A stretch of DNA of 50,690 nt from [Clostridium] symbiosum. GTDB taxonomy: Bacteria; Bacillota; Clostridia; Lachnospirales; Lachnospiraceae. The stretch is from positions 1 through 50,690 of the forward strand of contig JAETSN010000045.1 of assembly GCA_021769625.1 (NCBI GenBank), given 5' to 3'. The first letter of the stretch is position 1. Every line of letters starts with the position of its first letter. Of this stretch, positions 1 to 50,690 are shown piece after piece. The notes below the pieces were generated by a model. The model was not told the origin of the DNA and did not search any database. It worked only from the letters and a program-made list of their open reading frames with translations. A program made the position numbers and the translations under genes.

Positions 1-30
1 TAAATAAAAATCAGCCGTATTTAAGCCGAT

Positions 31-558
31 TTACAATTCATAGACCAGCAAATCTTCATTCGCCGCTGGATCGCACTTTTCTTTCCATTCTAGTTTCCGG
101 ATTACGCTCCACCTGGAAAAATTGATATTCGACAGATCATATCTGTCATACACTCTCTTATCAATAACCAATCTGCTGCTGAAATCCTTGTTCTGGAGGA
201 TTCCGCTATTCGACAGGTTCTTCAGAGCCATAATATCCGTATCCGAACATTCTGCATGGAGTGTGAACGTAAATCCGTCCAGTTCCTTCAGAATCTCTTT
301 GCTGATTCCCTTATTATTCCAAAGTGAAGTGTACAAATACATCTTTCCACGGTATCCCTTATCCCACATGCGGTTGATGAACTCCAGCGTCTTTCCTGGA
401 ATCAGCATTGGCTCCCCTCCGGTAATCACGATTTCCTGATACTCCATCAGTTCTTCATCTGTATGTACTTTCTGGTATTCCGGAAGATTCAAATTACAAC
501 ATCCCGGACACTTCCTGTTGCACCGGAATGTAACAATTACTCTTGCTGTCTTTTTCAT
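31..558 (-). CDS. Radical SAM domain protein
   Basis: A 175-residue protein with the radical SAM cysteine motif C13-X3-C17-X2-C20 near the N-terminus, followed by a GGEP motif near residue 47 that normally helps bind S-adenosylmethionine. These two motifs place it in the 4Fe-4S radical SAM superfamily. It is short for the family, about a half barrel, like anaerobic ribonucleotide reductase activases and QueE-type enzymes. No substrate-specific motif is recognised. It is the last gene of the leftmost transcription unit, right after a small acidic gene. Family membership is firm; the reaction is unknown. Confidence 0.85.
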   Translation of the reverse strand: MKKTARVIVTFRCNRKCPGCCNLNLPEYQKVHTDEELMEYQEIVITGGEPMLIPGKTLEFINRMWDKGYRGKMYLYTSLWNNKGISKEILKELDGFTFTLHAECSDTDIMALKNLSNSGILQNKDFSSRLVIDKRVYDRYDLSNINFSRWSVIRKLEWKEKCDPAANEDLLVYEL

Positions 559-568
559 AGTCCCTCCA

Positions 569-793
569 TCAAATTTGCTCTATGACCGAATTTGCATCAT
601 CAAGATAACCGTATGCCTCTTCCAGCATTTCGATATAGCCCTGCATTTCTTCGCCTCTGTCACCATCCCTGAAATTATCCGGAAGGTTCTCATAACTTTC
701 ATTCTCTTCTTCCTTTACGGCTTCCAAAATTTCCATAGCTTCTGATACTTTTTCAAATGCTTCTGTGAGTCTTTTTCTTCTCTGTCTATTCAT
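569..793 (-). CDS. Small acidic hypothetical protein
   Basis: 74 residues, rich in Glu and Lys, predicted almost wholly helical. The ATG at 793 is chosen because GGAGG lies about 5 bases upstream; a longer frame to 814 has no such site. It lies 11 bases after the 239-residue gene upstream and 10 bases before the radical SAM gene. No family recognised. Confidence 0.7.
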   Translation of the reverse strand: MNRQRRKRLTEAFEKVSEAMEILEAVKEEENESYENLPDNFRDGDRGEEMQGYIEMLEEAYGYLDDANSVIEQI

Positions 794-804
794 AGTATCC
801 TCCT

Positions 805-1524
805 TTACACCCATGCCGGTTTTTCTGTTGCTTCTGGCAAACTAAACAACCACCCAATAACATCTTTAGGTACATCCTCTTCCTTCCACGATGTACCGTA
901 TTTGTATCCGCAGACCGGGCAAGGTTTACACAGTATTCCATCCGGATGCTCCTCCGGCTTTAACCATCCAAGAGTTTTTATTTCAGTTGCGCCCTTATCC
1001 CCTGTATAGATTGGTTTCCTCGGTTTATATAATTTCTCCATCTCTCCTGTCAATTTCTCGTGTGTTGTAATGGAGTACGGAAGATTTGCATATCTAATCT
1101 GTTCATCCGAAGGAACAAAAACCGTGCCGTTTTTCAGCGCTTCTATCGCTGCTTTTTCTGCATCTTTCTTCTTGTCCATAGCTTCTCTGCTAAGTGTATA
1201 GTTGTATAACACAACTTCCTTTCTGGCAAGTCTATCCCATCCAAGCGATTTTTGATGCTGGCAATATGGTCGCATATCGTTCAAGTGCCATTCGCTCCAA
1301 ATATCACAAAACTGATTTAACATTTCCTGATTCCATTCAGGAGAGGGTGTCCCATTCCTGATTTCATCAACGCACTGCCCGCACGAGCCTTTTGCATTTC
1401 CATTTCTTTTCGGTCCGATAACACCGGAAATGCTAAGTCTTCCATCCTCAAATTCAATCTTACAAAAACCTTTCGCTTTTCCTTCGTATGTATCGCATGT
1501 GCAAGGGTTTATGATTTTTCTCAT
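805..1524 (-). CDS. Hypothetical protein with paired cysteine motifs
   Basis: 239 residues. The N-terminus has a cysteine cluster (residues 8-21), and CGQC (about 48-51) and CKPCPVCGY (about 199-207) look like metal-binding knuckles. The middle is charged and helical. The first two motifs suggest a zinc-stabilised protein, but no named domain is recognised. A GGAAGG site lies upstream of the ATG. It is in a tight operon with the genes on both sides. Function unknown. Confidence 0.75.
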   Translation of the reverse strand: MRKIINPCTCDTYEGKAKGFCKIEFEDGRLSISGVIGPKRNGNAKGSCGQCVDEIRNGTPSPEWNQEMLNQFCDIWSEWHLNDMRPYCQHQKSLGWDRLARKEVVLYNYTLSREAMDKKKDAEKAAIEALKNGTVFVPSDEQIRYANLPYSITTHEKLTGEMEKLYKPRKPIYTGDKGATEIKTLGWLKPEEHPDGILCKPCPVCGYKYGTSWKEEDVPKDVIGWLFSLPEATEKPAWV

Positions 1525-1527
1525 GGT

Positions 1528-1761
1528 TTAATACCTTCCTTTCATAGCTTCTTCCGCAATAACATCAATATTATTTTCCAGCAGATATTTCATATCCTGC
1601 ATACGAATTTCTAAAATATGCTTCACCTCATTCCTGATAGCATCTGCTGTCACTATTTTGCAGTTACAATGGACAGTGGTTATTACTTCCGAAAAAGTTA
1701 TCCCATCAAGCAGGTTATCCCCTCTGTCCAAGTCTTCTCCGAGTCTCCACTTTCTTTCCAC
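1528..1761 (-). CDS. Small hypothetical protein
   Basis: 77 residues from a GTG at 1761, chosen because GGGAG lies 8 bases before it. An in-frame ATG at 1779 overlaps the stop of the preceding small gene as ATGA and is the alternative start. The second half is a predicted helix rich in Glu, Ile and Met. No family recognised. It ends 4 bases before the next gene. Confidence 0.65.
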   Translation of the reverse strand: MERKWRLGEDLDRGDNLLDGITFSEVITTVHCNCKIVTADAIRNEVKHILEIRMQDMKYLLENNIDVIAEEAMKGRY

Positions 1762-1775
1762 CTGATCTTCTCCCT

Positions 1776-1943
1776 TCATTCCTCGTAATCTGTATAGTCA
1801 ATCTGCATTACCTCGCAAATATCTGCATAGTCGCATCCATTTTCGTACATATTCTTGATTGTGCGACCGTGGATGGTTCCGTCCCACGCATCAATCTGTC
1901 TTTCGATCTCTGCGTTCAGCCGCAGGTTGCTTCTATCTGCCAA
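1776..1943 (-). CDS. Small hypothetical protein with TTG start
   Basis: 55 residues beginning MADRSNLRLN, acidic at the C-terminus (DYTDYEE). The TTG at 1943 is preceded by GGAGG with 8-base spacing and lies directly against the stop of the coiled-coil gene upstream. The stop overlaps an ATG of the next frame (ATGA). The ordered middle (Arg-Thr-Ile-Lys-Asn then Cys-Asp-Tyr-Ala-Asp-Ile-Cys) could be a small HTH-like fold, but that is a guess. Confidence 0.6.
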   Translation of the reverse strand: MADRSNLRLNAEIERQIDAWDGTIHGRTIKNMYENGCDYADICEVMQIDYTDYEE

Positions 1944-2381
1944 TTATTGCACCTCCCTTCCAAATCCAAGAATTTCAAACGCTTTCCTGACAGTTTCCAG
2001 TTTTTCCTCAGCTTCTTTTTGAGCCGCTTTAGCTTTCTGGAGCAATCTGTCTAAATTTTCGTTAGCTTCGCAGCACTGATTGTATCTGGATGTCATATCA
2101 TCCAACTTTCTCTTCATGTTGTCTTTCATTTCATTGAAGCTGCGGCAGTGCCGAGAATCCATTTCTTCGTACTGTTTTTCAGCCATATTCAGCTTATGCT
2201 CCAATTCTTCAATCTTTCTGGCTCTCAGCCGCATCAATCTCTGGATTCCCCCGTTCTTTTTCCATTCCTTGCAGAACTGGTCTTTGTCTATGTCGCATCC
2301 CATGTATTCCTGCTCAATTTCCCGGTATTCGTCTTCTGTAGGTTCAAATCCGACTCTTTCTATAAATTCTGATTTCATCAT
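1944..2381 (-). CDS. Coiled-coil hypothetical protein
   Basis: 145 residues, dominated by heptad-like charged helices from about residue 50 to 135 (many Glu, Lys, Arg, Met, Leu), so a long coiled coil is likely. The ATG at 2381 is preceded by AGAGG; a TTG at 2405 lies inside an operator palindrome and is rejected. It is the first gene of its unit, immediately downstream of the promoter at 2429-2457. No enzymatic motif. It may be structural or a binding adaptor. Confidence 0.75.
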   Translation of the reverse strand: MMKSEFIERVGFEPTEDEYREIEQEYMGCDIDKDQFCKEWKKNGGIQRLMRLRARKIEELEHKLNMAEKQYEEMDSRHCRSFNEMKDNMKRKLDDMTSRYNQCCEANENLDRLLQKAKAAQKEAEEKLETVRKAFEILGFGREVQ

Positions 2382-2398
2382 AGCCTTTACCTCTTTTC

Positions 2399-2457
2399 TT
2401 ACCAACTGGTAATTTTTATCTTGGTATCATCTTAACTTTCCAATCGGTAATTGTCAA
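2399..2457 (-). promoter_or_regulatory. Operator-controlled promoter P2
   Basis: On the minus strand a perfect TTGACA (2457-2452) and TAAGAT (2434-2429) are separated by 17 bases. One operator, TTACCGATTGGAAA (2450-2437), fills the spacer. A second, TTACCAGTTGGTAA (2412-2399), lies downstream, 38 bases centre to centre. The layout matches the promoter at 8574-8632 base for base in spacing. It drives the genes from 2381 leftward. Confidence 0.8.
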
Positions 2458-2511
2458 TCATAAAATTTATTATTTTGGTAAATTATCTATAATCAATCAT
2501 TAGCTTTACAT

Positions 2512-2540
2512 AGAAAATCCGGAGGCGTTACCCTCCGGAT
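2512..2540 (-). terminator. Rho-independent terminator after the Bro-N gene
   Basis: A 9-bp perfect stem (ATCCGGAGG with CCTCCGGAT, 6-base loop) is followed on the minus strand by TTTTCT. It starts five bases after the stop of the gene ending at 2545 and closes that transcription unit before promoter P2. Confidence 0.85.
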
Positions 2541-2544
2541 CATT

Positions 2545-3051
2545 TCACATGCTTTTATCCAGCGATGCAGACAGTTCTTTCTTCAGCATCATGATTTCCA
2601 AAACAATTTCATCCAGCCGGTCGAAAACTCCTGCGATATTTACATTTCCGGAAGTAACCGACTTCTTCGGAATATCACTCTCCCGCTTCTGGATAGGAGC
2701 CGGTTTTTCTACAGGCTCTTCCTCCGCAGCGACTACCATATCGAACCAGTCTTTAAATCCTTTCGGCGGCATCAGCCCGTTTTTGATAAACCGCTCTGCC
2801 TCTCTCTTGTTGAAACACCGGGCATTTGTCTCACCTTTTCGATTTCCTGATACCCACGGAACTTTTACCATTTTCCCAGGGATGTTACTCCTTTTTACTG
2901 CTTTTGTCGGGGCTTCAAATCCCATGCACTCCGCAATATCAATCCCGACAAATCTGCGTTCTCCGTCAGAGTCAATAACCGTCCGGATTTCCCCGAATCT
3001 TTCATCTGTGTAAACGAAACAATTCTTTCCTTCAAACTCATATCCACTCAT
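2545..3051 (-). CDS. Bro-N domain antirepressor-like protein
   Basis: 168 residues. Residues about 15-75 read as a BRO N-terminal domain: GEIRTVIDSDGERRFVGIDI, then the aligned AECMGF and GKMVKVPW blocks. Bro-N proteins are DNA-binding, often phage antirepressors acting on the lysogeny switch. The C-terminal third is a Glu/Lys-rich helix, with no KilA-C or ANT domain recognised. The ATG overlaps the stop of the preceding small gene (ATGA) and is preceded by GGAGG. The role as a switch regulator is inferred from the family and from the nearby operators. Confidence 0.75.
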   Translation of the reverse strand: MSGYEFEGKNCFVYTDERFGEIRTVIDSDGERRFVGIDIAECMGFEAPTKAVKRSNIPGKMVKVPWVSGNRKGETNARCFNKREAERFIKNGLMPPKGFKDWFDMVVAAEEEPVEKPAPIQKRESDIPKKSVTSGNVNIAGVFDRLDEIVLEIMMLKKELSASLDKSM

Positions 3052-3254
3052 ACCGCACCTCCATAATACGCTGCTCTCAGACCAGCAAGATTTCTTCCGA
3101 ACTCTTCTCTCAGCAGATTAAATGACAACTCCAACTGCTTTCCATCTTCGTCATCCGTGAATCCGACACGTCCATCCACAAACGTATCATCAATCATGCG
3201 GATCAGGGCTGATACTTCGCTCATTTTGATGATGCAACTCTCCAAATTCTGCAT
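3048..3254 (-). CDS. Small hypothetical protein
   Basis: 68 residues (starting MQNLESCIIK), acidic and helical. The ATG at 3254 has GGAG 9 bases upstream; an in-frame GTG at 3290 falls inside a leader hairpin and has no ribosome site. It is the first gene downstream of the promoter near 3394-3422 and overlaps the Bro-N gene by 4 bases. Function unknown. Confidence 0.65.
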   Translation of the reverse strand: MQNLESCIIKMSEVSALIRMIDDTFVDGRVGFTDDEDGKQLELSFNLLREEFGRNLAGLRAAYYGGAV

Positions 3255-3279
3255 ATCTTCACACTCCTTTGCTTCTTGC

Positions 3280-3378
3280 GCCGGAGCCACGGTTATGCTA
3301 TACTAAATTTGCTATTACTAAAACCGTAGCTTCCAGCTCGTTTTGCAGCCCCTTTTGATGCCCGTCAGAAGGGGTTGT
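3280..3378 (-). other. Structured leader with two hairpins
   Basis: This sits between promoter P6 and the small gene at 3254. One hairpin pairs CCCCTTCTGA with TCAAAAGGGG (10 bp with one wobble, 6-base loop, about 3352-3377). The second pairs AGCTACGGTT with AACCGTGGCT across about 28 bases (about 3285-3333). Read on the plus strand, the first hairpin is followed by TTGTTTTTG and could terminate opposing transcripts. Its function in the leader is unknown. Confidence 0.45.
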
Positions 3379-3393
3379 TTTTGTTACATCATC

Positions 3394-3471
3394 ATTCTAA
3401 CTTACCGTCTGGTAATTTCCATCGTTTTTCAGGATGTTACCTAAAATACAATTCATGTTACCATTTGGTAA
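3394..3471 (-). promoter_or_regulatory. Operator-controlled promoter P6
   Basis: On the minus strand TAGAAT (3399-3394) is a good -10 box, 17 bases from a weak -35 (ATGGAA, 3422-3417). The operator TTACCAGACGGTAA (3415-3402) occupies the spacer and a second, TTACCAAATGGTAA (3471-3458), lies upstream of the -35. A half site GGTAAC is near 3436. It precedes the small gene and Bro-N gene. Confidence 0.65.
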
Positions 3472-3484
3472 TTTAATGGCAAAA

Positions 3485-4018
3485 CTAAATAAAGATGCTG
3501 CCCTTCAAAGTTCCATCTCCGTACTTCTGATATAATTTCCCCGCATCTTCTTTTCCGATTGTCGTAATGCTGTCTGATCCATCCTCCCACTCCGTATATC
3601 GTGCAACAAAGAATCTGCCAAAAGAATCTACATACAGTTCAAAAGCCATGCCGTCCGTATATTCATGCTCTCCATCATGGTAAAAATTACCGCAGAGCAT
3701 ATCTGCCTTATGCGTGTCGTACAATACTCCTTTAATGACCTGCCGCACCCTGCGCCCATGTCCTTTTCTTCTGCTCTCAAATTCAATCCCGCTTTCCAGT
3801 TCTACCAGGCGCACTTCGTACCCAAGCATATATGCCATCTTTCTCCACTCTTCTGCGCTGAAAGAGTTCTTTTTCAGACGCTGGCTGAAGTTCTGCGGTG
3901 TCCAGCCCATTTTCTTTGCAAACTCTCTCTGAGAATACCCCTTTGCTTCCAGGGCATCTCTCAGGATTTCTGACATGCTTTTTCCATTATCTACAGTCCC
4001 TAATTCTAAATTTACCAT
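3485..4018 (-). CDS. HTH DNA-binding protein, candidate regulator
   Basis: 177 residues. A Cro/C1-type helix-turn-helix is visible at about residues 28-52 (SQREFAKKMGWTPQNFSQRL). The C-terminal 100 residues have no recognised fold but include an aromatic, acidic beta-rich stretch. The ATG at 4018 has AGAGGG upstream; an internal ATG at 3976 is an alternative. The next feature downstream is a pair of TTACCANNTGGTAA operators. It is therefore one candidate for the protein that binds that palindrome, along with the XRE gene at 47774-48163. The link is inference. Confidence 0.7.
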   Translation of the reverse strand: MVNLELGTVDNGKSMSEILRDALEAKGYSQREFAKKMGWTPQNFSQRLKKNSFSAEEWRKMAYMLGYEVRLVELESGIEFESRRKGHGRRVRQVIKGVLYDTHKADMLCGNFYHDGEHEYTDGMAFELYVDSFGRFFVARYTEWEDGSDSITTIGKEDAGKLYQKYGDGTLKGSIFI

Positions 4019-4199
4019 TGTCCCTCTTCACCTCCGGTATAAAAATCTGCATACATTCCATTTCATTTAACCAGGACTCAAAGTCAGTGCCTTGGTCCTT
4101 CTGCTCTTGCAATCCAGCGTTATTTTCAAAATAATCTTCCAGGTCGCTCAGAGTATATCTTTCTGATTTTCCATTTTCATAATAATTCCAGGCTGCCAT
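3987..4199 (-). CDS. Small hypothetical protein
   Basis: 70 residues starting MAAWNYYENG, acidic in the first half and basic at the C-terminus. It begins directly after the stop of the zinc-ribbon gene and overlaps the HTH gene by 32 bases, so translation is probably coupled. No family recognised. Confidence 0.65.
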   Translation of the reverse strand: MAAWNYYENGKSERYTLSDLEDYFENNAGLQEQKDQGTDFESWLNEMECMQIFIPEVKRDNGKFRIRDCR

Positions 4200-4913
4200 T
4201 CACTCTTCATCCTCGTCTTCTTTGCTAAAAACGCATCCCAAGAGTTCATAATCATCCCCTGCTTTTTTATAGGCGAAAACCTCTTTTGCATCCTGGTTCT
4301 CCAGGCACTTCCTGATTCCGTCTTCTTCGGTATATGCGGTATCTATCTGGACATCATGCCCGTTTTCGATAGAATAGTATTTCTCGCTCGTCTCTGCTTC
4401 TATCCCATTCATCAGATAAACCACGCCTTTAGGATGCCTTTCGTCAAACCAGTGCCAGATTTCTTCACGGTCTGTACCGGCTGGAAATACAGCGATCTCT
4501 CTGCTACCGAACATCAGCTTATATTCTTTCTCCAGTATGAGCCTTCCGTCTTCATCTTCAGTAAACGGCACATCTGATAGATTTTTCCAGAATCCCTCCA
4601 CCATTCTATAACAGAGTAATGTTTCTCCATTCCAGTCGCATAATCCGGAATCAACCATACACTCTCCGCATAACATCATGGGGAAACCGCAATTCGGGCA
4701 GAAAACATGGTAGCCTTGCTTAGCTACATTCCATGCAATCGTACTCTCCTCGCCACATTCCGGGCACTGCTCTGTAACGAGGCTTCCTCTAATCTTCAGC
4801 AGTTCTTTTTGCTTGCGAATCACAGCAGCGTGAACTTCCTGATTTTCTTTCCGCAGCCTGATAACTTCTTTTCCCAACTCGCTCTTAAAAGCATCTTCAA
4901 TCGACATGTTCAT
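4200..4913 (-). CDS. Zinc-ribbon hypothetical protein
   Basis: 237 residues. After an N-terminal helix, residues about 54-90 contain three CxxC knuckles (CPECGE, CPNCGF, CGEC), a classical zinc-ribbon arrangement. The rest is acidic, ending in a Glu/Asp tail. The stop overlaps the start region of neighbours on both sides in a compact operon. Probably binds zinc; nucleic-acid or protein binding cannot be told apart. Confidence 0.75.
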   Translation of the reverse strand: MNMSIEDAFKSELGKEVIRLRKENQEVHAAVIRKQKELLKIRGSLVTEQCPECGEESTIAWNVAKQGYHVFCPNCGFPMMLCGECMVDSGLCDWNGETLLCYRMVEGFWKNLSDVPFTEDEDGRLILEKEYKLMFGSREIAVFPAGTDREEIWHWFDERHPKGVVYLMNGIEAETSEKYYSIENGHDVQIDTAYTEEDGIRKCLENQDAKEVFAYKKAGDDYELLGCVFSKEDEDEE

Positions 4914-5134
4914 TCCTCCCCAAACAATTCTCTTGCTTTATCTGTCAGCATTTCGTTCCTCATGGTCTTATCATTGAAAATGCTCCGGCATCCCAGAAGC
5001 AACTTATTCAGGTTTTCCTCTGTCACTTCAATCCCAGCGCTCTCCAAGGCATTTTCCAGATCCTCCATATACCAGTTTTCCGTGTACCAGGGCTGTTCAA
5101 CCGAACCGCAACCTATCTTATTCGCCTTTCCCAT
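4910..5134 (-). CDS. Small hypothetical protein
   Basis: 74 residues with a central acidic helix (MEDLENALESAGIEVTEENL), resembling small phage proteins of unknown function. It overlaps the next gene by 4 bases (ATGA) and the preceding gene by 17 bases. No catalytic motif. Confidence 0.7.
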   Translation of the reverse strand: MGKANKIGCGSVEQPWYTENWYMEDLENALESAGIEVTEENLNKLLLGCRSIFNDKTMRNEMLTDKARELFGEE

Positions 5135-5435
5135 GTGTTTTCCTCACTTTCTCCCAGCAATCCGGGCATAAAATTAAATCGTTTCCTTGCATCATATCCA
5201 TATACTGCTTGTGTCCATGCCTATCTGTAAAGCACTTCGAGCAGAACACCCTGCCGCATTTTTCACACCCCCATAATTCTCCATGAAGTTCATCTGATTC
5301 ATCCCACCCATTCCGGAATCCGCACAAGTCGCATGAGTATGTTTCATCTTCGCTATGGTAAGCCATTTGACTCATCTCCTCTCTTCTTTGCCATATTTGC
5401 AGGTACGTATGGCGCTTTAATAAATCATCCAGCAT
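5118..5435 (-). CDS. Zinc-finger hypothetical protein
   Basis: 105 residues from the ATG at 5435. Four cysteine pairs (CDLCG, CEKCG, CSKC, CPDC) plus histidines suggest two zinc sites, RING- or PHD-like in spacing. An ATG at 5366 has the better ribosome site (AGGAG, 9 bases) and would remove the first 23 residues, so the start is uncertain. Operon member; function unknown. Confidence 0.65.
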   Translation of the reverse strand: MLDDLLKRHTYLQIWQRREEMSQMAYHSEDETYSCDLCGFRNGWDESDELHGELWGCEKCGRVFCSKCFTDRHGHKQYMDMMQGNDLILCPDCWEKVRKTHGKGE

Positions 5436-5832
5436 AATTTTCTTCTTTCTTATCAGCCCCACAATACGGGCACTGATCCACGCCGTAGCACCAATACCAC
5501 TTCCCGCATTTGCACATCCAAAGCTCCTCTTCGTCCTGTTCGTCCAGGTAGCTTTCCGGATGCTGCCAATCTACGGCTTCAAAAACCCAATCCGCAATCT
5601 CAGGCTGTCCATTGCACATATCCAAAAAGTCCTGTCTGCTATATAAGGAATCACTCAGTTCCGGAATATAGCAAATGCGCCCCGGATGCTCTTCGTCCAG
5701 GTAAGCCTCCTCGTCTTTGAAAATCCATCCCTGTCTGTAGTAATCCCTGCTGATTACTTCTGGTGTTCCGTTCTCTTCGTCCGCCGGAATGTATTCTCCG
5801 ATTTTCATATATTCTTTCTTCTCTTCAGTCAT
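5425..5832 (-). CDS. Hypothetical protein with C-terminal zinc ribbon
   Basis: 135 residues. Aromatic- and acid-rich body, then a C-terminal CKCG...CPYCG pair at about residues 107-127 that should hold zinc. The ATG at 5832 is preceded by GGGGAG with 7-base spacing; a TTG at 5838 lacks it. It overlaps both neighbours by under 12 bases. Function unknown. Confidence 0.7.
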   Translation of the reverse strand: MTEEKKEYMKIGEYIPADEENGTPEVISRDYYRQGWIFKDEEAYLDEEHPGRICYIPELSDSLYSRQDFLDMCNGQPEIADWVFEAVDWQHPESYLDEQDEEELWMCKCGKWYWCYGVDQCPYCGADKKEENYAG

Positions 5833-6223
5833 AAACAATCTCCCCGAACAAAGCGTACTGGATAATCATGTCAGATACCGGTGCATCAATCAAAGTACAG
5901 TCCAGCAAATATCTTCCCTCATGCGTTCCCGGATAAATGGTATCCTCGTAAATCGGATGCTCCAGGTATCTCTTCATCCCTGCCAGAAACTTCTCTTTTG
6001 TCAGTTCCTCATACTTTCTTTCCTCCACATCATACAGGAGAAGCGTTCCTCCCCGGCTGATCTGATCGCTGGCGAACTCTCCGAGATATTCCCCCTGCAC
6101 CTTTGCTTCTGCGCACCAGTGGTTGATGCCACCTTCCAGCGCCGAAACCATAATATCGTCAATATCTTCGTCTGTGACAAGCACATTAAAACTGACCTCT
6201 ATAATTTCTCCTCTCTTTTCCAT
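5825..6223 (-). CDS. Hypothetical phage protein
   Basis: 132 residues starting MEKRGEIIEVSFNVLVTDED. AAGGAG lies about 10 bases before this ATG at 6223; two upstream in-frame starts (6232, 6247) are too close to or before that site. The protein is acidic with mixed strands and helices, and its repeated short loops resemble other clostridial phage proteins of unknown role. It overlaps the next gene by 8 bases. Confidence 0.65.
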   Translation of the reverse strand: MEKRGEIIEVSFNVLVTDEDIDDIMVSALEGGINHWCAEAKVQGEYLGEFASDQISRGGTLLLYDVEERKYEELTKEKFLAGMKRYLEHPIYEDTIYPGTHEGRYLLDCTLIDAPVSDMIIQYALFGEIVYD

Positions 6224-6243
6224 GCCGTACATGCTCCTTCCCG

Positions 6244-6501
6244 TCAAGATTTATGGATAACGCTCACTGGTTCCCCGTACTCTCTGCGCATGTGAGCATC
6301 ATGGCATCCGTCCAGCCGGTTCATGCTCCACTCGCTGTTGTGAATGCTGAATGAAAAATATCCGTCATCAGCAATGGAAAAACTTGCCATTCCGTGATGC
6401 CCCAGCTTTCTTAACTCTCCGATCAAGTCATTCAGATGTGGTAAAGTCGCTCCGCAAAATGCTCTGAACTGTTCTTCTGTAATAGTGTTTTGCTTTTCCA
6501 T
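6244..6501 (-). CDS. Small hypothetical protein, first of its operon
   Basis: 85 residues starting MEKQNTITEE, with several His and Met residues. The ATG at 6501 has AAAGGAG upstream. It is the first gene after promoter P3 (6551-6578) and its leader carries one perfect operator palindrome. No family recognised. Confidence 0.7.
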   Translation of the reverse strand: MEKQNTITEEQFRAFCGATLPHLNDLIGELRKLGHHGMASFSIADDGYFSFSIHNSEWSMNRLDGCHDAHMRREYGEPVSVIHKS

Positions 6502-6520
6502 AACATCTTCTCCTTTCATC

Positions 6521-6578
6521 TTACCATTTGGTAATTTTATCTGTAATCATATCTTATCGCACCCGTCTCTGGTGTCAA
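6521..6578 (-). promoter_or_regulatory. Operator-controlled promoter P3
   Basis: On the minus strand TTGACA (6578-6573), a 16-base spacer and TAAGAT (6556-6551). A perfect operator TTACCAAATGGTAA (6534-6521) lies downstream at the same offset as in P1 and P2. The spacer copy is badly degenerate here, so P3 may be less tightly controlled. It drives the genes from 6501 leftward. Confidence 0.75.
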
Positions 6579-6605
6579 TCGAAAAGTTTATAGATTTCAG
6601 TATTT

Positions 6606-6905
6606 TTACAGGGAATATCTAATTTTGCAGTGATTGTGAAGTGCGTAGATCATGACATTTCTTGCCTTGCCGGTCAGCCGGTAAAATTCTTCATCTGTCA
6701 TTGGCTGAACGCAGAACTGGACCGTAACCAACCGATCATTGCTGTCATATATTTTCGTTCCATACAGAACATGATCTGCTCCGGTTTCTTTCATCATTTT
6801 GGCTGCATCTCTCTCAAACTTCAGCAGCTCTTTCTGAATCTCCGATGCTGGCATCTGTCCTCTCTGGATGCAGCCTGTCGTATCTCTCATAGTCCACGTT
6901 ACCAT
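6606..6905 (-). CDS. Small hypothetical protein
   Basis: 99 residues starting MVTWTMRDTTGCIQRGQMPA. The start is set by GGAGG just upstream of 6905; a longer frame to 7040 only overlaps the neighbour out of frame. Mixed helix and strand, no known motif. It overlaps the stop of the zinc-ribbon gene by 7 bases and is the last gene of the unit that begins at 8560. Confidence 0.6.
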   Translation of the reverse strand: MVTWTMRDTTGCIQRGQMPASEIQKELLKFERDAAKMMKETGADHVLYGTKIYDSNDRLVTVQFCVQPMTDEEFYRLTGKARNVMIYALHNHCKIRYSL

Positions 6906-7279
6906 TCGTCCTCCTCCAAATCCTCTTCCCACTCTTCCGGCGGTTTCACTTCGTATCCTCCCTCCGCATACCATCTGCCGCACCCCGGACATTGACAGCA
7001 TCCGTAATATGTTCCGGTAAGATAAAACTCTTCGCCACACTCACATCTTGCCAGCGCCGGTACTCTATCCGAAGTCTTTCTTTCGATAACTCCCAGGCAC
7101 TCAACCTCTTCCGGATGCTCCTGGCACCACTTGTAATTTTTTTCTGAGCAAGGATTCAACTGCACCTCCCCATTTTTCCAGGGGAACGAAAATCCGGCAT
7201 CCGGATATTCACGGTATATGTACTCCAAATACGTTTCTTCCAGAACCTCTGTATGAGCCTCATTAATAATTGTTACCAT
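6899..7279 (-). CDS. Zinc-ribbon hypothetical protein
   Basis: 126 residues. Cysteine pairs CECG and CPGCG at about residues 79-102 form a likely zinc ribbon; the C-terminus is strongly acidic (Glu/Asp/Trp). The start ATG is preceded by GGAGG. It is similar in design to the genes at 5425 and 4200, so this arm carries several zinc-ribbon proteins. Function unknown. Confidence 0.75.
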   Translation of the reverse strand: MVTIINEAHTEVLEETYLEYIYREYPDAGFSFPWKNGEVQLNPCSEKNYKWCQEHPEEVECLGVIERKTSDRVPALARCECGEEFYLTGTYYGCCQCPGCGRWYAEGGYEVKPPEEWEEDLEEDEW

Positions 7280-7292
7280 AGGTATCCTCCTC

Positions 7293-7682
7293 TCATGCGT
7301 TCTTTGCGTCTTCTACGAACTGCTCCGCTTCTTCCTTGCTGCTGAACCAGTCATGGTAAATATCTTTACGTCTCAGTGACTTTGACTCATTTTTCGGAGC
7401 CTTTACCGCCTGGATGCTATTCGTGATAGCTGCGATAACTCTGCCATCGTCATATACCGAAGAGGTAACGCACCAGTACGTCTTCATTCCGGCAAGAATC
7501 AATTCGTAGGCATCCGCCTGTTCTTTTTTAAGCGGCTCTATGTAATCTACAAATCCCCATGCTTCTTCTCCGATTTCCTCACAGAAAATCTTTGTATCAA
7601 AATTCTTAATCTGTTCAACTTTCCCCCTGTTCGGAAATCCACCCGGAAGAATCGGGCGCTGTGTGCTGTAATATCTTGTCAT
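7293..7682 (-). CDS. Conserved-type phage hypothetical protein
   Basis: 129 residues starting MTRYYSTQRPILPGGFP. It resembles a protein type often seen in clostridial phages, but it has no known activity. GGGAGG precedes the ATG by 9 bases. It lies 13 bases upstream of the zinc-ribbon gene and 14 bases after the 57-residue gene. Confidence 0.75.
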   Translation of the reverse strand: MTRYYSTQRPILPGGFPNRGKVEQIKNFDTKIFCEEIGEEAWGFVDYIEPLKKEQADAYELILAGMKTYWCVTSSVYDDGRVIAAITNSIQAVKAPKNESKSLRRKDIYHDWFSSKEEAEQFVEDAKNA

Positions 7683-7696
7683 TTCTCTAATCCTCC

Positions 7697-7870
7697 CTAA
7701 AATGTTGCTCTGTCGTATTGTCTCTGACTGATTTCCCCGTTCTTGCAGAGACTATCAATCCAGCAGGACCAGATGTACTGCACTCTGCAATAATCATCCC
7801 GGCGCTCCCGCAGATACTTTTTGTAGTTACCCTCATACACCTCGTTAATGAATTTTCTTTTCAAAGTCAT
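7697..7870 (-). CDS. Small basic hypothetical protein
   Basis: 57 residues starting MTLKRKFINEVYEGNYKKYL, basic and helical, ending QYDRATF. GGAGGAG lies about 8 bases before the ATG at 7870. It sits between two other small genes with 15-base gaps. Good ribosome site and operon position support it; no family recognised. Confidence 0.7.
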   Translation of the reverse strand: MTLKRKFINEVYEGNYKKYLRERRDDYCRVQYIWSCWIDSLCKNGEISQRQYDRATF

Positions 7871-7885
7871 TACTCTCGCTCCTCC

Positions 7886-8044
7886 TCACTGTATCTGCTC
7901 ATACCACGCTTCTACATTGGATGTTTCCAGTTCTTTCACCCTTCTCTGCGCTTCCTTTCTCGATTGCGTTACCATGTCTTCCGTGAAAATTCTGGAGCCA
8001 AAACATTTCTCGGAAGTGTAATAATATACTGCGAATAATGCCAT
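7886..8044 (-). CDS. Small hypothetical protein
   Basis: 52 residues starting MALFAVYYYTSEKCFGSRIF, with a short hydrophobic N-terminus then a charged helix. GGAGG lies upstream of the ATG at 8044, and the spacing to both neighbours is operon-like. No family recognised. Confidence 0.65.
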   Translation of the reverse strand: MALFAVYYYTSEKCFGSRIFTEDMVTQSRKEAQRRVKELETSNVEAWYEQIQ

Positions 8045-8056
8045 GTCTTATCCTCC

Positions 8057-8290
8057 CTATCGAAAAGCATATTTCCATGTCTTAAACGGATCAAGCAACC
8101 TCTCCGGATACCCTGTCATATGAAGTTCTCTGGCTTCGTTTCTGATTGCTTCCACCGTCTCATTGCTGCATCCATGATCTTTTGCTCTCCAAGCAAGTCG
8201 GTACAGTTTGGTCGCTTCCTGTTCTGCAATTCCTTCCAGTTCATCTCGAATCTTTCTTAATTTTCTTACCTCAAACACGCTTACCTCCAT
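8057..8290 (-). CDS. Small hypothetical protein
   Basis: 77 residues, helical, rich in Arg and Glu, starting MEVSVFEVRKLRK. GGAGG overlaps the end of the preceding gene, and only 3 bases separate the two, so translation is coupled. No family recognised. Confidence 0.7.
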   Translation of the reverse strand: MEVSVFEVRKLRKIRDELEGIAEQEATKLYRLAWRAKDHGCSNETVEAIRNEARELHMTGYPERLLDPFKTWKYAFR

Positions 8291-8293
8291 GTT

Positions 8294-8560
8294 TTACACC
8301 TCCTCGAAGAAAGTAACTGCAATTCTCGCTATATCGAAGCAAATACTTGTCAGTTCCTGGTCTGTATTACTGTGCTCCATGATGTCCAGCGCAATCTCCA
8401 CAATGTCATCTGTAGTAATATTCTCTTTGTCCCCTGCCAGGTCATTCAGCAGATGATTGTAGGCAGCGTTGTCTCCTCTGGTGTACCAACGCTTTGCGAT
8501 GCAAAGATTTCTAAGGTCATCTTCCCTGATTTTTCTGACTTCTCTGTATCCATATTTCAT
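8294..8560 (-). CDS. Hypothetical protein, first gene after P1
   Basis: 88 residues starting MKYGYREVRKIREDDLRN, helical and acidic. GGAGG lies about 8 bases upstream of the ATG at 8560, directly after the downstream operator of promoter P1. No domain recognised. Being promoter-proximal under a strong regulated promoter, it may be an early or switch-related product. Confidence 0.75.
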   Translation of the reverse strand: MKYGYREVRKIREDDLRNLCIAKRWYTRGDNAAYNHLLNDLAGDKENITTDDIVEIALDIMEHSNTDQELTSICFDIARIAVTFFEEV

Positions 8561-8573
8561 ACTGTCATCCTCC

Positions 8574-8632
8574 TTACCAACTGGTAATTTTTATCTTGTC
8601 ATTATCTTATCTTACCAAATGGTAAGTGTCAA
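8574..8632 (-). promoter_or_regulatory. Operator-controlled promoter P1
   Basis: On the minus strand TTGACA (8632-8627), 17 bases, TAAGAT (8609-8604). The perfect 14-bp palindrome TTACCATTTGGTAA (8625-8612) fills the spacer and TTACCAGTTGGTAA (8587-8574) lies over the start of the transcript, 38 bases centre to centre. A repressor bound to both would block polymerase. It is the cleanest of the promoter set. Confidence 0.85.
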
Positions 8633-8703
8633 TCATTAAATTTATTTTTTCTTGATTTTTGGGAAACTAAACGATATGCTTTATATAATGAAGAAACTGC
8701 TGA

Positions 8704-8868
8704 ATGAATGAACTTCTGAGAGCCTCTGAAATGCCTCTGGATTCATTTTATCCTTTTACCGAAGGAGATATTGAAAAATTCTGTAGGATTGGCTGGGACT
8801 CGATACGTCAAAAAATCATTCTGGAATTTATGCAGATTGTACATTCTGATATGCGTGTGAGAGCATAA
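8704..8868 (+). CDS. Orphan plus-strand small ORF
   Basis: 54 residues on the strand opposite almost all other genes, starting MNELLRASEMPLDSFYPFTE and ending SDMRVRA. TATAAT occurs about 15 bases before the ATG, but there is no clear ribosome site or -35 box. Composition looks protein-like (Trp, Cys, ordered charge). It may be a remnant of a longer gene or a small regulatory protein. No family recognised. Confidence 0.35.
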   Translation: MNELLRASEMPLDSFYPFTEGDIEKFCRIGWDSIRQKIILEFMQIVHSDMRVRA

Positions 8869-8907
8869 CCGCCGACATCGGTTTGCGTATATATTCTTTT
8901 CTTTTTA

Positions 8908-8944
8908 TGGTTATGGTACTGGTAATGGTACTGGTACTGGTTAC
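8908..8944 (+). repeat. Tandem ACTGGTA repeats
   Basis: Direct repeats built on ATGGTACTGGTA. The first contains ACTGGTAA (8918-8925), which equals the right half of the phage operator. They lie beside three 12-bp iterons and an AT-rich stretch (8886-8907). They may be binding half-sites, or part of a replication origin. Confidence 0.5.
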
Positions 8945-8949
8945 AGTGG

Positions 8950-8985
8950 ATTTTCCAACGGACTGTCCGTAGGATTGTCCTATGG
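8950..8985 (+). repeat. Three 12-bp iterons
   Basis: Three consecutive units ATTTTCCAACGG, ACTGTCCGTAGG and ATTGTCCTATGG. The middle one and its flanks (8959-8976, 18 bases) are identical to a segment inside the replisome organizer gene at 49384-49401. No gene on either strand is evident here, so these are not simply coding repeats. Probable binding sites of the replisome organizer. Confidence 0.65.
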
Positions 8986-8998
8986 ACGCAGAAAACTG

Positions 8999-9106
8999 TT
9001 GACTTTTTCAGAGATCGGGCATATTATAATCTTAGCTAAGAAATCGGAGAGTATTCCGTAGCCAAAGCGAAACCCCAGAGAGGCCAGTCTCTGGGGTTTC
9101 TTTTTT
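8999..9106 (+). ncRNA. Putative antitoxin RNA with promoter and terminator
   Basis: On the plus strand TTGACT (8999-9004), 17 bases and TATTAT (9022-9027) predict a start near 9034. The transcript would end at the strong terminator at 9069-9106, giving about 73 bases. Bases 9038-9060 nearly repeat bases 9182-9206, the plus-strand copy of the toxin start region, so this RNA can pair with the toxin ribosome site and start codon in trans. It also converges on the toxin mRNA 3' end. This is the arrangement of RNA II in the pAD1 par locus. Confidence 0.6.
9069..9106 (+). terminator. Strong terminator between toxin and antitoxin RNA
   Basis: A perfect 13-bp stem (GAAACCCCAGAGA with TCTCTGGGGTTTC), 6-base loop, then TTTTTT on the plus strand. 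On the minus strand the same stem is followed by GCTTTGG, a weaker T run. It may serve both converging transcripts, as in par-type loci. Confidence 0.85.
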
Positions 9107-9109
9107 GGG

Positions 9110-9205
9110 CTAGCTGTCTTTATCATTTCGGTCTAACCACTTGCGGATGTAATAGCCAGTTGCACTCGCCACAACCGAAACAAGAAATCGGAGTATGTAT
9201 TCCAT
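9110..9205 (-). CDS. Fst-like small membrane toxin (type I TA)
   Basis: 31 residues: MEYILRFLVSVVASATGYY as a single membrane helix, then a charged tail (IRKWLDRNDKDS). This hydrophobic-then-Asp-rich plan is typical of Fst/Ldr and related Firmicutes type I toxins that damage the membrane. AAAGGAGGTGAGG precedes the ATG, and an extended -10 box (TGATATGAT) lies 40 bases upstream. The stop lies just past the shared terminator, and an antisense-type RNA converges on it. The function is inferred from architecture; a small holin-like protein is the alternative. Confidence 0.65.
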   Translation of the reverse strand: MEYILRFLVSVVASATGYYIRKWLDRNDKDS

Positions 9206-9245
9206 AACCTCACCTCCTTTCTGCTGGAGGCGCGACAGCAAAAAT

Positions 9246-9254
9246 ATCATATCA
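9246..9254 (-). promoter_or_regulatory. Extended -10 promoter of the toxin mRNA
   Basis: TGATATGAT on the minus strand is an extended -10 element (TG, one base, TATGAT at 9251-9246). It would start a transcript near 9239 with a 34-base leader before the toxin ATG. The -35 box (TTGTGG) is 20 bases away and poor. Confidence 0.5.
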
Positions 9255-9287
9255 CATCGTTTCGATGCTTTCCACAACTTTAGCAAC

Positions 9288-9328
9288 AAAAAAATCCCCT
9301 CCGCTGGTCAGTCCAGACAGAGGGGTAT
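9288..9328 (-). terminator. Terminator after the endolysin gene
   Basis: On the minus strand an ACCCCTCTG ... CGGAGGGGA stem around a 12-14 base loop is followed by TTTTTTT. It lies 13 bases after the endolysin stop and closes the late operon. Confidence 0.85.
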
Positions 9329-9340
9329 CTTTTTATTATT

Positions 9341-11119
9341 TTACAGTCTCTTCGTGTGCTCCAGGGCAATCCAACCCGCTCCGCTCTTTAAGCGTCCCCA
9401 GGTATATCCTCCAGCGCTCTGCGTCTCAACGATAGTGTAGACTCCTTTCGGGCAGAATCCGTTATTCCCGTAGTTCGTACCGGGTCCTTTACGGATATAC
9501 AGATCAGAGATGCTGACCTGTACCTGGAAACTTCCAGAAGATGCCGCTGTGCTTCCGCCGGAAGAAGCTGCGCCTCTGTAGGTGCAGTAGGCTTTATCCA
9601 CATTGATCCAGCCTGCTCCGCTCTTCAGTTTTCCCCATGAGCCATTCTGAATCTCCGTGATCGTGTACATGCCCTTGTCTTTGATGGAGCCATTCGTCCC
9701 GTAATTGGTTCCAGGACCTTTCCGAATATTGAGTTCATCCACATCGACCTTGTACGTTCCGGTCTTGTAAGCAGCGCCAGAAGAAGCACTGCCGCCAGAA
9801 GAATTTGATCCCCCTGATGCGGCTCCAGCATAGGAGCAGTAGGCTGTGCTGACGTTAATCCAACCAGCGCCTGATTTGAGTTTACCCCAGGAGCCATTCT
9901 GGATTTCAGTAATTGTGTAAGTTCCTTTGTCGGTAATAACACCGTTGATTCCGTAGTTTGTTCCAGGTCCTTTGCGGATGTTGAGGTCTGCGACATTGAC
10001 TTTGTACATACCGGTCTTGTAGTTTCCTGAGCCGCCGCCTGTACTTCCACCGCCGGTTGTTCCTCCGCCGGAACTCCCACTTAACTGTGCTGTTACCCGG
10101 TTTGCCACATCTCCGAGCCTGGAGTAAAGCCAATCGCCAGGGCAGGATTTATTTGCAAACCAGCGGTGTACGGTAAGAACCATCTCGTTTGATTTCGGGC
10201 TGTAATTCAGGGCAGTGTTCTTATCTCCGAACCAGAGCAGCTTGGTCTTCCCATTCCTCCGGCAGATGTCAACGCACAGCGCAATCAGCTTCTCATATAC
10301 CGCATTTGTCATAGCATACGGATGTGTCTTATCGCTGGCGCACTCGATTGTTACCGCCCTCTGATCGTTTGCGTTGCTGGAAGAACACCAGCTTCTATTT
10401 CCTTCGTCTACGCACAGAACCACTCTTCCATCGCTGCCAATCCCGTAGTTGCAAGAAGCCTGAACATTAGAAGTATCGAAGCATCCGCCGATAGACTCCG
10501 CCGAAAGCTGTCCTACTACACAGTGCGGCGTGATCCGGTCGATAGCGTGTGTTCTTGTGCCGCTGTGGTTAGGGCTTTTCACTGTACAATTTACTAAGCT
10601 ACTGTTACTCATACCTGTGTCCTCCTTGTCATACTGGGTTAAATCCCATCTCTCAATCAGGCTGCAAAGTTTGTCCACATAGGCGATGTCTGTGGCATAT
10701 CCTCCAGCCTTAATCAGTTCTGCCGCTCTCCGGTAATCTTTCTCCCCGGAAAGCCCTTCGTATCTTCTCTTGCTGCCATTCATGGCACCATTCAGGTAGC
10801 ATGAATGGTCTTTGATGCTTGTCAGAATGTCCGGATATTTCCGAAAGTCTGCCGTAATGGTGTAGACAGTTCCATCCGGCTTCTGCTCGTTGGTCTTCTT
10901 GGTGTACTTGCTTACCCCGTCCCATACGGAATCCCATGTGTTCCCGGAAAGAGAGCATTTCATTCCGAAAAGGTTATTTGCGTTGACTGCAAGTTCCGTA
11001 CTGCCATACCCGGACTCCAGACACGCCTGCGCCGCTGTAATAGATGCCAGCACTCCGCTTGTCTTCATGTCCTGCGCCGCAAGAGGACCGATCTTCTCAA
11101 CAAATTCTTTTTCTGTCAT
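9341..11119 (-). CDS. Two-domain endolysin with three SH3 repeats
   Basis: 592 residues. Residues about 1-160 form a glucosaminidase-type (GH73-like) domain with ACLESGYGST carrying the likely catalytic Glu. Residues about 175-345 form an amidase_2/PGRP-like domain with THAIDRITPHCVV and a late HRW...KSCPGDW zinc/catalytic set. Three near-identical bacterial SH3 repeats, each with NIRKGPGTNYG or YIRKGPGTNYG, follow on Gly/Ser linkers and should bind the cell wall. Start ATG at 11119 follows GGAGG by 5 bases. It lies just after the holin gene, so it is the phage lysin. Confidence 0.95.
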   Translation of the reverse strand: MTEKEFVEKIGPLAAQDMKTSGVLASITAAQACLESGYGSTELAVNANNLFGMKCSLSGNTWDSVWDGVSKYTKKTNEQKPDGTVYTITADFRKYPDILTSIKDHSCYLNGAMNGSKRRYEGLSGEKDYRRAAELIKAGGYATDIAYVDKLCSLIERWDLTQYDKEDTGMSNSSLVNCTVKSPNHSGTRTHAIDRITPHCVVGQLSAESIGGCFDTSNVQASCNYGIGSDGRVVLCVDEGNRSWCSSSNANDQRAVTIECASDKTHPYAMTNAVYEKLIALCVDICRRNGKTKLLWFGDKNTALNYSPKSNEMVLTVHRWFANKSCPGDWLYSRLGDVANRVTAQLSGSSGGGTTGGGSTGGGSGNYKTGMYKVNVADLNIRKGPGTNYGINGVITDKGTYTITEIQNGSWGKLKSGAGWINVSTAYCSYAGAASGGSNSSGGSASSGAAYKTGTYKVDVDELNIRKGPGTNYGTNGSIKDKGMYTITEIQNGSWGKLKSGAGWINVDKAYCTYRGAASSGGSTAASSGSFQVQVSISDLYIRKGPGTNYGNNGFCPKGVYTIVETQSAGGYTWGRLKSGAGWIALEHTKRL

Positions 11120-11163
11120 GTTCGCCTCCATAAAAGGCGCCCCGGATTTCTCCGGGGCTGCGC

Positions 11164-11406
11164 TTACTGTTCATCCGTATTTTCTTCAATGGTAACTTCG
11201 GTTTCTGCGCCGATATTCGCCGCATCCGTCATGCCTTCTCCGATGATATAGGCGATCAGGGTTGCTCCGCCCATGATGATTGCCGTAACCTGAGTAACCG
11301 AATTGTCAGTCGCTCCTGCCGCAATCATAATCGGTGTTACGAATCCAACCACTGCCGCCCAAAACTTACGGCTTGTCAGCTTCTTCGCCCAGTTAATGTT
11401 CTTCAT
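11164..11406 (-). CDS. Phi-LC3-type holin
   Basis: 80 residues. An N-terminal INWAKKLTSRKFW motif is followed by two membrane helices (about 17-32 and 40-56) and an acidic, Asp/Glu-rich tail. That is the pattern of the phi-LC3 holin family, which opens the membrane to release the endolysin. GGAGG precedes the ATG. It sits directly upstream of the endolysin, 44 bases away. A short hairpin (AGGCTC/GAGCCT, about 11435-11450) lies in its leader. Confidence 0.9.
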   Translation of the reverse strand: MKNINWAKKLTSRKFWAAVVGFVTPIMIAAGATDNSVTQVTAIIMGGATLIAYIIGEGMTDAANIGAETEVTIEENTDEQ

Positions 11407-11540
11407 GAAAACTTACCTCCTGTATAATTTTCCTTTTTAGGCTCTGTGAGCCTCTGATTGTTGTCTGGTTGCGTTTTATCCCCGTCAATAAGGATTTGTT
11501 TGCCTGCATGATAAAAGCAGGAAATTAAGACGTTTAGCCC

Positions 11541-12095
11541 TTACCTCCGGCTGTGCATCAGTTCACTGATTTTTTCTACTTCGTGCATCGGTATGACCTC
11601 CAGATTCCGCATAGCTGGCTGGACCTCAGAGTGAACATGCCCGTTTCCGTCCAGCTCCTCATAATCCTTAAAGATCTTCCAGAACGCTTCTGCTTCCATC
11701 TCAGACCACGCCAGCATAGGATTCTTTTCCTTGCTGGTAAAGTAGCGGTATGACTGCAAGAGCCTGTCCCGCAGCTTATTCCTCTCTCTCTTTTGATTTG
11801 CGGCTTCGATTTCTTCCAACCGGTCTATGTTCTTTTTTTGCACTTCTTTCAGATCGTTGATAGCTTCTGTGAACTTCTGCTGTATATCTATGCTTTGCTC
11901 TCTCCATTTCGGATAAAGGCTGATCTGGTCGAGGCAGGTCTGGATTTTTTCATCCCTCTCCCTTTCCGTATCATGCTGCTCAATTACCTCTTTTTTCCAC
12001 TTGTTGTACAGCTTCTTCATGTAGATAATTGCGGCGGCACAAACAATTACGCTCGCAACCGTCAGTTCTCCAAATACTTCAATAACAGCGTCCAC
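11541..12095 (-). CDS. Membrane-anchored coiled-coil protein
   Basis: 184 residues from a GTG. A single N-terminal membrane helix (about 5-27), then a long charged coiled coil to about residue 120. It lies between the DGR and the holin, so it may belong to lysis (a spanin-like or holin-accessory role) or to virion structure. No named family recognised. The ribosome site before the GTG is weak and the upstream small frame overlaps its start, so translation may be coupled. Confidence 0.7.
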   Translation of the reverse strand: MDAVIEVFGELTVASVIVCAAAIIYMKKLYNKWKKEVIEQHDTERERDEKIQTCLDQISLYPKWREQSIDIQQKFTEAINDLKEVQKKNIDRLEEIEAANQKRERNKLRDRLLQSYRYFTSKEKNPMLAWSEMEAEAFWKIFKDYEELDGNGHVHSEVQPAMRNLEVIPMHEVEKISELMHSRR

Positions 12096-12166
12096 GTTTC
12101 TTTCCCTTTCTTTGTATTTTTGCCCCGTCCTGCCCGGCGCTGCGGCTCTTCTCTGATCCGGTTCAT
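12062..12166 (-). CDS. Very small basic ORF
   Basis: 34 residues starting MNRIREEPQRRAGRGKNT, strongly basic. GAGGATC precedes the ATG; it overlaps the previous gene by 5-6 bases as well as the start of the membrane coiled-coil gene. It could be a real peptide or merely a translational coupler. Not recognised. Confidence 0.35.
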   Translation of the reverse strand: MNRIREEPQRRAGRGKNTKKGKETWTLLLKYLEN

Positions 12167-12171
12167 GATCC

Positions 12172-12345
12172 TCACTCTCCTTCCAGCTTACTCAAAAGGG
12201 AATCCATCTCCACGATAGATTCCCTCGCCTCGTTGCTTATGATGAAATTTTCATAGTGTCCGATCTCGGTAATCAACTTACGGATTACTTCATTCTGGGA
12301 CTCAATAATATGATTTTGCAATTCAAGCAATTCTTGACTGCTCAT
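12172..12345 (-). CDS. Small helical hypothetical protein after the DGR RT
   Basis: 57 residues starting MSSQELLELQNHIIESQNEV, helical and acidic. GGAGGAGG precedes the ATG at 12345, and the frame overlaps the end of the reverse transcriptase gene by 23 bases. Operon position and ribosome site support it. No family recognised. Confidence 0.7.
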   Translation of the reverse strand: MSSQELLELQNHIIESQNEVIRKLITEIGHYENFIISNEARESIVEMDSLLSKLEGE

Positions 12346-13441
12346 AAGTTACCTCCTCCTGGTTCTTATCGTGAGTAAGGACCAGATTATCCAGAATACT
12401 TTTTATCAGGGCATCACTATCGCAATGCTCCAGCATACCGAGATAACTTTGCAATGTATCTGTAACGTCCTGCATCGTAACCTCGTAATTTGAATATTTT
12501 ACAGACAATCCCCTCAGCGCTCTTTTTATCCTGAGACTTGTGCTTTTTCGGATTACTACATGATCCGCCCACAGACGGTATCCAACAAATTCAATCCCTT
12601 GGCTGATGGGGCGGATACACGTTTTCTTATTCAGATTCAGTTCCAGTTCTTCCAGAAGAAATTTCTCAATCTGGTCTTTCCAGAAACGAAGCTGCATTTT
12701 GTCATTGCCAAGGATAATCACGTCGTCCATATAGCGAATATAAAAATGGATACACAGAACTCTCTTGCAAAATTGATCCAGCGCATCCAGATATAAATTC
12801 GCAAATACCTGAGACAGTAAATTTCCAATCGGCATTCCGACATCATACAGGCGCTCCTCCAGCGGCACATCTCCAGGAGAGCATCCCGGTGGCAATCCGA
12901 ACGGCGTATGGTCGCAATCTATAATTCCGTACAGCACATCCAGCAACCTCTGGTCCTTAATCTTATTTGCCAGAATCTTCTTCAATACCCGGTGGGATAC
13001 TCTGTAAAAATATTTGCTGATGTCCAGTTTCAAATAAAACCACTGTCCGTCTTTACGACTCACTTGCTCCAGCCAGTATTTCAGCCGGTTCATAGCACTA
13101 AGAGAACCACGACCAGGTATGCAACCATAGGAATCCTCTATGTATCCTTTTACCAGTATCGGATTGATTACCCGGTATATCGCCCATTGAATGATACGAT
13201 GCCTGAACGATATTGACATAATCATTCTTTTCTTCGGCTCGTAGATGTAAAATATAAAATATTTGTCTATCTTGTAAGTGCCATTCAGGATTTCCTGCCT
13301 CAACTCATTCAGCAGCGCCCAGGAATCCAAATTATAAATCAATACATCCTTATTGTATCTGCGTCCATTGGAGGCATCCTCTAAGGCAAGGTACAGATTG
13401 TCCATCGAAAATATGGTATCGAAAACGTTCTTAATTTTCAT
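12323..13441 (-). CDS. DGR reverse transcriptase
   Basis: 372 residues. The catalytic motif YMDD is at about residues 237-240 and IGNLLSQ at 205-211 matches the IGxxxSQ motif typical of DGR reverse transcriptases, which make adenine-mutated cDNA. YLKLDISKYFYR carries the other active-site Asp. ATG at 13441 follows GAGG; a TTG just before is possible. It lies downstream of avd and the template repeat in the order target, avd, TR, RT, as in Bordetella phage BPP-1. It copies TR RNA to diversify the tail-tip gene. Confidence 0.97.
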   Translation of the reverse strand: MKIKNVFDTIFSMDNLYLALEDASNGRRYNKDVLIYNLDSWALLNELRQEILNGTYKIDKYFIFYIYEPKKRMIMSISFRHRIIQWAIYRVINPILVKGYIEDSYGCIPGRGSLSAMNRLKYWLEQVSRKDGQWFYLKLDISKYFYRVSHRVLKKILANKIKDQRLLDVLYGIIDCDHTPFGLPPGCSPGDVPLEERLYDVGMPIGNLLSQVFANLYLDALDQFCKRVLCIHFYIRYMDDVIILGNDKMQLRFWKDQIEKFLLEELELNLNKKTCIRPISQGIEFVGYRLWADHVVIRKSTSLRIKRALRGLSVKYSNYEVTMQDVTDTLQSYLGMLEHCDSDALIKSILDNLVLTHDKNQEEVTYEQSRIA

Positions 13442-13780
13442 CAATACCTCTTTGTCAAAAGTCTATGTGTTGCAGCTTTCGCCGTGGCTACTTGCAGCTT
13501 CCATAGTTGTTTCCGGTTTGTGTGTCTCCCCGGAAACGACTCTACCCACTTTCAGGAGCAGAGCCCTTTTTCTCCTGCCTTTCAGCCCGGAGCGGAAATA
13601 GACTCCTTTATCCTCTCGCACTGTCGAGTAAAGCGGAGCGGAAGCCGATGTTGCTGTTCGAGTTCGACCGAGGGTTGTTCAGGTTCACGTTGAACACACC
13701 GGCGTTGGAAGTGTTGTTCCAGCTGCCACCGCAAATCGGCAAGCGCAATAGCCTATTCCCAAAGGAAACGCCCCGCCATT
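13442..13780 (-). ncRNA. DGR template RNA region (TR plus spacer)
   Basis: The 339 bases between avd and the RT gene contain no supported gene. They hold the template repeat (13630-13746) and about 185 bases downstream of it. In BPP-1 the segment just downstream of TR is needed to prime cDNA synthesis, and this spacer is GC-rich and can fold (for example GTTTCCGG/CCGGAAAC at about 13508-13535). Confidence 0.75.
13630..13746 (-). repeat. DGR template repeat (TR)
   Basis: A 117-bp copy of the variable repeat. On the coding (minus) strand it has 25 adenines in 15 codons, ten of them AAC, which is how TRs maximise diversity. All 16 differences from the variable repeat fall at these adenines; all other bases match. 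Boundaries are set by the last matching bases on each side. Confidence 0.97.
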
Positions 13781-14203
13781 TCAGCGGGGCTGATAACCTT
13801 TCTTGTTCTTGACCGGAGCATCTTCATACAGCCACTTCTTGTAACCTCCGAGCATACTCCCGATCTCTTTGGAACGCCGTGTCCACTCACTAAAAGACGA
13901 GGAGCCTTTCAGATATTTCATTCGGTACGCAAGTGTTATAAAATCCTGAAGCGCTTTGTTCTTCATGTCCAGATTTTTATGCGGCGTTTTCTTTGAGTAC
14001 GCCCACTCCAACTCGTTTGCCAGTTCCAACATTTCTTCCATGCAGAGCGCCATCTTGTCTCCCAGCAATTTCTGGTGTGGAACCGACCATTTCTCTATGA
14101 GGGGGAGTGCGTACTCTATCATGTCAATAATTTTCATCCGGATTTTCAGGTTTTCTACTTGCTGCTCCCCTGTTGCCGTTTCATTCTTTTCTGTAAGCGC
14201 CAC
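13781..14203 (-). CDS. avd: Avd, DGR accessory variability protein
   Basis: 140 residues from a GTG preceded by AAGGAGG. Four amphipathic helices of about 20-25 residues separated by short turns match the Avd/S23-like four-helix bundle. Avd forms a basic pentamer that binds the reverse transcriptase and is required for homing. The C-terminus is basic (KNKKGYQPR). Location between VR and TR is the standard place. Confidence 0.93.
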   Translation of the reverse strand: MALTEKNETATGEQQVENLKIRMKIIDMIEYALPLIEKWSVPHQKLLGDKMALCMEEMLELANELEWAYSKKTPHKNLDMKNKALQDFITLAYRMKYLKGSSSFSEWTRRSKEIGSMLGGYKKWLYEDAPVKNKKGYQPR

Positions 14204-14229
14204 GGTATTCCTCCTTCAAAAGCTGCAAA

Positions 14230-14249
14230 TGCTCTGCTACCGCAGAGCA
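14230..14249 (-). other. DGR hairpin/cruciform downstream of VR
   Basis: An 8-bp perfect inverted repeat, TGCTCTGC ... GCAGAGCA, with a 4-base loop GGTA on the coding strand. It lies 28 bases past the VR end and 15 bases past the target gene stop. Hairpins with an 8-bp stem and GRNA tetraloop just downstream of VR are known to promote target homing in BPP-1; GGTA fits GRNA. Confidence 0.75.
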
Positions 14250-14264
14250 ATCAGTGTCTCAGTG

Positions 14265-15338
14265 TTACAGTTCACAGAAAGCGGAGCGGAAGCCGAGGAG
14301 GCTGTACGAGTCCGACCGAGGGTAGTGCAGGTTCACGCTGAACACACCGGCGCTGGAAGCGCCGGACCAGCGGCCACCGCAAAGCGGCAAGCGCTCTCCT
14401 ACAGGATTGAACCAGTGGTAATCTCCGCCATAGTCTCCACCCGGTTCATCCGGATACAGCAGGAGCGCTTTTGCCAGTTCCGGCGCTGCGCTCAGTCCGG
14501 AGGCAAGCGTCATATCTTTGTACTGACCTCCAACACCTGTGTCAGTGGTGTATGTGATTGCTCCTTTCGTAAGCTGGATTTTACTGGATACCCAATCCCA
14601 CTTCAGGGTATCTGCCGATCCCGGATCGACCAGGGTTCCGTCTGCTTTGATAGCTTTCCACTCCGTAGACTGCGCTCCCATGTTGGTTTCTGCCAGCATA
14701 CTGTTCGCATACGGGATAATCTGAATCTCAGCGTCTTTCAGTCTCATGCCAGCGCACCACTCCCATACGTTTCCGTTGAGGTCTGCGATTCCATCCGGCA
14801 TCCAGTTATGGTTCCAGGTTGCCGGTCCAGAGCCGGTAGCGCACCTCGCCGGTTCTCCTGGATGGCTGTCTGCTTCTGCGCTTTCATAAGATGTCGGGAT
14901 GCCCTTCTCGTGAGGATAGGAAATATCCTTTCCCCAGTTATTGTTTCCTCTCGGCATGGTTTCGTTCTTACGACACCACAGGGCGATTGCGCACCACAAC
15001 GAATACGGAACCAGGCTCCATCCGTTTCCTTTGTTGCGGCAGAATGTCAAAGCTTGGTCGAAATTCACATAAGTCTTCGGATCACGCATGGGGAGACTGT
15101 ATGCACGGTCATTCAGAACAATGCTCTGGTACTTCCCGACATAAATCTTATCCTTGTCCACCCCGCCTACTTTGAATCCCGGATGTACATTCTGGCTGCC
15201 TCCATCCATAATGTCGGAAATATTCATCTTCGGAAAAGGAACCATGACAGAGGGCATTTCCATGTCATCAAAAAGGACGGTATTCTTACCGCCCGACATC
15301 GCTTCAATCGCTAATTTAAAATCATCAAAATTCGGCAT
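14265..15338 (-). CDS. DGR target protein (C-type lectin fold tail tip)
   Basis: 357 residues. The middle contains GNVWEWCAG at about 190-200, a hallmark of the formylglycine-generating-enzyme/C-type-lectin fold used by Mtd and other DGR targets. The last 40 residues (about 315-354) are encoded by the variable repeat and end GFRSAF, then CEL. Thirteen residues in the VR differ from the TR version. It lies at the end of the tail gene cluster, so it is probably the receptor-binding tip. The ATG is preceded by a ribosome site. Confidence 0.95.
   Translation of the reverse strand: MPNFDDFKLAIEAMSGGKNTVLFDDMEMPSVMVPFPKMNISDIMDGGSQNVHPGFKVGGVDKDKIYVGKYQSIVLNDRAYSLPMRDPKTYVNFDQALTFCRNKGNGWSLVPYSLWCAIALWCRKNETMPRGNNNWGKDISYPHEKGIPTSYESAEADSHPGEPARCATGSGPATWNHNWMPDGIADLNGNVWEWCAGMRLKDAEIQIIPYANSMLAETNMGAQSTEWKAIKADGTLVDPGSADTLKWDWVSSKIQLTKGAITYTTDTGVGGQYKDMTLASGLSAAPELAKALLLYPDEPGGDYGGDYHWFNPVGERLPLCGGRWSGASSAGVFSVNLHYPRSDSYSLLGFRSAFCEL
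14278..14394 (-). repeat. DGR variable repeat (VR)
   Basis: 117 bp at the 3' end of the target gene. Compared with TR, 16 of 25 template adenines are changed (to G, C or T) and no other base differs. The changes alter 13 codons (for example AAC to TCC, GGC, CAC, TAC, GAC, CTC). The GC-rich 3' end, shared with TR (GGCTTCCGCTCCGCTTT), would be the initiation-of-homing site. Confidence 0.97.
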
Positions 15339-15344
15339 ATCTTT

Positions 15345-15713
15345 TTAAACCTCCATTTCCCATAATCTAAGTTCACACTTTTCGATGTCAAACGGAACCG
15401 GCTCTCTGGTGGTAATCGTTGAAGATTCCATGCTACCGTCTTCCGCTTCCGGATCATAGTCCGGATTCTCCGATGTGGTTTCGATGTACTCCCTTGCCGG
15501 GACAACCAACTGAGCCACATAGCGTTCCCCCTGCGAAGCGCCCATTACCAAGCCGCCTGTGTAGTCCTGGCAGATGTCAATAACCACCTCGTAGTCCCTT
15601 TCTTTCTTTGACACATCGAACATCAGATCACCATCATTGAAACTCACGATTTTCCCCATGACCTCATAGGGAATAAATTTCTTGCCGTCCTCCGGCAGAT
15701 ATGTTACTTTCAT
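15345..15713 (-). CDS. Hypothetical tail protein
   Basis: 122 residues, mixed strands with an acidic loop (about 75-95: Asp, Glu, Ser-rich). It lies between the 56-residue gene and the DGR target and overlaps the former as ATGA. Position suggests a tail-fibre or chaperone role, but no family is recognised. Confidence 0.75.
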   Translation of the reverse strand: MKVTYLPEDGKKFIPYEVMGKIVSFNDGDLMFDVSKKERDYEVVIDICQDYTGGLVMGASQGERYVAQLVVPAREYIETTSENPDYDPEAEDGSMESSTITTREPVPFDIEKCELRLWEMEV

Positions 15714-15883
15714 CAGAAATACCTCCTTCTGTTCTGAGCCATGTTTACCGCTTCTCTGGTACGTGCCGCCGCAATCTCCGCAGCTTCCCGCATAGCCGGA
15801 TCTTGCCGGTCTACGCCGTAGCTTTTCATCACATGCTCTTCATCTTTTCTGCGGTCCTCACTCTTGATAATCACATTCGCCAC
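15713..15883 (-). CDS. Small charged hypothetical protein
   Basis: 56 residues from GTG (MANVIIKSEDRRKDEEH), helical, with Ala and Arg periodicity in the second half. GGAGG precedes the GTG; the stop overlaps the next ATG. Its place in the tail module suggests a virion or assembly role. Not recognised. Confidence 0.65.
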   Translation of the reverse strand: MANVIIKSEDRRKDEEHVMKSYGVDRQDPAMREAAEIAAARTREAVNMAQNRRRYF

Positions 15884-15884
15884 T

Positions 15885-16376
15885 TTAGATACCTCCTCTC
15901 ACATAGCAGTTCACAACCACCTGGCTTGCTGATCCGGTAAAAGCAATCTTGAAACCGTTGAGCAGCTTATCGCTGAACTCAAATTCTCCTACAGCCCCGC
16001 CGGTCACGCTTACCACCTCGCACTCCACTGTATAATCCATGTTGTTTTTCGGTGTCGTAAGCTGTACCGTTTTCTTGGAGTTGTTATGTGGGTACTGCTG
16101 AGAGTTCGTCAGCGTAACCTGAATCTTTTCTCCAATCAGGCTTTCCAGTTCCCGGTTTGCCTGAAGAAGATTCCGGCTGTTTTCGGATGCCATGAGCATA
16201 GCTTCCAAGATTGCCAGGTCCATCAAGTTAAAATTTGTGGCGTTCTGAGGTGTTCCCTGCTGCAATACTTTTCCGGGCGATGCAGTATGCTGAATCAGCC
16301 CGTCTCCCAAGTCTTCTTCCTGGAATCTGCCCGGATACTGGACTACATGGTCTTTCCAGTTCACAAGTTCTCGCAT
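15885..16376 (-). CDS. Tail-fibre or collar-like protein
   Basis: 163 residues. An N-terminal section (VVQYPGRFQ...GLIQHTASPGKVLQQGTPQNATNFN) resembles the start of phage tail-collar or short-fibre proteins, followed by a helix (about 50-80) and a beta-rich C-terminus. It sits between the DUF2313 baseplate gene and the DGR target, so it probably links the tip protein to the baseplate. Function inferred from position. Confidence 0.7.
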   Translation of the reverse strand: MRELVNWKDHVVQYPGRFQEEDLGDGLIQHTASPGKVLQQGTPQNATNFNLMDLAILEAMLMASENSRNLLQANRELESLIGEKIQVTLTNSQQYPHNNSKKTVQLTTPKNNMDYTVECEVVSVTGGAVGEFEFSDKLLNGFKIAFTGSASQVVVNCYVRGGI

Positions 16377-16699
16377 TATTCCTCGACCTCCCTTTCACTG
16401 ATTTCCAACTGGCAGATATAATAATAGCCCTCTGCTACAGAATCCATTTTCAGAGATTCCTGTTTGGAGAGCCATAAATCATTATTCGTATCATACAGTT
16501 GGATTTCTGTGACGGTAGCTGTGCCTGTGGTTGCTGTCTCAATCTTGAACATGATTTCCACAAGCCCGTCTCCGTTCACTTCAACAGATTCGATCTTCGC
16601 TTTATGATAGGTCGAACCAATCTTGTACTTCGCATAGGCAATCGTGCGTTTCGTGTAATCCCGGTATCCCTGGATTGCCTTGCTTGTCAGTAGCTTCAT
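16376..16699 (-). CDS. Hypothetical baseplate-associated protein
   Basis: 107 residues starting MKLLTSKAIQGYRDYTKRT, mainly beta-strand. The stop/start overlap with the next gene and its location after DUF2313 suggest a baseplate or fibre-attachment protein. No catalytic motif. Confidence 0.75.
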   Translation of the reverse strand: MKLLTSKAIQGYRDYTKRTIAYAKYKIGSTYHKAKIESVEVNGDGLVEIMFKIETATTGTATVTEIQLYDTNNDLWLSKQESLKMDSVAEGYYYICQLEISEREVEE

Positions 16700-16717
16700 A
16701 TGCCTACCTCCTCTTCT

Positions 16718-17836
16718 TTATATCTCAAAGGTATCCCCGCAGAGTCTGTATCTTACCTGATACGATTCCGTGGTAACCTCTGGAGCTACACCTTTTTCAG
16801 ATTCCGATACTCCGGTAGATGTTCCCGGTCTGGTTCCGGTTTCTGTGTTTCCGGTCATCCCATATACAGCTTTCGTTGCTTCTGTTTCGGAAAGAATTTC
16901 TGTGTCTGCCGCCGCTTCTTTCATCCGGATGTTCGCGACCGGCTCTGTTCCAGCCAGCTTGCTCTGAAATTTATGTCCCTCTCCGTCAGCCTCTATTTGA
17001 ACCTCCGCCGCCGAATATACTGCCTGTTTCTGGATTCCAGGATATGTACCGGTTTCCATGTTCTCGCTGGTTTCCGGATAATCTGCCAGATAGCTTTCCG
17101 TGTTTCCTTCAATGACAACAGCGCCATCTATGACTTTCAACCCGGTGCTGGTCTTCGGGTATTGACCTACTTCTCCTGAATTTCCCGCCATTGGAGATAC
17201 AGTTTTGTATCCTGCTGCTGTCGGCACGATCTGTACTTCTGCCTCTGTAATCCGGAGTCCTGTGCTTACCATCGGAACTGTTCCGCATTGTGTGTACTGG
17301 TTTTTCCACTTCTGAGTCCTTCCGCATATTTCTATTCTGGCTAATGAGGTAAAGCTGAGAGTGAAAGCTACATGCGACTGCTTAATCTCTTTCAGCTTTT
17401 TGATAGCCGCAGCCACATCGACCACATTATCTCCGGATTCCAGCTTCACAGTAAATGTGTTCACTGGTCCGGATTCATCGTCTACATGTGCTTTCCTTCC
17501 TGTGATGTTCTCCAGAATAACTTCCATGCGATACGGGTTCATTGGCGAGCGTTCATCACGCTTGCTGTAGATGTTTCTCCTGCGCTCTTCGTAAGGCATC
17601 CCCTCACGCACCGGCAATCCGTATTTCTGTTCGTGGTAGCGCAGCCCCCACGTTGCTGTTTCTGGAAACGCCTGATAGGGCAATTCTTCTATGAACTGTC
17701 TGGCTTCATCCATTTCCAAGCCCATAACTTGAAAAATCCATTTTCCAACATAGGACTTATCATAGAATCCGCCTGAATCTACCGATTCAAGCATCCTCTT
17801 TGCAGATTCACTGGTTGGGAAGTTTTCTAAATTCAT
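16718..17836 (-). CDS. DUF2313/XkdU-type baseplate protein with repeats
   Basis: 372 residues. Residues 1-165 match the XkdU/DUF2313 type of baseplate wedge protein. From about residue 175 the chain contains repeated beta-rich blocks of 40-60 residues with Thr-Gly-Thr or Thr-Gly-Leu turns, an unusual long C-terminal extension. It lies next to baseplate J, as in PBSX. The extension may carry adhesion or fibre-docking surfaces. Confidence 0.85.
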   Translation of the reverse strand: MNLENFPTSESAKRMLESVDSGGFYDKSYVGKWIFQVMGLEMDEARQFIEELPYQAFPETATWGLRYHEQKYGLPVREGMPYEERRRNIYSKRDERSPMNPYRMEVILENITGRKAHVDDESGPVNTFTVKLESGDNVVDVAAAIKKLKEIKQSHVAFTLSFTSLARIEICGRTQKWKNQYTQCGTVPMVSTGLRITEAEVQIVPTAAGYKTVSPMAGNSGEVGQYPKTSTGLKVIDGAVVIEGNTESYLADYPETSENMETGTYPGIQKQAVYSAAEVQIEADGEGHKFQSKLAGTEPVANIRMKEAAADTEILSETEATKAVYGMTGNTETGTRPGTSTGVSESEKGVAPEVTTESYQVRYRLCGDTFEI

Positions 17837-17851
17837 GCACTCACTTCCCTT

Positions 17852-18985
17852 CTACGAAAATGTAACTTCATCCGTTTCCGGATATTCGTCCTGATCCAGC
17901 GTAATATTGTTTTCTGCCCCGTTTATCTTAAAGTCTGTAAAATCCAGAACTCCCGGCAGATTTGTAAGCAGGGCATGAACCCGATTGTACCGAACCACAT
18001 TTTCCAGCTTTGCCGATGAATAGTATTTCATCACTTCATCTTTGAAATCTGATTCAATTTGCTCAATATTCGTAGTGCTGTCGTAAGATAGTCCAGTACA
18101 GGAATAGCTTATCAGCTTCGTATCTGCCGCAACCACAGTCAAGTCAGCACTTCCCGTTGGCATGAGTCTCTTTTCTCTGTCGTTTGGGGAAACAATGTGG
18201 TCGTACACCGCCTGAACCAGCCGTTCATTTGCTGGTCTTCCGTTAGAATCTACCAGAACCAACTTCACAGTTCCCGGTCCATTCCATGTCGGCACTACAA
18301 TGCAGTCTCCGATGCCGGTAACTTCCTTCGCCCACCTTCTATAATCAGAATCATTCCCGATGTAGGAGGTCCCCTCGGATGAATACGCCTCCATGATTCT
18401 TTCACGATATGCTTCATTACCTTCTTCATCCGTTCCTCCGGTAATATCTTCCTCATTGTACAATTTGGTGATCCCCTCAATCGGCGTAGACATCAGAATG
18501 ACTGTATCCGCTTTTGTGTTCGATGCGATGCCGCCAACTACCGCCGTGACCGATACTGTGACCTTTCCTCCCTCTGGTATCGTCACTTCTTCGTCTGTGG
18601 CAAATTCAATGGAAGGCCCTACATCCGTTGCCGGAGTGCATACTATGAACCCTGAAGCAATTCTTGTTTCTGGAACTCCCTCAAACGTAACATTGCCACT
18701 GGCTTTGTTTGCTTCTTTCCGGTAAATTCCCTTCTGCCTCCCGTGGTAGTCCAGCCATTCATCCCAAGCCCATTGCGGGAACATGAGCATAAGTGTCCGA
18801 ACCAAATGAAACTGAATCAATTCTGATTTCTCATATGCTGTAGGCATGGTAAAGTCATACGGGAACCCTCCTGGCATATCGTCTATATCAGCAGGAAGAT
18901 TCTCCATCATGCGTTCCTGTATTTCCTCCGGAGTACTTCCCGACACAAAATCCGGCGCTACAAATTCATACTGTTCTGTTACCAC
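17852..18985 (-). CDS. Baseplate J-like protein (XkdT type)
   Basis: 377 residues from a GTG at 18985 preceded by GGAGG; the longer frame to 19042 lies inside the neighbour. The baseplate J core is recognisable from MPGGFPYDFTMPTAYEKSE onward, through a GTxxYIGNDSDYRRWA block. This protein forms the wedge ring of contractile tails. Flanked by DUF2634 and DUF2313 genes, the normal PBSX order. Confidence 0.95.
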   Translation of the reverse strand: MVTEQYEFVAPDFVSGSTPEEIQERMMENLPADIDDMPGGFPYDFTMPTAYEKSELIQFHLVRTLMLMFPQWAWDEWLDYHGRQKGIYRKEANKASGNVTFEGVPETRIASGFIVCTPATDVGPSIEFATDEEVTIPEGGKVTVSVTAVVGGIASNTKADTVILMSTPIEGITKLYNEEDITGGTDEEGNEAYRERIMEAYSSEGTSYIGNDSDYRRWAKEVTGIGDCIVVPTWNGPGTVKLVLVDSNGRPANERLVQAVYDHIVSPNDREKRLMPTGSADLTVVAADTKLISYSCTGLSYDSTTNIEQIESDFKDEVMKYYSSAKLENVVRYNRVHALLTNLPGVLDFTDFKINGAENNITLDQDEYPETDEVTFS

Positions 18986-18990
18986 TTCTC

Positions 18991-19452
18991 TCACCTCCTT
19001 GCACGATTTCCTATGGTTACTGATAAGGGAAATTCTTCCCAATCAATCCCCTTTACGGTAAAACTGCAAAACAGTTCATCCCCGTTCCAGGTAAATTCAA
19101 ATTCCCGGACGTATTCTGTCCGGGGATTTACAAGCAACGCTTCCGTGATGGTCCGCTCCACAGCAGATTCCACCGCAGCGTTTGTCTTTTCCTTCAAAGC
19201 CGACTCCATCTCTGTCCCGATAGAATCCGGATAAGCAAGACAAGCCCATCGTTCTGTGTTTACTACCTTCACGCACCAGACACGGTAGGCATCACGTCCA
19301 TCACACTCCATAAGCTGGTTCGCTCCGTTCCGGACAAAATCTCCAGCTTCCAGGTCCCACGCAACACTCGGCTTATATTTTTCATCGTACTGCTCCGATT
19401 CCTGAATCAACTCCGGAACTTCCACAGTAGGAAACAAATTATTTTCTGCCAT
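18991..19452 (-). CDS. DUF2634/XkdS-type baseplate protein
   Basis: 153 residues (MAENNLFPTVEVPELI). A beta-rich protein like XkdS/DUF2634, a gp25-related wedge protein. RAYRVWCVKVVNTERWACLAYP is the recognisable central block. Order after DUF2577 and before baseplate J supports the call. Confidence 0.9.
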   Translation of the reverse strand: MAENNLFPTVEVPELIQESEQYDEKYKPSVAWDLEAGDFVRNGANQLMECDGRDAYRVWCVKVVNTERWACLAYPDSIGTEMESALKEKTNAAVESAVERTITEALLVNPRTEYVREFEFTWNGDELFCSFTVKGIDWEEFPLSVTIGNRARR

Positions 19453-19463
19453 CCCGCACCTCC

Positions 19464-19823
19464 CTACAGTCTGCTCGCAGGTACAATGACATCAATGACA
19501 GTTACCTCATTCTGGACCCATGCCACCAACACACGATCCCCCGGCTTTACCGATGGCACAGGGATTGTATGACTATGATAGCCATTCCCGGATTCATGCC
19601 CGCTATGTTCGCCACCATTTGTACTGAGTGACAAACCTCCGACATGTCTGCATACCGTATAATCCGACTTAGGTATTGGCAACGGGAACGTATTCGTCTT
19701 CAGGCTGTAGTCTGCTTCAATGCTCCCATAATCCAGAACCAGTGAAGATTCGCTTTGCTTTGACATCCTTTGCGCTAGAACCTTACCGAGTTTGCTTGCT
19801 CCCGGATTTCCTTGATATGGCAT
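19464..19823 (-). CDS. DUF2577/XkdR-type tail protein
   Basis: 119 residues starting MPYQGNPGASKLGKVLAQR, with GGAGGTGGG upstream of 19823. The C-terminal block KPGDRVLVAWVQNEVTVIDVI fits DUF2577. It lies between the XkdQ-type gene and DUF2634, the PBSX arrangement. Probable baseplate-hub assembly role. Confidence 0.88.
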   Translation of the reverse strand: MPYQGNPGASKLGKVLAQRMSKQSESSLVLDYGSIEADYSLKTNTFPLPIPKSDYTVCRHVGGLSLSTNGGEHSGHESGNGYHSHTIPVPSVKPGDRVLVAWVQNEVTVIDVIVPASRL

Positions 19824-19839
19824 ATAGTCCCACCTCCTG

Positions 19840-21081
19840 TTATTCAAACGTGCCGTCATCCACCCAGCCGTACACATTGCTTCCGCTGTCTACGTGGATC
19901 AGGTGCCACGGATGTGCTTTTCCAGAGCCATTCTTTATGGTTATCTTCGCCTTTCCAGCCCTGGCATTGTATCCTTTTGCTCCCGGATAGGAAGAAACAT
20001 AATGCGTTCCTCCCTTGAAGTTCACGATGTCTCCGACATTATAGGACTTCGGCGCTGACTGATGGTTCTGCACCACAGGCTCCGCAACCGCTTTCTTCAA
20101 ATCCATTGTCATTGACATGCTGTCTGCATTGTGCCGGATTCCCTTCACGAAATAATAATCATTCAGTGTTCCAGCAGTGATATGAACCAGATCCCCTTTT
20201 CTCACAAAAGGTACATCTGGAGACTGTACAGTGATTTCTTCATCGACCTGTCCTTTATCATTGATGATGTCCTGCGCTGCCGACTGAGCATCGCTTACGC
20301 TGTCATCTTTTCCACGGACGTATATCTTTTGCCGGATGCCAAACTTCGTCTGTCCGTTTACAACGGCTTCTACGCTGGAGCGACCGTCATCGTCTTCCTG
20401 ACCGATAACCTTTACCCTGGTAATCATTCCGGCTGTACTCATTTTGTGAGAAACCTGTTTCGTGTTATCCGCCTCGAAATGATACACAGTCTTATTGCTC
20501 CCCCACTGGAGAACGCTTACCTTTCCTTTTGCCGCCCGGATAAAAGCATCGCCGCCGCCCTTCTTCTTTGCATCATCCAGAATATCCAGCAGCACATCCG
20601 CCAAGGATTCTGTCTTGTATGCCAGTTTTCCATGTGTCACATCCGGACCGTCATACTTCTCTGTCGGTATCTGCCAGTTATCAAATATCTGAGTAATCGC
20701 CGACTTTGTGCCGATTCCGGAAGAATAATAGATAAGGTCCTGGCTTTCTTCCAGGTTATAGAGTTCGTCATAGCATGTAATGTCCACCTTGTCTTTACTT
20801 CCGGACAGAAGCGGTTTCCAATCTGTGACATACCCTCTGGCTACTTCTTCATCTATGGAGCCGTCAGTAGCAAAAACGCCGACCAAACATCCCGGCTTTG
20901 CCAGGGATGATATAAGACCGGCGCTTGTCTTTTCATTTTTTGCTGTGAAGGAAATTCTGGTAGCCAATTCACCGTCATTCTCTTCCCACCCAAGGTCTTC
21001 TACAAATTCCTTGATGTTGTACTGCTTCTTGCTTTCCGTCATTACCACCAGGCGGTACTTGATTTTCGATATATCAATCAT
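19840..21081 (-). CDS. XkdQ-type baseplate hub protein
   Basis: 413 residues. The first 330 residues resemble the XkdQ/gp44-type tail hub (late-control gpD-like fold). The last 70 (YNVGDIVNFKGGTHYVSS...DSGSNVYGWVDDGTFE) form an SH3-like cell-wall-binding repeat. It is next to LysM/XkdP. It probably forms the central hub of the baseplate. Confidence 0.92.
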   Translation of the reverse strand: MIDISKIKYRLVVMTESKKQYNIKEFVEDLGWEENDGELATRISFTAKNEKTSAGLISSLAKPGCLVGVFATDGSIDEEVARGYVTDWKPLLSGSKDKVDITCYDELYNLEESQDLIYYSSGIGTKSAITQIFDNWQIPTEKYDGPDVTHGKLAYKTESLADVLLDILDDAKKKGGGDAFIRAAKGKVSVLQWGSNKTVYHFEADNTKQVSHKMSTAGMITRVKVIGQEDDDGRSSVEAVVNGQTKFGIRQKIYVRGKDDSVSDAQSAAQDIINDKGQVDEEITVQSPDVPFVRKGDLVHITAGTLNDYYFVKGIRHNADSMSMTMDLKKAVAEPVVQNHQSAPKSYNVGDIVNFKGGTHYVSSYPGAKGYNARAGKAKITIKNGSGKAHPWHLIHVDSGSNVYGWVDDGTFE

Positions 21082-21093
21082 GCCGCACCTCCA

Positions 21094-21771
21094 TTATGGT
21101 ATTGTCAGAACAGTTCCGGGATAAATCCAGTGCCCGTGGTCGCTACCTCTTCCTCCCCTGCGGCTGTTCGCCACAGACTCTATGGTCGAGGCATTAGCAT
21201 CATACAGCTTTGTCCAGTTACTTCCTCCGCCGAGTTTTCTGGATGCAATCCCCCATAGGGTGTCTCCGCTTACGACAGTATAGGTACTCTTTGGCGCTGG
21301 CGTAGGTCGTGGAACCGTCTTCTTCACAAATGCTGCAATCTTCAGTTCAGATGTGGTGTAGATTTTCAGTTCTTTGTTGATAACAAAGCTGATGGAGTAA
21401 TCTATGTTTCCAAACGCTCCTGTCTCCACCGGTTCAAACTCACTGATTGTCACATCGTAGTTGATTGTGGTTTCCGTAACCATGAGCCGCAAAACTGTAC
21501 CATTTTTCATCCAGTCCCGGAGTTTCTTTACACATTCAGAAGGTGCTGTCCATTCCCGGCACAGCACCTCATTTCTTTTTGCCTTACCGAAAAACACACC
21601 GTCCCAGGAGACGCTTTCCGCTTCTGTCCCTCTTGGAATTTTCACTGCGCCTTTTCCGATAATGTCATAGCTTTGGTAATTCGTCCCAAACTTCGTCTTT
21701 ATCTTTTCCGGAAGAACCGGAAACGTGAAGCTGGAACTTTTGTTCTCCACTTCATTCAGGTAAATATCCAT
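21094..21771 (-). CDS. LysM-domain tail protein (XkdP type)
   Basis: 225 residues. ATG at 21771 follows GGAGG by 7 bases. The C-terminus is a LysM domain (STYTVVSGDTLWGIASRKLG...WIYPGTVLTIP, about 178-225). The N-terminal 150 residues match the XkdP-type tail protein. It probably joins the tape measure to the hub and touches peptidoglycan. Confidence 0.93.
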   Translation of the reverse strand: MDIYLNEVENKSSSFTFPVLPEKIKTKFGTNYQSYDIIGKGAVKIPRGTEAESVSWDGVFFGKAKRNEVLCREWTAPSECVKKLRDWMKNGTVLRLMVTETTINYDVTISEFEPVETGAFGNIDYSISFVINKELKIYTTSELKIAAFVKKTVPRPTPAPKSTYTVVSGDTLWGIASRKLGGGSNWTKLYDANASTIESVANSRRGGRGSDHGHWIYPGTVLTIP

Positions 21772-21773
21772 CT

Positions 21774-24700
21774 TCACGCCTCCCCTCTTACCGGCATATT
21801 AGAGAATACCATCTCCAGCCTTTCTGCAAGTTCACCGCCGATTTCATCTGCAAGTTCCTTCATGTGCGCCCGGAAGACTCTGACAATATCTGCCTCGTTT
21901 CCGCCGCTTCCGTTAATCTGGAAGGTAGGATTCAGGGTTACATTTACAGATACCTCTGTCTTTCTTCCGCCGTCATCCTGCTCCGCCTTTACCGGGACCT
22001 CTCCCGTGATAGGTGTATCCTCTGTAGTATCCTCTGAGAACTCGTTATTGCCCCGTGGTGCTTTTGAAAGAGTATCATTGATATAATTTAGGTCATCGTT
22101 ATTTTGCAACGGATTTGGGCTATATCTCGGATTTCCAATCAGCCCTCCGTCTGCATATTTTCTGACTCCCAGTAATTCTCCTGCTTTTTCCCACAGGCTA
22201 AGTCCTCTACTTCTCCTTTTCCCTCCAAGGGGAATGATTGCTTCTGGTCCATCTTCTCCAACCCATGAAAGAATCGGGCTGTCTATGATGTCACCCTCTG
22301 CGTTGGATGCGATGCTCGCACTGACCGTTGCCGTTCCGGAGCCGCCGCCTGAGAAGCTGATTGTAGCTGACGGATTCGCCAGCTTATAGTTTGCCGTAAT
22401 TGTAACCGGCGTAGTCGTATTGAATCCCGGAGCAAAAGCCGTGTCAATCGCTGTACCGGTATTTCCCTTCAGCGTAGTAATGGCTGAGTTGATCGGTCCC
22501 ATATCCGTATTCTGAATGGAGTTGCCTACTCCGCTGCCTACCGCTGTCCCTATACCGGAATAATCAATAAGCGAAAGCTGTGACGGAAGACCTGTGCTGA
22601 TATTCTCTACCAGCGGTGCATACGCACCGGACAGATCAGCCGCCGCCATTTGCTCATAATACTCATTGGAGAATGGACCGACAAAATCAATTCCTGAATA
22701 TGCGCTGCTCATATCTACGCTGCTGAAAGCCGCCGTAATCTGCTCCTGCATACTCTGAGGAATCGTCTCTGCCACACTGCTCATCATTTCTGTAATCGCT
22801 GCCTGCGCTTCCATGCTGAGGCTGTCCAGTCCGAGCCACTGAGATGCCGTTTCCGTATCCCATGATGTCACATCCACACCGCTTGCCATCGCTTCATGCA
22901 AAGCCTGTTGCAGCTTTTCTGCCGTGGTTCCGGACAGTTCTGGAAGAATCCCGTCTAGTTCTTCAGAGTATGCTTCCGCAATCGCCTCCAGCTGGAAATT
23001 TTCCACAGTGACTGACATATCGGAGATTTTGGCTTCGTATCCGTCTGCCAGTGCCTGTAGCTGTTCGTCGTACTGCTCCTGCGTAATAGCACCTTCATCC
23101 AACTGCAATTCAAGGCTGGCAATGCCAACCTTCAGGGATTCATCATAGCTTGACGTAGCGCTCTCCACTTGCTCCTGCAACTCCGCCTGAAGTTCTGCGA
23201 AAGAATCTGCATCCAGGGCAGCGCCGCTGTACTTAATCTTCAGTGCCTTGAACTCCGCTTCTGTCTGAATGTCTGCAACCTTCTGCGTGATTTCCGTAAT
23301 CTGGTTCTGGAGATTGGTAATCTCTGCCTGTTCGTCCAGCGTAATAACTCCGTCCTCCAGCGCCACATTTACCTTCGCTGTCAACTGTGAGCCGAGAGAG
23401 TCAATCTGCTCCTGCAATCCTGCGTAAGCCGCATTAAGCCCGGAAGTCATATCCACATCAGAATCCGGTTCAATCAGAAGGTCAATCGCTGCTTTCGCCT
23501 CATAGTGCTTGCTTTCCACATAATCGGCTGTGTTCTGGATAAGGGCATCAATACCGTTCACGTATTCCTGAATGTCGGTATCGTCAAACTCCAGCCCCAG
23601 ACTTGCCTTCCAGTTCAGCTTATCCATATTGGAAATAGCCGACTCCATATTGCTGTACGCCTGTTCTGTCTGTTCTGACGCATCCGCAAATTTTGTGACC
23701 GCTTCGATGTTCTCTCCGAAAGTCATCTGCTTCGCAATATCCTGAATTTCCTGCATGGAGAGTTTGATGTCTCCGAAATGGTCCTTCAGGTTCGTCCCTA
23801 CAGCTTTCTGGAATAACTGACCGAACTCTTCTGCCGTCATGCTCGTATCAGCCAGCGCATCCTTCAAATCCTGGGATTCATACTTTGCCTGTTCTTCTGC
23901 CAGGGCAAGGGCTTCCGCCTCTTCCTGTGCAGCTTTCAGGTTCTCTTCGTACTCCTTTTTGGCGCTGTCTCCTTTAATCCAGCCAGCGATACCGCCAACT
24001 CCGGCTCCAATCAGAGCGCCAACCGCAGTTCCCAGTCCAGGGATAACACTTCCCAACGCTGCGCCAGTAGCCGCTCCGGCAGCCACACCTCCGACTTTCC
24101 ATGCGCCGGATTCTTTGTACGCAGACGCTTCTTCTTTGTTGTCCGATGTGAAACCTTTATACAGGTCCATACCGCCGCTAATAAGTGTGGCTCCTCCGAC
24201 CGCACCTCCGGCAGTTGCGCCGAGTCCCAGAGCCGACAACGCTCCGGCAGACAAGGATGCCCCTCCAGCCAGATTTCCGGCTCCTAACTTGATTGCCGTA
24301 TTTGCACCGAAGCCAAGTATTCCCGTCCCGGCACCGGCGCTTCCGATAATTCTACTTCCCAGACCGGGAACAACCGTAGTTCCTCCGCCTGCGGTCGTGG
24401 TAGTTGTGCTTCCAAACAAAGTTTTTCCAACCTTGAACGCTCCCTTGCCTACGTTAAATCCAGTACTGAGTAGTGGCATACCAATTTTCGCAATCAGCGC
24501 CGCAGACAGCCAGGAAGACAGGTCTGCTTCCTCTCCGCCCGGAAGTATCTTTGCTGCGTTGGAGAAGATTCCTTTGATAGCCTCCGACAGTTTGCTCATG
24601 ATTACCTTCGTGTCGAACCCGTCAGCAAATCCCTTTGCAAAAGCGCTTCCGATGTTCTGTCCTTCATCCAGGATTCCATCTGTATCTACACCGAGCAAGG

Positions 24701-26309
24701 TCAGGATTCCTCCGGAAAGAGCCGTCCCCAGTCCACGACCGAACGATCCAGCTTTTCCTATAAAGAAGTCATGACCTTTCGTATCCCACCATTCAGCGAA
24801 TGGCTGGGCGATCAGTTCATCCCAGGCGATTCCGATTTTTCCGAAAATGTCAGCATTAGCCCATTCGTCTGTGTTAGTGAACTCGTCAATCTTATCCTTC
24901 GTTTCAGCGATTTTCTTATCAATCGCATCAAATACCTTCAAACCAAATTCTTCTATTGCCGGCATATTTTCTTGGAGCATATCGGACAGGGCAATGATGT
25001 AGGGCTTCAGTCGTTCTCCCCAACTAAGCTGCACCGTTTCAATCGCACCGCCAAGCTGTTCAAGCGAGCCTTTCAGGTTATCCTGCATCGTCCCTGCCAT
25101 CCGGTCTGCCGCACCCTGAGAATCATTGATAGCCTCTGTCAGCTTCTTATAGTCCTCTTCGGAGGTATTGATAATCGCTAACATTCCAGCCATCGCTTCT
25201 TTCCCGAAAATGGTACTCGCTGCTGCCGTCTGCTCTGTCTCTGACAGCCCGCCGAGACTGCTTCTCAGGTTATCCATGACACCCTTCAGGGTTTTCATGT
25301 TTCCTTCGCTGTCAGTGAGGCTGATTCCATATTTCTTCATGGCAGCCGCCATGTTGTCTGTCGGGGCGGCCATATTTGCTAGGGCAGTCTTCAATGCGGT
25401 TCCAGCCATACTTCCCTTTACCGCATTGTTTGACATAAGACCGAGGGCAACTGAGGCATCCTGGATGGAATACCCCATCGCCCCCGCTACAGGTGCAATA
25501 TACTTAAATGCTTCACCCAGGTCGGATACATCTGTATTCGTGGCGGATGAAGCCACAGCCAGAACATCTGCAAATTCCGCAGTATCCTTCGCCGTCATAC
25601 CGAAAGCCGTCAGTGCATTGGAAACAATATCGGTGGTAGAGGCGAGGTCCAGCCCGTCAGCCGCAGCAAGGCTCATGATTCCACCGATACCGTCTATCAT
25701 ATCCTGTACTTGCCAGCCAGCCTGTGCCATATAGGTAAAGGCTTCAGCCGACTCCGTTCCGGAGAATTTCGTCTGCGCTCCCATCTCCTTTGCCTTTGCC
25801 GTGAGTGCTTCCATCTCCTGGTTATTCGCATTTGCCAGCGCCTTTATCCGGCTCATGGTCGCTTCAAAATCTGCGTAGGTATCTACCGTGTCCTTCAGGC
25901 TTATACTTACCCCAAGGACAGCCCCTACTTGAAAGACGGGATTCTTTAGCAGATTGATAACTCCACGGATCGGAGACGTTGCCAGGTCAATTGCTTTCAT
26001 GGTAACATTCCATGTCTTCCCGCCTATGGTCTTCAATCCGGTTTTTAGCTTATCCAGAATCGGAGAAACTTTATCTTTCGCTTCGAGAAGAAGCTGATAT
26101 TTCTGCTTCGCCCAACTAGACAGACTTTTCTGCATTTTATTTGATGATTTGTCGAACTTAGAAACCTCTTTCCCGGCTTTCTCTACGGAACTCTTTGCGT
26201 TCTTAGCCGCCCGCTCCATATTTTCCAGGTTATCTGTAATGTTCGACAACTCCGGTTCGGTCCCATCCGTGACTTCTATAGGGATTTCTATCCTTACTGT
26301 CTCTGCCAC
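21774..26309 (-). CDS. Tail tape measure protein
   Basis: 1511 residues from a GTG preceded by AAGGAGGGG. A TP901-type tape-measure core lies at about residues 140-480, a long Gly/Ala-rich hydrophobic region at about 620-790, and coiled-coil segments at about 800-1150. The chain length sets tail length. It directly follows the frameshifted chaperone and precedes LysM/XkdP, the universal order in contractile-tailed phages. Confidence 0.97.
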   Translation of the reverse strand: MAETVRIEIPIEVTDGTEPELSNITDNLENMERAAKNAKSSVEKAGKEVSKFDKSSNKMQKSLSSWAKQKYQLLLEAKDKVSPILDKLKTGLKTIGGKTWNVTMKAIDLATSPIRGVINLLKNPVFQVGAVLGVSISLKDTVDTYADFEATMSRIKALANANNQEMEALTAKAKEMGAQTKFSGTESAEAFTYMAQAGWQVQDMIDGIGGIMSLAAADGLDLASTTDIVSNALTAFGMTAKDTAEFADVLAVASSATNTDVSDLGEAFKYIAPVAGAMGYSIQDASVALGLMSNNAVKGSMAGTALKTALANMAAPTDNMAAAMKKYGISLTDSEGNMKTLKGVMDNLRSSLGGLSETEQTAAASTIFGKEAMAGMLAIINTSEEDYKKLTEAINDSQGAADRMAGTMQDNLKGSLEQLGGAIETVQLSWGERLKPYIIALSDMLQENMPAIEEFGLKVFDAIDKKIAETKDKIDEFTNTDEWANADIFGKIGIAWDELIAQPFAEWWDTKGHDFFIGKAGSFGRGLGTALSGGILTLLGVDTDGILDEGQNIGSAFAKGFADGFDTKVIMSKLSEAIKGIFSNAAKILPGGEEADLSSWLSAALIAKIGMPLLSTGFNVGKGAFKVGKTLFGSTTTTTAGGGTTVVPGLGSRIIGSAGAGTGILGFGANTAIKLGAGNLAGGASLSAGALSALGLGATAGGAVGGATLISGGMDLYKGFTSDNKEEASAYKESGAWKVGGVAAGAATGAALGSVIPGLGTAVGALIGAGVGGIAGWIKGDSAKKEYEENLKAAQEEAEALALAEEQAKYESQDLKDALADTSMTAEEFGQLFQKAVGTNLKDHFGDIKLSMQEIQDIAKQMTFGENIEAVTKFADASEQTEQAYSNMESAISNMDKLNWKASLGLEFDDTDIQEYVNGIDALIQNTADYVESKHYEAKAAIDLLIEPDSDVDMTSGLNAAYAGLQEQIDSLGSQLTAKVNVALEDGVITLDEQAEITNLQNQITEITQKVADIQTEAEFKALKIKYSGAALDADSFAELQAELQEQVESATSSYDESLKVGIASLELQLDEGAITQEQYDEQLQALADGYEAKISDMSVTVENFQLEAIAEAYSEELDGILPELSGTTAEKLQQALHEAMASGVDVTSWDTETASQWLGLDSLSMEAQAAITEMMSSVAETIPQSMQEQITAAFSSVDMSSAYSGIDFVGPFSNEYYEQMAAADLSGAYAPLVENISTGLPSQLSLIDYSGIGTAVGSGVGNSIQNTDMGPINSAITTLKGNTGTAIDTAFAPGFNTTTPVTITANYKLANPSATISFSGGGSGTATVSASIASNAEGDIIDSPILSWVGEDGPEAIIPLGGKRRSRGLSLWEKAGELLGVRKYADGGLIGNPRYSPNPLQNNDDLNYINDTLSKAPRGNNEFSEDTTEDTPITGEVPVKAEQDDGGRKTEVSVNVTLNPTFQINGSGGNEADIVRVFRAHMKELADEIGGELAERLEMVFSNMPVRGEA

Positions 26310-26310
26310 T

Positions 26311-26469
26311 TTATTCCCCTCCTTCCTTGTAGGATTCCAGTGTCACCTCCATCGAGGCAAACAAAAAAGCCCGTACCCCGGCAGGCTTCTGGTAAAATTC
26401 ATCAGGTGTGATACCTGTTTTCTGGAAGATGTGGTGCAGTAACGTAGCCTTTCCTCCGGCTTTTATGAG
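26311..26469 (-). CDS. Frameshift extension of the tail assembly chaperone
   Basis: A 52-codon reading frame without its own start (LIKAGGKATLLHHIFQKTGI...SYKEGGE) that begins at the slippery site A AAA AAC (26475-26469) in the upstream chaperone gene. A -1 slip there would fuse it to residue 174 of the chaperone. Its end abuts the tape measure start. This matches the G/GT or XkdN-type frameshift of tail chaperones. Confidence 0.85.
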   Translation of the reverse strand, partial: LIKAGGKATLLHHIFQKTGITPDEFYQKPAGVRAFLFASMEVTLESYKEGGE

Positions 26470-26990
26470 TTTTTTGCCACTTCCTCCAGGTTGTCGCTGT
26501 CATATCCGCTGAGCTTATCAATCGCTTCAATGATGCGGTCTTTCTCGCCGCTCTTCAGCGTGTACTCAATAACATCCAAACCATTCATGATCTGGAATCC
26601 CTTCTGGTTCAGAGCATCCCAAATTTTCTTGTTGTCCCACAGATTCTCTCTGTCGGACTGGACAGTTGCTTCATAGATAAGGGCTGATCTGTATTTCACT
26701 GTATTGGTGTCTTCCGGCAGCTTAATGCCAAGCTGCTTATTCCGAACATACTTTGTATGCTTCGTCTTGCATCTGTTGTATTCCTCTTCTCCGAGGGCAC
26801 GGATGCTGAAAGCGAAATACAGTGTGCCGTTTCTGACAATCTCAATTCTCTGAGTTTCATCCGTCTTATAGTCCGCCGCCGCAAGAAGTCCCTGAATGAA
26901 GTCCCCTTCAAACATTCTGGTCTGCACCTTGTTCTGTTCTTCCGTAAACTCTCTTTCTTCCACCTGTGCGGTTACTTTCTCTTTTTCCAT
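26463..26990 (-). CDS. Tail assembly chaperone (XkdN type)
   Basis: 175 residues starting MEKEKVTAQVEERE, of the XkdN/phage tail assembly chaperone type. The gene ends in GCA AAA AAC TCA TAA, which carries the slippery heptamer A AAA AAC just two codons before the stop. It lies between tail tube and tape measure, where chaperone pairs coat the tape measure before tube polymerisation. Confidence 0.93.
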   Translation of the reverse strand: MEKEKVTAQVEEREFTEEQNKVQTRMFEGDFIQGLLAAADYKTDETQRIEIVRNGTLYFAFSIRALGEEEYNRCKTKHTKYVRNKQLGIKLPEDTNTVKYRSALIYEATVQSDRENLWDNKKIWDALNQKGFQIMNGLDVIEYTLKSGEKDRIIEAIDKLSGYDSDNLEEVAKNS

Positions 26991-27057
26991 TCTGGTTTTC
27001 CTCCTGAAATAAAAATTTCAGGGTACTGCGTGTGCAATACCCTGTTCGTTATCATTA

Positions 27058-27519
27058 TCAGCCGATAGAAAGCAGGCTCTGAAGTTTCGGCGGTCTGTTC
27101 ACAAAGAAATTCCATGCTCTCTTGATGACATCGCCTACTGCAATATTCTGCAAATCAACCTGTCCAGAAGGCAGGCAATCTCTGTAAACAACACGCTCCT
27201 CAGAACCGTTCAACCCGGTAAGCGTTCCCTGAAAATCCCAGCAAGGTGTGATTCCAGACTCCATCGCCTCAAACAGTTCCTGGATAAATGCGTCATCCTC
27301 TACGACAACCTGTGTCATTGTGAGGTTCACTGCGTAGGATGCAGAAGTCTCATGCTCCTGCGGATCGCCCAAAACATTATACTTCGCATTGTTCCAGGTA
27401 ACATTGGACGTGAAGGTTTCTACGCTTGCCAGCATCACGCCGTCTTTGTTGTAGAACGCTCCGTCTTTTCCGGTTCTCGCATGTCTGGAGTCCCCGGCTG
27501 CTCTTACGTTAATAGCCAT
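27058..27519 (-). CDS. Tail tube protein (XkdM/DUF2001 type)
   Basis: 153 residues starting MAINVRAAGDSRHARTGKDGA. Fits XkdM/DUF2001 tail tube proteins, which stack as hexameric rings to form the inner tube. It lies between sheath and chaperone. About 67 bases separate it from the chaperone start. Confidence 0.95.
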   Translation of the reverse strand: MAINVRAAGDSRHARTGKDGAFYNKDGVMLASVETFTSNVTWNNAKYNVLGDPQEHETSASYAVNLTMTQVVVEDDAFIQELFEAMESGITPCWDFQGTLTGLNGSEERVVYRDCLPSGQVDLQNIAVGDVIKRAWNFFVNRPPKLQSLLSIG

Positions 27520-27533
27520 AACTCACTCCTCCT

Positions 27534-28946
27534 TTACTCTTCGTTGGTGCTGAATCTGAAATAGTACATCAGATAGATATGTTCTGCGGAATCTTTGTCG
27601 ATGCAGTCAATCTCGAACCATGCACTGTCTCCATCCGCCTGATATACGGTACTCTCCGTAACTGAGCAGGCAGTCAGCTTTCCTTCTTCAATCATCGTAT
27701 CTCCGATACCCTGAAGCTGGCTGATGATGGTTGCTCGTCCATTCTTGTCGTTGTCTACTTTTCCAACCAGGGAATCTGCCTGATCGTTCATTCTGGTAAT
27801 CATTTCATACCTGGTCTTAGTTCTCCGGATTTTCTTCCATCCGTCATCCTGGTTATCTGCCGGTGTAACAAGGGTGTTGATGGCATTGTCAATCCATACC
27901 TGCTTATTCTTGTTCACACTAAGGACAAGGCATCCGGACTGCTCGGCTTTTGTCATCTGAGTTGGTGTCAGACGCTCATTCAGCCCCGTAACTTTATCCA
28001 GAACGGTGTGCGTCAGTGACGTGTTCGCTGCGCAAGCGGCAATCATCCCGGCGATCTTTGCTGCTGTCTGGTATCCGTCAATCTCCCCGTAGGAAGTGCT
28101 TGATACAGAACCATTCAGTACATAGATGATTTTCTCAGAATTGTACGCCGCCGCATGAGCAATCCTGTCTTCCAGGTCTACGGTACTCTTCTCTCCGACA
28201 ACGCCCATCGCCAACTGTCCTACATCAAAAATGCGATCCAGGAAAGAATCCAGCAAGCCATGAACCGCCTGATCCTCTGTATCTACGCAGACTGTATTCA
28301 GGAAGTACGGCTCCAGGGCTTCAAACCCGTTGCTATAATCCTGCACCTGAGTTGTCGGATCAGTTCCGGCTGTCATTGCTGTCTGTGTCACTGCTGCCAA
28401 TTCTCCACTCGCACTTCCGACCTTCGCCACTGTGAAATTTTTGGAATTAGAAAAAGCAGCTACCAGAGCCGCTACTTCGTCATCGCCTTTTGCAAAGGTC
28501 ACTTTCTCAAATTCTTTCGTTCCGTCATAGATAATGCACTCTCTCTGAGTGTCATCGGACAACTTATCTTTGATAGAAACGTTAAACTTCTTAGAGCCGA
28601 CATATTTTGCGGTAATGGATACCGCTTCTGTATCTCCTTCCTCCAGGTTCAGTTTTACATTTCCCTGGGTTCCCCCGTTTCCTACACGGCAGCATACCGC
28701 TGTAACTGCTCCTCCCTCAAAGGCAAGACCGATTGCGTCTGTACTTCCGCCGTTTCCGTAGGTGGAATAATAGCCATCGTCAGCGCTGATCTCCACTGCT
28801 TCATTCAGCGGTCCCCAGTCAGATTTAAACAGAACGCCGACGATTCCGTTAATAGCGCCAGCCAGCGCACCATCGCCTTTTTTGTTCAGGTTGAAGTACG
28901 CTCCCGGTCTGACTTTGGTTTCTCCAATCATAAATGTTCCCGCCAT
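27534..28946 (-). CDS. Contractile tail sheath protein
   Basis: 470 residues. A typical sheath N-terminus (MAGTFMIGETKVRPGAYFNL) and a C-terminal domain rich in conserved blocks (AVHGLLDSF, GQLAMGVVGEK, KIRRTKTRYEMITRM). It forms the contractile sheath and shows the phage is a myovirus. It precedes the tail tube gene as usual. Confidence 0.97.
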   Translation of the reverse strand: MAGTFMIGETKVRPGAYFNLNKKGDGALAGAINGIVGVLFKSDWGPLNEAVEISADDGYYSTYGNGGSTDAIGLAFEGGAVTAVCCRVGNGGTQGNVKLNLEEGDTEAVSITAKYVGSKKFNVSIKDKLSDDTQRECIIYDGTKEFEKVTFAKGDDEVAALVAAFSNSKNFTVAKVGSASGELAAVTQTAMTAGTDPTTQVQDYSNGFEALEPYFLNTVCVDTEDQAVHGLLDSFLDRIFDVGQLAMGVVGEKSTVDLEDRIAHAAAYNSEKIIYVLNGSVSSTSYGEIDGYQTAAKIAGMIAACAANTSLTHTVLDKVTGLNERLTPTQMTKAEQSGCLVLSVNKNKQVWIDNAINTLVTPADNQDDGWKKIRRTKTRYEMITRMNDQADSLVGKVDNDKNGRATIISQLQGIGDTMIEEGKLTACSVTESTVYQADGDSAWFEIDCIDKDSAEHIYLMYYFRFSTNEE

Positions 28947-29171
28947 CTACTTAACCTCCTTCTTCAAAAAACTCTCAACGATTTTCTTTGCTTCCTCCCG
29001 TGTTGCCTGCGTTTTCCCGGCAAACCGGAAGGCTGCCTTTACACACTCTCTTTTTGCTCCAGTTCCAAAGACAGACTCTGCGTTATCTACCAACTCCTGA
29101 ACTGTGTAAACAGATTCAGAGCCTTTCTTTTTTGGAGTCTGCTTTTCAGATGCAGTCGTCTTTTTTTCCAT
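28947..29171 (-). CDS. Small basic tail-region protein
   Basis: 74 residues, Lys/Glu-rich helix starting MEKKTTASEKQTPKKKG. It lies between the tail terminator-like gene and the sheath gene, where a small adaptor is common. No family recognised. Confidence 0.75.
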   Translation of the reverse strand: MEKKTTASEKQTPKKKGSESVYTVQELVDNAESVFGTGAKRECVKAAFRFAGKTQATREEAKKIVESFLKKEVK

Positions 29172-29180
29172 GCGCTCCTC

Positions 29181-30062
29181 CTAACTGAAGTCTGTGTTGA
29201 CTTCTGTAATAATGTGGGGCTTATTCTTGTATCTAAGCAATCCGTAATGGACCGTCACAAGAAGCTGCCCTTCTTTCAAATAATCCGCTTTCGTGTTTAC
29301 TTGCAGCCGGTTTATCTTCATAGGAGATTTATCCAGCATAACAACTTCTCCCGTAAGAGATAGGCTGTTCGCCAGAGCCATCAGCCACTTTAACCGTATG
29401 TCTGCCGCCGGGCATAAAACATGGACGGCAATCTTACCGTCCATCCATGCTACTGTATTGGTTTCTCTGCTCTTCTCCACGCTATCAAGTCTGCAATAGA
29501 AGACCGGGTTCTTCGTCTCCGCTACCCTGAAATGCTCCATGTGGTCTGCCCCCAGCACGAATACTTCCGGCATTTCTGCCCTTATGTACTGGTTCAGCGC
29601 CACTACTGGGTCCGGATCAGTCGTTTCCTGGCTGACATATTCCAGAATGTCAAACCTGATTTCCATGCCTATCACTCTGGTGTCAGTCCCGGTTTCTCTG
29701 GAAGAAATTTCAAACGAATCTGTCCTCGCCCATGCAAAGCAGTAGGGGAATCCCCCGTCCGGCAAAATGAGCAAATCCTTCAGACACCTTTTCACTGTCG
29801 GCTCAATCTCTTCCGGCGGCGTTCCTGCTTCATCGCAGAGCAGGCTAATTTCCATTGTCCCGGCGCTCTTTCTTTCCTGGTCTGCCTGCATATCAATGGC
29901 ATATGCGATTCTTGGGTACTGCCCTGCAGGTCCCCATCCTTTCTGATTGTCCGCCGGTGCAGACTGGAAGAATACCGCCGGTCTTCCCGCAAAAGTTGTC
30001 AGCAGCCCGGCAAGGTCTTTGTCTTCCGTGAACCACTTATGAATCAGTTCCTCCAGCGTCAT
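29181..30062 (-). CDS. Large tail-terminator-like protein
   Basis: 293 residues. Two similar beta-rich halves: residues about 1-140 resemble a tail-terminator/neck protein and residues 145-290 repeat that plan. It sits between the connector genes and the sheath. ATG at 30062 and GTG at 30071 are both possible starts. A role in ending tail-tube growth or in head-tail joining is inferred from position. Confidence 0.75.
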   Translation of the reverse strand: MTLEELIHKWFTEDKDLAGLLTTFAGRPAVFFQSAPADNQKGWGPAGQYPRIAYAIDMQADQERKSAGTMEISLLCDEAGTPPEEIEPTVKRCLKDLLILPDGGFPYCFAWARTDSFEISSRETGTDTRVIGMEIRFDILEYVSQETTDPDPVVALNQYIRAEMPEVFVLGADHMEHFRVAETKNPVFYCRLDSVEKSRETNTVAWMDGKIAVHVLCPAADIRLKWLMALANSLSLTGEVVMLDKSPMKINRLQVNTKADYLKEGQLLVTVHYGLLRYKNKPHIITEVNTDFS

Positions 30063-30345
30063 TCTCCTCACCGTCCTCTGCTTTATATTCTTCCACGGTA
30101 CTCATATCTTTGGACCATCTCACTTCCCACTCTCCGGATGCAACTTCGTCTGCCAGCAGGAAGAAATGATTCGTGACATTCGCAATTCCGGGATGATACT
30201 GGACCGTAATCTGCTTATCTGTAATGGCTGTTACGAATCCAGCTTTCCCCTCAGTCCATGTGCGATGCTTCGCATAGACCAGATACCCTTTTTCTATCTG
30301 TGCGGTATCAAATACTTTTGATACTGAATCTACTATCAGTCCCAT
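30037..30345 (-). CDS. Head-tail region hypothetical protein
   Basis: 102 residues with a beta-rich body and an acidic C-terminus. It lies between the HK97 gp10-like gene and the tail terminator-like gene and overlaps the latter by 26 bases. Probable small neck component; no family recognised. Confidence 0.72.
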   Translation of the reverse strand: MGLIVDSVSKVFDTAQIEKGYLVYAKHRTWTEGKAGFVTAITDKQITVQYHPGIANVTNHFFLLADEVASGEWEVRWSKDMSTVEEYKAEDGEENDAGGTDS

Positions 30346-30356
30346 CTCAGCCCTCC

Positions 30357-30782
30357 TTAATCATACGGCTCGCTGTAGATTGACAGGATTTCCGGAAGTG
30401 CTTTTTCTGTGATTCGGTCTTTGTAGGGACGTGGAGCCATCCGGCTTGTACCATTCTCCAGATACCCAGCATATCGCTGTTCGCTTTCCAGCGCCGCAAC
30501 AATCTTGGTTCCTCCGGCAGCACTCCCGCCTTTTACTTCCCCGTGCCAATTTAACCGCAGCGCACCGCTTCTTCGTGCCGGTGGCTCTCCCGGAGCCGAT
30601 GCCGTATAGGTGGCTTTGCTGTGCGGTTTTCTGTAAACCCTTCCGCTTCGCTGTCCTTTCAAAACATCCAGTTCTGCATTTCGGATGGCGTTTACCGCTC
30701 TGGTTCCTCTGGACACCACCTGCTTACCCACACTCTCCACAACCTTATCCACAGCGATTTTCAGCGATGATCCATAACTCAT
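30357..30782 (-). CDS. HK97 gp10-like tail completion protein
   Basis: 141 residues. The block YAGYLENGTSRMAPRPYKDRI is the hallmark of HK97 gp10-like tail-completion or head-tail connector proteins. It overlaps the preceding head-closure gene by 4 bases. It helps seal the connector for tail attachment. Confidence 0.92.
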   Translation of the reverse strand: MSYGSSLKIAVDKVVESVGKQVVSRGTRAVNAIRNAELDVLKGQRSGRVYRKPHSKATYTASAPGEPPARRSGALRLNWHGEVKGGSAAGGTKIVAALESEQRYAGYLENGTSRMAPRPYKDRITEKALPEILSIYSEPYD

Positions 30783-31132
30783 TTCACATCCATCCTTTCT
30801 TCCACATAATAGATTGTGCAGATTCCAAGGTCCCCGGCATCATCCAGCCCTTGAACCAGAAATACCCGGTTCCCCATAACCAGCTTATCCTCTCCTTTTG
30901 CCCGTGGTCTTCCTGTCTGGACGATGGTATGAGTGATAGGATGTTGAAGCTGCTCCCATCGTCTTTTCTGTCGTGGATCGGCTTCTGCCAGCACTCCTCT
31001 CAGCATCTTCACGCCATCATCTTTATAAGTCAAAGCCGGTCTTCCTGTAGGGCTTACGTCAGTCTTGCTTTCTTCTACGATAAAATCTTTCAGGAGGTTT
31101 CCGGGACGCAGATACATCATCGACCTTATCAT
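30779..31132 (-). CDS. Head-closure (head-tail joining) protein
   Basis: 117 residues. Beta-rich protein of head-tail joining type. It overlaps genes on both sides by 4 bases. The position between the adaptor and gp10-like gene makes a stopper/closure role likely; the exact family is inferred from order. Confidence 0.8.
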   Translation of the reverse strand: MIRSMMYLRPGNLLKDFIVEESKTDVSPTGRPALTYKDDGVKMLRGVLAEADPRQKRRWEQLQHPITHTIVQTGRPRAKGEDKLVMGNRVFLVQGLDDAGDLGICTIYYVEERMDVK

Positions 31133-31542
31133 CCCTTCGCCTCCCTGTTTTCCATCATTCCTGTGTAGAAATACGGCGGTTTTGACCTTCCGTCTGGATC
31201 AGCCCCATATCTCGGAACTGTGAGGGAACCATTTTCCACCTCTTTCTTCAGCTTCTCATAGTCTTCCCGCCACAGCTTCGCCCTTTCTCCGAAAGTAAAG
31301 GACAGCGGACCCGTCTTTGTGTCTGGCTCATAGGCGAATCTACGGCATATACTTTCCAGGAGAGCCAGCTTTGCCCGTTTCCACTTCTTTGGAAACATTT
31401 CTATGGCAGCCGTAATCTCTTCATCTGTAAGGGCGGATGTATCAGAGCCGCCCTCAACCATAGTATCGCCCAACTCAAAGCGCATACGGTCTTTTCCGTT
31501 CTCGCTTATCTTTTCAGGCTCGTAAGTGTACGTCCTTCCCAT
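31129..31542 (-). CDS. Head-tail adaptor protein
   Basis: 137 residues. Helical protein (KKWKRAKLALLESICRRFAYE) typical of gp6/Ad1-type adaptors that dock on the portal ring. It starts where the preceding gene stops. Adaptor call follows composition and order. Confidence 0.78.
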   Translation of the reverse strand: MGRTYTYEPEKISENGKDRMRFELGDTMVEGGSDTSALTDEEITAAIEMFPKKWKRAKLALLESICRRFAYEPDTKTGPLSFTFGERAKLWREDYEKLKKEVENGSLTVPRYGADPDGRSKPPYFYTGMMENREAKG

Positions 31543-32009
31543 CAGGCATCACCCTTTTCTGTTTCCTCCGTCTCCTGACCGGCGGTAATCTGTGCGGCTC
31601 TTTCCTCCGCAGCTTTCTGAACACCGCTTCTGGAATCTACAGTTCTCAGAATCAGCAGTTCATCCAGATCATCCATCTCCGCAATATCTTTCTTCGCATC
31701 CTCTACCTTTTTCTGCAAGGTTTTGAAGATAGATATTACCGTCTGAGAACTCGTGATTACCTCCAGGGTGCCCTCTTTTGCCTCAATCGGTATTGTGATA
31801 AGGGTGGAGCCATTTTCGCTCTGGAATGGGCGTGTAGCCATTTCTGATAATTCCGCCACGGGAATATCTCCGCCAATCTCCGCAATATAGTTGCTGCGGA
31901 TCAGCGCCAGCGCCCTTCCCGGTAAAACAAATCCGTCCGGAATTACCTCTCCATACGAAAAGAACCTTCCGGACAGTGTAATTGGTTTCTTGCAAACAAA
32001 TTCGCTCAT
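31542..32009 (-). CDS. Head-region hypothetical protein
   Basis: 155 residues starting MSEFVCKKPITLSGRFF, with a beta-rich N-half and a coiled, acidic C-half. It follows the major capsid gene by 10 bases and precedes the adaptor. Possibly a head-completion or decoration protein; not recognised. Confidence 0.75.
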   Translation of the reverse strand: MSEFVCKKPITLSGRFFSYGEVIPDGFVLPGRALALIRSNYIAEIGGDIPVAELSEMATRPFQSENGSTLITIPIEAKEGTLEVITSSQTVISIFKTLQKKVEDAKKDIAEMDDLDELLILRTVDSRSGVQKAAEERAAQITAGQETEETEKGDA

Positions 32010-32019
32010 ACAGCACCTC

Positions 32020-33048
32020 CTACACGCAGTTCTTCATGTAGCAAGCCAGGTCATCCGCAGTCTTTTTCATATCCGTAGACATCAGACCTTCGATGAACTC
32101 TGTATGCGTTCCGCCTTCTCCTTCAAACTGATCGGTTGCCATCCAGCTTCCGTTGCCTAACATATCCCATGTGAAGATATATCCAGCAGACGGCTCGTCA
32201 ATCGCCGGTGTCGGCGTAGCGTAGCAGAGCAGTGCGCCTGTGCTGTCGCAGATGAACTGCATATCGTCTTCCTGTCCAGGCTCCGCCACATTGTAGGTGC
32301 TTTCCAGGACTGCAACTTCCTCGATCTGAAGAATCTGTGCAAGCACCTGTCTGGTTACAACTGCCGGGTTTGCAGTGGAACCAGTGTACTTCACTCTTTC
32401 CAGAATGTCCGGATGCTCTGTCAGTGCGATATATGCGTCATAGCCGAGCGCCAGCTTGTTCGGCTCCCTGCGTCCACTCAGCTTGATTTCTCTGCGGCGG
32501 GCATTGAAGAAATGCACCGGATCAAAGTTCGCATCGCTGAATTTCAGGAACTGGTTTCCGCTCGGAGTGCTGTCAACACCCTCCATCTCATTCGCCCATA
32601 CGCCCGGCTGGAAGAAATTCTTTGCGAACTGCACATCCAGATGCAGATTCATCTGCTCTGCTACAAATCGAACCTTGGACCGGCGGGGATCAATGGATGC
32701 AGGAGAATTACTCCTCTGATAATCCAGCGTGCCGATCTGGTCGATACCGGTAATAATCTGGTCCACCTCGCACTTATAGGTGTCATCGGTGTGTCCCATT
32801 ACTGCCGGGTCCACTTTACCGTATGCAGGCTTTCTCCGCACGTTATCTCTTGCCAGATCGCCCTTCAGGAATGTGTAGTAGAAACTGGTCGTAAGCTGCA
32901 CCGGGCAAATCGGAAAGATTCTGGTCGCTACCCAGTCTCCAGGATTTGCAAAATACGCCTGACTCATATTGGTAAGGTATCTGTTCGGTTTCCAGCCTTT
33001 CATGATCCTCGCCTGAATGTCTCCATTTGTGGTTACTCTGTTACCCAT
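32020..33048 (-). CDS. Major capsid protein
   Basis: 342 residues of the HK97-type fold family, recognised by length, by a position after scaffold and decoration genes, and by its ordered mixed structure with an N-terminal DIQARIMKGWKPNRYLTNMSQAYFA block. It shares the layout of Mu- and XkdG-type capsid proteins. It is the most abundant virion protein. Confidence 0.92.
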   Translation of the reverse strand: MGNRVTTNGDIQARIMKGWKPNRYLTNMSQAYFANPGDWVATRIFPICPVQLTTSFYYTFLKGDLARDNVRRKPAYGKVDPAVMGHTDDTYKCEVDQIITGIDQIGTLDYQRSNSPASIDPRRSKVRFVAEQMNLHLDVQFAKNFFQPGVWANEMEGVDSTPSGNQFLKFSDANFDPVHFFNARRREIKLSGRREPNKLALGYDAYIALTEHPDILERVKYTGSTANPAVVTRQVLAQILQIEEVAVLESTYNVAEPGQEDDMQFICDSTGALLCYATPTPAIDEPSAGYIFTWDMLGNGSWMATDQFEGEGGTHTEFIEGLMSTDMKKTADDLACYMKNCV

Positions 33049-33082
33049 GTGTCTTTACCTCCTTCTTTTACTGACCAATAGT

Positions 33083-33496
33083 TTAGTCCGCTCCGCCAGA
33101 AGCTGACGGTTTGTAACCAGCTTTGATGATCTGTGCCCTGATGATGGTTCCTGCTTTTGCGGCTGCGGTCAGGGCAACTGCTGTGATAAAGGAACCATCT
33201 GTTGCCTTTACCGCCTGTCCGGTGGCATTGGATGTCAGTTCATCTCCAATAGCAATAGCCTCTCCAGCTACCCATGCTCCGATGTCCTTTACCTGGATCG
33301 TAACGTCCTCCCCCTGCTCGATCACTTCATCTTCAGAAAGGGGAATCACACCGATGGCATTTGCTCCGGCTGTAGCCAGTTTTGCAGTTCCTCCGGAGAT
33401 GATAACTGCTTTTCCCTGCGCCGCTTCTATTTTCGCCCCTGCCGGTAACGTAATAGTGGGACTTTCATTGATCGTTGTGCCTAAATAAGTTGCCAT
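33083..33496 (-). CDS. Capsid decoration protein (DUF2190)
   Basis: 137 residues, beta-rich, Ala/Ile/Thr-rich and repetitive: ATYLGTTINESPTITL and KVIISGG-type turns fit the DUF2190 capsid-cement family. It lies directly before the capsid gene, where decoration proteins usually are. Confidence 0.9.
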   Translation of the reverse strand: MATYLGTTINESPTITLPAGAKIEAAQGKAVIISGGTAKLATAGANAIGVIPLSEDEVIEQGEDVTIQVKDIGAWVAGEAIAIGDELTSNATGQAVKATDGSFITAVALTAAAKAGTIIRAQIIKAGYKPSASGGAD

Positions 33497-33510
33497 ATCA
33501 CTTTTACCTC

Positions 33511-34800
33511 CTATCTTCCGTTCTCATACTCATGAACTAACTGCGGATTCTGCTGGCAGGCAGCATCAATCGCCGCCGCTCTGCTCATATTCGGGTTTGC
33601 CGTCTGGATTTCATCGGCTTTCTTTTCGATCTTTGTCCAAGCATCCGGCTCACTTCCGCCATATCCGCCGCTCTTGCCGATCTCTGTGAACATACTGGAT
33701 TTGCTTACTGCCTCCACAGAAGCATCCAGCACACTAATCATGTCTGCGTATGCGGTTCCTCCAGCATTTTTCAGGCTCTTCAGAACAGGAACCAGTTCCT
33801 CCGGTTTCTTACCGATGATTTCATACTTCTTTGCAATCTCGGTCAGTTCCTTCTCGTCAGCTTCATCTGCTCTCTTCTGGAGCCGCTGTAACTCCGCCGC
33901 CACAGCAGGATGAAGCCCTGCGTAGATGTCTTCCTCGGATGCAGACTTCTTTACTCCAGGCTTTTTCTTACCGCCGCTTCCGCATCCGGCTCCGCCTTTT
34001 GCGGTTTCCTCCTCTTCTTCGTCATCATCATCGTTCGCATTTCCGGAAGTATTCGTCTTTCCTCCCCCGGTATTTGCTTTTCCGACAGTAGACGGGTCAA
34101 CGCTGCATCTCTTTTCGATGTCTTCAAAAAATGCCAGCTCTGCCGGTGTCAGTAAACTCTTGTCAATCATGGTTTCTTCTTCTCCTTTCGGTTCATTGTT
34201 TATTGTGCTGCCGTCTCCGGCGTTTACAGGTAACTCACCACTCCCTGTATCAGCTTTGGCAATCATATCCTCTATGCGTTCCTTGCTGTACCACATGAAG
34301 TTCAGTGCCTCCTCCGATACCGGTTCCGATGATTTTTTGATTACGCTTGCCGTACTTCCGGACGCCCACTGAGCGATAGCCTGTGACATGGTAGCATCAA
34401 ACTGAGTCAGACTTTCCTGCATCAACTCCTGCTTATTGTCCACTTCTTCATCGCAGACAATCGAGCATAGAGAAGATTGTAAAGCGTAGCACATATCCCA
34501 TATTTCATCGTTGATCTGGCGCATTTTACGTTCTGCCAGCTTCGTACCAAAGGTTTCTGCCCCGCCTTTCTCAATTTCTTCTACAGTAGCATCTATCTCT
34601 TCAGGCTTCATTCCTACAGCTTTTCCTATAGCAGAAAAGAATCTTTTCAGGACACTCTCGTGTTTCTGCTCTGTCTCTGCTTTTGGCTCCCCTGCCGTAC
34701 CACTTTCATTCTTGTACAGCTTGATATGTGCTTTTGGATTCGCCCCGACATCCACAAAATCGACCTTCGTAACCTTCAGGTCTTTCAGCTTTGTAGCCAT
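33511..34800 (-). CDS. Scaffold protein
   Basis: 429 residues from ATG at 34800 preceded by GGAGG and GGAG. The N-terminus (DFVDVGANPKAHIKLYK) is of the XkdF-type extension kind, and the rest is acidic, coiled and low-complexity (a 12-residue Asp/Glu run at about 235). This is typical of capsid scaffolds removed during maturation. It lies between protease and decoration genes. Confidence 0.85.
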   Translation of the reverse strand: MATKLKDLKVTKVDFVDVGANPKAHIKLYKNESGTAGEPKAETEQKHESVLKRFFSAIGKAVGMKPEEIDATVEEIEKGGAETFGTKLAERKMRQINDEIWDMCYALQSSLCSIVCDEEVDNKQELMQESLTQFDATMSQAIAQWASGSTASVIKKSSEPVSEEALNFMWYSKERIEDMIAKADTGSGELPVNAGDGSTINNEPKGEEETMIDKSLLTPAELAFFEDIEKRCSVDPSTVGKANTGGGKTNTSGNANDDDDEEEEETAKGGAGCGSGGKKKPGVKKSASEEDIYAGLHPAVAAELQRLQKRADEADEKELTEIAKKYEIIGKKPEELVPVLKSLKNAGGTAYADMISVLDASVEAVSKSSMFTEIGKSGGYGGSEPDAWTKIEKKADEIQTANPNMSRAAAIDAACQQNPQLVHEYENGR

Positions 34801-34849
34801 TTCTCCGCTTCCTCCTTTCCTGAGATTTTTATAATCAAAAAGAACGCCA

Positions 34850-34978
34850 TCACTGACGCTCCTCCGGATTATCATATTCTGCATCGTTATTTTTGGCGGC
34901 CGCCATCAGGCTCATTATGCCTACTCCAGCCATTACGCCAATCATAAATATAGCAATCCCAACTAATACATCAACCAT
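34850..34978 (-). CDS. Small membrane protein (DUF3789-like)
   Basis: 42 residues: MVDVLVGIAIFMIGVMAGVGIMSLMAAA forms one membrane helix, followed by a polar tail. The pattern resembles DUF3789 small phage proteins. GAGG lies 8-9 bases upstream, and the frame overlaps the protease stop. Probable but unconfirmed. Confidence 0.65.
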   Translation of the reverse strand: MVDVLVGIAIFMIGVMAGVGIMSLMAAAKNNDAEYDNPEERQ

Positions 34979-35471
34979 CTTCTTCCACCTCTTCTCTGAC
35001 GGCTTCTCCTTCGATGGAGAACATCGGGTACTCGCCAGACTTTACTTTCTCCCATACATCCGGATCAGTAACCCTGAATCCTATCCACCATCCTTCCGGG
35101 ACAATCCCTTCCGGAATCCCCATCGCTGCCATCTTTTCTTTCGTGAAGACGATGCTTTCCACAAGTACGCCGCAGCCTCCTCTTTCGTGCATCTCCCCGC
35201 CTTCCCGGTATAATTCCACGAAATTGTAAGCTGCCTGTTCCAGTACCTCCGGTTCTACAATATCTTCCTGCAAGTCTGTGACCGTCTCTCCCTCCGTGGT
35301 AATCGCCACATTCGCCCACCCAAAAGCAAGCATTTCATCATCGTCAGACTTGTGTATTTTGAAGCGTCCCTTAATAGCACTCTTGTGAACTTCTGATTCA
35401 CCTCTGGTTCCTTTTGAACTATTGTCCGGTGGTTTTGTTACCGTGTGGACCATATCGCTGAATACAAGCAT
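34971..35471 (-). CDS. Prohead protease (XkdF type)
   Basis: 166 residues. ATG at 35471 is preceded by GGGAG; a longer frame starts with GTG inside the neighbour. The blocks MLAFGWANVAITTEGE, DLQEDIVEPEVLEQAAY and HERGG match XkdF-type serine proteases, which process scaffold and capsid during head assembly. Confidence 0.88.
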   Translation of the reverse strand: MLVFSDMVHTVTKPPDNSSKGTRGESEVHKSAIKGRFKIHKSDDDEMLAFGWANVAITTEGETVTDLQEDIVEPEVLEQAAYNFVELYREGGEMHERGGCGVLVESIVFTKEKMAAMGIPEGIVPEGWWIGFRVTDPDVWEKVKSGEYPMFSIEGEAVREEVEEDG

Positions 35472-35485
35472 TTTAACCACTCCCT

Positions 35486-36445
35486 TCACTCTTTGATAAC
35501 CGGTGGAGATACTTCAATGTACTGAACTGCACATGCACATCTTGGATGCGCCGGTGGTGTCAGCTTTTGCCCTGCGAATAGGACTTTCCCTTTGAAGTCA
35601 AACTCTGCGTCCATTCCGATCTGCATGCCGTCCAGCGCTCTACATATACTGCACACATTGGAATCTCCTGATGTACTCCACCTCTTTTCCATGACACCCA
35701 GGAGATTCTGCGCCTGCGCCTGCCGTATCCCTTCGTCAGCGCCTTTATTATATGCAAAAGCCATTTCTGTCTGAGCAATATCAAATGCTCTTTGCCTGTG
35801 CTGTCTTTCCGCATACTTTACAGCAGCTTCCCTGGCTTTCTTTCTGGCGATTTCAGGCTTCATCTTTGGGTGCTGCTCCAGCATCTTGTTCTTCACAGTG
35901 TTGTAATACCGGAGATTTGCCTTTGCCTGGGATTCCGTCAAGCCTATGCACGGACGGATAACTCTGGACAATTCGTCCACTGTGTAGGTCCCATTTACAT
36001 GCTGGCTCAACATCGCTTTTATGGCATTTTTCTGTTCTGTGGTAACTGACGTAACAAACTCAGCACCTCTCTCATTGATCCATGCCATAACGGACGGGGT
36101 ATTCAGGTCGAATACAAATTCTTCGGCAAAGGCATCCATAATCGGCTGCCCGTGAGAGCCGCCGACCATCGCTTTTTGCCATACCGGATACATCTTTTCA
36201 GATACCATAATGGAATAGTCCTGCATCCAGTCCCGAAGCGTGGATTCTGATATTGTCCCGTCTAGGATTGCCTGACGGATTTCTTTGTAGGTAAAGGCAT
36301 CTTCCTGGTCCTTCCAGAAGCTAACCAAAAATTCTACCGGCTCTGCTGTGTTATCCTCCAGATAACCATTCAGCCGGTCCAAAATTTCTATGCTCGCCTG
36401 GGTCTTCAGGAGTTTTCTCCCCTTTTTCTGCTTGAAAAGAAACAT
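35486..36445 (-). CDS. Mu gpF/SPP1 gp7-like minor head protein
   Basis: 319 residues. The C-terminal block CSICRALDGMQIGMDAEFDF...TPPAHPRCACAV is diagnostic of the Mu F-like/SPP1 gp7 family, minor proteins linked to the portal and DNA ejection. The N-terminal part is helical. It shares 1 base with the portal gene end. Confidence 0.93.
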   Translation of the reverse strand: MFLFKQKKGRKLLKTQASIEILDRLNGYLEDNTAEPVEFLVSFWKDQEDAFTYKEIRQAILDGTISESTLRDWMQDYSIMVSEKMYPVWQKAMVGGSHGQPIMDAFAEEFVFDLNTPSVMAWINERGAEFVTSVTTEQKNAIKAMLSQHVNGTYTVDELSRVIRPCIGLTESQAKANLRYYNTVKNKMLEQHPKMKPEIARKKAREAAVKYAERQHRQRAFDIAQTEMAFAYNKGADEGIRQAQAQNLLGVMEKRWSTSGDSNVCSICRALDGMQIGMDAEFDFKGKVLFAGQKLTPPAHPRCACAVQYIEVSPPVIKE

Positions 36446-37839
36446 TATCCGCTCCTTCCCAGGCGCTTCTTAGCTGCCTTTACCTTTTCTTCCGGTATTT
36501 CTCCGGTCTCCTCTTCCATATTCTCTTCCGGAGATACCGCCGGAGGTTCGTTCTGATTCTTCTGCTTCTCCCTCTGAGGATTTACCACACGGGTATCCGT
36601 AGTTCTTTCTGGCAGATTCGCCGCCTCCCTCACGTAGTCTTCCAGAGCATCATCCGGAACAAGGATGCCTACTCCAGCCATATCCTTGATGTAGGCTCCC
36701 ATCTTCTGAATATCCACATTCTCAATATCTCCATGTGCCAACTTTGGATAGTCCGTGATTCCCTCAAAGTGGCTACCGTTAATATCAATGAGCGGTGGGA
36801 TTCCCTGGCTGTTGAAAGTCTCGCAGATAATGTCCAGATATGCCCCGATTGCCATAGCGAACAATTCTGTCTTATCCGAACTGAGAGCGAAGCTGCCGAC
36901 CTGCTGATGTCCCAAAAAGATGAAGTCGGCAAGCACCGTCATAGCCATTCCCGTATCATATCTCTGGATGATTGCGTTGGTGTCAAACTGCTTATTCCCG
37001 GCGGAACTGAGAAGTTCAAATTCAAATCCGGAAGGCTTTACAATTCCAGCCAGTTCATCTACCCTGACTTTCCTTGCCATATCCTCCATTCCGGTTCTCA
37101 GCTTTACCATATCCGGATCAGTGTCATCCCATATCGGGGTATCCTCCGGCGCTGTGAATACCGGCAGCCCTGCAAGGTCCCTCTCTATGCCTATTCCCTC
37201 ATATTCCTGAATCCTGCGCTTAAAGTACCATGAGCGGTAAGCATTTCTTAGGATACTCCTGCCCTCCGGATTTCCTTTCCTGCTTTTGGTACGAAAGAGC
37301 ATAGCCTTTTCAATCGGAATCGTTATCAGACCATAATCCGGCGGCGGGAGCTGCGTCATAGCAATCAGGTTGTCCTGATCGTCATATTCCCACTGATACA
37401 GCGTCTCCTGCGCCCTGATAGGAAGTTTTCTCCATCCGATCAGTCCATCGTTGTATTTGCTCCGTGTCTTGGGATTTGAAGTCTTCCCCATCCTTCGCTT
37501 ATAGACGATTTCATGGAAGGACCAGCCATATGTCAGAAATGACAGAATCTCTGAAATTGTGTCCGTCCAGGTATCCTGCATGTCGTGCATACACTGTTCT
37601 ACGAACTCCGCCGCTTCTTTGTCCTTCGGCGTGTCTCCCGCCGGTTCTACTGTCCAGGAGGCTTGCCGGATAAGCATTTCAATAGCAAAAAGGATGGCTC
37701 CGATTGTATCATCGTTCTCCGCCATCTCTCTGTAGGTTTCTATGCCCTTCTTCCCTCGCAGGTCCCGCAGAAACTCTTCGTAGAATGTACCGCCGAACCG
37801 CTTCTGACCTATCCGACCAATTTCGTCTGTTCGTGCCAT
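36445..37839 (-). CDS. Portal protein (DUF935, Mu gp29-like)
   Basis: 464 residues of DUF935/Mu gp29 type, with a helical stem and clip region and an acidic C-terminal tail. It forms the dodecameric portal through which DNA is packaged. It lies between terminase and the Mu F-like gene, the normal order. Confidence 0.95.
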   Translation of the reverse strand: MARTDEIGRIGQKRFGGTFYEEFLRDLRGKKGIETYREMAENDDTIGAILFAIEMLIRQASWTVEPAGDTPKDKEAAEFVEQCMHDMQDTWTDTISEILSFLTYGWSFHEIVYKRRMGKTSNPKTRSKYNDGLIGWRKLPIRAQETLYQWEYDDQDNLIAMTQLPPPDYGLITIPIEKAMLFRTKSRKGNPEGRSILRNAYRSWYFKRRIQEYEGIGIERDLAGLPVFTAPEDTPIWDDTDPDMVKLRTGMEDMARKVRVDELAGIVKPSGFEFELLSSAGNKQFDTNAIIQRYDTGMAMTVLADFIFLGHQQVGSFALSSDKTELFAMAIGAYLDIICETFNSQGIPPLIDINGSHFEGITDYPKLAHGDIENVDIQKMGAYIKDMAGVGILVPDDALEDYVREAANLPERTTDTRVVNPQREKQKNQNEPPAVSPEENMEEETGEIPEEKVKAAKKRLGRSG

Positions 37840-37845
37840 TGTCTA

Positions 37846-39252
37846 TCACCTCCTCCAATAACTTTCTTTTCCAAGGACTCCCGGCGGCGGTGTTGCCGCA
37901 TTTCTGGTTTCAATCTCTGCAAATGCTGAACTGCTCGCATCCACCATGTCCTTAAATTTACTTTCCGGGAAGGATTCAAGCTGTGTCAGATAGCTTTCAT
38001 TCCACTCCCCTATGATTATATCTACATTCCCGGCTTGCCACTGCGCCGCAAAAGGTTCTGCCCTGGACTCTTTGCTCCCAGTCTCCGGAATTGCCTTTAC
38101 TATGAATCCAGCAAGGAATTTGATGTAACTCTGTGCCTGGTCTTTTCCCGCCTGTCCAGGATCCTGCGGAAGTCTTTCCACAACACGGCGGTACTTTTTC
38201 TTATCCATCATGCAGGTGTTCTTGATGTGCTTACGAACATCTCCAGCATCCAGACGTACATTCGTGACGTTTGCTACCACATACCGACCATTCTTTCTCT
38301 TTCCGATAAGAACTCCGGCTGTGTATGCCGGATCGCCGTCTTCATCTTCACTGGTAGCCGCAAGGTCCCATCCTCTCGCCCAGAGAACCACATCGTCCGG
38401 AATCGTCTCCAGAAACTCTCCAATCTGGCTTCTCTTGAAGAACAGCCCGGCTGCCGGTTTGATTTTCCAGTTCCCGTACAGAAGGCGCTCTCGTTCAACC
38501 AATGGCAGCGCTTTCAGGTTTGCAAGGTATCCAGGGTCCCTCTTCATGAGGATTTGGTTATCCTGAAGCGTACTGGCTATGAATGTGACACTTTTTATGT
38601 CGCCTTCCTCTACGCCTTTTCCGACAAGTTCCTGTCTGGTATCTCCCCATATAATTTCATCATTGAGCCGGACCATGTAGCGTATCTTCCCGCTTCTTTC
38701 CGGGATAGGATACCCGGTATCCGGATCAATCCACCAAGATATAAAATCCGCTACCCAACTGTCTGCATCCGGGTTGCATGTGGCTCGTACATACGGCTTA
38801 ACGTCTGCGTCAGTTCTGTTTCTGGAGAGCATATAGAAGAACTGGTATCTGGTAAAGTGCGTAAGTTCATCAAAGCCGACCATCGCTATCTGCGAACCCT
38901 GCCAGCTTTCGCAGTCATCATCGCTTCCGAGATGTGCGAAATTCACTCTCGCTCCGCTGGAGAACTCCCAGTGTAGCTTAGGTGTCTTTCGTGGTATTGC
39001 TCCACGGATATACCGGTAAAGGCTTCTGCTGGAATCCCACAGACCTCCCTGTGCCGTAACCTGAGTATAATTTCTTCGGAATATCACTGCACCAAAGTTC
39101 GGGTCCGACTTGTGCCGCATCGCCTCCATCAGCAATCCGTATGTCTTTCCTCCCCCGGCGGCGCCACCATATATGCAAACATCAGCAGATGTGGAAAGAA
39201 ACTTTTCCTGCGGTCCGGGCTGCGGCTTTATGATGATTTTCCCTTTACTCAT
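37846..39252 (-). CDS. terL: Terminase large subunit
   Basis: 468 residues. Walker A GGAAGGGKT at about residues 29-37 and Walker B MVGFDE at about 124-129 define the packaging ATPase. A GWDLAATSEDEDGDP block at about 285-300 belongs to the RNase H-like nuclease domain. It overlaps the small subunit by 8 bases. The motor and nuclease assign it with confidence. Confidence 0.97.
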   Translation of the reverse strand: MSKGKIIIKPQPGPQEKFLSTSADVCIYGGAAGGGKTYGLLMEAMRHKSDPNFGAVIFRRNYTQVTAQGGLWDSSRSLYRYIRGAIPRKTPKLHWEFSSGARVNFAHLGSDDDCESWQGSQIAMVGFDELTHFTRYQFFYMLSRNRTDADVKPYVRATCNPDADSWVADFISWWIDPDTGYPIPERSGKIRYMVRLNDEIIWGDTRQELVGKGVEEGDIKSVTFIASTLQDNQILMKRDPGYLANLKALPLVERERLLYGNWKIKPAAGLFFKRSQIGEFLETIPDDVVLWARGWDLAATSEDEDGDPAYTAGVLIGKRKNGRYVVANVTNVRLDAGDVRKHIKNTCMMDKKKYRRVVERLPQDPGQAGKDQAQSYIKFLAGFIVKAIPETGSKESRAEPFAAQWQAGNVDIIIGEWNESYLTQLESFPESKFKDMVDASSSAFAEIETRNAATPPPGVLGKESYWRR

Positions 39253-39721
39253 TCTGTTCTCTGTCCCTTCCGTTATCTGGCAGATAGAATACTACATCGT
39301 CTTCCGCTTCTATGGTTTCCTGCTTAATGAAGTTTTCCGGATTCCGCTTGTAGTATGAGGACTTCCGGTTGTTCAGCCAGTACATCTGAGCCAGCACATC
39401 CGGAGGGCATTGTTTTTCAACCGTTCTTACCTTCAGGGGTTTCCGGTTTCCGTCTGCGTCCATCTCCAAAACTGTCTCTTTCTCCGTGTACTTATATCCA
39501 ACAGCACGTTCATACAGCATCCTCTCCACTTTGGCATCTGCCTGGTCTTTCCCGGCTGTGAGCGCAGCCATGAAGCTGTCATGATCCTTTTTCCATCTGT
39601 TCAGTGTTCTGACTGATATTCCAAAGGCTTCCGCTATCTCTGCATCGGTAGCACCCTTTATAGCCAAGGACCATGCCCAGTCATCGTGGTATGCCTGGTT
39701 ATATTTCAACGGTGCTGCCAT
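39245..39721 (-). CDS. terS: Terminase small subunit
   Basis: 158 residues. An HTH-like helix pair (DAEIAEAFGISVRTLNRWKK, about 26-45) fits DNA recognition by terminase small subunits. It directly precedes the large subunit. The rest is helical with an acidic tail. Confidence 0.93.
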   Translation of the reverse strand: MAAPLKYNQAYHDDWAWSLAIKGATDAEIAEAFGISVRTLNRWKKDHDSFMAALTAGKDQADAKVERMLYERAVGYKYTEKETVLEMDADGNRKPLKVRTVEKQCPPDVLAQMYWLNNRKSSYYKRNPENFIKQETIEAEDDVVFYLPDNGRDREQNE

Positions 39722-39730
39722 GCGTTACAC

Positions 39731-40657
39731 CTACTTTCCGGCTAAATAGTCAGCCGCTAAGTATTCTATGGCTTGCCACTTATTCTTAGGTCCAACCACG
39801 CCCTCTTCCAACATTTTCTTTACCGCCTCCTGTATGATCTCAGCAGATTCAGCCGGGACTGCGCTGCTTCCGAAGATACCGGTAAGCTGCACCCACTCGC
39901 TGTCTTCTGCATAGCCGATGTCCTCAAACATCTGCTCCGTGCATTTAATCATGGCATGGATGGCGGCTCCGGTGTTCTTGACATTGGCGAACTGCTGATA
40001 CTTCGCCAGTGTCTCCATGAACGGTTTATACTGTTCAATATCTGCCACTCCAAGAAAATCAGGCTTCGTACTCTCCAAAGCGTCAATGAGTTTCTGCAAG
40101 TCTGCGATCTGATGCGGCAGAAATGTAAACGTCAGGTTCTTCCAGTCAAATTCCACTGTCGGAGAGAGATACTTTTCCAGTTCCGCCTCCGGCTCCGCCA
40201 GAATATCCTTTCCGGCATAGCTTTCTATCATATCGTCCACATCCTCCAGCATCTTCGCCAGTTCTTTCAGGGTGGACTGATCGTCAAACCCGGAGATAGC
40301 ATTGTGAGCAATCTGCTTTGCCACAATCTTTGATCTGTTTAGCCCGCTCACATCCAGAATGACAAAGAACTCTTTGATTCCCGCATCCTTCCCGGATCGG
40401 ATTCTGTGATGACCGGAAATGATTTCTATTCTGGTCCCCTCTTCAGTGAGGGCGCAAAAAGGCAGCGATTCAAGCTGACCTCTTTTCTTGATATTATCGG
40501 TCAACTGGCGCTGCATTTCATTTTTCATAATCCGAGCGTTGATGTCCTGCTCTCTGATACACTCAGCAGGAACTTTCGCAATGATCAGCCCGGAACCCAT
40601 ATCAGCTATTTGCTCATATCGGATTTTGCTTTGGCTTTCGCTCTTTCCTTCTGCCAC
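39731..40657 (-). CDS. ParB-domain protein
   Basis: 308 residues from a GTG at 40657 preceded by AAGGAGG (8 bases); the longer frame to 40864 overlaps the methyltransferase gene out of frame. Residues about 25-110 form a ParB N-terminal/Srx-like domain with the ISGHHRIRSGKDAG motif, known for CTP-binding or nuclease activity. The rest is helical. In phages this domain is commonly paired with a DNA methyltransferase gene, as here. Confidence 0.88.
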   Translation of the reverse strand: MAEGKSESQSKIRYEQIADMGSGLIIAKVPAECIREQDINARIMKNEMQRQLTDNIKKRGQLESLPFCALTEEGTRIEIISGHHRIRSGKDAGIKEFFVILDVSGLNRSKIVAKQIAHNAISGFDDQSTLKELAKMLEDVDDMIESYAGKDILAEPEAELEKYLSPTVEFDWKNLTFTFLPHQIADLQKLIDALESTKPDFLGVADIEQYKPFMETLAKYQQFANVKNTGAAIHAMIKCTEQMFEDIGYAEDSEWVQLTGIFGSSAVPAESAEIIQEAVKKMLEEGVVGPKNKWQAIEYLAADYLAGK

Positions 40658-42051
40658 TTTTCTTCCCTCCTTAACCATTCCTGAAGCGTCTGCTTCTCTG
40701 TCCGGTCTTTCAATTCTGATTCGTAGGTCAGACGAAAGCCCATCTTCTGATCCGGGATGCGCTTTGTCAGTTTCATGATGCCACGCATTTCCTTTGCTTC
40801 CGGATACTTTGTCATCTGAACCGTTTTCAGGTGTCCAACCTTTTCTTTCTCCAGGTCGTTGCATATCTTGAAAACAAATTCCCGGTTCTGCGCCAGCATT
40901 GTCAGCAGTCTTCCCAACCGATACTTCTTGTGCGGGACGGTCATTCCATACATAAGAAAAAGAGCGTCTGATACCTGAGTACCAAATGCTCCCATCGTCA
41001 ATGCCGACTTATCTACGCCGAACACACCGGCTATTTTCCCATCAATCAGAACCGCAATGTTGATCGGAGCGGAAGAGCCTACAAAATTGTGCGTCCAGAG
41101 TTGACGGTAATACTGCGCTTCTGCTCTTTCGATCTGGCAAAGCTGTACTTTCGTCTTTTCTGTAATCTCGTAGTCTCTCGGCAGCATACTACATTCCAGG
41201 CACGCCAGCTTACTCTCCCCTGGTCTTGCTATCTTCTTTCCTTGCGCAAGAGCCGTTGCTTCGTCCGGTCTGTTCGCTGTTAGATACACATTGATGCCGC
41301 TCCGTACCCCGTATCGTGCGAACACTGGCTCTCCCGCCGTCTTTCCTGGTTCATTCTCCTCATAGCAGAGAACCAGGCACTTTGCATCCTTACACATGTC
41401 CATGAATTCTTTCAGCCCCGTCTTCGGATCAAAGATTCCATACTCCGGCTCCTTCCAGGTCATCATCCCGCCAGTGTCATAATACTTTTCAAACCCGGCA
41501 GTATACGTGGGAGGATTTGCGATGACAACACAGTGCTCATCATCCAGCACCTCGTCCATATGCTTCCACATGTCCAGCGCCCGGTAATTCATGCCGTTCA
41601 GGATGCCTTTCGCCCTCTCCAACTGTTCCCGGATATTCGCTATGTGTTCTTCCCGTCTGCCAGCCAGATCAAGCATGAAATTGTAGAAGTATTCTTTTCC
41701 GGCGTTCTTTACCGTGCTGAGATATTTCCATGCATACATCGCCACTGCCGGGTCCAGCAATTCTTCATCCGTGAATCCCTTTGCGTGAATCTCCAGTTCG
41801 TCCAGCGGTTTCCCGGTCACTGCGTATCCCATAATAGACGTAAACATGGACACATCGGATGATTCTATCTCGCTGGGTTTGAATCCGGACTGAACTGCCA
41901 GGTGTGACATGGCAAAAGCGCCGGCACATGGCTCTACGAACTTTGTATAACCGCTCTTTCTGGCGCTTTCCAGCAGCACCTTCAGGAACTTCTGCTCCGA
42001 TGGGACAAGCGTTCCCAGGAAAAATGCCCCTGGATTCTGAAACATCGCCAT
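40606..42051 (-). CDS. Putative phage adenine DNA methyltransferase
   Basis: 481 residues. FVEPCAGAFAMS (about 38-49) fits the SAM-binding motif I, and NPPTY near residue 180 fits the catalytic NPPY motif of N6-adenine methyltransferases. The C-terminal third (GKIAGVFGVDKS and KKYRLGRLLTMLAQNR blocks) has a possible acetyltransferase-like fold. GGAGGG precedes the ATG at 42051. It overlaps the ParB gene. A role in anti-restriction or in marking phage DNA is likely but not shown. Confidence 0.85.
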   Translation of the reverse strand: MAMFQNPGAFFLGTLVPSEQKFLKVLLESARKSGYTKFVEPCAGAFAMSHLAVQSGFKPSEIESSDVSMFTSIMGYAVTGKPLDELEIHAKGFTDEELLDPAVAMYAWKYLSTVKNAGKEYFYNFMLDLAGRREEHIANIREQLERAKGILNGMNYRALDMWKHMDEVLDDEHCVVIANPPTYTAGFEKYYDTGGMMTWKEPEYGIFDPKTGLKEFMDMCKDAKCLVLCYEENEPGKTAGEPVFARYGVRSGINVYLTANRPDEATALAQGKKIARPGESKLACLECSMLPRDYEITEKTKVQLCQIERAEAQYYRQLWTHNFVGSSAPINIAVLIDGKIAGVFGVDKSALTMGAFGTQVSDALFLMYGMTVPHKKYRLGRLLTMLAQNREFVFKICNDLEKEKVGHLKTVQMTKYPEAKEMRGIMKLTKRIPDQKMGFRLTYESELKDRTEKQTLQEWLRREEKWQKERAKAKAKSDMSK

Positions 42052-42135
42052 AGGCTCTCCCTCCTTCTTTCTGTATATTTTATTGCCTGAACCAGTAAAG
42101 CCTCTGGATTGCTCTATAAAACAGCCCAGGCATGG

Positions 42136-42166
42136 AAAAAGCCCCGGTAGTATTCCCGAGCCGCTT
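42136..42166 (-). terminator. Terminator-like hairpin in the methyltransferase leader
   Basis: On the minus strand AAGC, two unpaired G, CTCGG, 8-base loop, CCGGG, GCTT then TTT. It lies between promoter P7 (start near 42183) and the ATG at 42051, so it could act as an attenuator rather than an operon end. Confidence 0.6.
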
Positions 42167-42189
42167 TCATCAACTATACGCTTTACGCT

Positions 42190-42225
42190 TTTATATGTTT
42201 CTTGTACATTCTTACCAATCGGCAA
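42190..42225 (-). promoter_or_regulatory. Operator-controlled promoter P7
   Basis: On the minus strand TTGGTA (42218-42213), 17 bases and TATAAA (42195-42190). The operator TTGCCGATTGGTAA (42225-42212) covers the -35 box. It would transcribe the methyltransferase-ParB-terminase genes. The -35 match is only fair. Confidence 0.55.
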
Positions 42226-42284
42226 TTTTATAAGCCCCGTGATCGGAGGCACTGCTACTGGCATATTGCACAATCGGCAGCATT

Positions 42285-42314
42285 AAGAAAGCCCCGCCCA
42301 TTTCTGAGCGAGGC
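42285..42314 (-). terminator. Terminator after the tRNA
   Basis: On the minus strand a 9-bp stem (GCCTCGCTC with GGGCGGGGC, two G-T pairs), 6-base loop, then TTTCTT. It lies 8 bases after the CCA end of the tRNA. Confidence 0.75.
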
Positions 42315-42322
42315 ATTGTTTT

Positions 42323-42398
42323 TGGTCCGCCGAGCAGGAATCAAACACTGCGCCCTCCCGGTAAAGAGCCGGGTGCTCTAACACTAAGCTATCAGCGG
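42323..42398 (-). tRNA. tRNA-Lys (anticodon CUU), slightly degenerate
   Basis: A 76-base cloverleaf. Acceptor stem CCGCTGA/TCGGCGG (7 bp with one wobble), D stem GCTT/GAGC, anticodon stem CCCGG/CCGGG with loop CTCTTTA (CTT in positions 34-36, T33 conserved), and an encoded CCA end. Oddities: the D loop lacks the usual GG pair, and the T arm has an extra T that bulges an otherwise GCAGG/CCTGC-like stem. It begins right after the DUF488-like gene stop. Such tRNAs often supply codons used by phage genes. Confidence 0.8.
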
Positions 42399-42908
42399 TT
42401 AGGTATTGTAATGAGGATACATCTGCCGGTACAGATCACTCATGAACGAAAGCTGTTCATATCCTGATTCCTGTTCTCTCCGTTTCTGTTCCTCCTGCTT
42501 TGCTTTTCTGGCTCCCGGTACTGGAGACGGGTCAGGCAATTCCTCAATCTTCTGTCCTGTCTTTTCATACCACCATTCTGCAAATACCAATCTATGGCAC
42601 CACTCACCAGGTTTTCTTACATCTTCGTAGCAACAAAGGACTACGTCTTTCCCCGCTTCCAGGTACTCGTTGATGATTGCCCCGATGACTGGGTATCCAC
42701 TCTTTTCCAGATGTCTGAAGTACGGTTCCCGGAACCTCTCTCTGTTATTTTCATTCCAGAGATATCCCGGCGGAGCAATCTGGATAATGTCTCCTGCTAT
42801 TCTGTACTTCACGGGAAACTTCGGCATACTCCGGACAACTCCGACCACCGTGTATTTCCCTGTTTCCAACTCTTTGTTACTGAATCTGCTGGTGTATAAC
42901 TTCGCCAT
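42399..42908 (-). CDS. DUF488-like protein
   Basis: 169 residues. Blocks KLYTSRFSN, VVGVVRSMPKFPV, VVLCCYEDVRKPGEWCHR and VFAEWWYEKTG match the DUF488 plan, a small family of unknown biochemical function. ATG at 42908 is preceded by AAGGGAG. It lies upstream of the tRNA, and its stop touches the tRNA 5' end. Confidence 0.78.
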   Translation of the reverse strand: MAKLYTSRFSNKELETGKYTVVGVVRSMPKFPVKYRIAGDIIQIAPPGYLWNENNRERFREPYFRHLEKSGYPVIGAIINEYLEAGKDVVLCCYEDVRKPGEWCHRLVFAEWWYEKTGQKIEELPDPSPVPGARKAKQEEQKRREQESGYEQLSFMSDLYRQMYPHYNT

Positions 42909-43149
42909 TCTTATCATTCTCCCTTCCGTAGATGCTGACTATCGTATCAATGCCTTCAGCTATTCTGGCTTTCGTGTCTTCACCCAGGGATATGTAGAAC
43001 CGCTCATGGACCATACATTCATACGCTTTCTTCATACGCATCGACTGTTCTGGCGTTATACCGAGCCGGAAGTCTTTTGCGATCCGCAGCGCTTTCTTGT
43101 ACTGCCGATCCGCTACCAGGCTTCTTACCACATCACTCTTACGAATCAA
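42877..43149 (-). CDS. Small helical hypothetical protein with TTG start
   Basis: 90 residues from a TTG at 43149 preceded by AAGGAGG (7 bases), starting MIRKSDVVRSLVADRQYKK. The longer frame to 43197 begins inside the -10 box of promoter P4, so it cannot be the start for that transcript. It overlaps the DUF488-like gene by 32 bases. No domain recognised. Confidence 0.6.
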   Translation of the reverse strand: MIRKSDVVRSLVADRQYKKALRIAKDFRLGITPEQSMRMKKAYECMVHERFYISLGEDTKARIAEGIDTIVSIYGRENDKNGEVIHQQIQ

Positions 43150-43167
43150 TCCGCATCCCTCCTTCTG

Positions 43168-43223
43168 ATACCGTTTGGTAAGTTCCCTTATCTTCATTCT
43201 AGCCCTTTACCGTCTGGTGTCAA
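43168..43223 (-). promoter_or_regulatory. Operator-controlled promoter P4
   Basis: On the minus strand TTGACA (43223-43218), 16 bases, TAGAAT (43201-43196). Operators ACACCAGACGGTAA (43220-43207) and TTACCAAACGGTAT (43181-43168) follow the P1/P2 pattern with 39-base centre spacing. It drives the TTG-start gene, DUF488 gene and tRNA. Confidence 0.75.
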
Positions 43224-43273
43224 TCGGATACGTCTTATTTTTAGGAGTGACATATGAGTTGTTCACGGCTTAC

Positions 43274-43303
43274 ATATTACCATTTGGTATGTTGAACTGT
43301 CAA
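43274..43303 (-). promoter_or_regulatory. Upstream operator-controlled promoter P5
   Basis: On the minus strand TTGACA (43303-43298), 18 bases and TAATAT (43279-43274). The operator ATACCAAATGGTAA (43290-43277) overlaps the -10 box. It lies 75 bases upstream of P4 in the same direction. This gives tandem promoters after the late-regulator gene. Confidence 0.7.
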
Positions 43304-43343
43304 TGCCCTCGTTTTGCCCCCGTGACAGCCCCGTGGTTCCATT

Positions 43344-43922
43344 CTATCGTTCAAAGCCATCAATCCCAAAGATAAGGGCTGTGAGCCGCTTACAAGCCGC
43401 TTTTACGTCCTTGTAGACCGTGCGCTCATTGATGAACTCTTCCTCTGCGATTTCCTGCACTGATTTCGGAGCCTTATTCAAATACAACCCCTCAATCACC
43501 CGCCACCGGCGCTTTTCTTCCTGATACGGGGAGGATTCGCAGCTTTTTCTGTAGACTTCCAGCATAGTATTTACATGATTCATGATTACCCTGGTCCTCA
43601 TTACCCCTCTCTCTATGCTCTGTATCCTTCCGTCATTATCCGACTTCCTCCCTTCCATCAATTCGATGATGTCTATAATGTCTTCATCCAATTCCTCGTA
43701 TATTCTGTAGATAGCTTTCTCTCCGTAGTCTGAAAAATCCCGGTAATGCTCCAGCAGCAGCTTCGTGTTTCTGTACCTCTTATCAAATTTGGCTTTCTCT
43801 TCTTCCGCCGCCTGTTTCTGGTACATCTCTACCGCCCGCTCCGCAGCCACCGCCGCCGCTTTCTCCGTAATCCGGTCTACCATTTCCTGACTGATCGTTA
43901 CGCCCGTCCTTGCTTTTCCCAT
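43344..43922 (-). CDS. ArpU/RinA-like late transcription regulator
   Basis: 192 residues with a sigma-region-4-like C-terminal helix-turn-helix (VQEIAEEEFINERTVYKDVK, about 158-177) and long helices before it. ArpU/RinA-type activators sit just before the packaging genes and switch on the late operon; this gene lies directly before P5/P4. Ribosome site AAGGAGG precedes the ATG. The assignment rests on HTH plus position. Confidence 0.78.
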   Translation of the reverse strand: MGKARTGVTISQEMVDRITEKAAAVAAERAVEMYQKQAAEEEKAKFDKRYRNTKLLLEHYRDFSDYGEKAIYRIYEELDEDIIDIIELMEGRKSDNDGRIQSIERGVMRTRVIMNHVNTMLEVYRKSCESSPYQEEKRRWRVIEGLYLNKAPKSVQEIAEEEFINERTVYKDVKAACKRLTALIFGIDGFER

Positions 43923-43993
43923 CGGTAAGTCCTCCTTTTTGCTGATTGCCTTTTTCCTGCATATCTGCTACAATATGCTTGCGACACATACTG

Positions 43994-44021
43994 AGGGCGG
44001 CTCACCGATGGGCTGCTCTCT
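43994..44021 (+). terminator. Hairpin with plus-strand T run between genes
   Basis: GAGGGCGGCTC pairs with GGGCTGCTCTC (11 bp with three wobbles, 6-base loop), followed on the plus strand by TTTTTATTTT. It lies between the small Cys protein gene and the late regulator. Facing the minus-strand genes, it may block opposing transcription or shape the regulator leader. Confidence 0.5.
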
Positions 44022-44023
44022 TT

Positions 44024-44266
44024 TTATTTTCCGCAGGTAGCGAAGTGGGAAATATATCCCACCCCGTCTGCATCTTCCGGATTGCACCGTTCTCCCGCTA
44101 TTACTGCGCCACTCGGCGTAACAATCCTTTCCTTTCCGCCCGGAACCGCCCGGTAATTTATCAGGTTCGGATCAACCGGCATATTCTTCCCGGCAGGTGT
44201 CTTTACCCACAGGATTCTATTCCCGCATCTCCGGCAATTACTGAAGGGTTCATATCCTCTCGCCAT
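44024..44266 (-). CDS. Small Cys-rich hypothetical protein
   Basis: 80 residues starting MARGYEPFSNCRRCGNRILWVK. CRRCG and later single cysteines suggest a small zinc knuckle; the fold resembles small phage proteins of unknown role. GGAGGTG precedes the ATG. It overlaps the 54-residue gene by 17 bases. Confidence 0.75.
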   Translation of the reverse strand: MARGYEPFSNCRRCGNRILWVKTPAGKNMPVDPNLINYRAVPGGKERIVTPSGAVIAGERCNPEDADGVGYISHFATCGK

Positions 44267-44414
44267 TCCCGGTCACCTCCTCGATCTCCACATAGTCGTG
44301 CAAAATTCTCAGCCATGTGACTTTAATCATCAACCCTATAGATGTCCTTGCTTTCATAATTGTTTCGCAAGGCTTTTCTTCTGGTGTTGGTGTCCAACCC
44401 TTAATTTTCCACAT
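44250..44414 (-). CDS. Small hypothetical protein
   Basis: 54 residues starting MWKIKGWTPTPEEKPCETIM. GGAGG lies about 12 bases before the ATG at 44414, directly after the stop of the acidic gene at 44434. The next gene's ribosome site lies inside its end, so it is probably coupled. Not recognised. Confidence 0.5.
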   Translation of the reverse strand: MWKIKGWTPTPEEKPCETIMKARTSIGLMIKVTWLRILHDYVEIEEVTGNGERI

Positions 44415-44433
44415 TATTTCCAATCGCCTCCTA

Positions 44434-44667
44434 CTACAGAGTTACGTTAATTCTGACAACGTGCTTTCCGGTATATTTTTGGTAGTCTTCCACACTAAAA
44501 TCATCTGTATATTCATCTATATCTACCTCCGCATCAATGGAATCTCCATATTCAGCATCTTCTTTTGCTACAACCTCCGTCCTAAAACTGTTAGCTAATA
44601 TGCTAACTTCAACCTCCGTATCTGCATCAAATCGTGCAAGTTCCTGAATCAGTTCATACACTGTCAT
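44434..44667 (-). CDS. Small acidic hypothetical protein
   Basis: 77 residues starting MTVYELIQELARFDADTEVEV. Very acidic, with strand-like repeats (EVDIDEYTDDFS). GGAGG precedes the ATG. No family recognised; the acidic charge could mimic DNA, which is speculation. Confidence 0.7.
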   Translation of the reverse strand: MTVYELIQELARFDADTEVEVSILANSFRTEVVAKEDAEYGDSIDAEVDIDEYTDDFSVEDYQKYTGKHVVRINVTL

Positions 44668-44712
44668 CCTTCGTCTCCTCCTTAAACCATCTCTCCCGAA
44701 TTTTCGTAAACG

Positions 44713-44955
44713 CTATCTTTTATCACACGGGATTTCTCTTGTTTCAAATCTCCAATTTTCCGACAGGACATCGCCGATGATACTTCCTGCCATATATGCC
44801 ACTTTATCCTCCATTGGTAGATCTTCCCGCTTGGGATCATTCGCCTTGAGGTCTGATTCATACGTCCCTCTGCCGCCGTCCAGTTCCCAATTCAGAAATT
44901 CTTCTACTGTCATAACATCATTTCCGTTTGTCGCTACGACCTCCGCTCTCTTCAT
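44713..44955 (-). CDS. Small hypothetical protein
   Basis: 80 residues starting MKRAEVVATNGNDVMTVEEF. ATG at 44955 is preceded by GGAGGAAAGG; the frame to 45003 overlaps the HNH gene without a ribosome site. Overlaps that gene by 38 bases. Not recognised. Confidence 0.65.
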   Translation of the reverse strand: MKRAEVVATNGNDVMTVEEFLNWELDGGRGTYESDLKANDPKREDLPMEDKVAYMAGSIIGDVLSENWRFETREIPCDKR

Positions 44956-45586
44956 TCCTTTCCTCCTTGAACTTGATTCCATACACTCTGTATCTTTCCT
45001 CAAATACTGCCATCCCTACTGTGTGGGCTTCCGTGTGGTGGATTCTGCACAGGCATATCTTCTTATGGTTTGAATCATCTACCTCTGTCCGATCATTTCC
45101 CATACCGATAGCATCGCAGTGATGAATCTCTCCTGGTCTTCCGCAAATCGCACATTTCCGGTTTTTCAGGCAAGCCCACAGGTAATGATCTATGTCATCC
45201 GTCCTGTTGCTGCCGAAATCCAACAGCGGAACTCCCATCTCCAGCGCCAGGTCCAGCATCGTATTGATGAACTCCCTGGCGGTGTCCATCGTGCAATCCG
45301 AAAGAGAGAACTCGTCACAGCCGGTCCGGATAATGTGTTCCAGCTTCAGCCTCTCCTTCATCTCCTCCGGCGCATATCCCGTAAAATCCGCTATGTCCCT
45401 GATTGTTGCGTATGCTTTCTTCCTCTGCTCCGCACTGATATGCCTACCATCATCCAGCCAGACCATGCAGTCCTTGATTCTTTTCTTTACGATGGCTTCT
45501 TCCAGATGCCGGTCAGGAATGAATATCTTCAGATGGGTTCCTCCACTGTCCGGTTTGTAAGCCGTTATGTCTGCATATTCATACAT
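44918..45586 (-). CDS. HNH-type nuclease (HNHc_6-like)
   Basis: 222 residues. The C-terminal half has CAICG...IHHCDAIGMGNDR...CLCRIHHTEAH, an HNH motif with paired cysteines that bind zinc. This type (putative HNHc nuclease) is common in phage replication or recombination modules. The N-terminal 120 residues are unassigned. Possible role in recombination, packaging or DNA processing. Confidence 0.88.
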   Translation of the reverse strand: MYEYADITAYKPDSGGTHLKIFIPDRHLEEAIVKKRIKDCMVWLDDGRHISAEQRKKAYATIRDIADFTGYAPEEMKERLKLEHIIRTGCDEFSLSDCTMDTAREFINTMLDLALEMGVPLLDFGSNRTDDIDHYLWACLKNRKCAICGRPGEIHHCDAIGMGNDRTEVDDSNHKKICLCRIHHTEAHTVGMAVFEERYRVYGIKFKEERNEESGGRSDKRK

Positions 45587-45596
45587 CCCGTCCTCC

Positions 45597-45899
45597 TCAG
45601 TTCCGATTTGGTTTTTCTATCCTTTCGATCTCCTCCAGTTCTGGGAACACCAGCACCTTCGACATTCCCTCCGCAAACTCTTTTGCTCCCGGATTCTTCT
45701 TCTCTATCTGATCCGCCAGATGACGAAGGATAATCACCAGCATCCCGGCATCCGATGAAGCATACGGCTGTATGGCTTTGATAATTCTGTTGGAATAGTA
45801 ATCAAATCCCTGCATCATCAGCTTGATAGCCGATTCTGTTTTACCCTTCTGGATAAGATTGTTTCCTCGGTTTACGAAACTCTGCATTCTGTTCTTCAT
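45597..45899 (-). CDS. Helical hypothetical protein
   Basis: 100 residues starting MKNRMQSFVNRGNNLIQKG. ATG at 45899 overlaps the preceding stop as ATGA and has GGAGGAG upstream. Amphipathic helices with a hydrophobic middle (about 45-60). No family recognised. Confidence 0.7.
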   Translation of the reverse strand: MKNRMQSFVNRGNNLIQKGKTESAIKLMMQGFDYYSNRIIKAIQPYASSDAGMLVIILRHLADQIEKKNPGAKEFAEGMSKVLVFPELEEIERIEKPNRN

Positions 45900-46315
45900 C
45901 GAACTCCTCCTCTTGTTCTGCTGTCCGTGTGGTCTTTCTCCCATCCGCACTCCTGTTTCAAAAGTGCCATTTTAGCCAACTTATTCATGGTATTTGACAA
46001 TTCCTCTGCCGTGTACCCCGTTTCTCTCATGATATAAAATAATCTGTCTACTGGAGACGCTTCAAACAGCTTTTTCAGGTACTTTTTTCGGATTCTCCGC
46101 TTCTTATGGCAATAAGCATACGCTCTATATCTTCGGATCAGCTTCTCTCTTTCATCTTCTTTCTTGCTTGGCTGCTTCTCTTCCTTTTCTGTGATTTTCT
46201 CCTTCTCTGGTTCTTCTCTTTCCTCTGGTACTCTCTGAGTGTCCTCTGGCTGCGTTTGAGGATTCTTACGGATAAATTTATTACGGATGGTCTTTAAAAA
46301 CTCTAAAAGCCGCAT
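45896..46315 (-). CDS. Charged helical hypothetical protein
   Basis: 139 residues with a Pro/Glu/Lys-rich low-complexity stretch (about 18-55), then a basic helix (about 58-85) and a C-terminal MRETGYTAEELSNTMNK helix. It might be a DNA-binding or adaptor protein. Not recognised. Confidence 0.7.
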   Translation of the reverse strand: MRLLEFLKTIRNKFIRKNPQTQPEDTQRVPEEREEPEKEKITEKEEKQPSKKEDEREKLIRRYRAYAYCHKKRRIRKKYLKKLFEASPVDRLFYIMRETGYTAEELSNTMNKLAKMALLKQECGWEKDHTDSRTRGGVR

Positions 46316-46366
46316 ATAATCCCTCCTTTTCCCGGCGGTTTGGAATATCCTCCCCGCCGGTCCGTA

Positions 46367-46900
46367 TTAAACAGCATCCTCATACCCGTATCCGTCATCA
46401 TCGTGGAAATCGTCTATCTCGACTTCTCCATCAACCGGTCCAGGAAGGGCGCCTTCGTCAACAACCTCTCCTTCCAGGAGCGGCACTCTCGGCTCCTTAT
46501 CCTCTGGTGCGTTCATGGCTTCTTGGAAATCCGAATCAAAAATGCTTCTCTGCTCTGTATTGTTCACATAGGTCAAAACATATTCCTGCTTATCTTCATC
46601 CCATACCATCGCCATTTCCGGGTTGACGCTGCCTTTTTCCTCATTCTTGATATTGATTGCTGACGTGACCTTGTGGTCGAACTTCGGTTTGAGGATTTTT
46701 CTTGTCTCCCCCTGCACCTCCGGGTCAAAGTTCGGAATAAACTCTGGAACCAGCTTAATATCAATCGTAATCGTTACCTTTCCGTCCATGCTCTCTTTTT
46801 CCTTCATGGTTCCCAGCGCTCTCTGCAATACAATGTCTGCATCTCTTCTCAGCTTGTCAAATGTTTCTGCTTCAATTCTCAATTCTTTGCAATCATTCAT
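46367..46900 (-). CDS. Hypothetical phage protein
   Basis: 177 residues starting MNDCKELRIEAETFDKLRRD, with a strand-rich middle (KVTITIDIKLVPEF) and a strongly acidic end. Similar small genes accompany recombination genes in clostridial phages. Single-stranded-DNA-binding-like behaviour is conceivable but not supported by a motif. Confidence 0.75.
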   Translation of the reverse strand: MNDCKELRIEAETFDKLRRDADIVLQRALGTMKEKESMDGKVTITIDIKLVPEFIPNFDPEVQGETRKILKPKFDHKVTSAINIKNEEKGSVNPEMAMVWDEDKQEYVLTYVNNTEQRSIFDSDFQEAMNAPEDKEPRVPLLEGEVVDEGALPGPVDGEVEIDDFHDDDGYGYEDAV

Positions 46901-47124
46901 TCTGTTTTCTCCTCTCGGTCAATAAATTGAATATCCTTTGCTTCTGGTGTTACTACTTTTCCGTCCGGCAGTTCCACTATGGCAACTGTGTAATTTCCCG
47001 GACCATCTTCGAACTCTTCATAAGCGTTTCCCCACTGGTGGAATAACCCTTCTTGAAACTCTTGCTCCCGGTATCTTCTTTCTTGCTTGTCGTATTCCAT
47101 GTATCTGCCTTTACATTTTCTCAA
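46897..47124 (-). CDS. Small hypothetical protein with TTG start
   Basis: 75 residues from a TTG at 47124 with GGAGGAG 6 bases upstream, starting MRKCKGRYMEYDKQERRYRE. An in-frame TTG at 47139 overlaps the ribosome site itself. Charged with a beta-like C-terminus (YTVAIVELPDGKVV). Overlaps RusA by 14 bases. Confidence 0.6.
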   Translation of the reverse strand: MRKCKGRYMEYDKQERRYREQEFQEGLFHQWGNAYEEFEDGPGNYTVAIVELPDGKVVTPEAKDIQFIDREEKTE

Positions 47125-47575
47125 CAGCTTCTCCTCCAATCTGCAAAATCTTCACCTCCACTCGTGGCTGCTCCGAATAGAATTTCCTGAACATTCCATC
47201 TACGATCAGCTTATCATCCTGGTATGCAATACCATTCAAGCTGTCGCAGATGATTTTTGCGATATTATCAAAATCAGGTTTCTTTGTCGGTCTGATCTTT
47301 CCTGCCAGCATCAATTCCCGCTTCTTCTTCGATGTGCTTTTCGGAATACCGTAGTATGCGAATATCCGGATGTCCAGCATGGCATCATCCGGGAATCTGT
47401 AGCTTCCGCACTGGTTCTCATACTCCAGCTTTACCTGATTTTCATAGATAACCGTCTGCTTCGGTGTGTACGCTCTGGCAAATGTCTTCTCTCCATCTCC
47501 GGATTTTCTGACAGATACCCGTGGTCTTCCCTTTGCTTTCGGTTCTCCATATACAGTAAATTTAACTGTTTTCAC
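47111..47575 (-). CDS. rusA: RusA-family Holliday junction resolvase
   Basis: 154 residues. KPDFDNIAKIICDSLNG and YQDDKLI contain the catalytic aspartates of RusA resolvases, which cut four-way junctions made during phage replication and recombination. The N-terminus (VKFTVYGEPKAKGRPRV) is also typical. It lies in the recombination block with RecT. Confidence 0.95.
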   Translation of the reverse strand: MKTVKFTVYGEPKAKGRPRVSVRKSGDGEKTFARAYTPKQTVIYENQVKLEYENQCGSYRFPDDAMLDIRIFAYYGIPKSTSKKKRELMLAGKIRPTKKPDFDNIAKIICDSLNGIAYQDDKLIVDGMFRKFYSEQPRVEVKILQIGGEAVEKM

Positions 47576-47762
47576 TTTCTATCGCCTCCAATATCGCATT
47601 TTCATACAGGCACATCTCCGCTTCTCCGTCTGCGCAAGGTGGAAAGATTGGTCCGTTTGGTCCTCCTCTTACTCCCCCATCACAGTCATCACTGAATCTG
47701 CAATACTGGCACCATTCATCTCCGTCATGCTCTTCCGCCCACTTCAGCACTCTTTCATCCAT
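47562..47762 (-). CDS. Small Cys-rich hypothetical protein
   Basis: 66 residues starting MDERVLKWAEEHDGDEWCQYC. Several cysteines (CQYC, CDGG, CADG, MCLY) suggest a small metal-binding protein. It lies 11 bases after the XRE gene and overlaps RusA by 14 bases. Not recognised. Confidence 0.68.
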   Translation of the reverse strand: MDERVLKWAEEHDGDEWCQYCRFSDDCDGGVRGGPNGPIFPPCADGEAEMCLYENAILEAIESENS

Positions 47763-47773
47763 GTGTTACCTCC

Positions 47774-48163
47774 TCACTGGCTCTCCAAGCTGGACTCCTC
47801 CAGCTTCGCCTGAAGACAGAGATAATTACTCTTTCCCTTTTCCCTTGGAACCTTGATCTGCCGCACCGTGTACCCGTTCTTTACCAGAATCCCAGAAACC
47901 ATCTGCCGATCTTCCTGTGTATAAATTCTGAGTTCCGCCACCGGGTTGAACTTATCCCGCTTTACTCCAAACAGTTCTTCCGGTCCAATCTCCATCGCCT
48001 GTGCTATGTCCAGAAGAGCCGAACATGGAATGTCTGTCGCTCCTGTTTCATAATTCCCGATGGTACTTTCTCCTCTCCCAATCATCTCTGCCAGCTTCCG
48101 CTGAGAAATCTTTTTCTCCTCACGGATAGCCTTGATATACTTTCCTACGTCCTTACTGTCCAT
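47774..48163 (-). CDS. XRE-family regulator
   Basis: 129 residues from ATG at 48163 with GGAGGG upstream; a longer frame to 48286 is an out-of-frame overlap with the helicase loader. A classical XRE helix-turn-helix at about residues 14-38 (ISQRKLAEMIGRGESTIGNYETG). The C-terminal half may dimerise. A candidate binder of the phage operator together with the HTH gene at 3485. Confidence 0.88.
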   Translation of the reverse strand: MDSKDVGKYIKAIREEKKISQRKLAEMIGRGESTIGNYETGATDIPCSALLDIAQAMEIGPEELFGVKRDKFNPVAELRIYTQEDRQMVSGILVKNGYTVRQIKVPREKGKSNYLCLQAKLEESSLESQ

Positions 48164-48164
48164 A

Positions 48165-49019
48165 TCATCCCTCCAGTATCTTTCTTGTCTCCTCAAATCT
48201 CTGGAACGCCTGTCTCTTCCTCCAGGATGTCCCGGTAAACTCCATCGGATAGCACATCTCGAATATCCGGTCATAGATTCTTTCATACCGAATGTCCGTG
48301 GTATTCTGCATCTGCTGAAGCGTGAGGTTCGTTGTGAGAATCAGCGGCTTTTTCGCCCGGTATCTGCTGTCAATGATTCCATAAACCTTTTCCAGCGCAT
48401 AATCTGTACTTCTTTCCGCTCCCAGGTCATCTATTATCAGCAGCCGCACATTATTCAGGCGATTGGAGAAGGATTCCTCCCTCTCCCTGTCAAATCCCTG
48501 CATCTCCTGAAGTATCCGGACAAACGATGTCATTACCACCGATGTGTTCTTTTCCAGAAGATAGTTTGCAATGCACGCCGCTGTATAGCTTTTACCTGTC
48601 CCCACTGTCCCGTAAAAGAGCAGACCCTGGTTCCGCTCATACATAGTCTGGAATTTCTCGCAGTAGTTTTTCGCAATCTTCAGATGGTTCTCGTTTTCTT
48701 TCCTTGTCTGGAAATTTTCAAAAGTCGCTGCCTGGAATGTATCATCCATCATGCTGCTGATCTTGGCTCTGCGGATACTCCGCATCTCCTCCTCCCGCTT
48801 CATCTGTTCTTCCCGCAGTCTATGCTCTTCCACCTGGCATTTGCACATAACGGGAACTTTCCTGGTTCCCTGTCCGAACCAATCAATTTCCCGTTCTTTC
48901 CTTGTGTGGCATTTCCCGCAATACAGCATCCCGTCTTCCCCGATGTAATCTCCGTTGCGCTGAGCAACGCCTGTAGAGGCTATATTATCAAGAACTTTTT
49001 CAGCAATTCCCGCCATCAT
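48165..49019 (-). CDS. DnaC-like helicase loader
   Basis: 284 residues. An N-terminal cysteine set (CGKC at 34-37, CKC at 59-61) looks like a zinc ribbon. The AAA+ domain has Walker A GTVGTGKS (137-144) and Walker B LLIIDD (193-198). DnaC/DnaI-type proteins load the replicative helicase. It follows the replisome organizer as usual in phages. Confidence 0.95.
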   Translation of the reverse strand: MMAGIAEKVLDNIASTGVAQRNGDYIGEDGMLYCGKCHTRKEREIDWFGQGTRKVPVMCKCQVEEHRLREEQMKREEEMRSIRRAKISSMMDDTFQAATFENFQTRKENENHLKIAKNYCEKFQTMYERNQGLLFYGTVGTGKSYTAACIANYLLEKNTSVVMTSFVRILQEMQGFDREREESFSNRLNNVRLLIIDDLGAERSTDYALEKVYGIIDSRYRAKKPLILTTNLTLQQMQNTTDIRYERIYDRIFEMCYPMEFTGTSWRKRQAFQRFEETRKILEG

Positions 49020-49026
49020 AAATCAT

Positions 49027-49854
49027 CTACTCCTTCCACTGCCCGAATGGATTTCCCGGCACTTCTTTCTGCTCACTTTTCTGTACTGTAGCCGGAGCCG
49101 GTCTTTGTATCAGCCCTGGATATTTCTTGTCCACTTTGTCTGTTACCCAATTCAGGATAGTCATGTAATCGCTCTTGTATGTTCTTCCCGTAGAGCCTTT
49201 ATAAAGATTCAATTCTTCAATGAACTTATCTGCGGCTTCCTGTCCATACCCATACACCAGCTTCTGGTATTCCTCTTCCTTCAGCGATACGAACTCTGCA
49301 TATTGCTTCTTCTCAACCTTTTTCTCCGTTTTCTTCTTTACAGTTTTCTTAGGCTTTTTTGCTTTGTCCGTAGGACTGTCCGGCGGACTGTCCGTAGGAT
49401 TATCCTTCGGATTGTCCTCTGGATTTTTTTCTACCTGAGATTCTTCTTCTCCTTCGGATTCTGCTCTCTTTCTTGCCCGTTCCTGCCTTTTTCTTTTTGC
49501 ATCATATTCTTTGGTTTTTAGAAATTTGTACCACTGCTCCTGCCAGGTATCCCAATCGTGCAGATAAAGAGCTCCATCTTCGCTTTCGTCTATCCACCGG
49601 TGAGTAATCAGGCTTTCTACGATGCTGTTCTTATCCAGCCCATCGCTGATCCCTTTTGATAATACCTCTTCCGCAATGTCAGTTCTGTCGCAGCTTCTCA
49701 GCTTTCCGGTTCTGTCTGCATTGTTCAGCCCCCACAGCCACAGGGATACGAGGATTCCGAGTGCTTCTTTCTGCGAACAGCCAATAACTTTTGCTAATTC
49801 CCGGAGTTTTCCACCCGCCACATGGTCATGAACGCTTATCCATGCCAACCTCAT
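49027..49854 (-). CDS. DnaD-like replisome organizer carrying iterons
   Basis: 275 residues from ATG at 49854 (AGG five bases upstream). N-terminal winged-helix-like HTH (about 1-75, SVHDHVAGGKL and KEALGILVSLWLWGLNN), an extended linker of Asp/Asn/Pro repeats (DNPKDNPTDSPPDSPTD) and a Lys-rich segment, then a C-terminal domain (YQKLVYGYGQEAADKFIEELN) like the second half of phage DnaD-like initiators. The linker is encoded by five 12-bp iterons, so the gene probably contains its own origin, as in lambda O and lactococcal phages. Confidence 0.88.
   Translation of the reverse strand: MRLAWISVHDHVAGGKLRELAKVIGCSQKEALGILVSLWLWGLNNADRTGKLRSCDRTDIAEEVLSKGISDGLDKNSIVESLITHRWIDESEDGALYLHDWDTWQEQWYKFLKTKEYDAKRKRQERARKRAESEGEEESQVEKNPEDNPKDNPTDSPPDSPTDKAKKPKKTVKKKTEKKVEKKQYAEFVSLKEEEYQKLVYGYGQEAADKFIEELNLYKGSTGRTYKSDYMTILNWVTDKVDKKYPGLIQRPAPATVQKSEQKEVPGNPFGQWKE
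49363..49422 (+). repeat. Five 12-bp iterons in the replisome organizer gene
   Basis: Consecutive units TTTGTCCGTAGG, ACTGTCCGGCGG, ACTGTCCGTAGG, ATTATCCTTCGG and ATTGTCCTCTGG. They encode the Asp/Pro linker on the minus strand and are probable origin sites for the encoded initiator. The same consensus occurs in a non-coding stretch at 8950-8985. Confidence 0.65.
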
Positions 49855-49901
49855 CACCACCTTCATTATGGCGGTAGGGTTTCCCCCGCCGCCATTTTCT
49901 G

Positions 49902-50690
49902 TTACTCATGTTCGGCTTCGCTTTCGGTTTCCTCCTGAGCCGCATTTTTCTTATCAGCTTCAATGCCGTTTTTTAGCGTTGCCATCGCCTCTTCAAACTG
50001 CTCAACCGTCATATTCGTGGTAGATTCCAGCCCCATGTTATTGCAGATATACTTTACAACCGCATTTCCTTTTCTCTTCCCGTAAAATCCTGTTGCCAGA
50101 TCAAAGAACTCCTGTCTCTGCTCCTGAGAAATGTAAACCACTTCGTCATGAACTTCTGTCGATGCTGAACCGGTAGCGCCGGTATCAAGAACCTGACCTT
50201 TTTCAGCATCCCGGTCTGTATATCCAAATTCTTCCGCTGTGTACAATCCCTGGTAATCATCCGGGAACGCCGCCCGAACCGCCTGGGACACTGCCACCTT
50301 CTCTATCATCGTACACGGCTTGCTTCCCCAGTTTGCCATCGGCTTTCCGTCTTTGAACTTCTGGTATTCCTGAAGGGATACTTCTTTGAAAGTCTCCGTC
50401 TCTTTTCCATTCAGCTCATGATATACTCTGCACCATCCTCCGAGAAGGACTTCAGAAGGATACAGGCATGTTCCCTCCTTCTGTACAATATCTTCTCCCC
50501 TCTGCACCACAATGCCCGACTTCATCCCGTTATAATTCGGGTTTTTGAACGCTCTCTTCATGTACGTTTCTTTCCCGATTACCAACTGTGCCGGTTCATT
50601 CCCGAACTTAATCAGGTAAACCTCGCCATACACCAAAGGATTCAACTTCTGCGCCTGGCAGGTCCGGATGAAGAACAGAACTTCCTGGTC
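49902..50690 (-). CDS. recT: RecT-family single-strand annealing recombinase (partial)
   Basis: 262 residues visible, ending before 49902; the frame stays open to base 50690, so the N-terminus lies outside the window. The start of the visible part, DQEVLFFIRTCQAQKLNPLVYGEVYLIKF, and later SQAVRAAFPDDYQGLYTAEE are typical of RecT, which anneals single strands in recombination. The C-terminal 60 residues are acidic. It heads the early operon. Confidence 0.93.
   Translation of the reverse strand, partial: DQEVLFFIRTCQAQKLNPLVYGEVYLIKFGNEPAQLVIGKETYMKRAFKNPNYNGMKSGIVVQRGEDIVQKEGTCLYPSEVLLGGWCRVYHELNGKETETFKEVSLQEYQKFKDGKPMANWGSKPCTMIEKVAVSQAVRAAFPDDYQGLYTAEEFGYTDRDAEKGQVLDTGATGSASTEVHDEVVYISQEQRQEFFDLATGFYGKRKGNAVVKYICNNMGLESTTNMTVEQFEEAMATLKNGIEADKKNAAQEETESEAEHE

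What the first reader, a model, noticed from the sequence alone, without database searches (positions are those of the whole stretch)
12323..15338. Complete diversity-generating retroelement with a clean adenine-only substitution pattern
Target gene, avd, TR and RT lie in the BPP-1 order. TR (13630-13746) and VR (14278-14394) are both 117 bp. All 16 mismatches are at the 25 coding-strand adenines of TR and none of the other 92 positions differs. Thirteen codons are altered, including seven AAC codons turned into Ser, Gly, His, Tyr, Asp and Leu. The host tail-tip protein therefore looks actively diversified. The RT has IGNLLSQ and YMDD.
Basis: partly seen in the sequence, partly recalled or inferred. 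Interest (0 to 1): 0.9.

Follow-up and report, generated by a model that had tools for sequence, protein, structure and literature searches.

The report
Phage gene-diversifying retroelement with truncated RNA
A bacterial virus carries a well-known kind of retroelement that rewrites one of its own genes at adenines; it has clearly worked in the past, but the assembled copy lacks an RNA stem-loop that its close relatives keep, so it may now be switched off.

Summary
The cassette is a real diversity-generating retroelement (DGR): target, avd, TR, RT on the minus strand. TR 13630-13746 and VR 14278-14394 differ at 16 of 117 positions, all 16 at TR adenines (chance about 1e-13). The target has the fold of a solved DGR variable protein, TaqVP. 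In eight pairs of close relatives 123 of 200 VR adenine sites differ, against about 1% elsewhere, so the lineage diversifies in nature. (1) The template RNA behind TR is 34-37 nt shorter than in 12 measured relatives. The missing stretch is a covarying stem-loop, found in 27 of 28 searched close relatives; the 28th holds no DNA there. The proteins look undamaged, so any loss is recent. 'Complete' and 'actively diversified' are not established; an assembly error is not excluded. (2) The target site has the GRNA hairpin known from BPP-1 and, before it, a strand-specific array of CTG trinucleotides 7-8 nt apart: 53 of 77 distinct VR flanks, 0 of 77 TR flanks. It sits where BPP-1 has its directionality signal (IMH); I found no description of it. 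Overall: a new member of a known kind.

The parts
14265..15338 (-). target gene, 357 aa, TaqVP-like C-type lectin fold variable protein
   Evidence: phrog_2889 7.2e-138; AlphaFold2 pLDDT 90.6; Foldseek 5vf4 TMq 0.90, 35% identity
14278..14394 (-). [quoted passage not shown]
   Evidence: 16 of 117 differ from TR, all at TR adenines
14252..14277 (-). array of four CTG, spacing 7, 8, 8 nt; IMH-equivalent position; includes the target stop codon (14265-14267)
   Evidence: conservation in the family
14230..14249 (-). target-site hairpin/cruciform, 8-bp stem, loop GGTA (fits GRNA)
   Evidence: compared with PMC3240598 section 10
13781..14203 (-). avd, 140 aa, GTG start behind GGAGG
   Evidence: phrog_3206 Avd 4.5e-28; bAvd PF22296 3.6e-9, 37.5 bits against cut-off 40
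13630..13746 (-). template repeat (TR), 117 bp, 25 adenines
13445..13629 (-). spacer (Sp) RNA between TR and RT; RT-14-like; its 5' stem-loop is missing
   Evidence: alignment; R1 no intact match; RF02921 21.2 of 48.1 bits
13625..13629 (-). approximate place of the deletion, directly behind TR; window 34-37 nt shorter than 12 relatives
12323..13441 (-). reverse transcriptase, 372 aa from the ATG
   Evidence: phrog_1423 1.2e-133; RVT_1 1.7e-19; catalytic Asp and YMDD aligned with BPP-1 Brt

Best explanation
This is a phage-borne, Avd-type DGR of the BPP-1 kind. Shown: the VR is a copy of TR rewritten only at adenines; the target is predicted with confidence to have the fold of DGR variable proteins; the target site carries a GRNA hairpin. 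Inferred from BPP-1: an avd-TR-spacer transcript is bound by RT and Avd, a spacer adenine primes error-prone cDNA synthesis into TR, and the cDNA replaces the VR next to the IMH and the hairpin, giving new receptor-binding variants. Also inferred: because the conserved first stem-loop of the spacer RNA is gone from this assembled copy, cDNA synthesis is probably weakened or abolished, and the loss is recent, since the proteins and the non-adenine positions of VR show no decay.
For: A-only pattern. RT, Avd and target families and fold. Hairpin with a GRNA loop. Lineage activity: over eight close pairs taken the VR adenine sites differ at 123 of 200, VR non-adenine sites at 7 of 710, TR at 5 of 910, remaining sequence at 224 of 21251 (sums). 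Missing stem-loop: covariation score 0.724 against 0.271 in shuffles, 0 of 500 as high; R1 hits 27 of 28 searched loci with RT at least 55% identical (16 of these built the model, 11 were held out, some near-duplicates of built ones), the 28th holding no DNA upstream of its RT, and L155 as well; no intact match in the window. Recent loss: the window RT has 0 private substitutions at otherwise invariant columns, relatives 0 to 3. The need for the spacer RNA rests on BPP-1 work as told in PMC12875486, introduction read.
Against: No experiment shows that this particular stem-loop is essential. The deletion could be an assembly or consensus error; no reads were available. The window's score with Rfam RT-14 (21.2 bits) lies within what 20 relatives' cassettes give (13 with 20.0 to 46.6 bits, 7 with no match at the cassette), so that curated model does not single it out. 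The clean VR and intact RT fit an active element equally well. Of 13 pairs without shared members, four are identical throughout and one more (L035/L036) differs at 9 of 22 VR adenine sites but also at 8 of 89 other VR sites and 6 of 111 TR sites.
Confidence: 0.6

Rival explanations
1. The DGR is fully active; the missing stem-loop is either dispensable here or an assembly error.
For: RT, Avd and target open; no private substitution in RT; VR has no non-adenine mismatch; relatives are active; the rest of the spacer aligns well.
Against: The stem-loop is in each of the 27 close relatives whose held DNA reaches it and in L155, and covaries strongly.
Confidence: 0.37
2. A long-dead DGR relic.
For: Missing RNA element.
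Against: Open reading frames intact, 0 of 92 non-adenine TR/VR mismatches, no private RT substitution.
Confidence: 0.03
3. The CTG array behind VR is chance or a by-product of coding or of stop codons, not a signal. (This rival concerns the array, not the cassette.)
For: In the window itself two other places hold three or more CTG at this spacing, one of them four, so one array alone proves nothing; the first copies overlap the end of the target gene; arrays are lacking in several distant named phages.
Against: 53 of 77 distinct flanks against a shuffle mean of 0.075 (maximum 1) and 0 of 77 TR flanks; CTG 279 against CAG 14; a 7-nt spacing breaks the codon frame; still 20 of 32 (YTG) when RTs are clustered at 70% identity.
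Confidence: 0.15

Closest known systems
Bordetella phage BPP-1 DGR
   Same: Order target-avd-TR-RT, Avd, adenine-only VR changes, hairpin with GRNA loop behind VR.
   Different: RT 30% identical. BPP-1 has a 21-bp IMH that differs from TR at 5 positions and a 4-bp gap to the hairpin (PMC3240598 passages); here the TR flank does not resemble the CTG array at all.
Thermus aquaticus prophage DGR (TaqVP, PDB 5vf4)
   Same: Target fold over its whole length, TMq 0.90, 35% identity; VR at the very C-terminus (PMC6328139 passages).
   Different: Host and sequence; only the protein was compared here.
Bacillus phage BalMu-1 and Faecalibacterium phage FP_Lagaffe DGRs
   Same: Same gene order behind baseplate genes, RT 41 and 43% identical, TR about 75% identical, CTG array behind VR.
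   Different: BalMu-1 keeps the stem-loop (R1 27.1 bits) and RT-14 (70.4 bits); FP_Lagaffe gave no R1 hit.
Rfam RF02921 RT-14 RNA
   Same: Covers the spacer behind TR in L050 (82 bits) and BalMu-1 (70.4 bits) and, just below its cut-off, in L054 (46.6 bits).
   Different: The window reaches 21.2 of 48.1 bits.

Membership tests
Diversity-generating retroelement | TR/VR pair whose differences fall at TR adenines | tested here: met
   16 of 16 at adenines
Diversity-generating retroelement | RT related to DGR RTs, with catalytic aspartates | tested here: met
   30% identical to BPP-1 Brt with LKLD/YMDD aligned; phrog_1423. The best NCBIfam hit, group II intron RT, is far below its cut-off (105.9 of 300 bits)
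Diversity-generating retroelement | Accessory protein Avd | tested here: met
   phrog_3206 Avd 4.5e-28; Pfam and NCBIfam Avd hits below their cut-offs
Diversity-generating retroelement | Target with VR at its 3' end and C-type lectin fold | tested here: met
   (predicted model)
Phage DGR target site | Hairpin behind VR, 7-10 bp stem, 4-nt GRNA loop | tested here: met
   8 bp, GGTA; criterion from PMC3240598
Phage DGR target site | IMH that differs from the TR side | tested here: inconclusive
   VR and TR flanks differ and VR has the CTG array; function not tested
DGR template RNA (Sp, RT-14-like) | Full structured spacer RNA between TR and RT | tested here: not met
   First stem-loop missing, rest kept; RT-14 21.2 of 48.1 bits
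Diversity-generating retroelement | Present retrohoming activity | not testable with these tools
   No reads, and no close strain found

The most novel reading that the evidence does not exclude
The IMH, the signal that makes VR and not TR the recipient, is in this large group of phage DGRs a phased array of YTG trinucleotides, mostly CTG every 7-8 nt on the coding strand, between the end of TR/VR identity and the hairpin: a short, repeated, strand-specific code read by the retrohoming complex or a host factor, rather than a unique sequence. In BPP-1 the IMH, as I place it, holds CTG, CTG and TTG, and the IMH* at TR lacks the middle one. The window phage then shows the mirror case: target signal kept, template RNA element lost.
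Probability: 0.5. Interest if true: 0.6.

Novelty: new member of a known kind. Interest (0 to 1): 0.42.

Why it matters
Many thousands of DGRs are on record (PMC8144416 passages), so another one is ordinary. What is useful is that comparison of its relatives (63 RT clusters at 90% identity) points to two cis elements that can be tested: a covarying stem-loop at the start of the template RNA, naturally absent in this copy, and a phased CTG array at the target site that may be what tells the machinery which repeat to overwrite. How the cDNA gets into VR is described as incompletely understood (PMC12875486, introduction).

Tried and rejected
Other VRs in the host genome: none besides TR and VR. 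Small 57-aa frame behind the RT (12172-12345) as a DGR accessory gene: apart from the window's own loci (L001, L049), only 39% identity in L005/L006 and their copies L076/L093 and an 11-residue match in L055; at this place Dulem virus 37 has a gene annotated haemolysin XhlA, so a lysis gene is likelier. Rfam RT-14 as a yardstick for the deletion: rejected, relatives overlap the window's score. Search of the host genome with R1 or RT-14: nothing at the threshold, but the answers themselves say this shows nothing. Search for the deletion junction, or for a stretch of the window's own spacer, in viral contigs: nothing, which says only that no such strain is held. Single-sequence folds of the stem-loop are not clearly better than shuffles (z -1.60 to 0.44 in four relatives); the case rests on covariation. 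Multi-frame stop codons as the reason for the CTG array: rejected because many copies read CTGG or CTGC.

Limits of the array counts. One search looked for TR/VR pairs 400-1100 nt apart and kept 110 of 152 loci (score, length, at least 80% of mismatches at adenines); 77 distinct flanks resulted, exact duplicates removed, near-duplicates not. Cassettes with TR closer to VR (Perkons, vir215, Arawn, Versailles, 202-274 nt apart) were outside that range; none of the four shows the array. Of the 77, 24 lack three CTG in phase; several of these have CCG or TTG in place of CTG. CTG also occurs 62 times in the TR flanks, but not in phase. Shuffles keep base content only. In one search, 10 of 71 loci were dropped as having a weak TR/VR score, and the 61 counted include near-duplicates and two doubtful pairs (L051, L068). 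The hit in ANMV-1 has only 15 of 39 mismatches at adenines and is not a TR/VR pair; LBR48 gave none.
Full report
Observation. On the minus strand the order is target (15338-14265), avd (14203-13781), TR (13746-13630), RT (13441-12323). TR and VR align without gaps over 117 bp; 16 positions differ and all 16 are adenines in TR; 25 adenines are available and the 92 other positions are unchanged. The chance of this for random mismatches is 1.0e-13. Thirteen codons change; nine of them are AAC, not seven. The host genome (4.08 Mb, 145 contigs) holds no further copy of TR. The window is the whole of contig 14 (50,690 bases), without an exact terminal repeat of 15-200 bases; whether it is an integrated prophage was not settled.

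Proteins. RT: phrog_1423 1.2e-133 and Pfam RVT_1; the catalytic aspartates line up with BPP-1 Brt, 30% identical. Avd: phrog_3206 4.5e-28; the Pfam bAvd and NCBIfam Avd matches are below their cut-offs. Target: no Pfam or NCBIfam family, phrog_2889 7.2e-138. An AlphaFold2 model made from 36 aligned sequences has mean pLDDT 90.6, and its best match in the PDB is the DGR variable protein of Thermus aquaticus, 5vf4, TMq 0.90 with 35% identity; a Treponema denticola variable protein and BPP-1 Mtd follow with much weaker scores. The phage has tail sheath, baseplate J, Mu gp48-like, Mu-type portal and terminase genes, so its tail is contractile, and the target lies behind the baseplate genes.

Is the lineage active? 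The nearest is 76% identical in RT, so no strain of the window phage itself was found. One search compared 21 pairs of near relatives, 13 of them without shared members. L025 and L067 differ at 16 of 24 VR adenine sites and at none of 89 other VR sites, 113 TR sites and 2839 further sites. L041 and L042 differ at 13 of 24 and at none elsewhere. Over eight of the 13 pairs the sums are 123 of 200 VR adenine sites, 7 of 710 other VR sites, 5 of 910 TR sites and 224 of 21251 further sites. Four pairs are identical throughout (L005/L006, L009/L018, L017/L061, L030/L031) and say nothing. L035/L036 was left out of the sums because its VR ends were placed differently in the two records; it shows 9 of 22, 8 of 89, 6 of 111 and 59 of 2016. 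The other eight listed pairs share members with these.

Target site. Behind VR lies an 8-bp perfect stem with loop GGTA (14230-14249), as described for phage DGRs: 7-10 bp GC-rich stems with 4-nt GRNA loops, 4-34 bp from VR (PMC3240598, section 10 read). A perfect stem of 6 bp or more was found behind VR in 49 of 61 cassettes, and in 45 of the 49 the loop of the longest one fits GRNA. Between VR and the hairpin the window has four CTG spaced 7, 8 and 8 nt. The relatives show the same: 158 CTG in 42 distinct spacers against 19.1 expected by shuffling (maximum 31 of 200 shuffles), with 108 of 116 gaps being 7 or 8 nt. In a wider set, 110 of 152 loci passed a TR/VR filter and gave 77 distinct 45-nt flanks: 53 have three or more CTG at gaps of 6-9 nt (59 with CTG or TTG), TR flanks 0 of 77, shuffles 0.075 on average with a maximum of 1; CTG occurs 279 times and CAG 14 times. 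That filter admits only TR/VR offsets of 400-1100 nt. After clustering RTs at 70% identity, 20 of 32 clusters have a YTG array, TR flanks 0 of 32, shuffles mean 0.78, maximum 5; at 50%, 5 of 12. Among 19 named phage regions the array is plain in Dulem virus 37, FP_Lagaffe and BalMu-1 and present in TTG-rich or mixed form in VP58.5, ZX4290, phiARM81mr, ACA1 and, more raggedly, 1F273; it is not evident in Bise, Perkons, YPCBV-1, vir215, LPPA56, Magia, Arawn and Versailles; BPP-1 is discussed below; ANMV-1 and LBR48 gave no usable pair. The codon frame cannot explain a 7-nt period, and in the window the array runs past the stop codon.

Comparison with BPP-1. In BPP-1 the 21-bp IMH, as I place it behind the GC-only stretch, carries CTG, CTG and TTG, and the mismatches of IMH* remove the middle CTG. 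This 21-bp element is reported to set the direction of transfer (PMC3240598 passages). The 4-bp gap between VR and hairpin could be changed there without loss (PMC3240598 passages). So the array occupies the place of the IMH, not of that gap. Paper searches with DGR terms plus IMH, hairpin, motif, CTG or tandem repeat and the passages shown from PMC3240598, PMC12875486, PMC7290462, PMC6642488, PMC11792537 and PMC10743442 gave no mention of such an array. 'CTG' as a word occurs in neither PMC11792537 nor PMC10743442; in the other four it was not looked up as a word. Subscription papers and preprints are not held, so this is weak evidence of absence.

Template RNA. In BPP-1 the spacer behind TR folds, recruits RT-Avd and holds the priming adenine (PMC12875486, introduction read). 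In this group the spacer begins with a stem-loop. On 32 sequences, 11 of 13 pairs have compensatory changes (shuffles reach 11 in 37 of 500), 89.5% of cells pair, and the covariation score is 0.724 against 0.271 in shuffles (0 of 500 as high); sliding the partners gives at most 0.229. A covariance model (R1) hit 63 of 86 sources: 27 used to build it and 36 of 58 held-out ones, several of them near-duplicates, but also six phages of Vibrio, Aeromonas, Pseudoalteromonas and Bacillus; 22 held-out sources, mostly distant or without upstream DNA, and the window were not hit. Of 28 searched loci with RT at least 55% identical to the window's, 27 were hit (16 built the model, 11 did not); the other, L020, begins inside the RT gene. 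L155, 71% identical in RT, was hit too. With filters off the window gives only a 15.1-bit match (E 0.006) that reaches into TR and pairs the outer stem with TR bases across a stretch without the conserved inner part. Measured between fixed anchors the window is 34-37 nt shorter than 12 relatives, while the rest of its spacer aligns well. This RNA is known to Rfam as RT-14: 82 bits in L050, 70.4 in BalMu-1, 46.6 in L054, 21.2 in the window. Fourteen near relatives gave no match at the gathering score of 48.1, nor did eight other DGR relatives of the 12 sources nor the distant L140 and L029 among them, 13 of 20 cassettes score 20.0 to 46.6 bits and 7 have no match at the cassette. So RT-14 does not discriminate here; R1 does.

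Reading. The proteins show no decay: the window RT has no private substitution at columns invariant in 23 relatives, which themselves have 0 to 3; Avd (8 relatives) and the target (17 relatives) have one each. Together with a VR free of other mismatches this makes any loss recent. I judge it likelier than not that this assembled copy is impaired, about 0.6, with full activity or an assembly error as the main rival. That it is a DGR that has diversified its target is practically certain.

Noticed in passing
12172-12345 (-): 57-aa frame overlapping the RT end; weakly conserved (39% in L005/L006); Dulem virus 37 has a gene annotated haemolysin XhlA there, so probably part of the lysis genes.
   Followed up: partly
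40606-42273 (-): One frame joining a phage DNA adenine methylase-like domain and a phage GNAT-like domain.
   Followed up: no
L063:14960-15026 (+): Type II hammerhead ribozyme match, 50.3 bits over a cut-off of 37, downstream of the DGR in a Blautia record.
   Followed up: no
about 24500-24521 (-) and from 40094 (+): Other runs of three or more CTG at 7-8 nt spacing inside the window; they show that one array alone is not significant.
   Followed up: partly
L019: A relative whose TR/VR pair has 19 mismatches with only 10 at adenines (and dropped as weak), perhaps a decaying cassette although it keeps the stem-loop.
   Followed up: no
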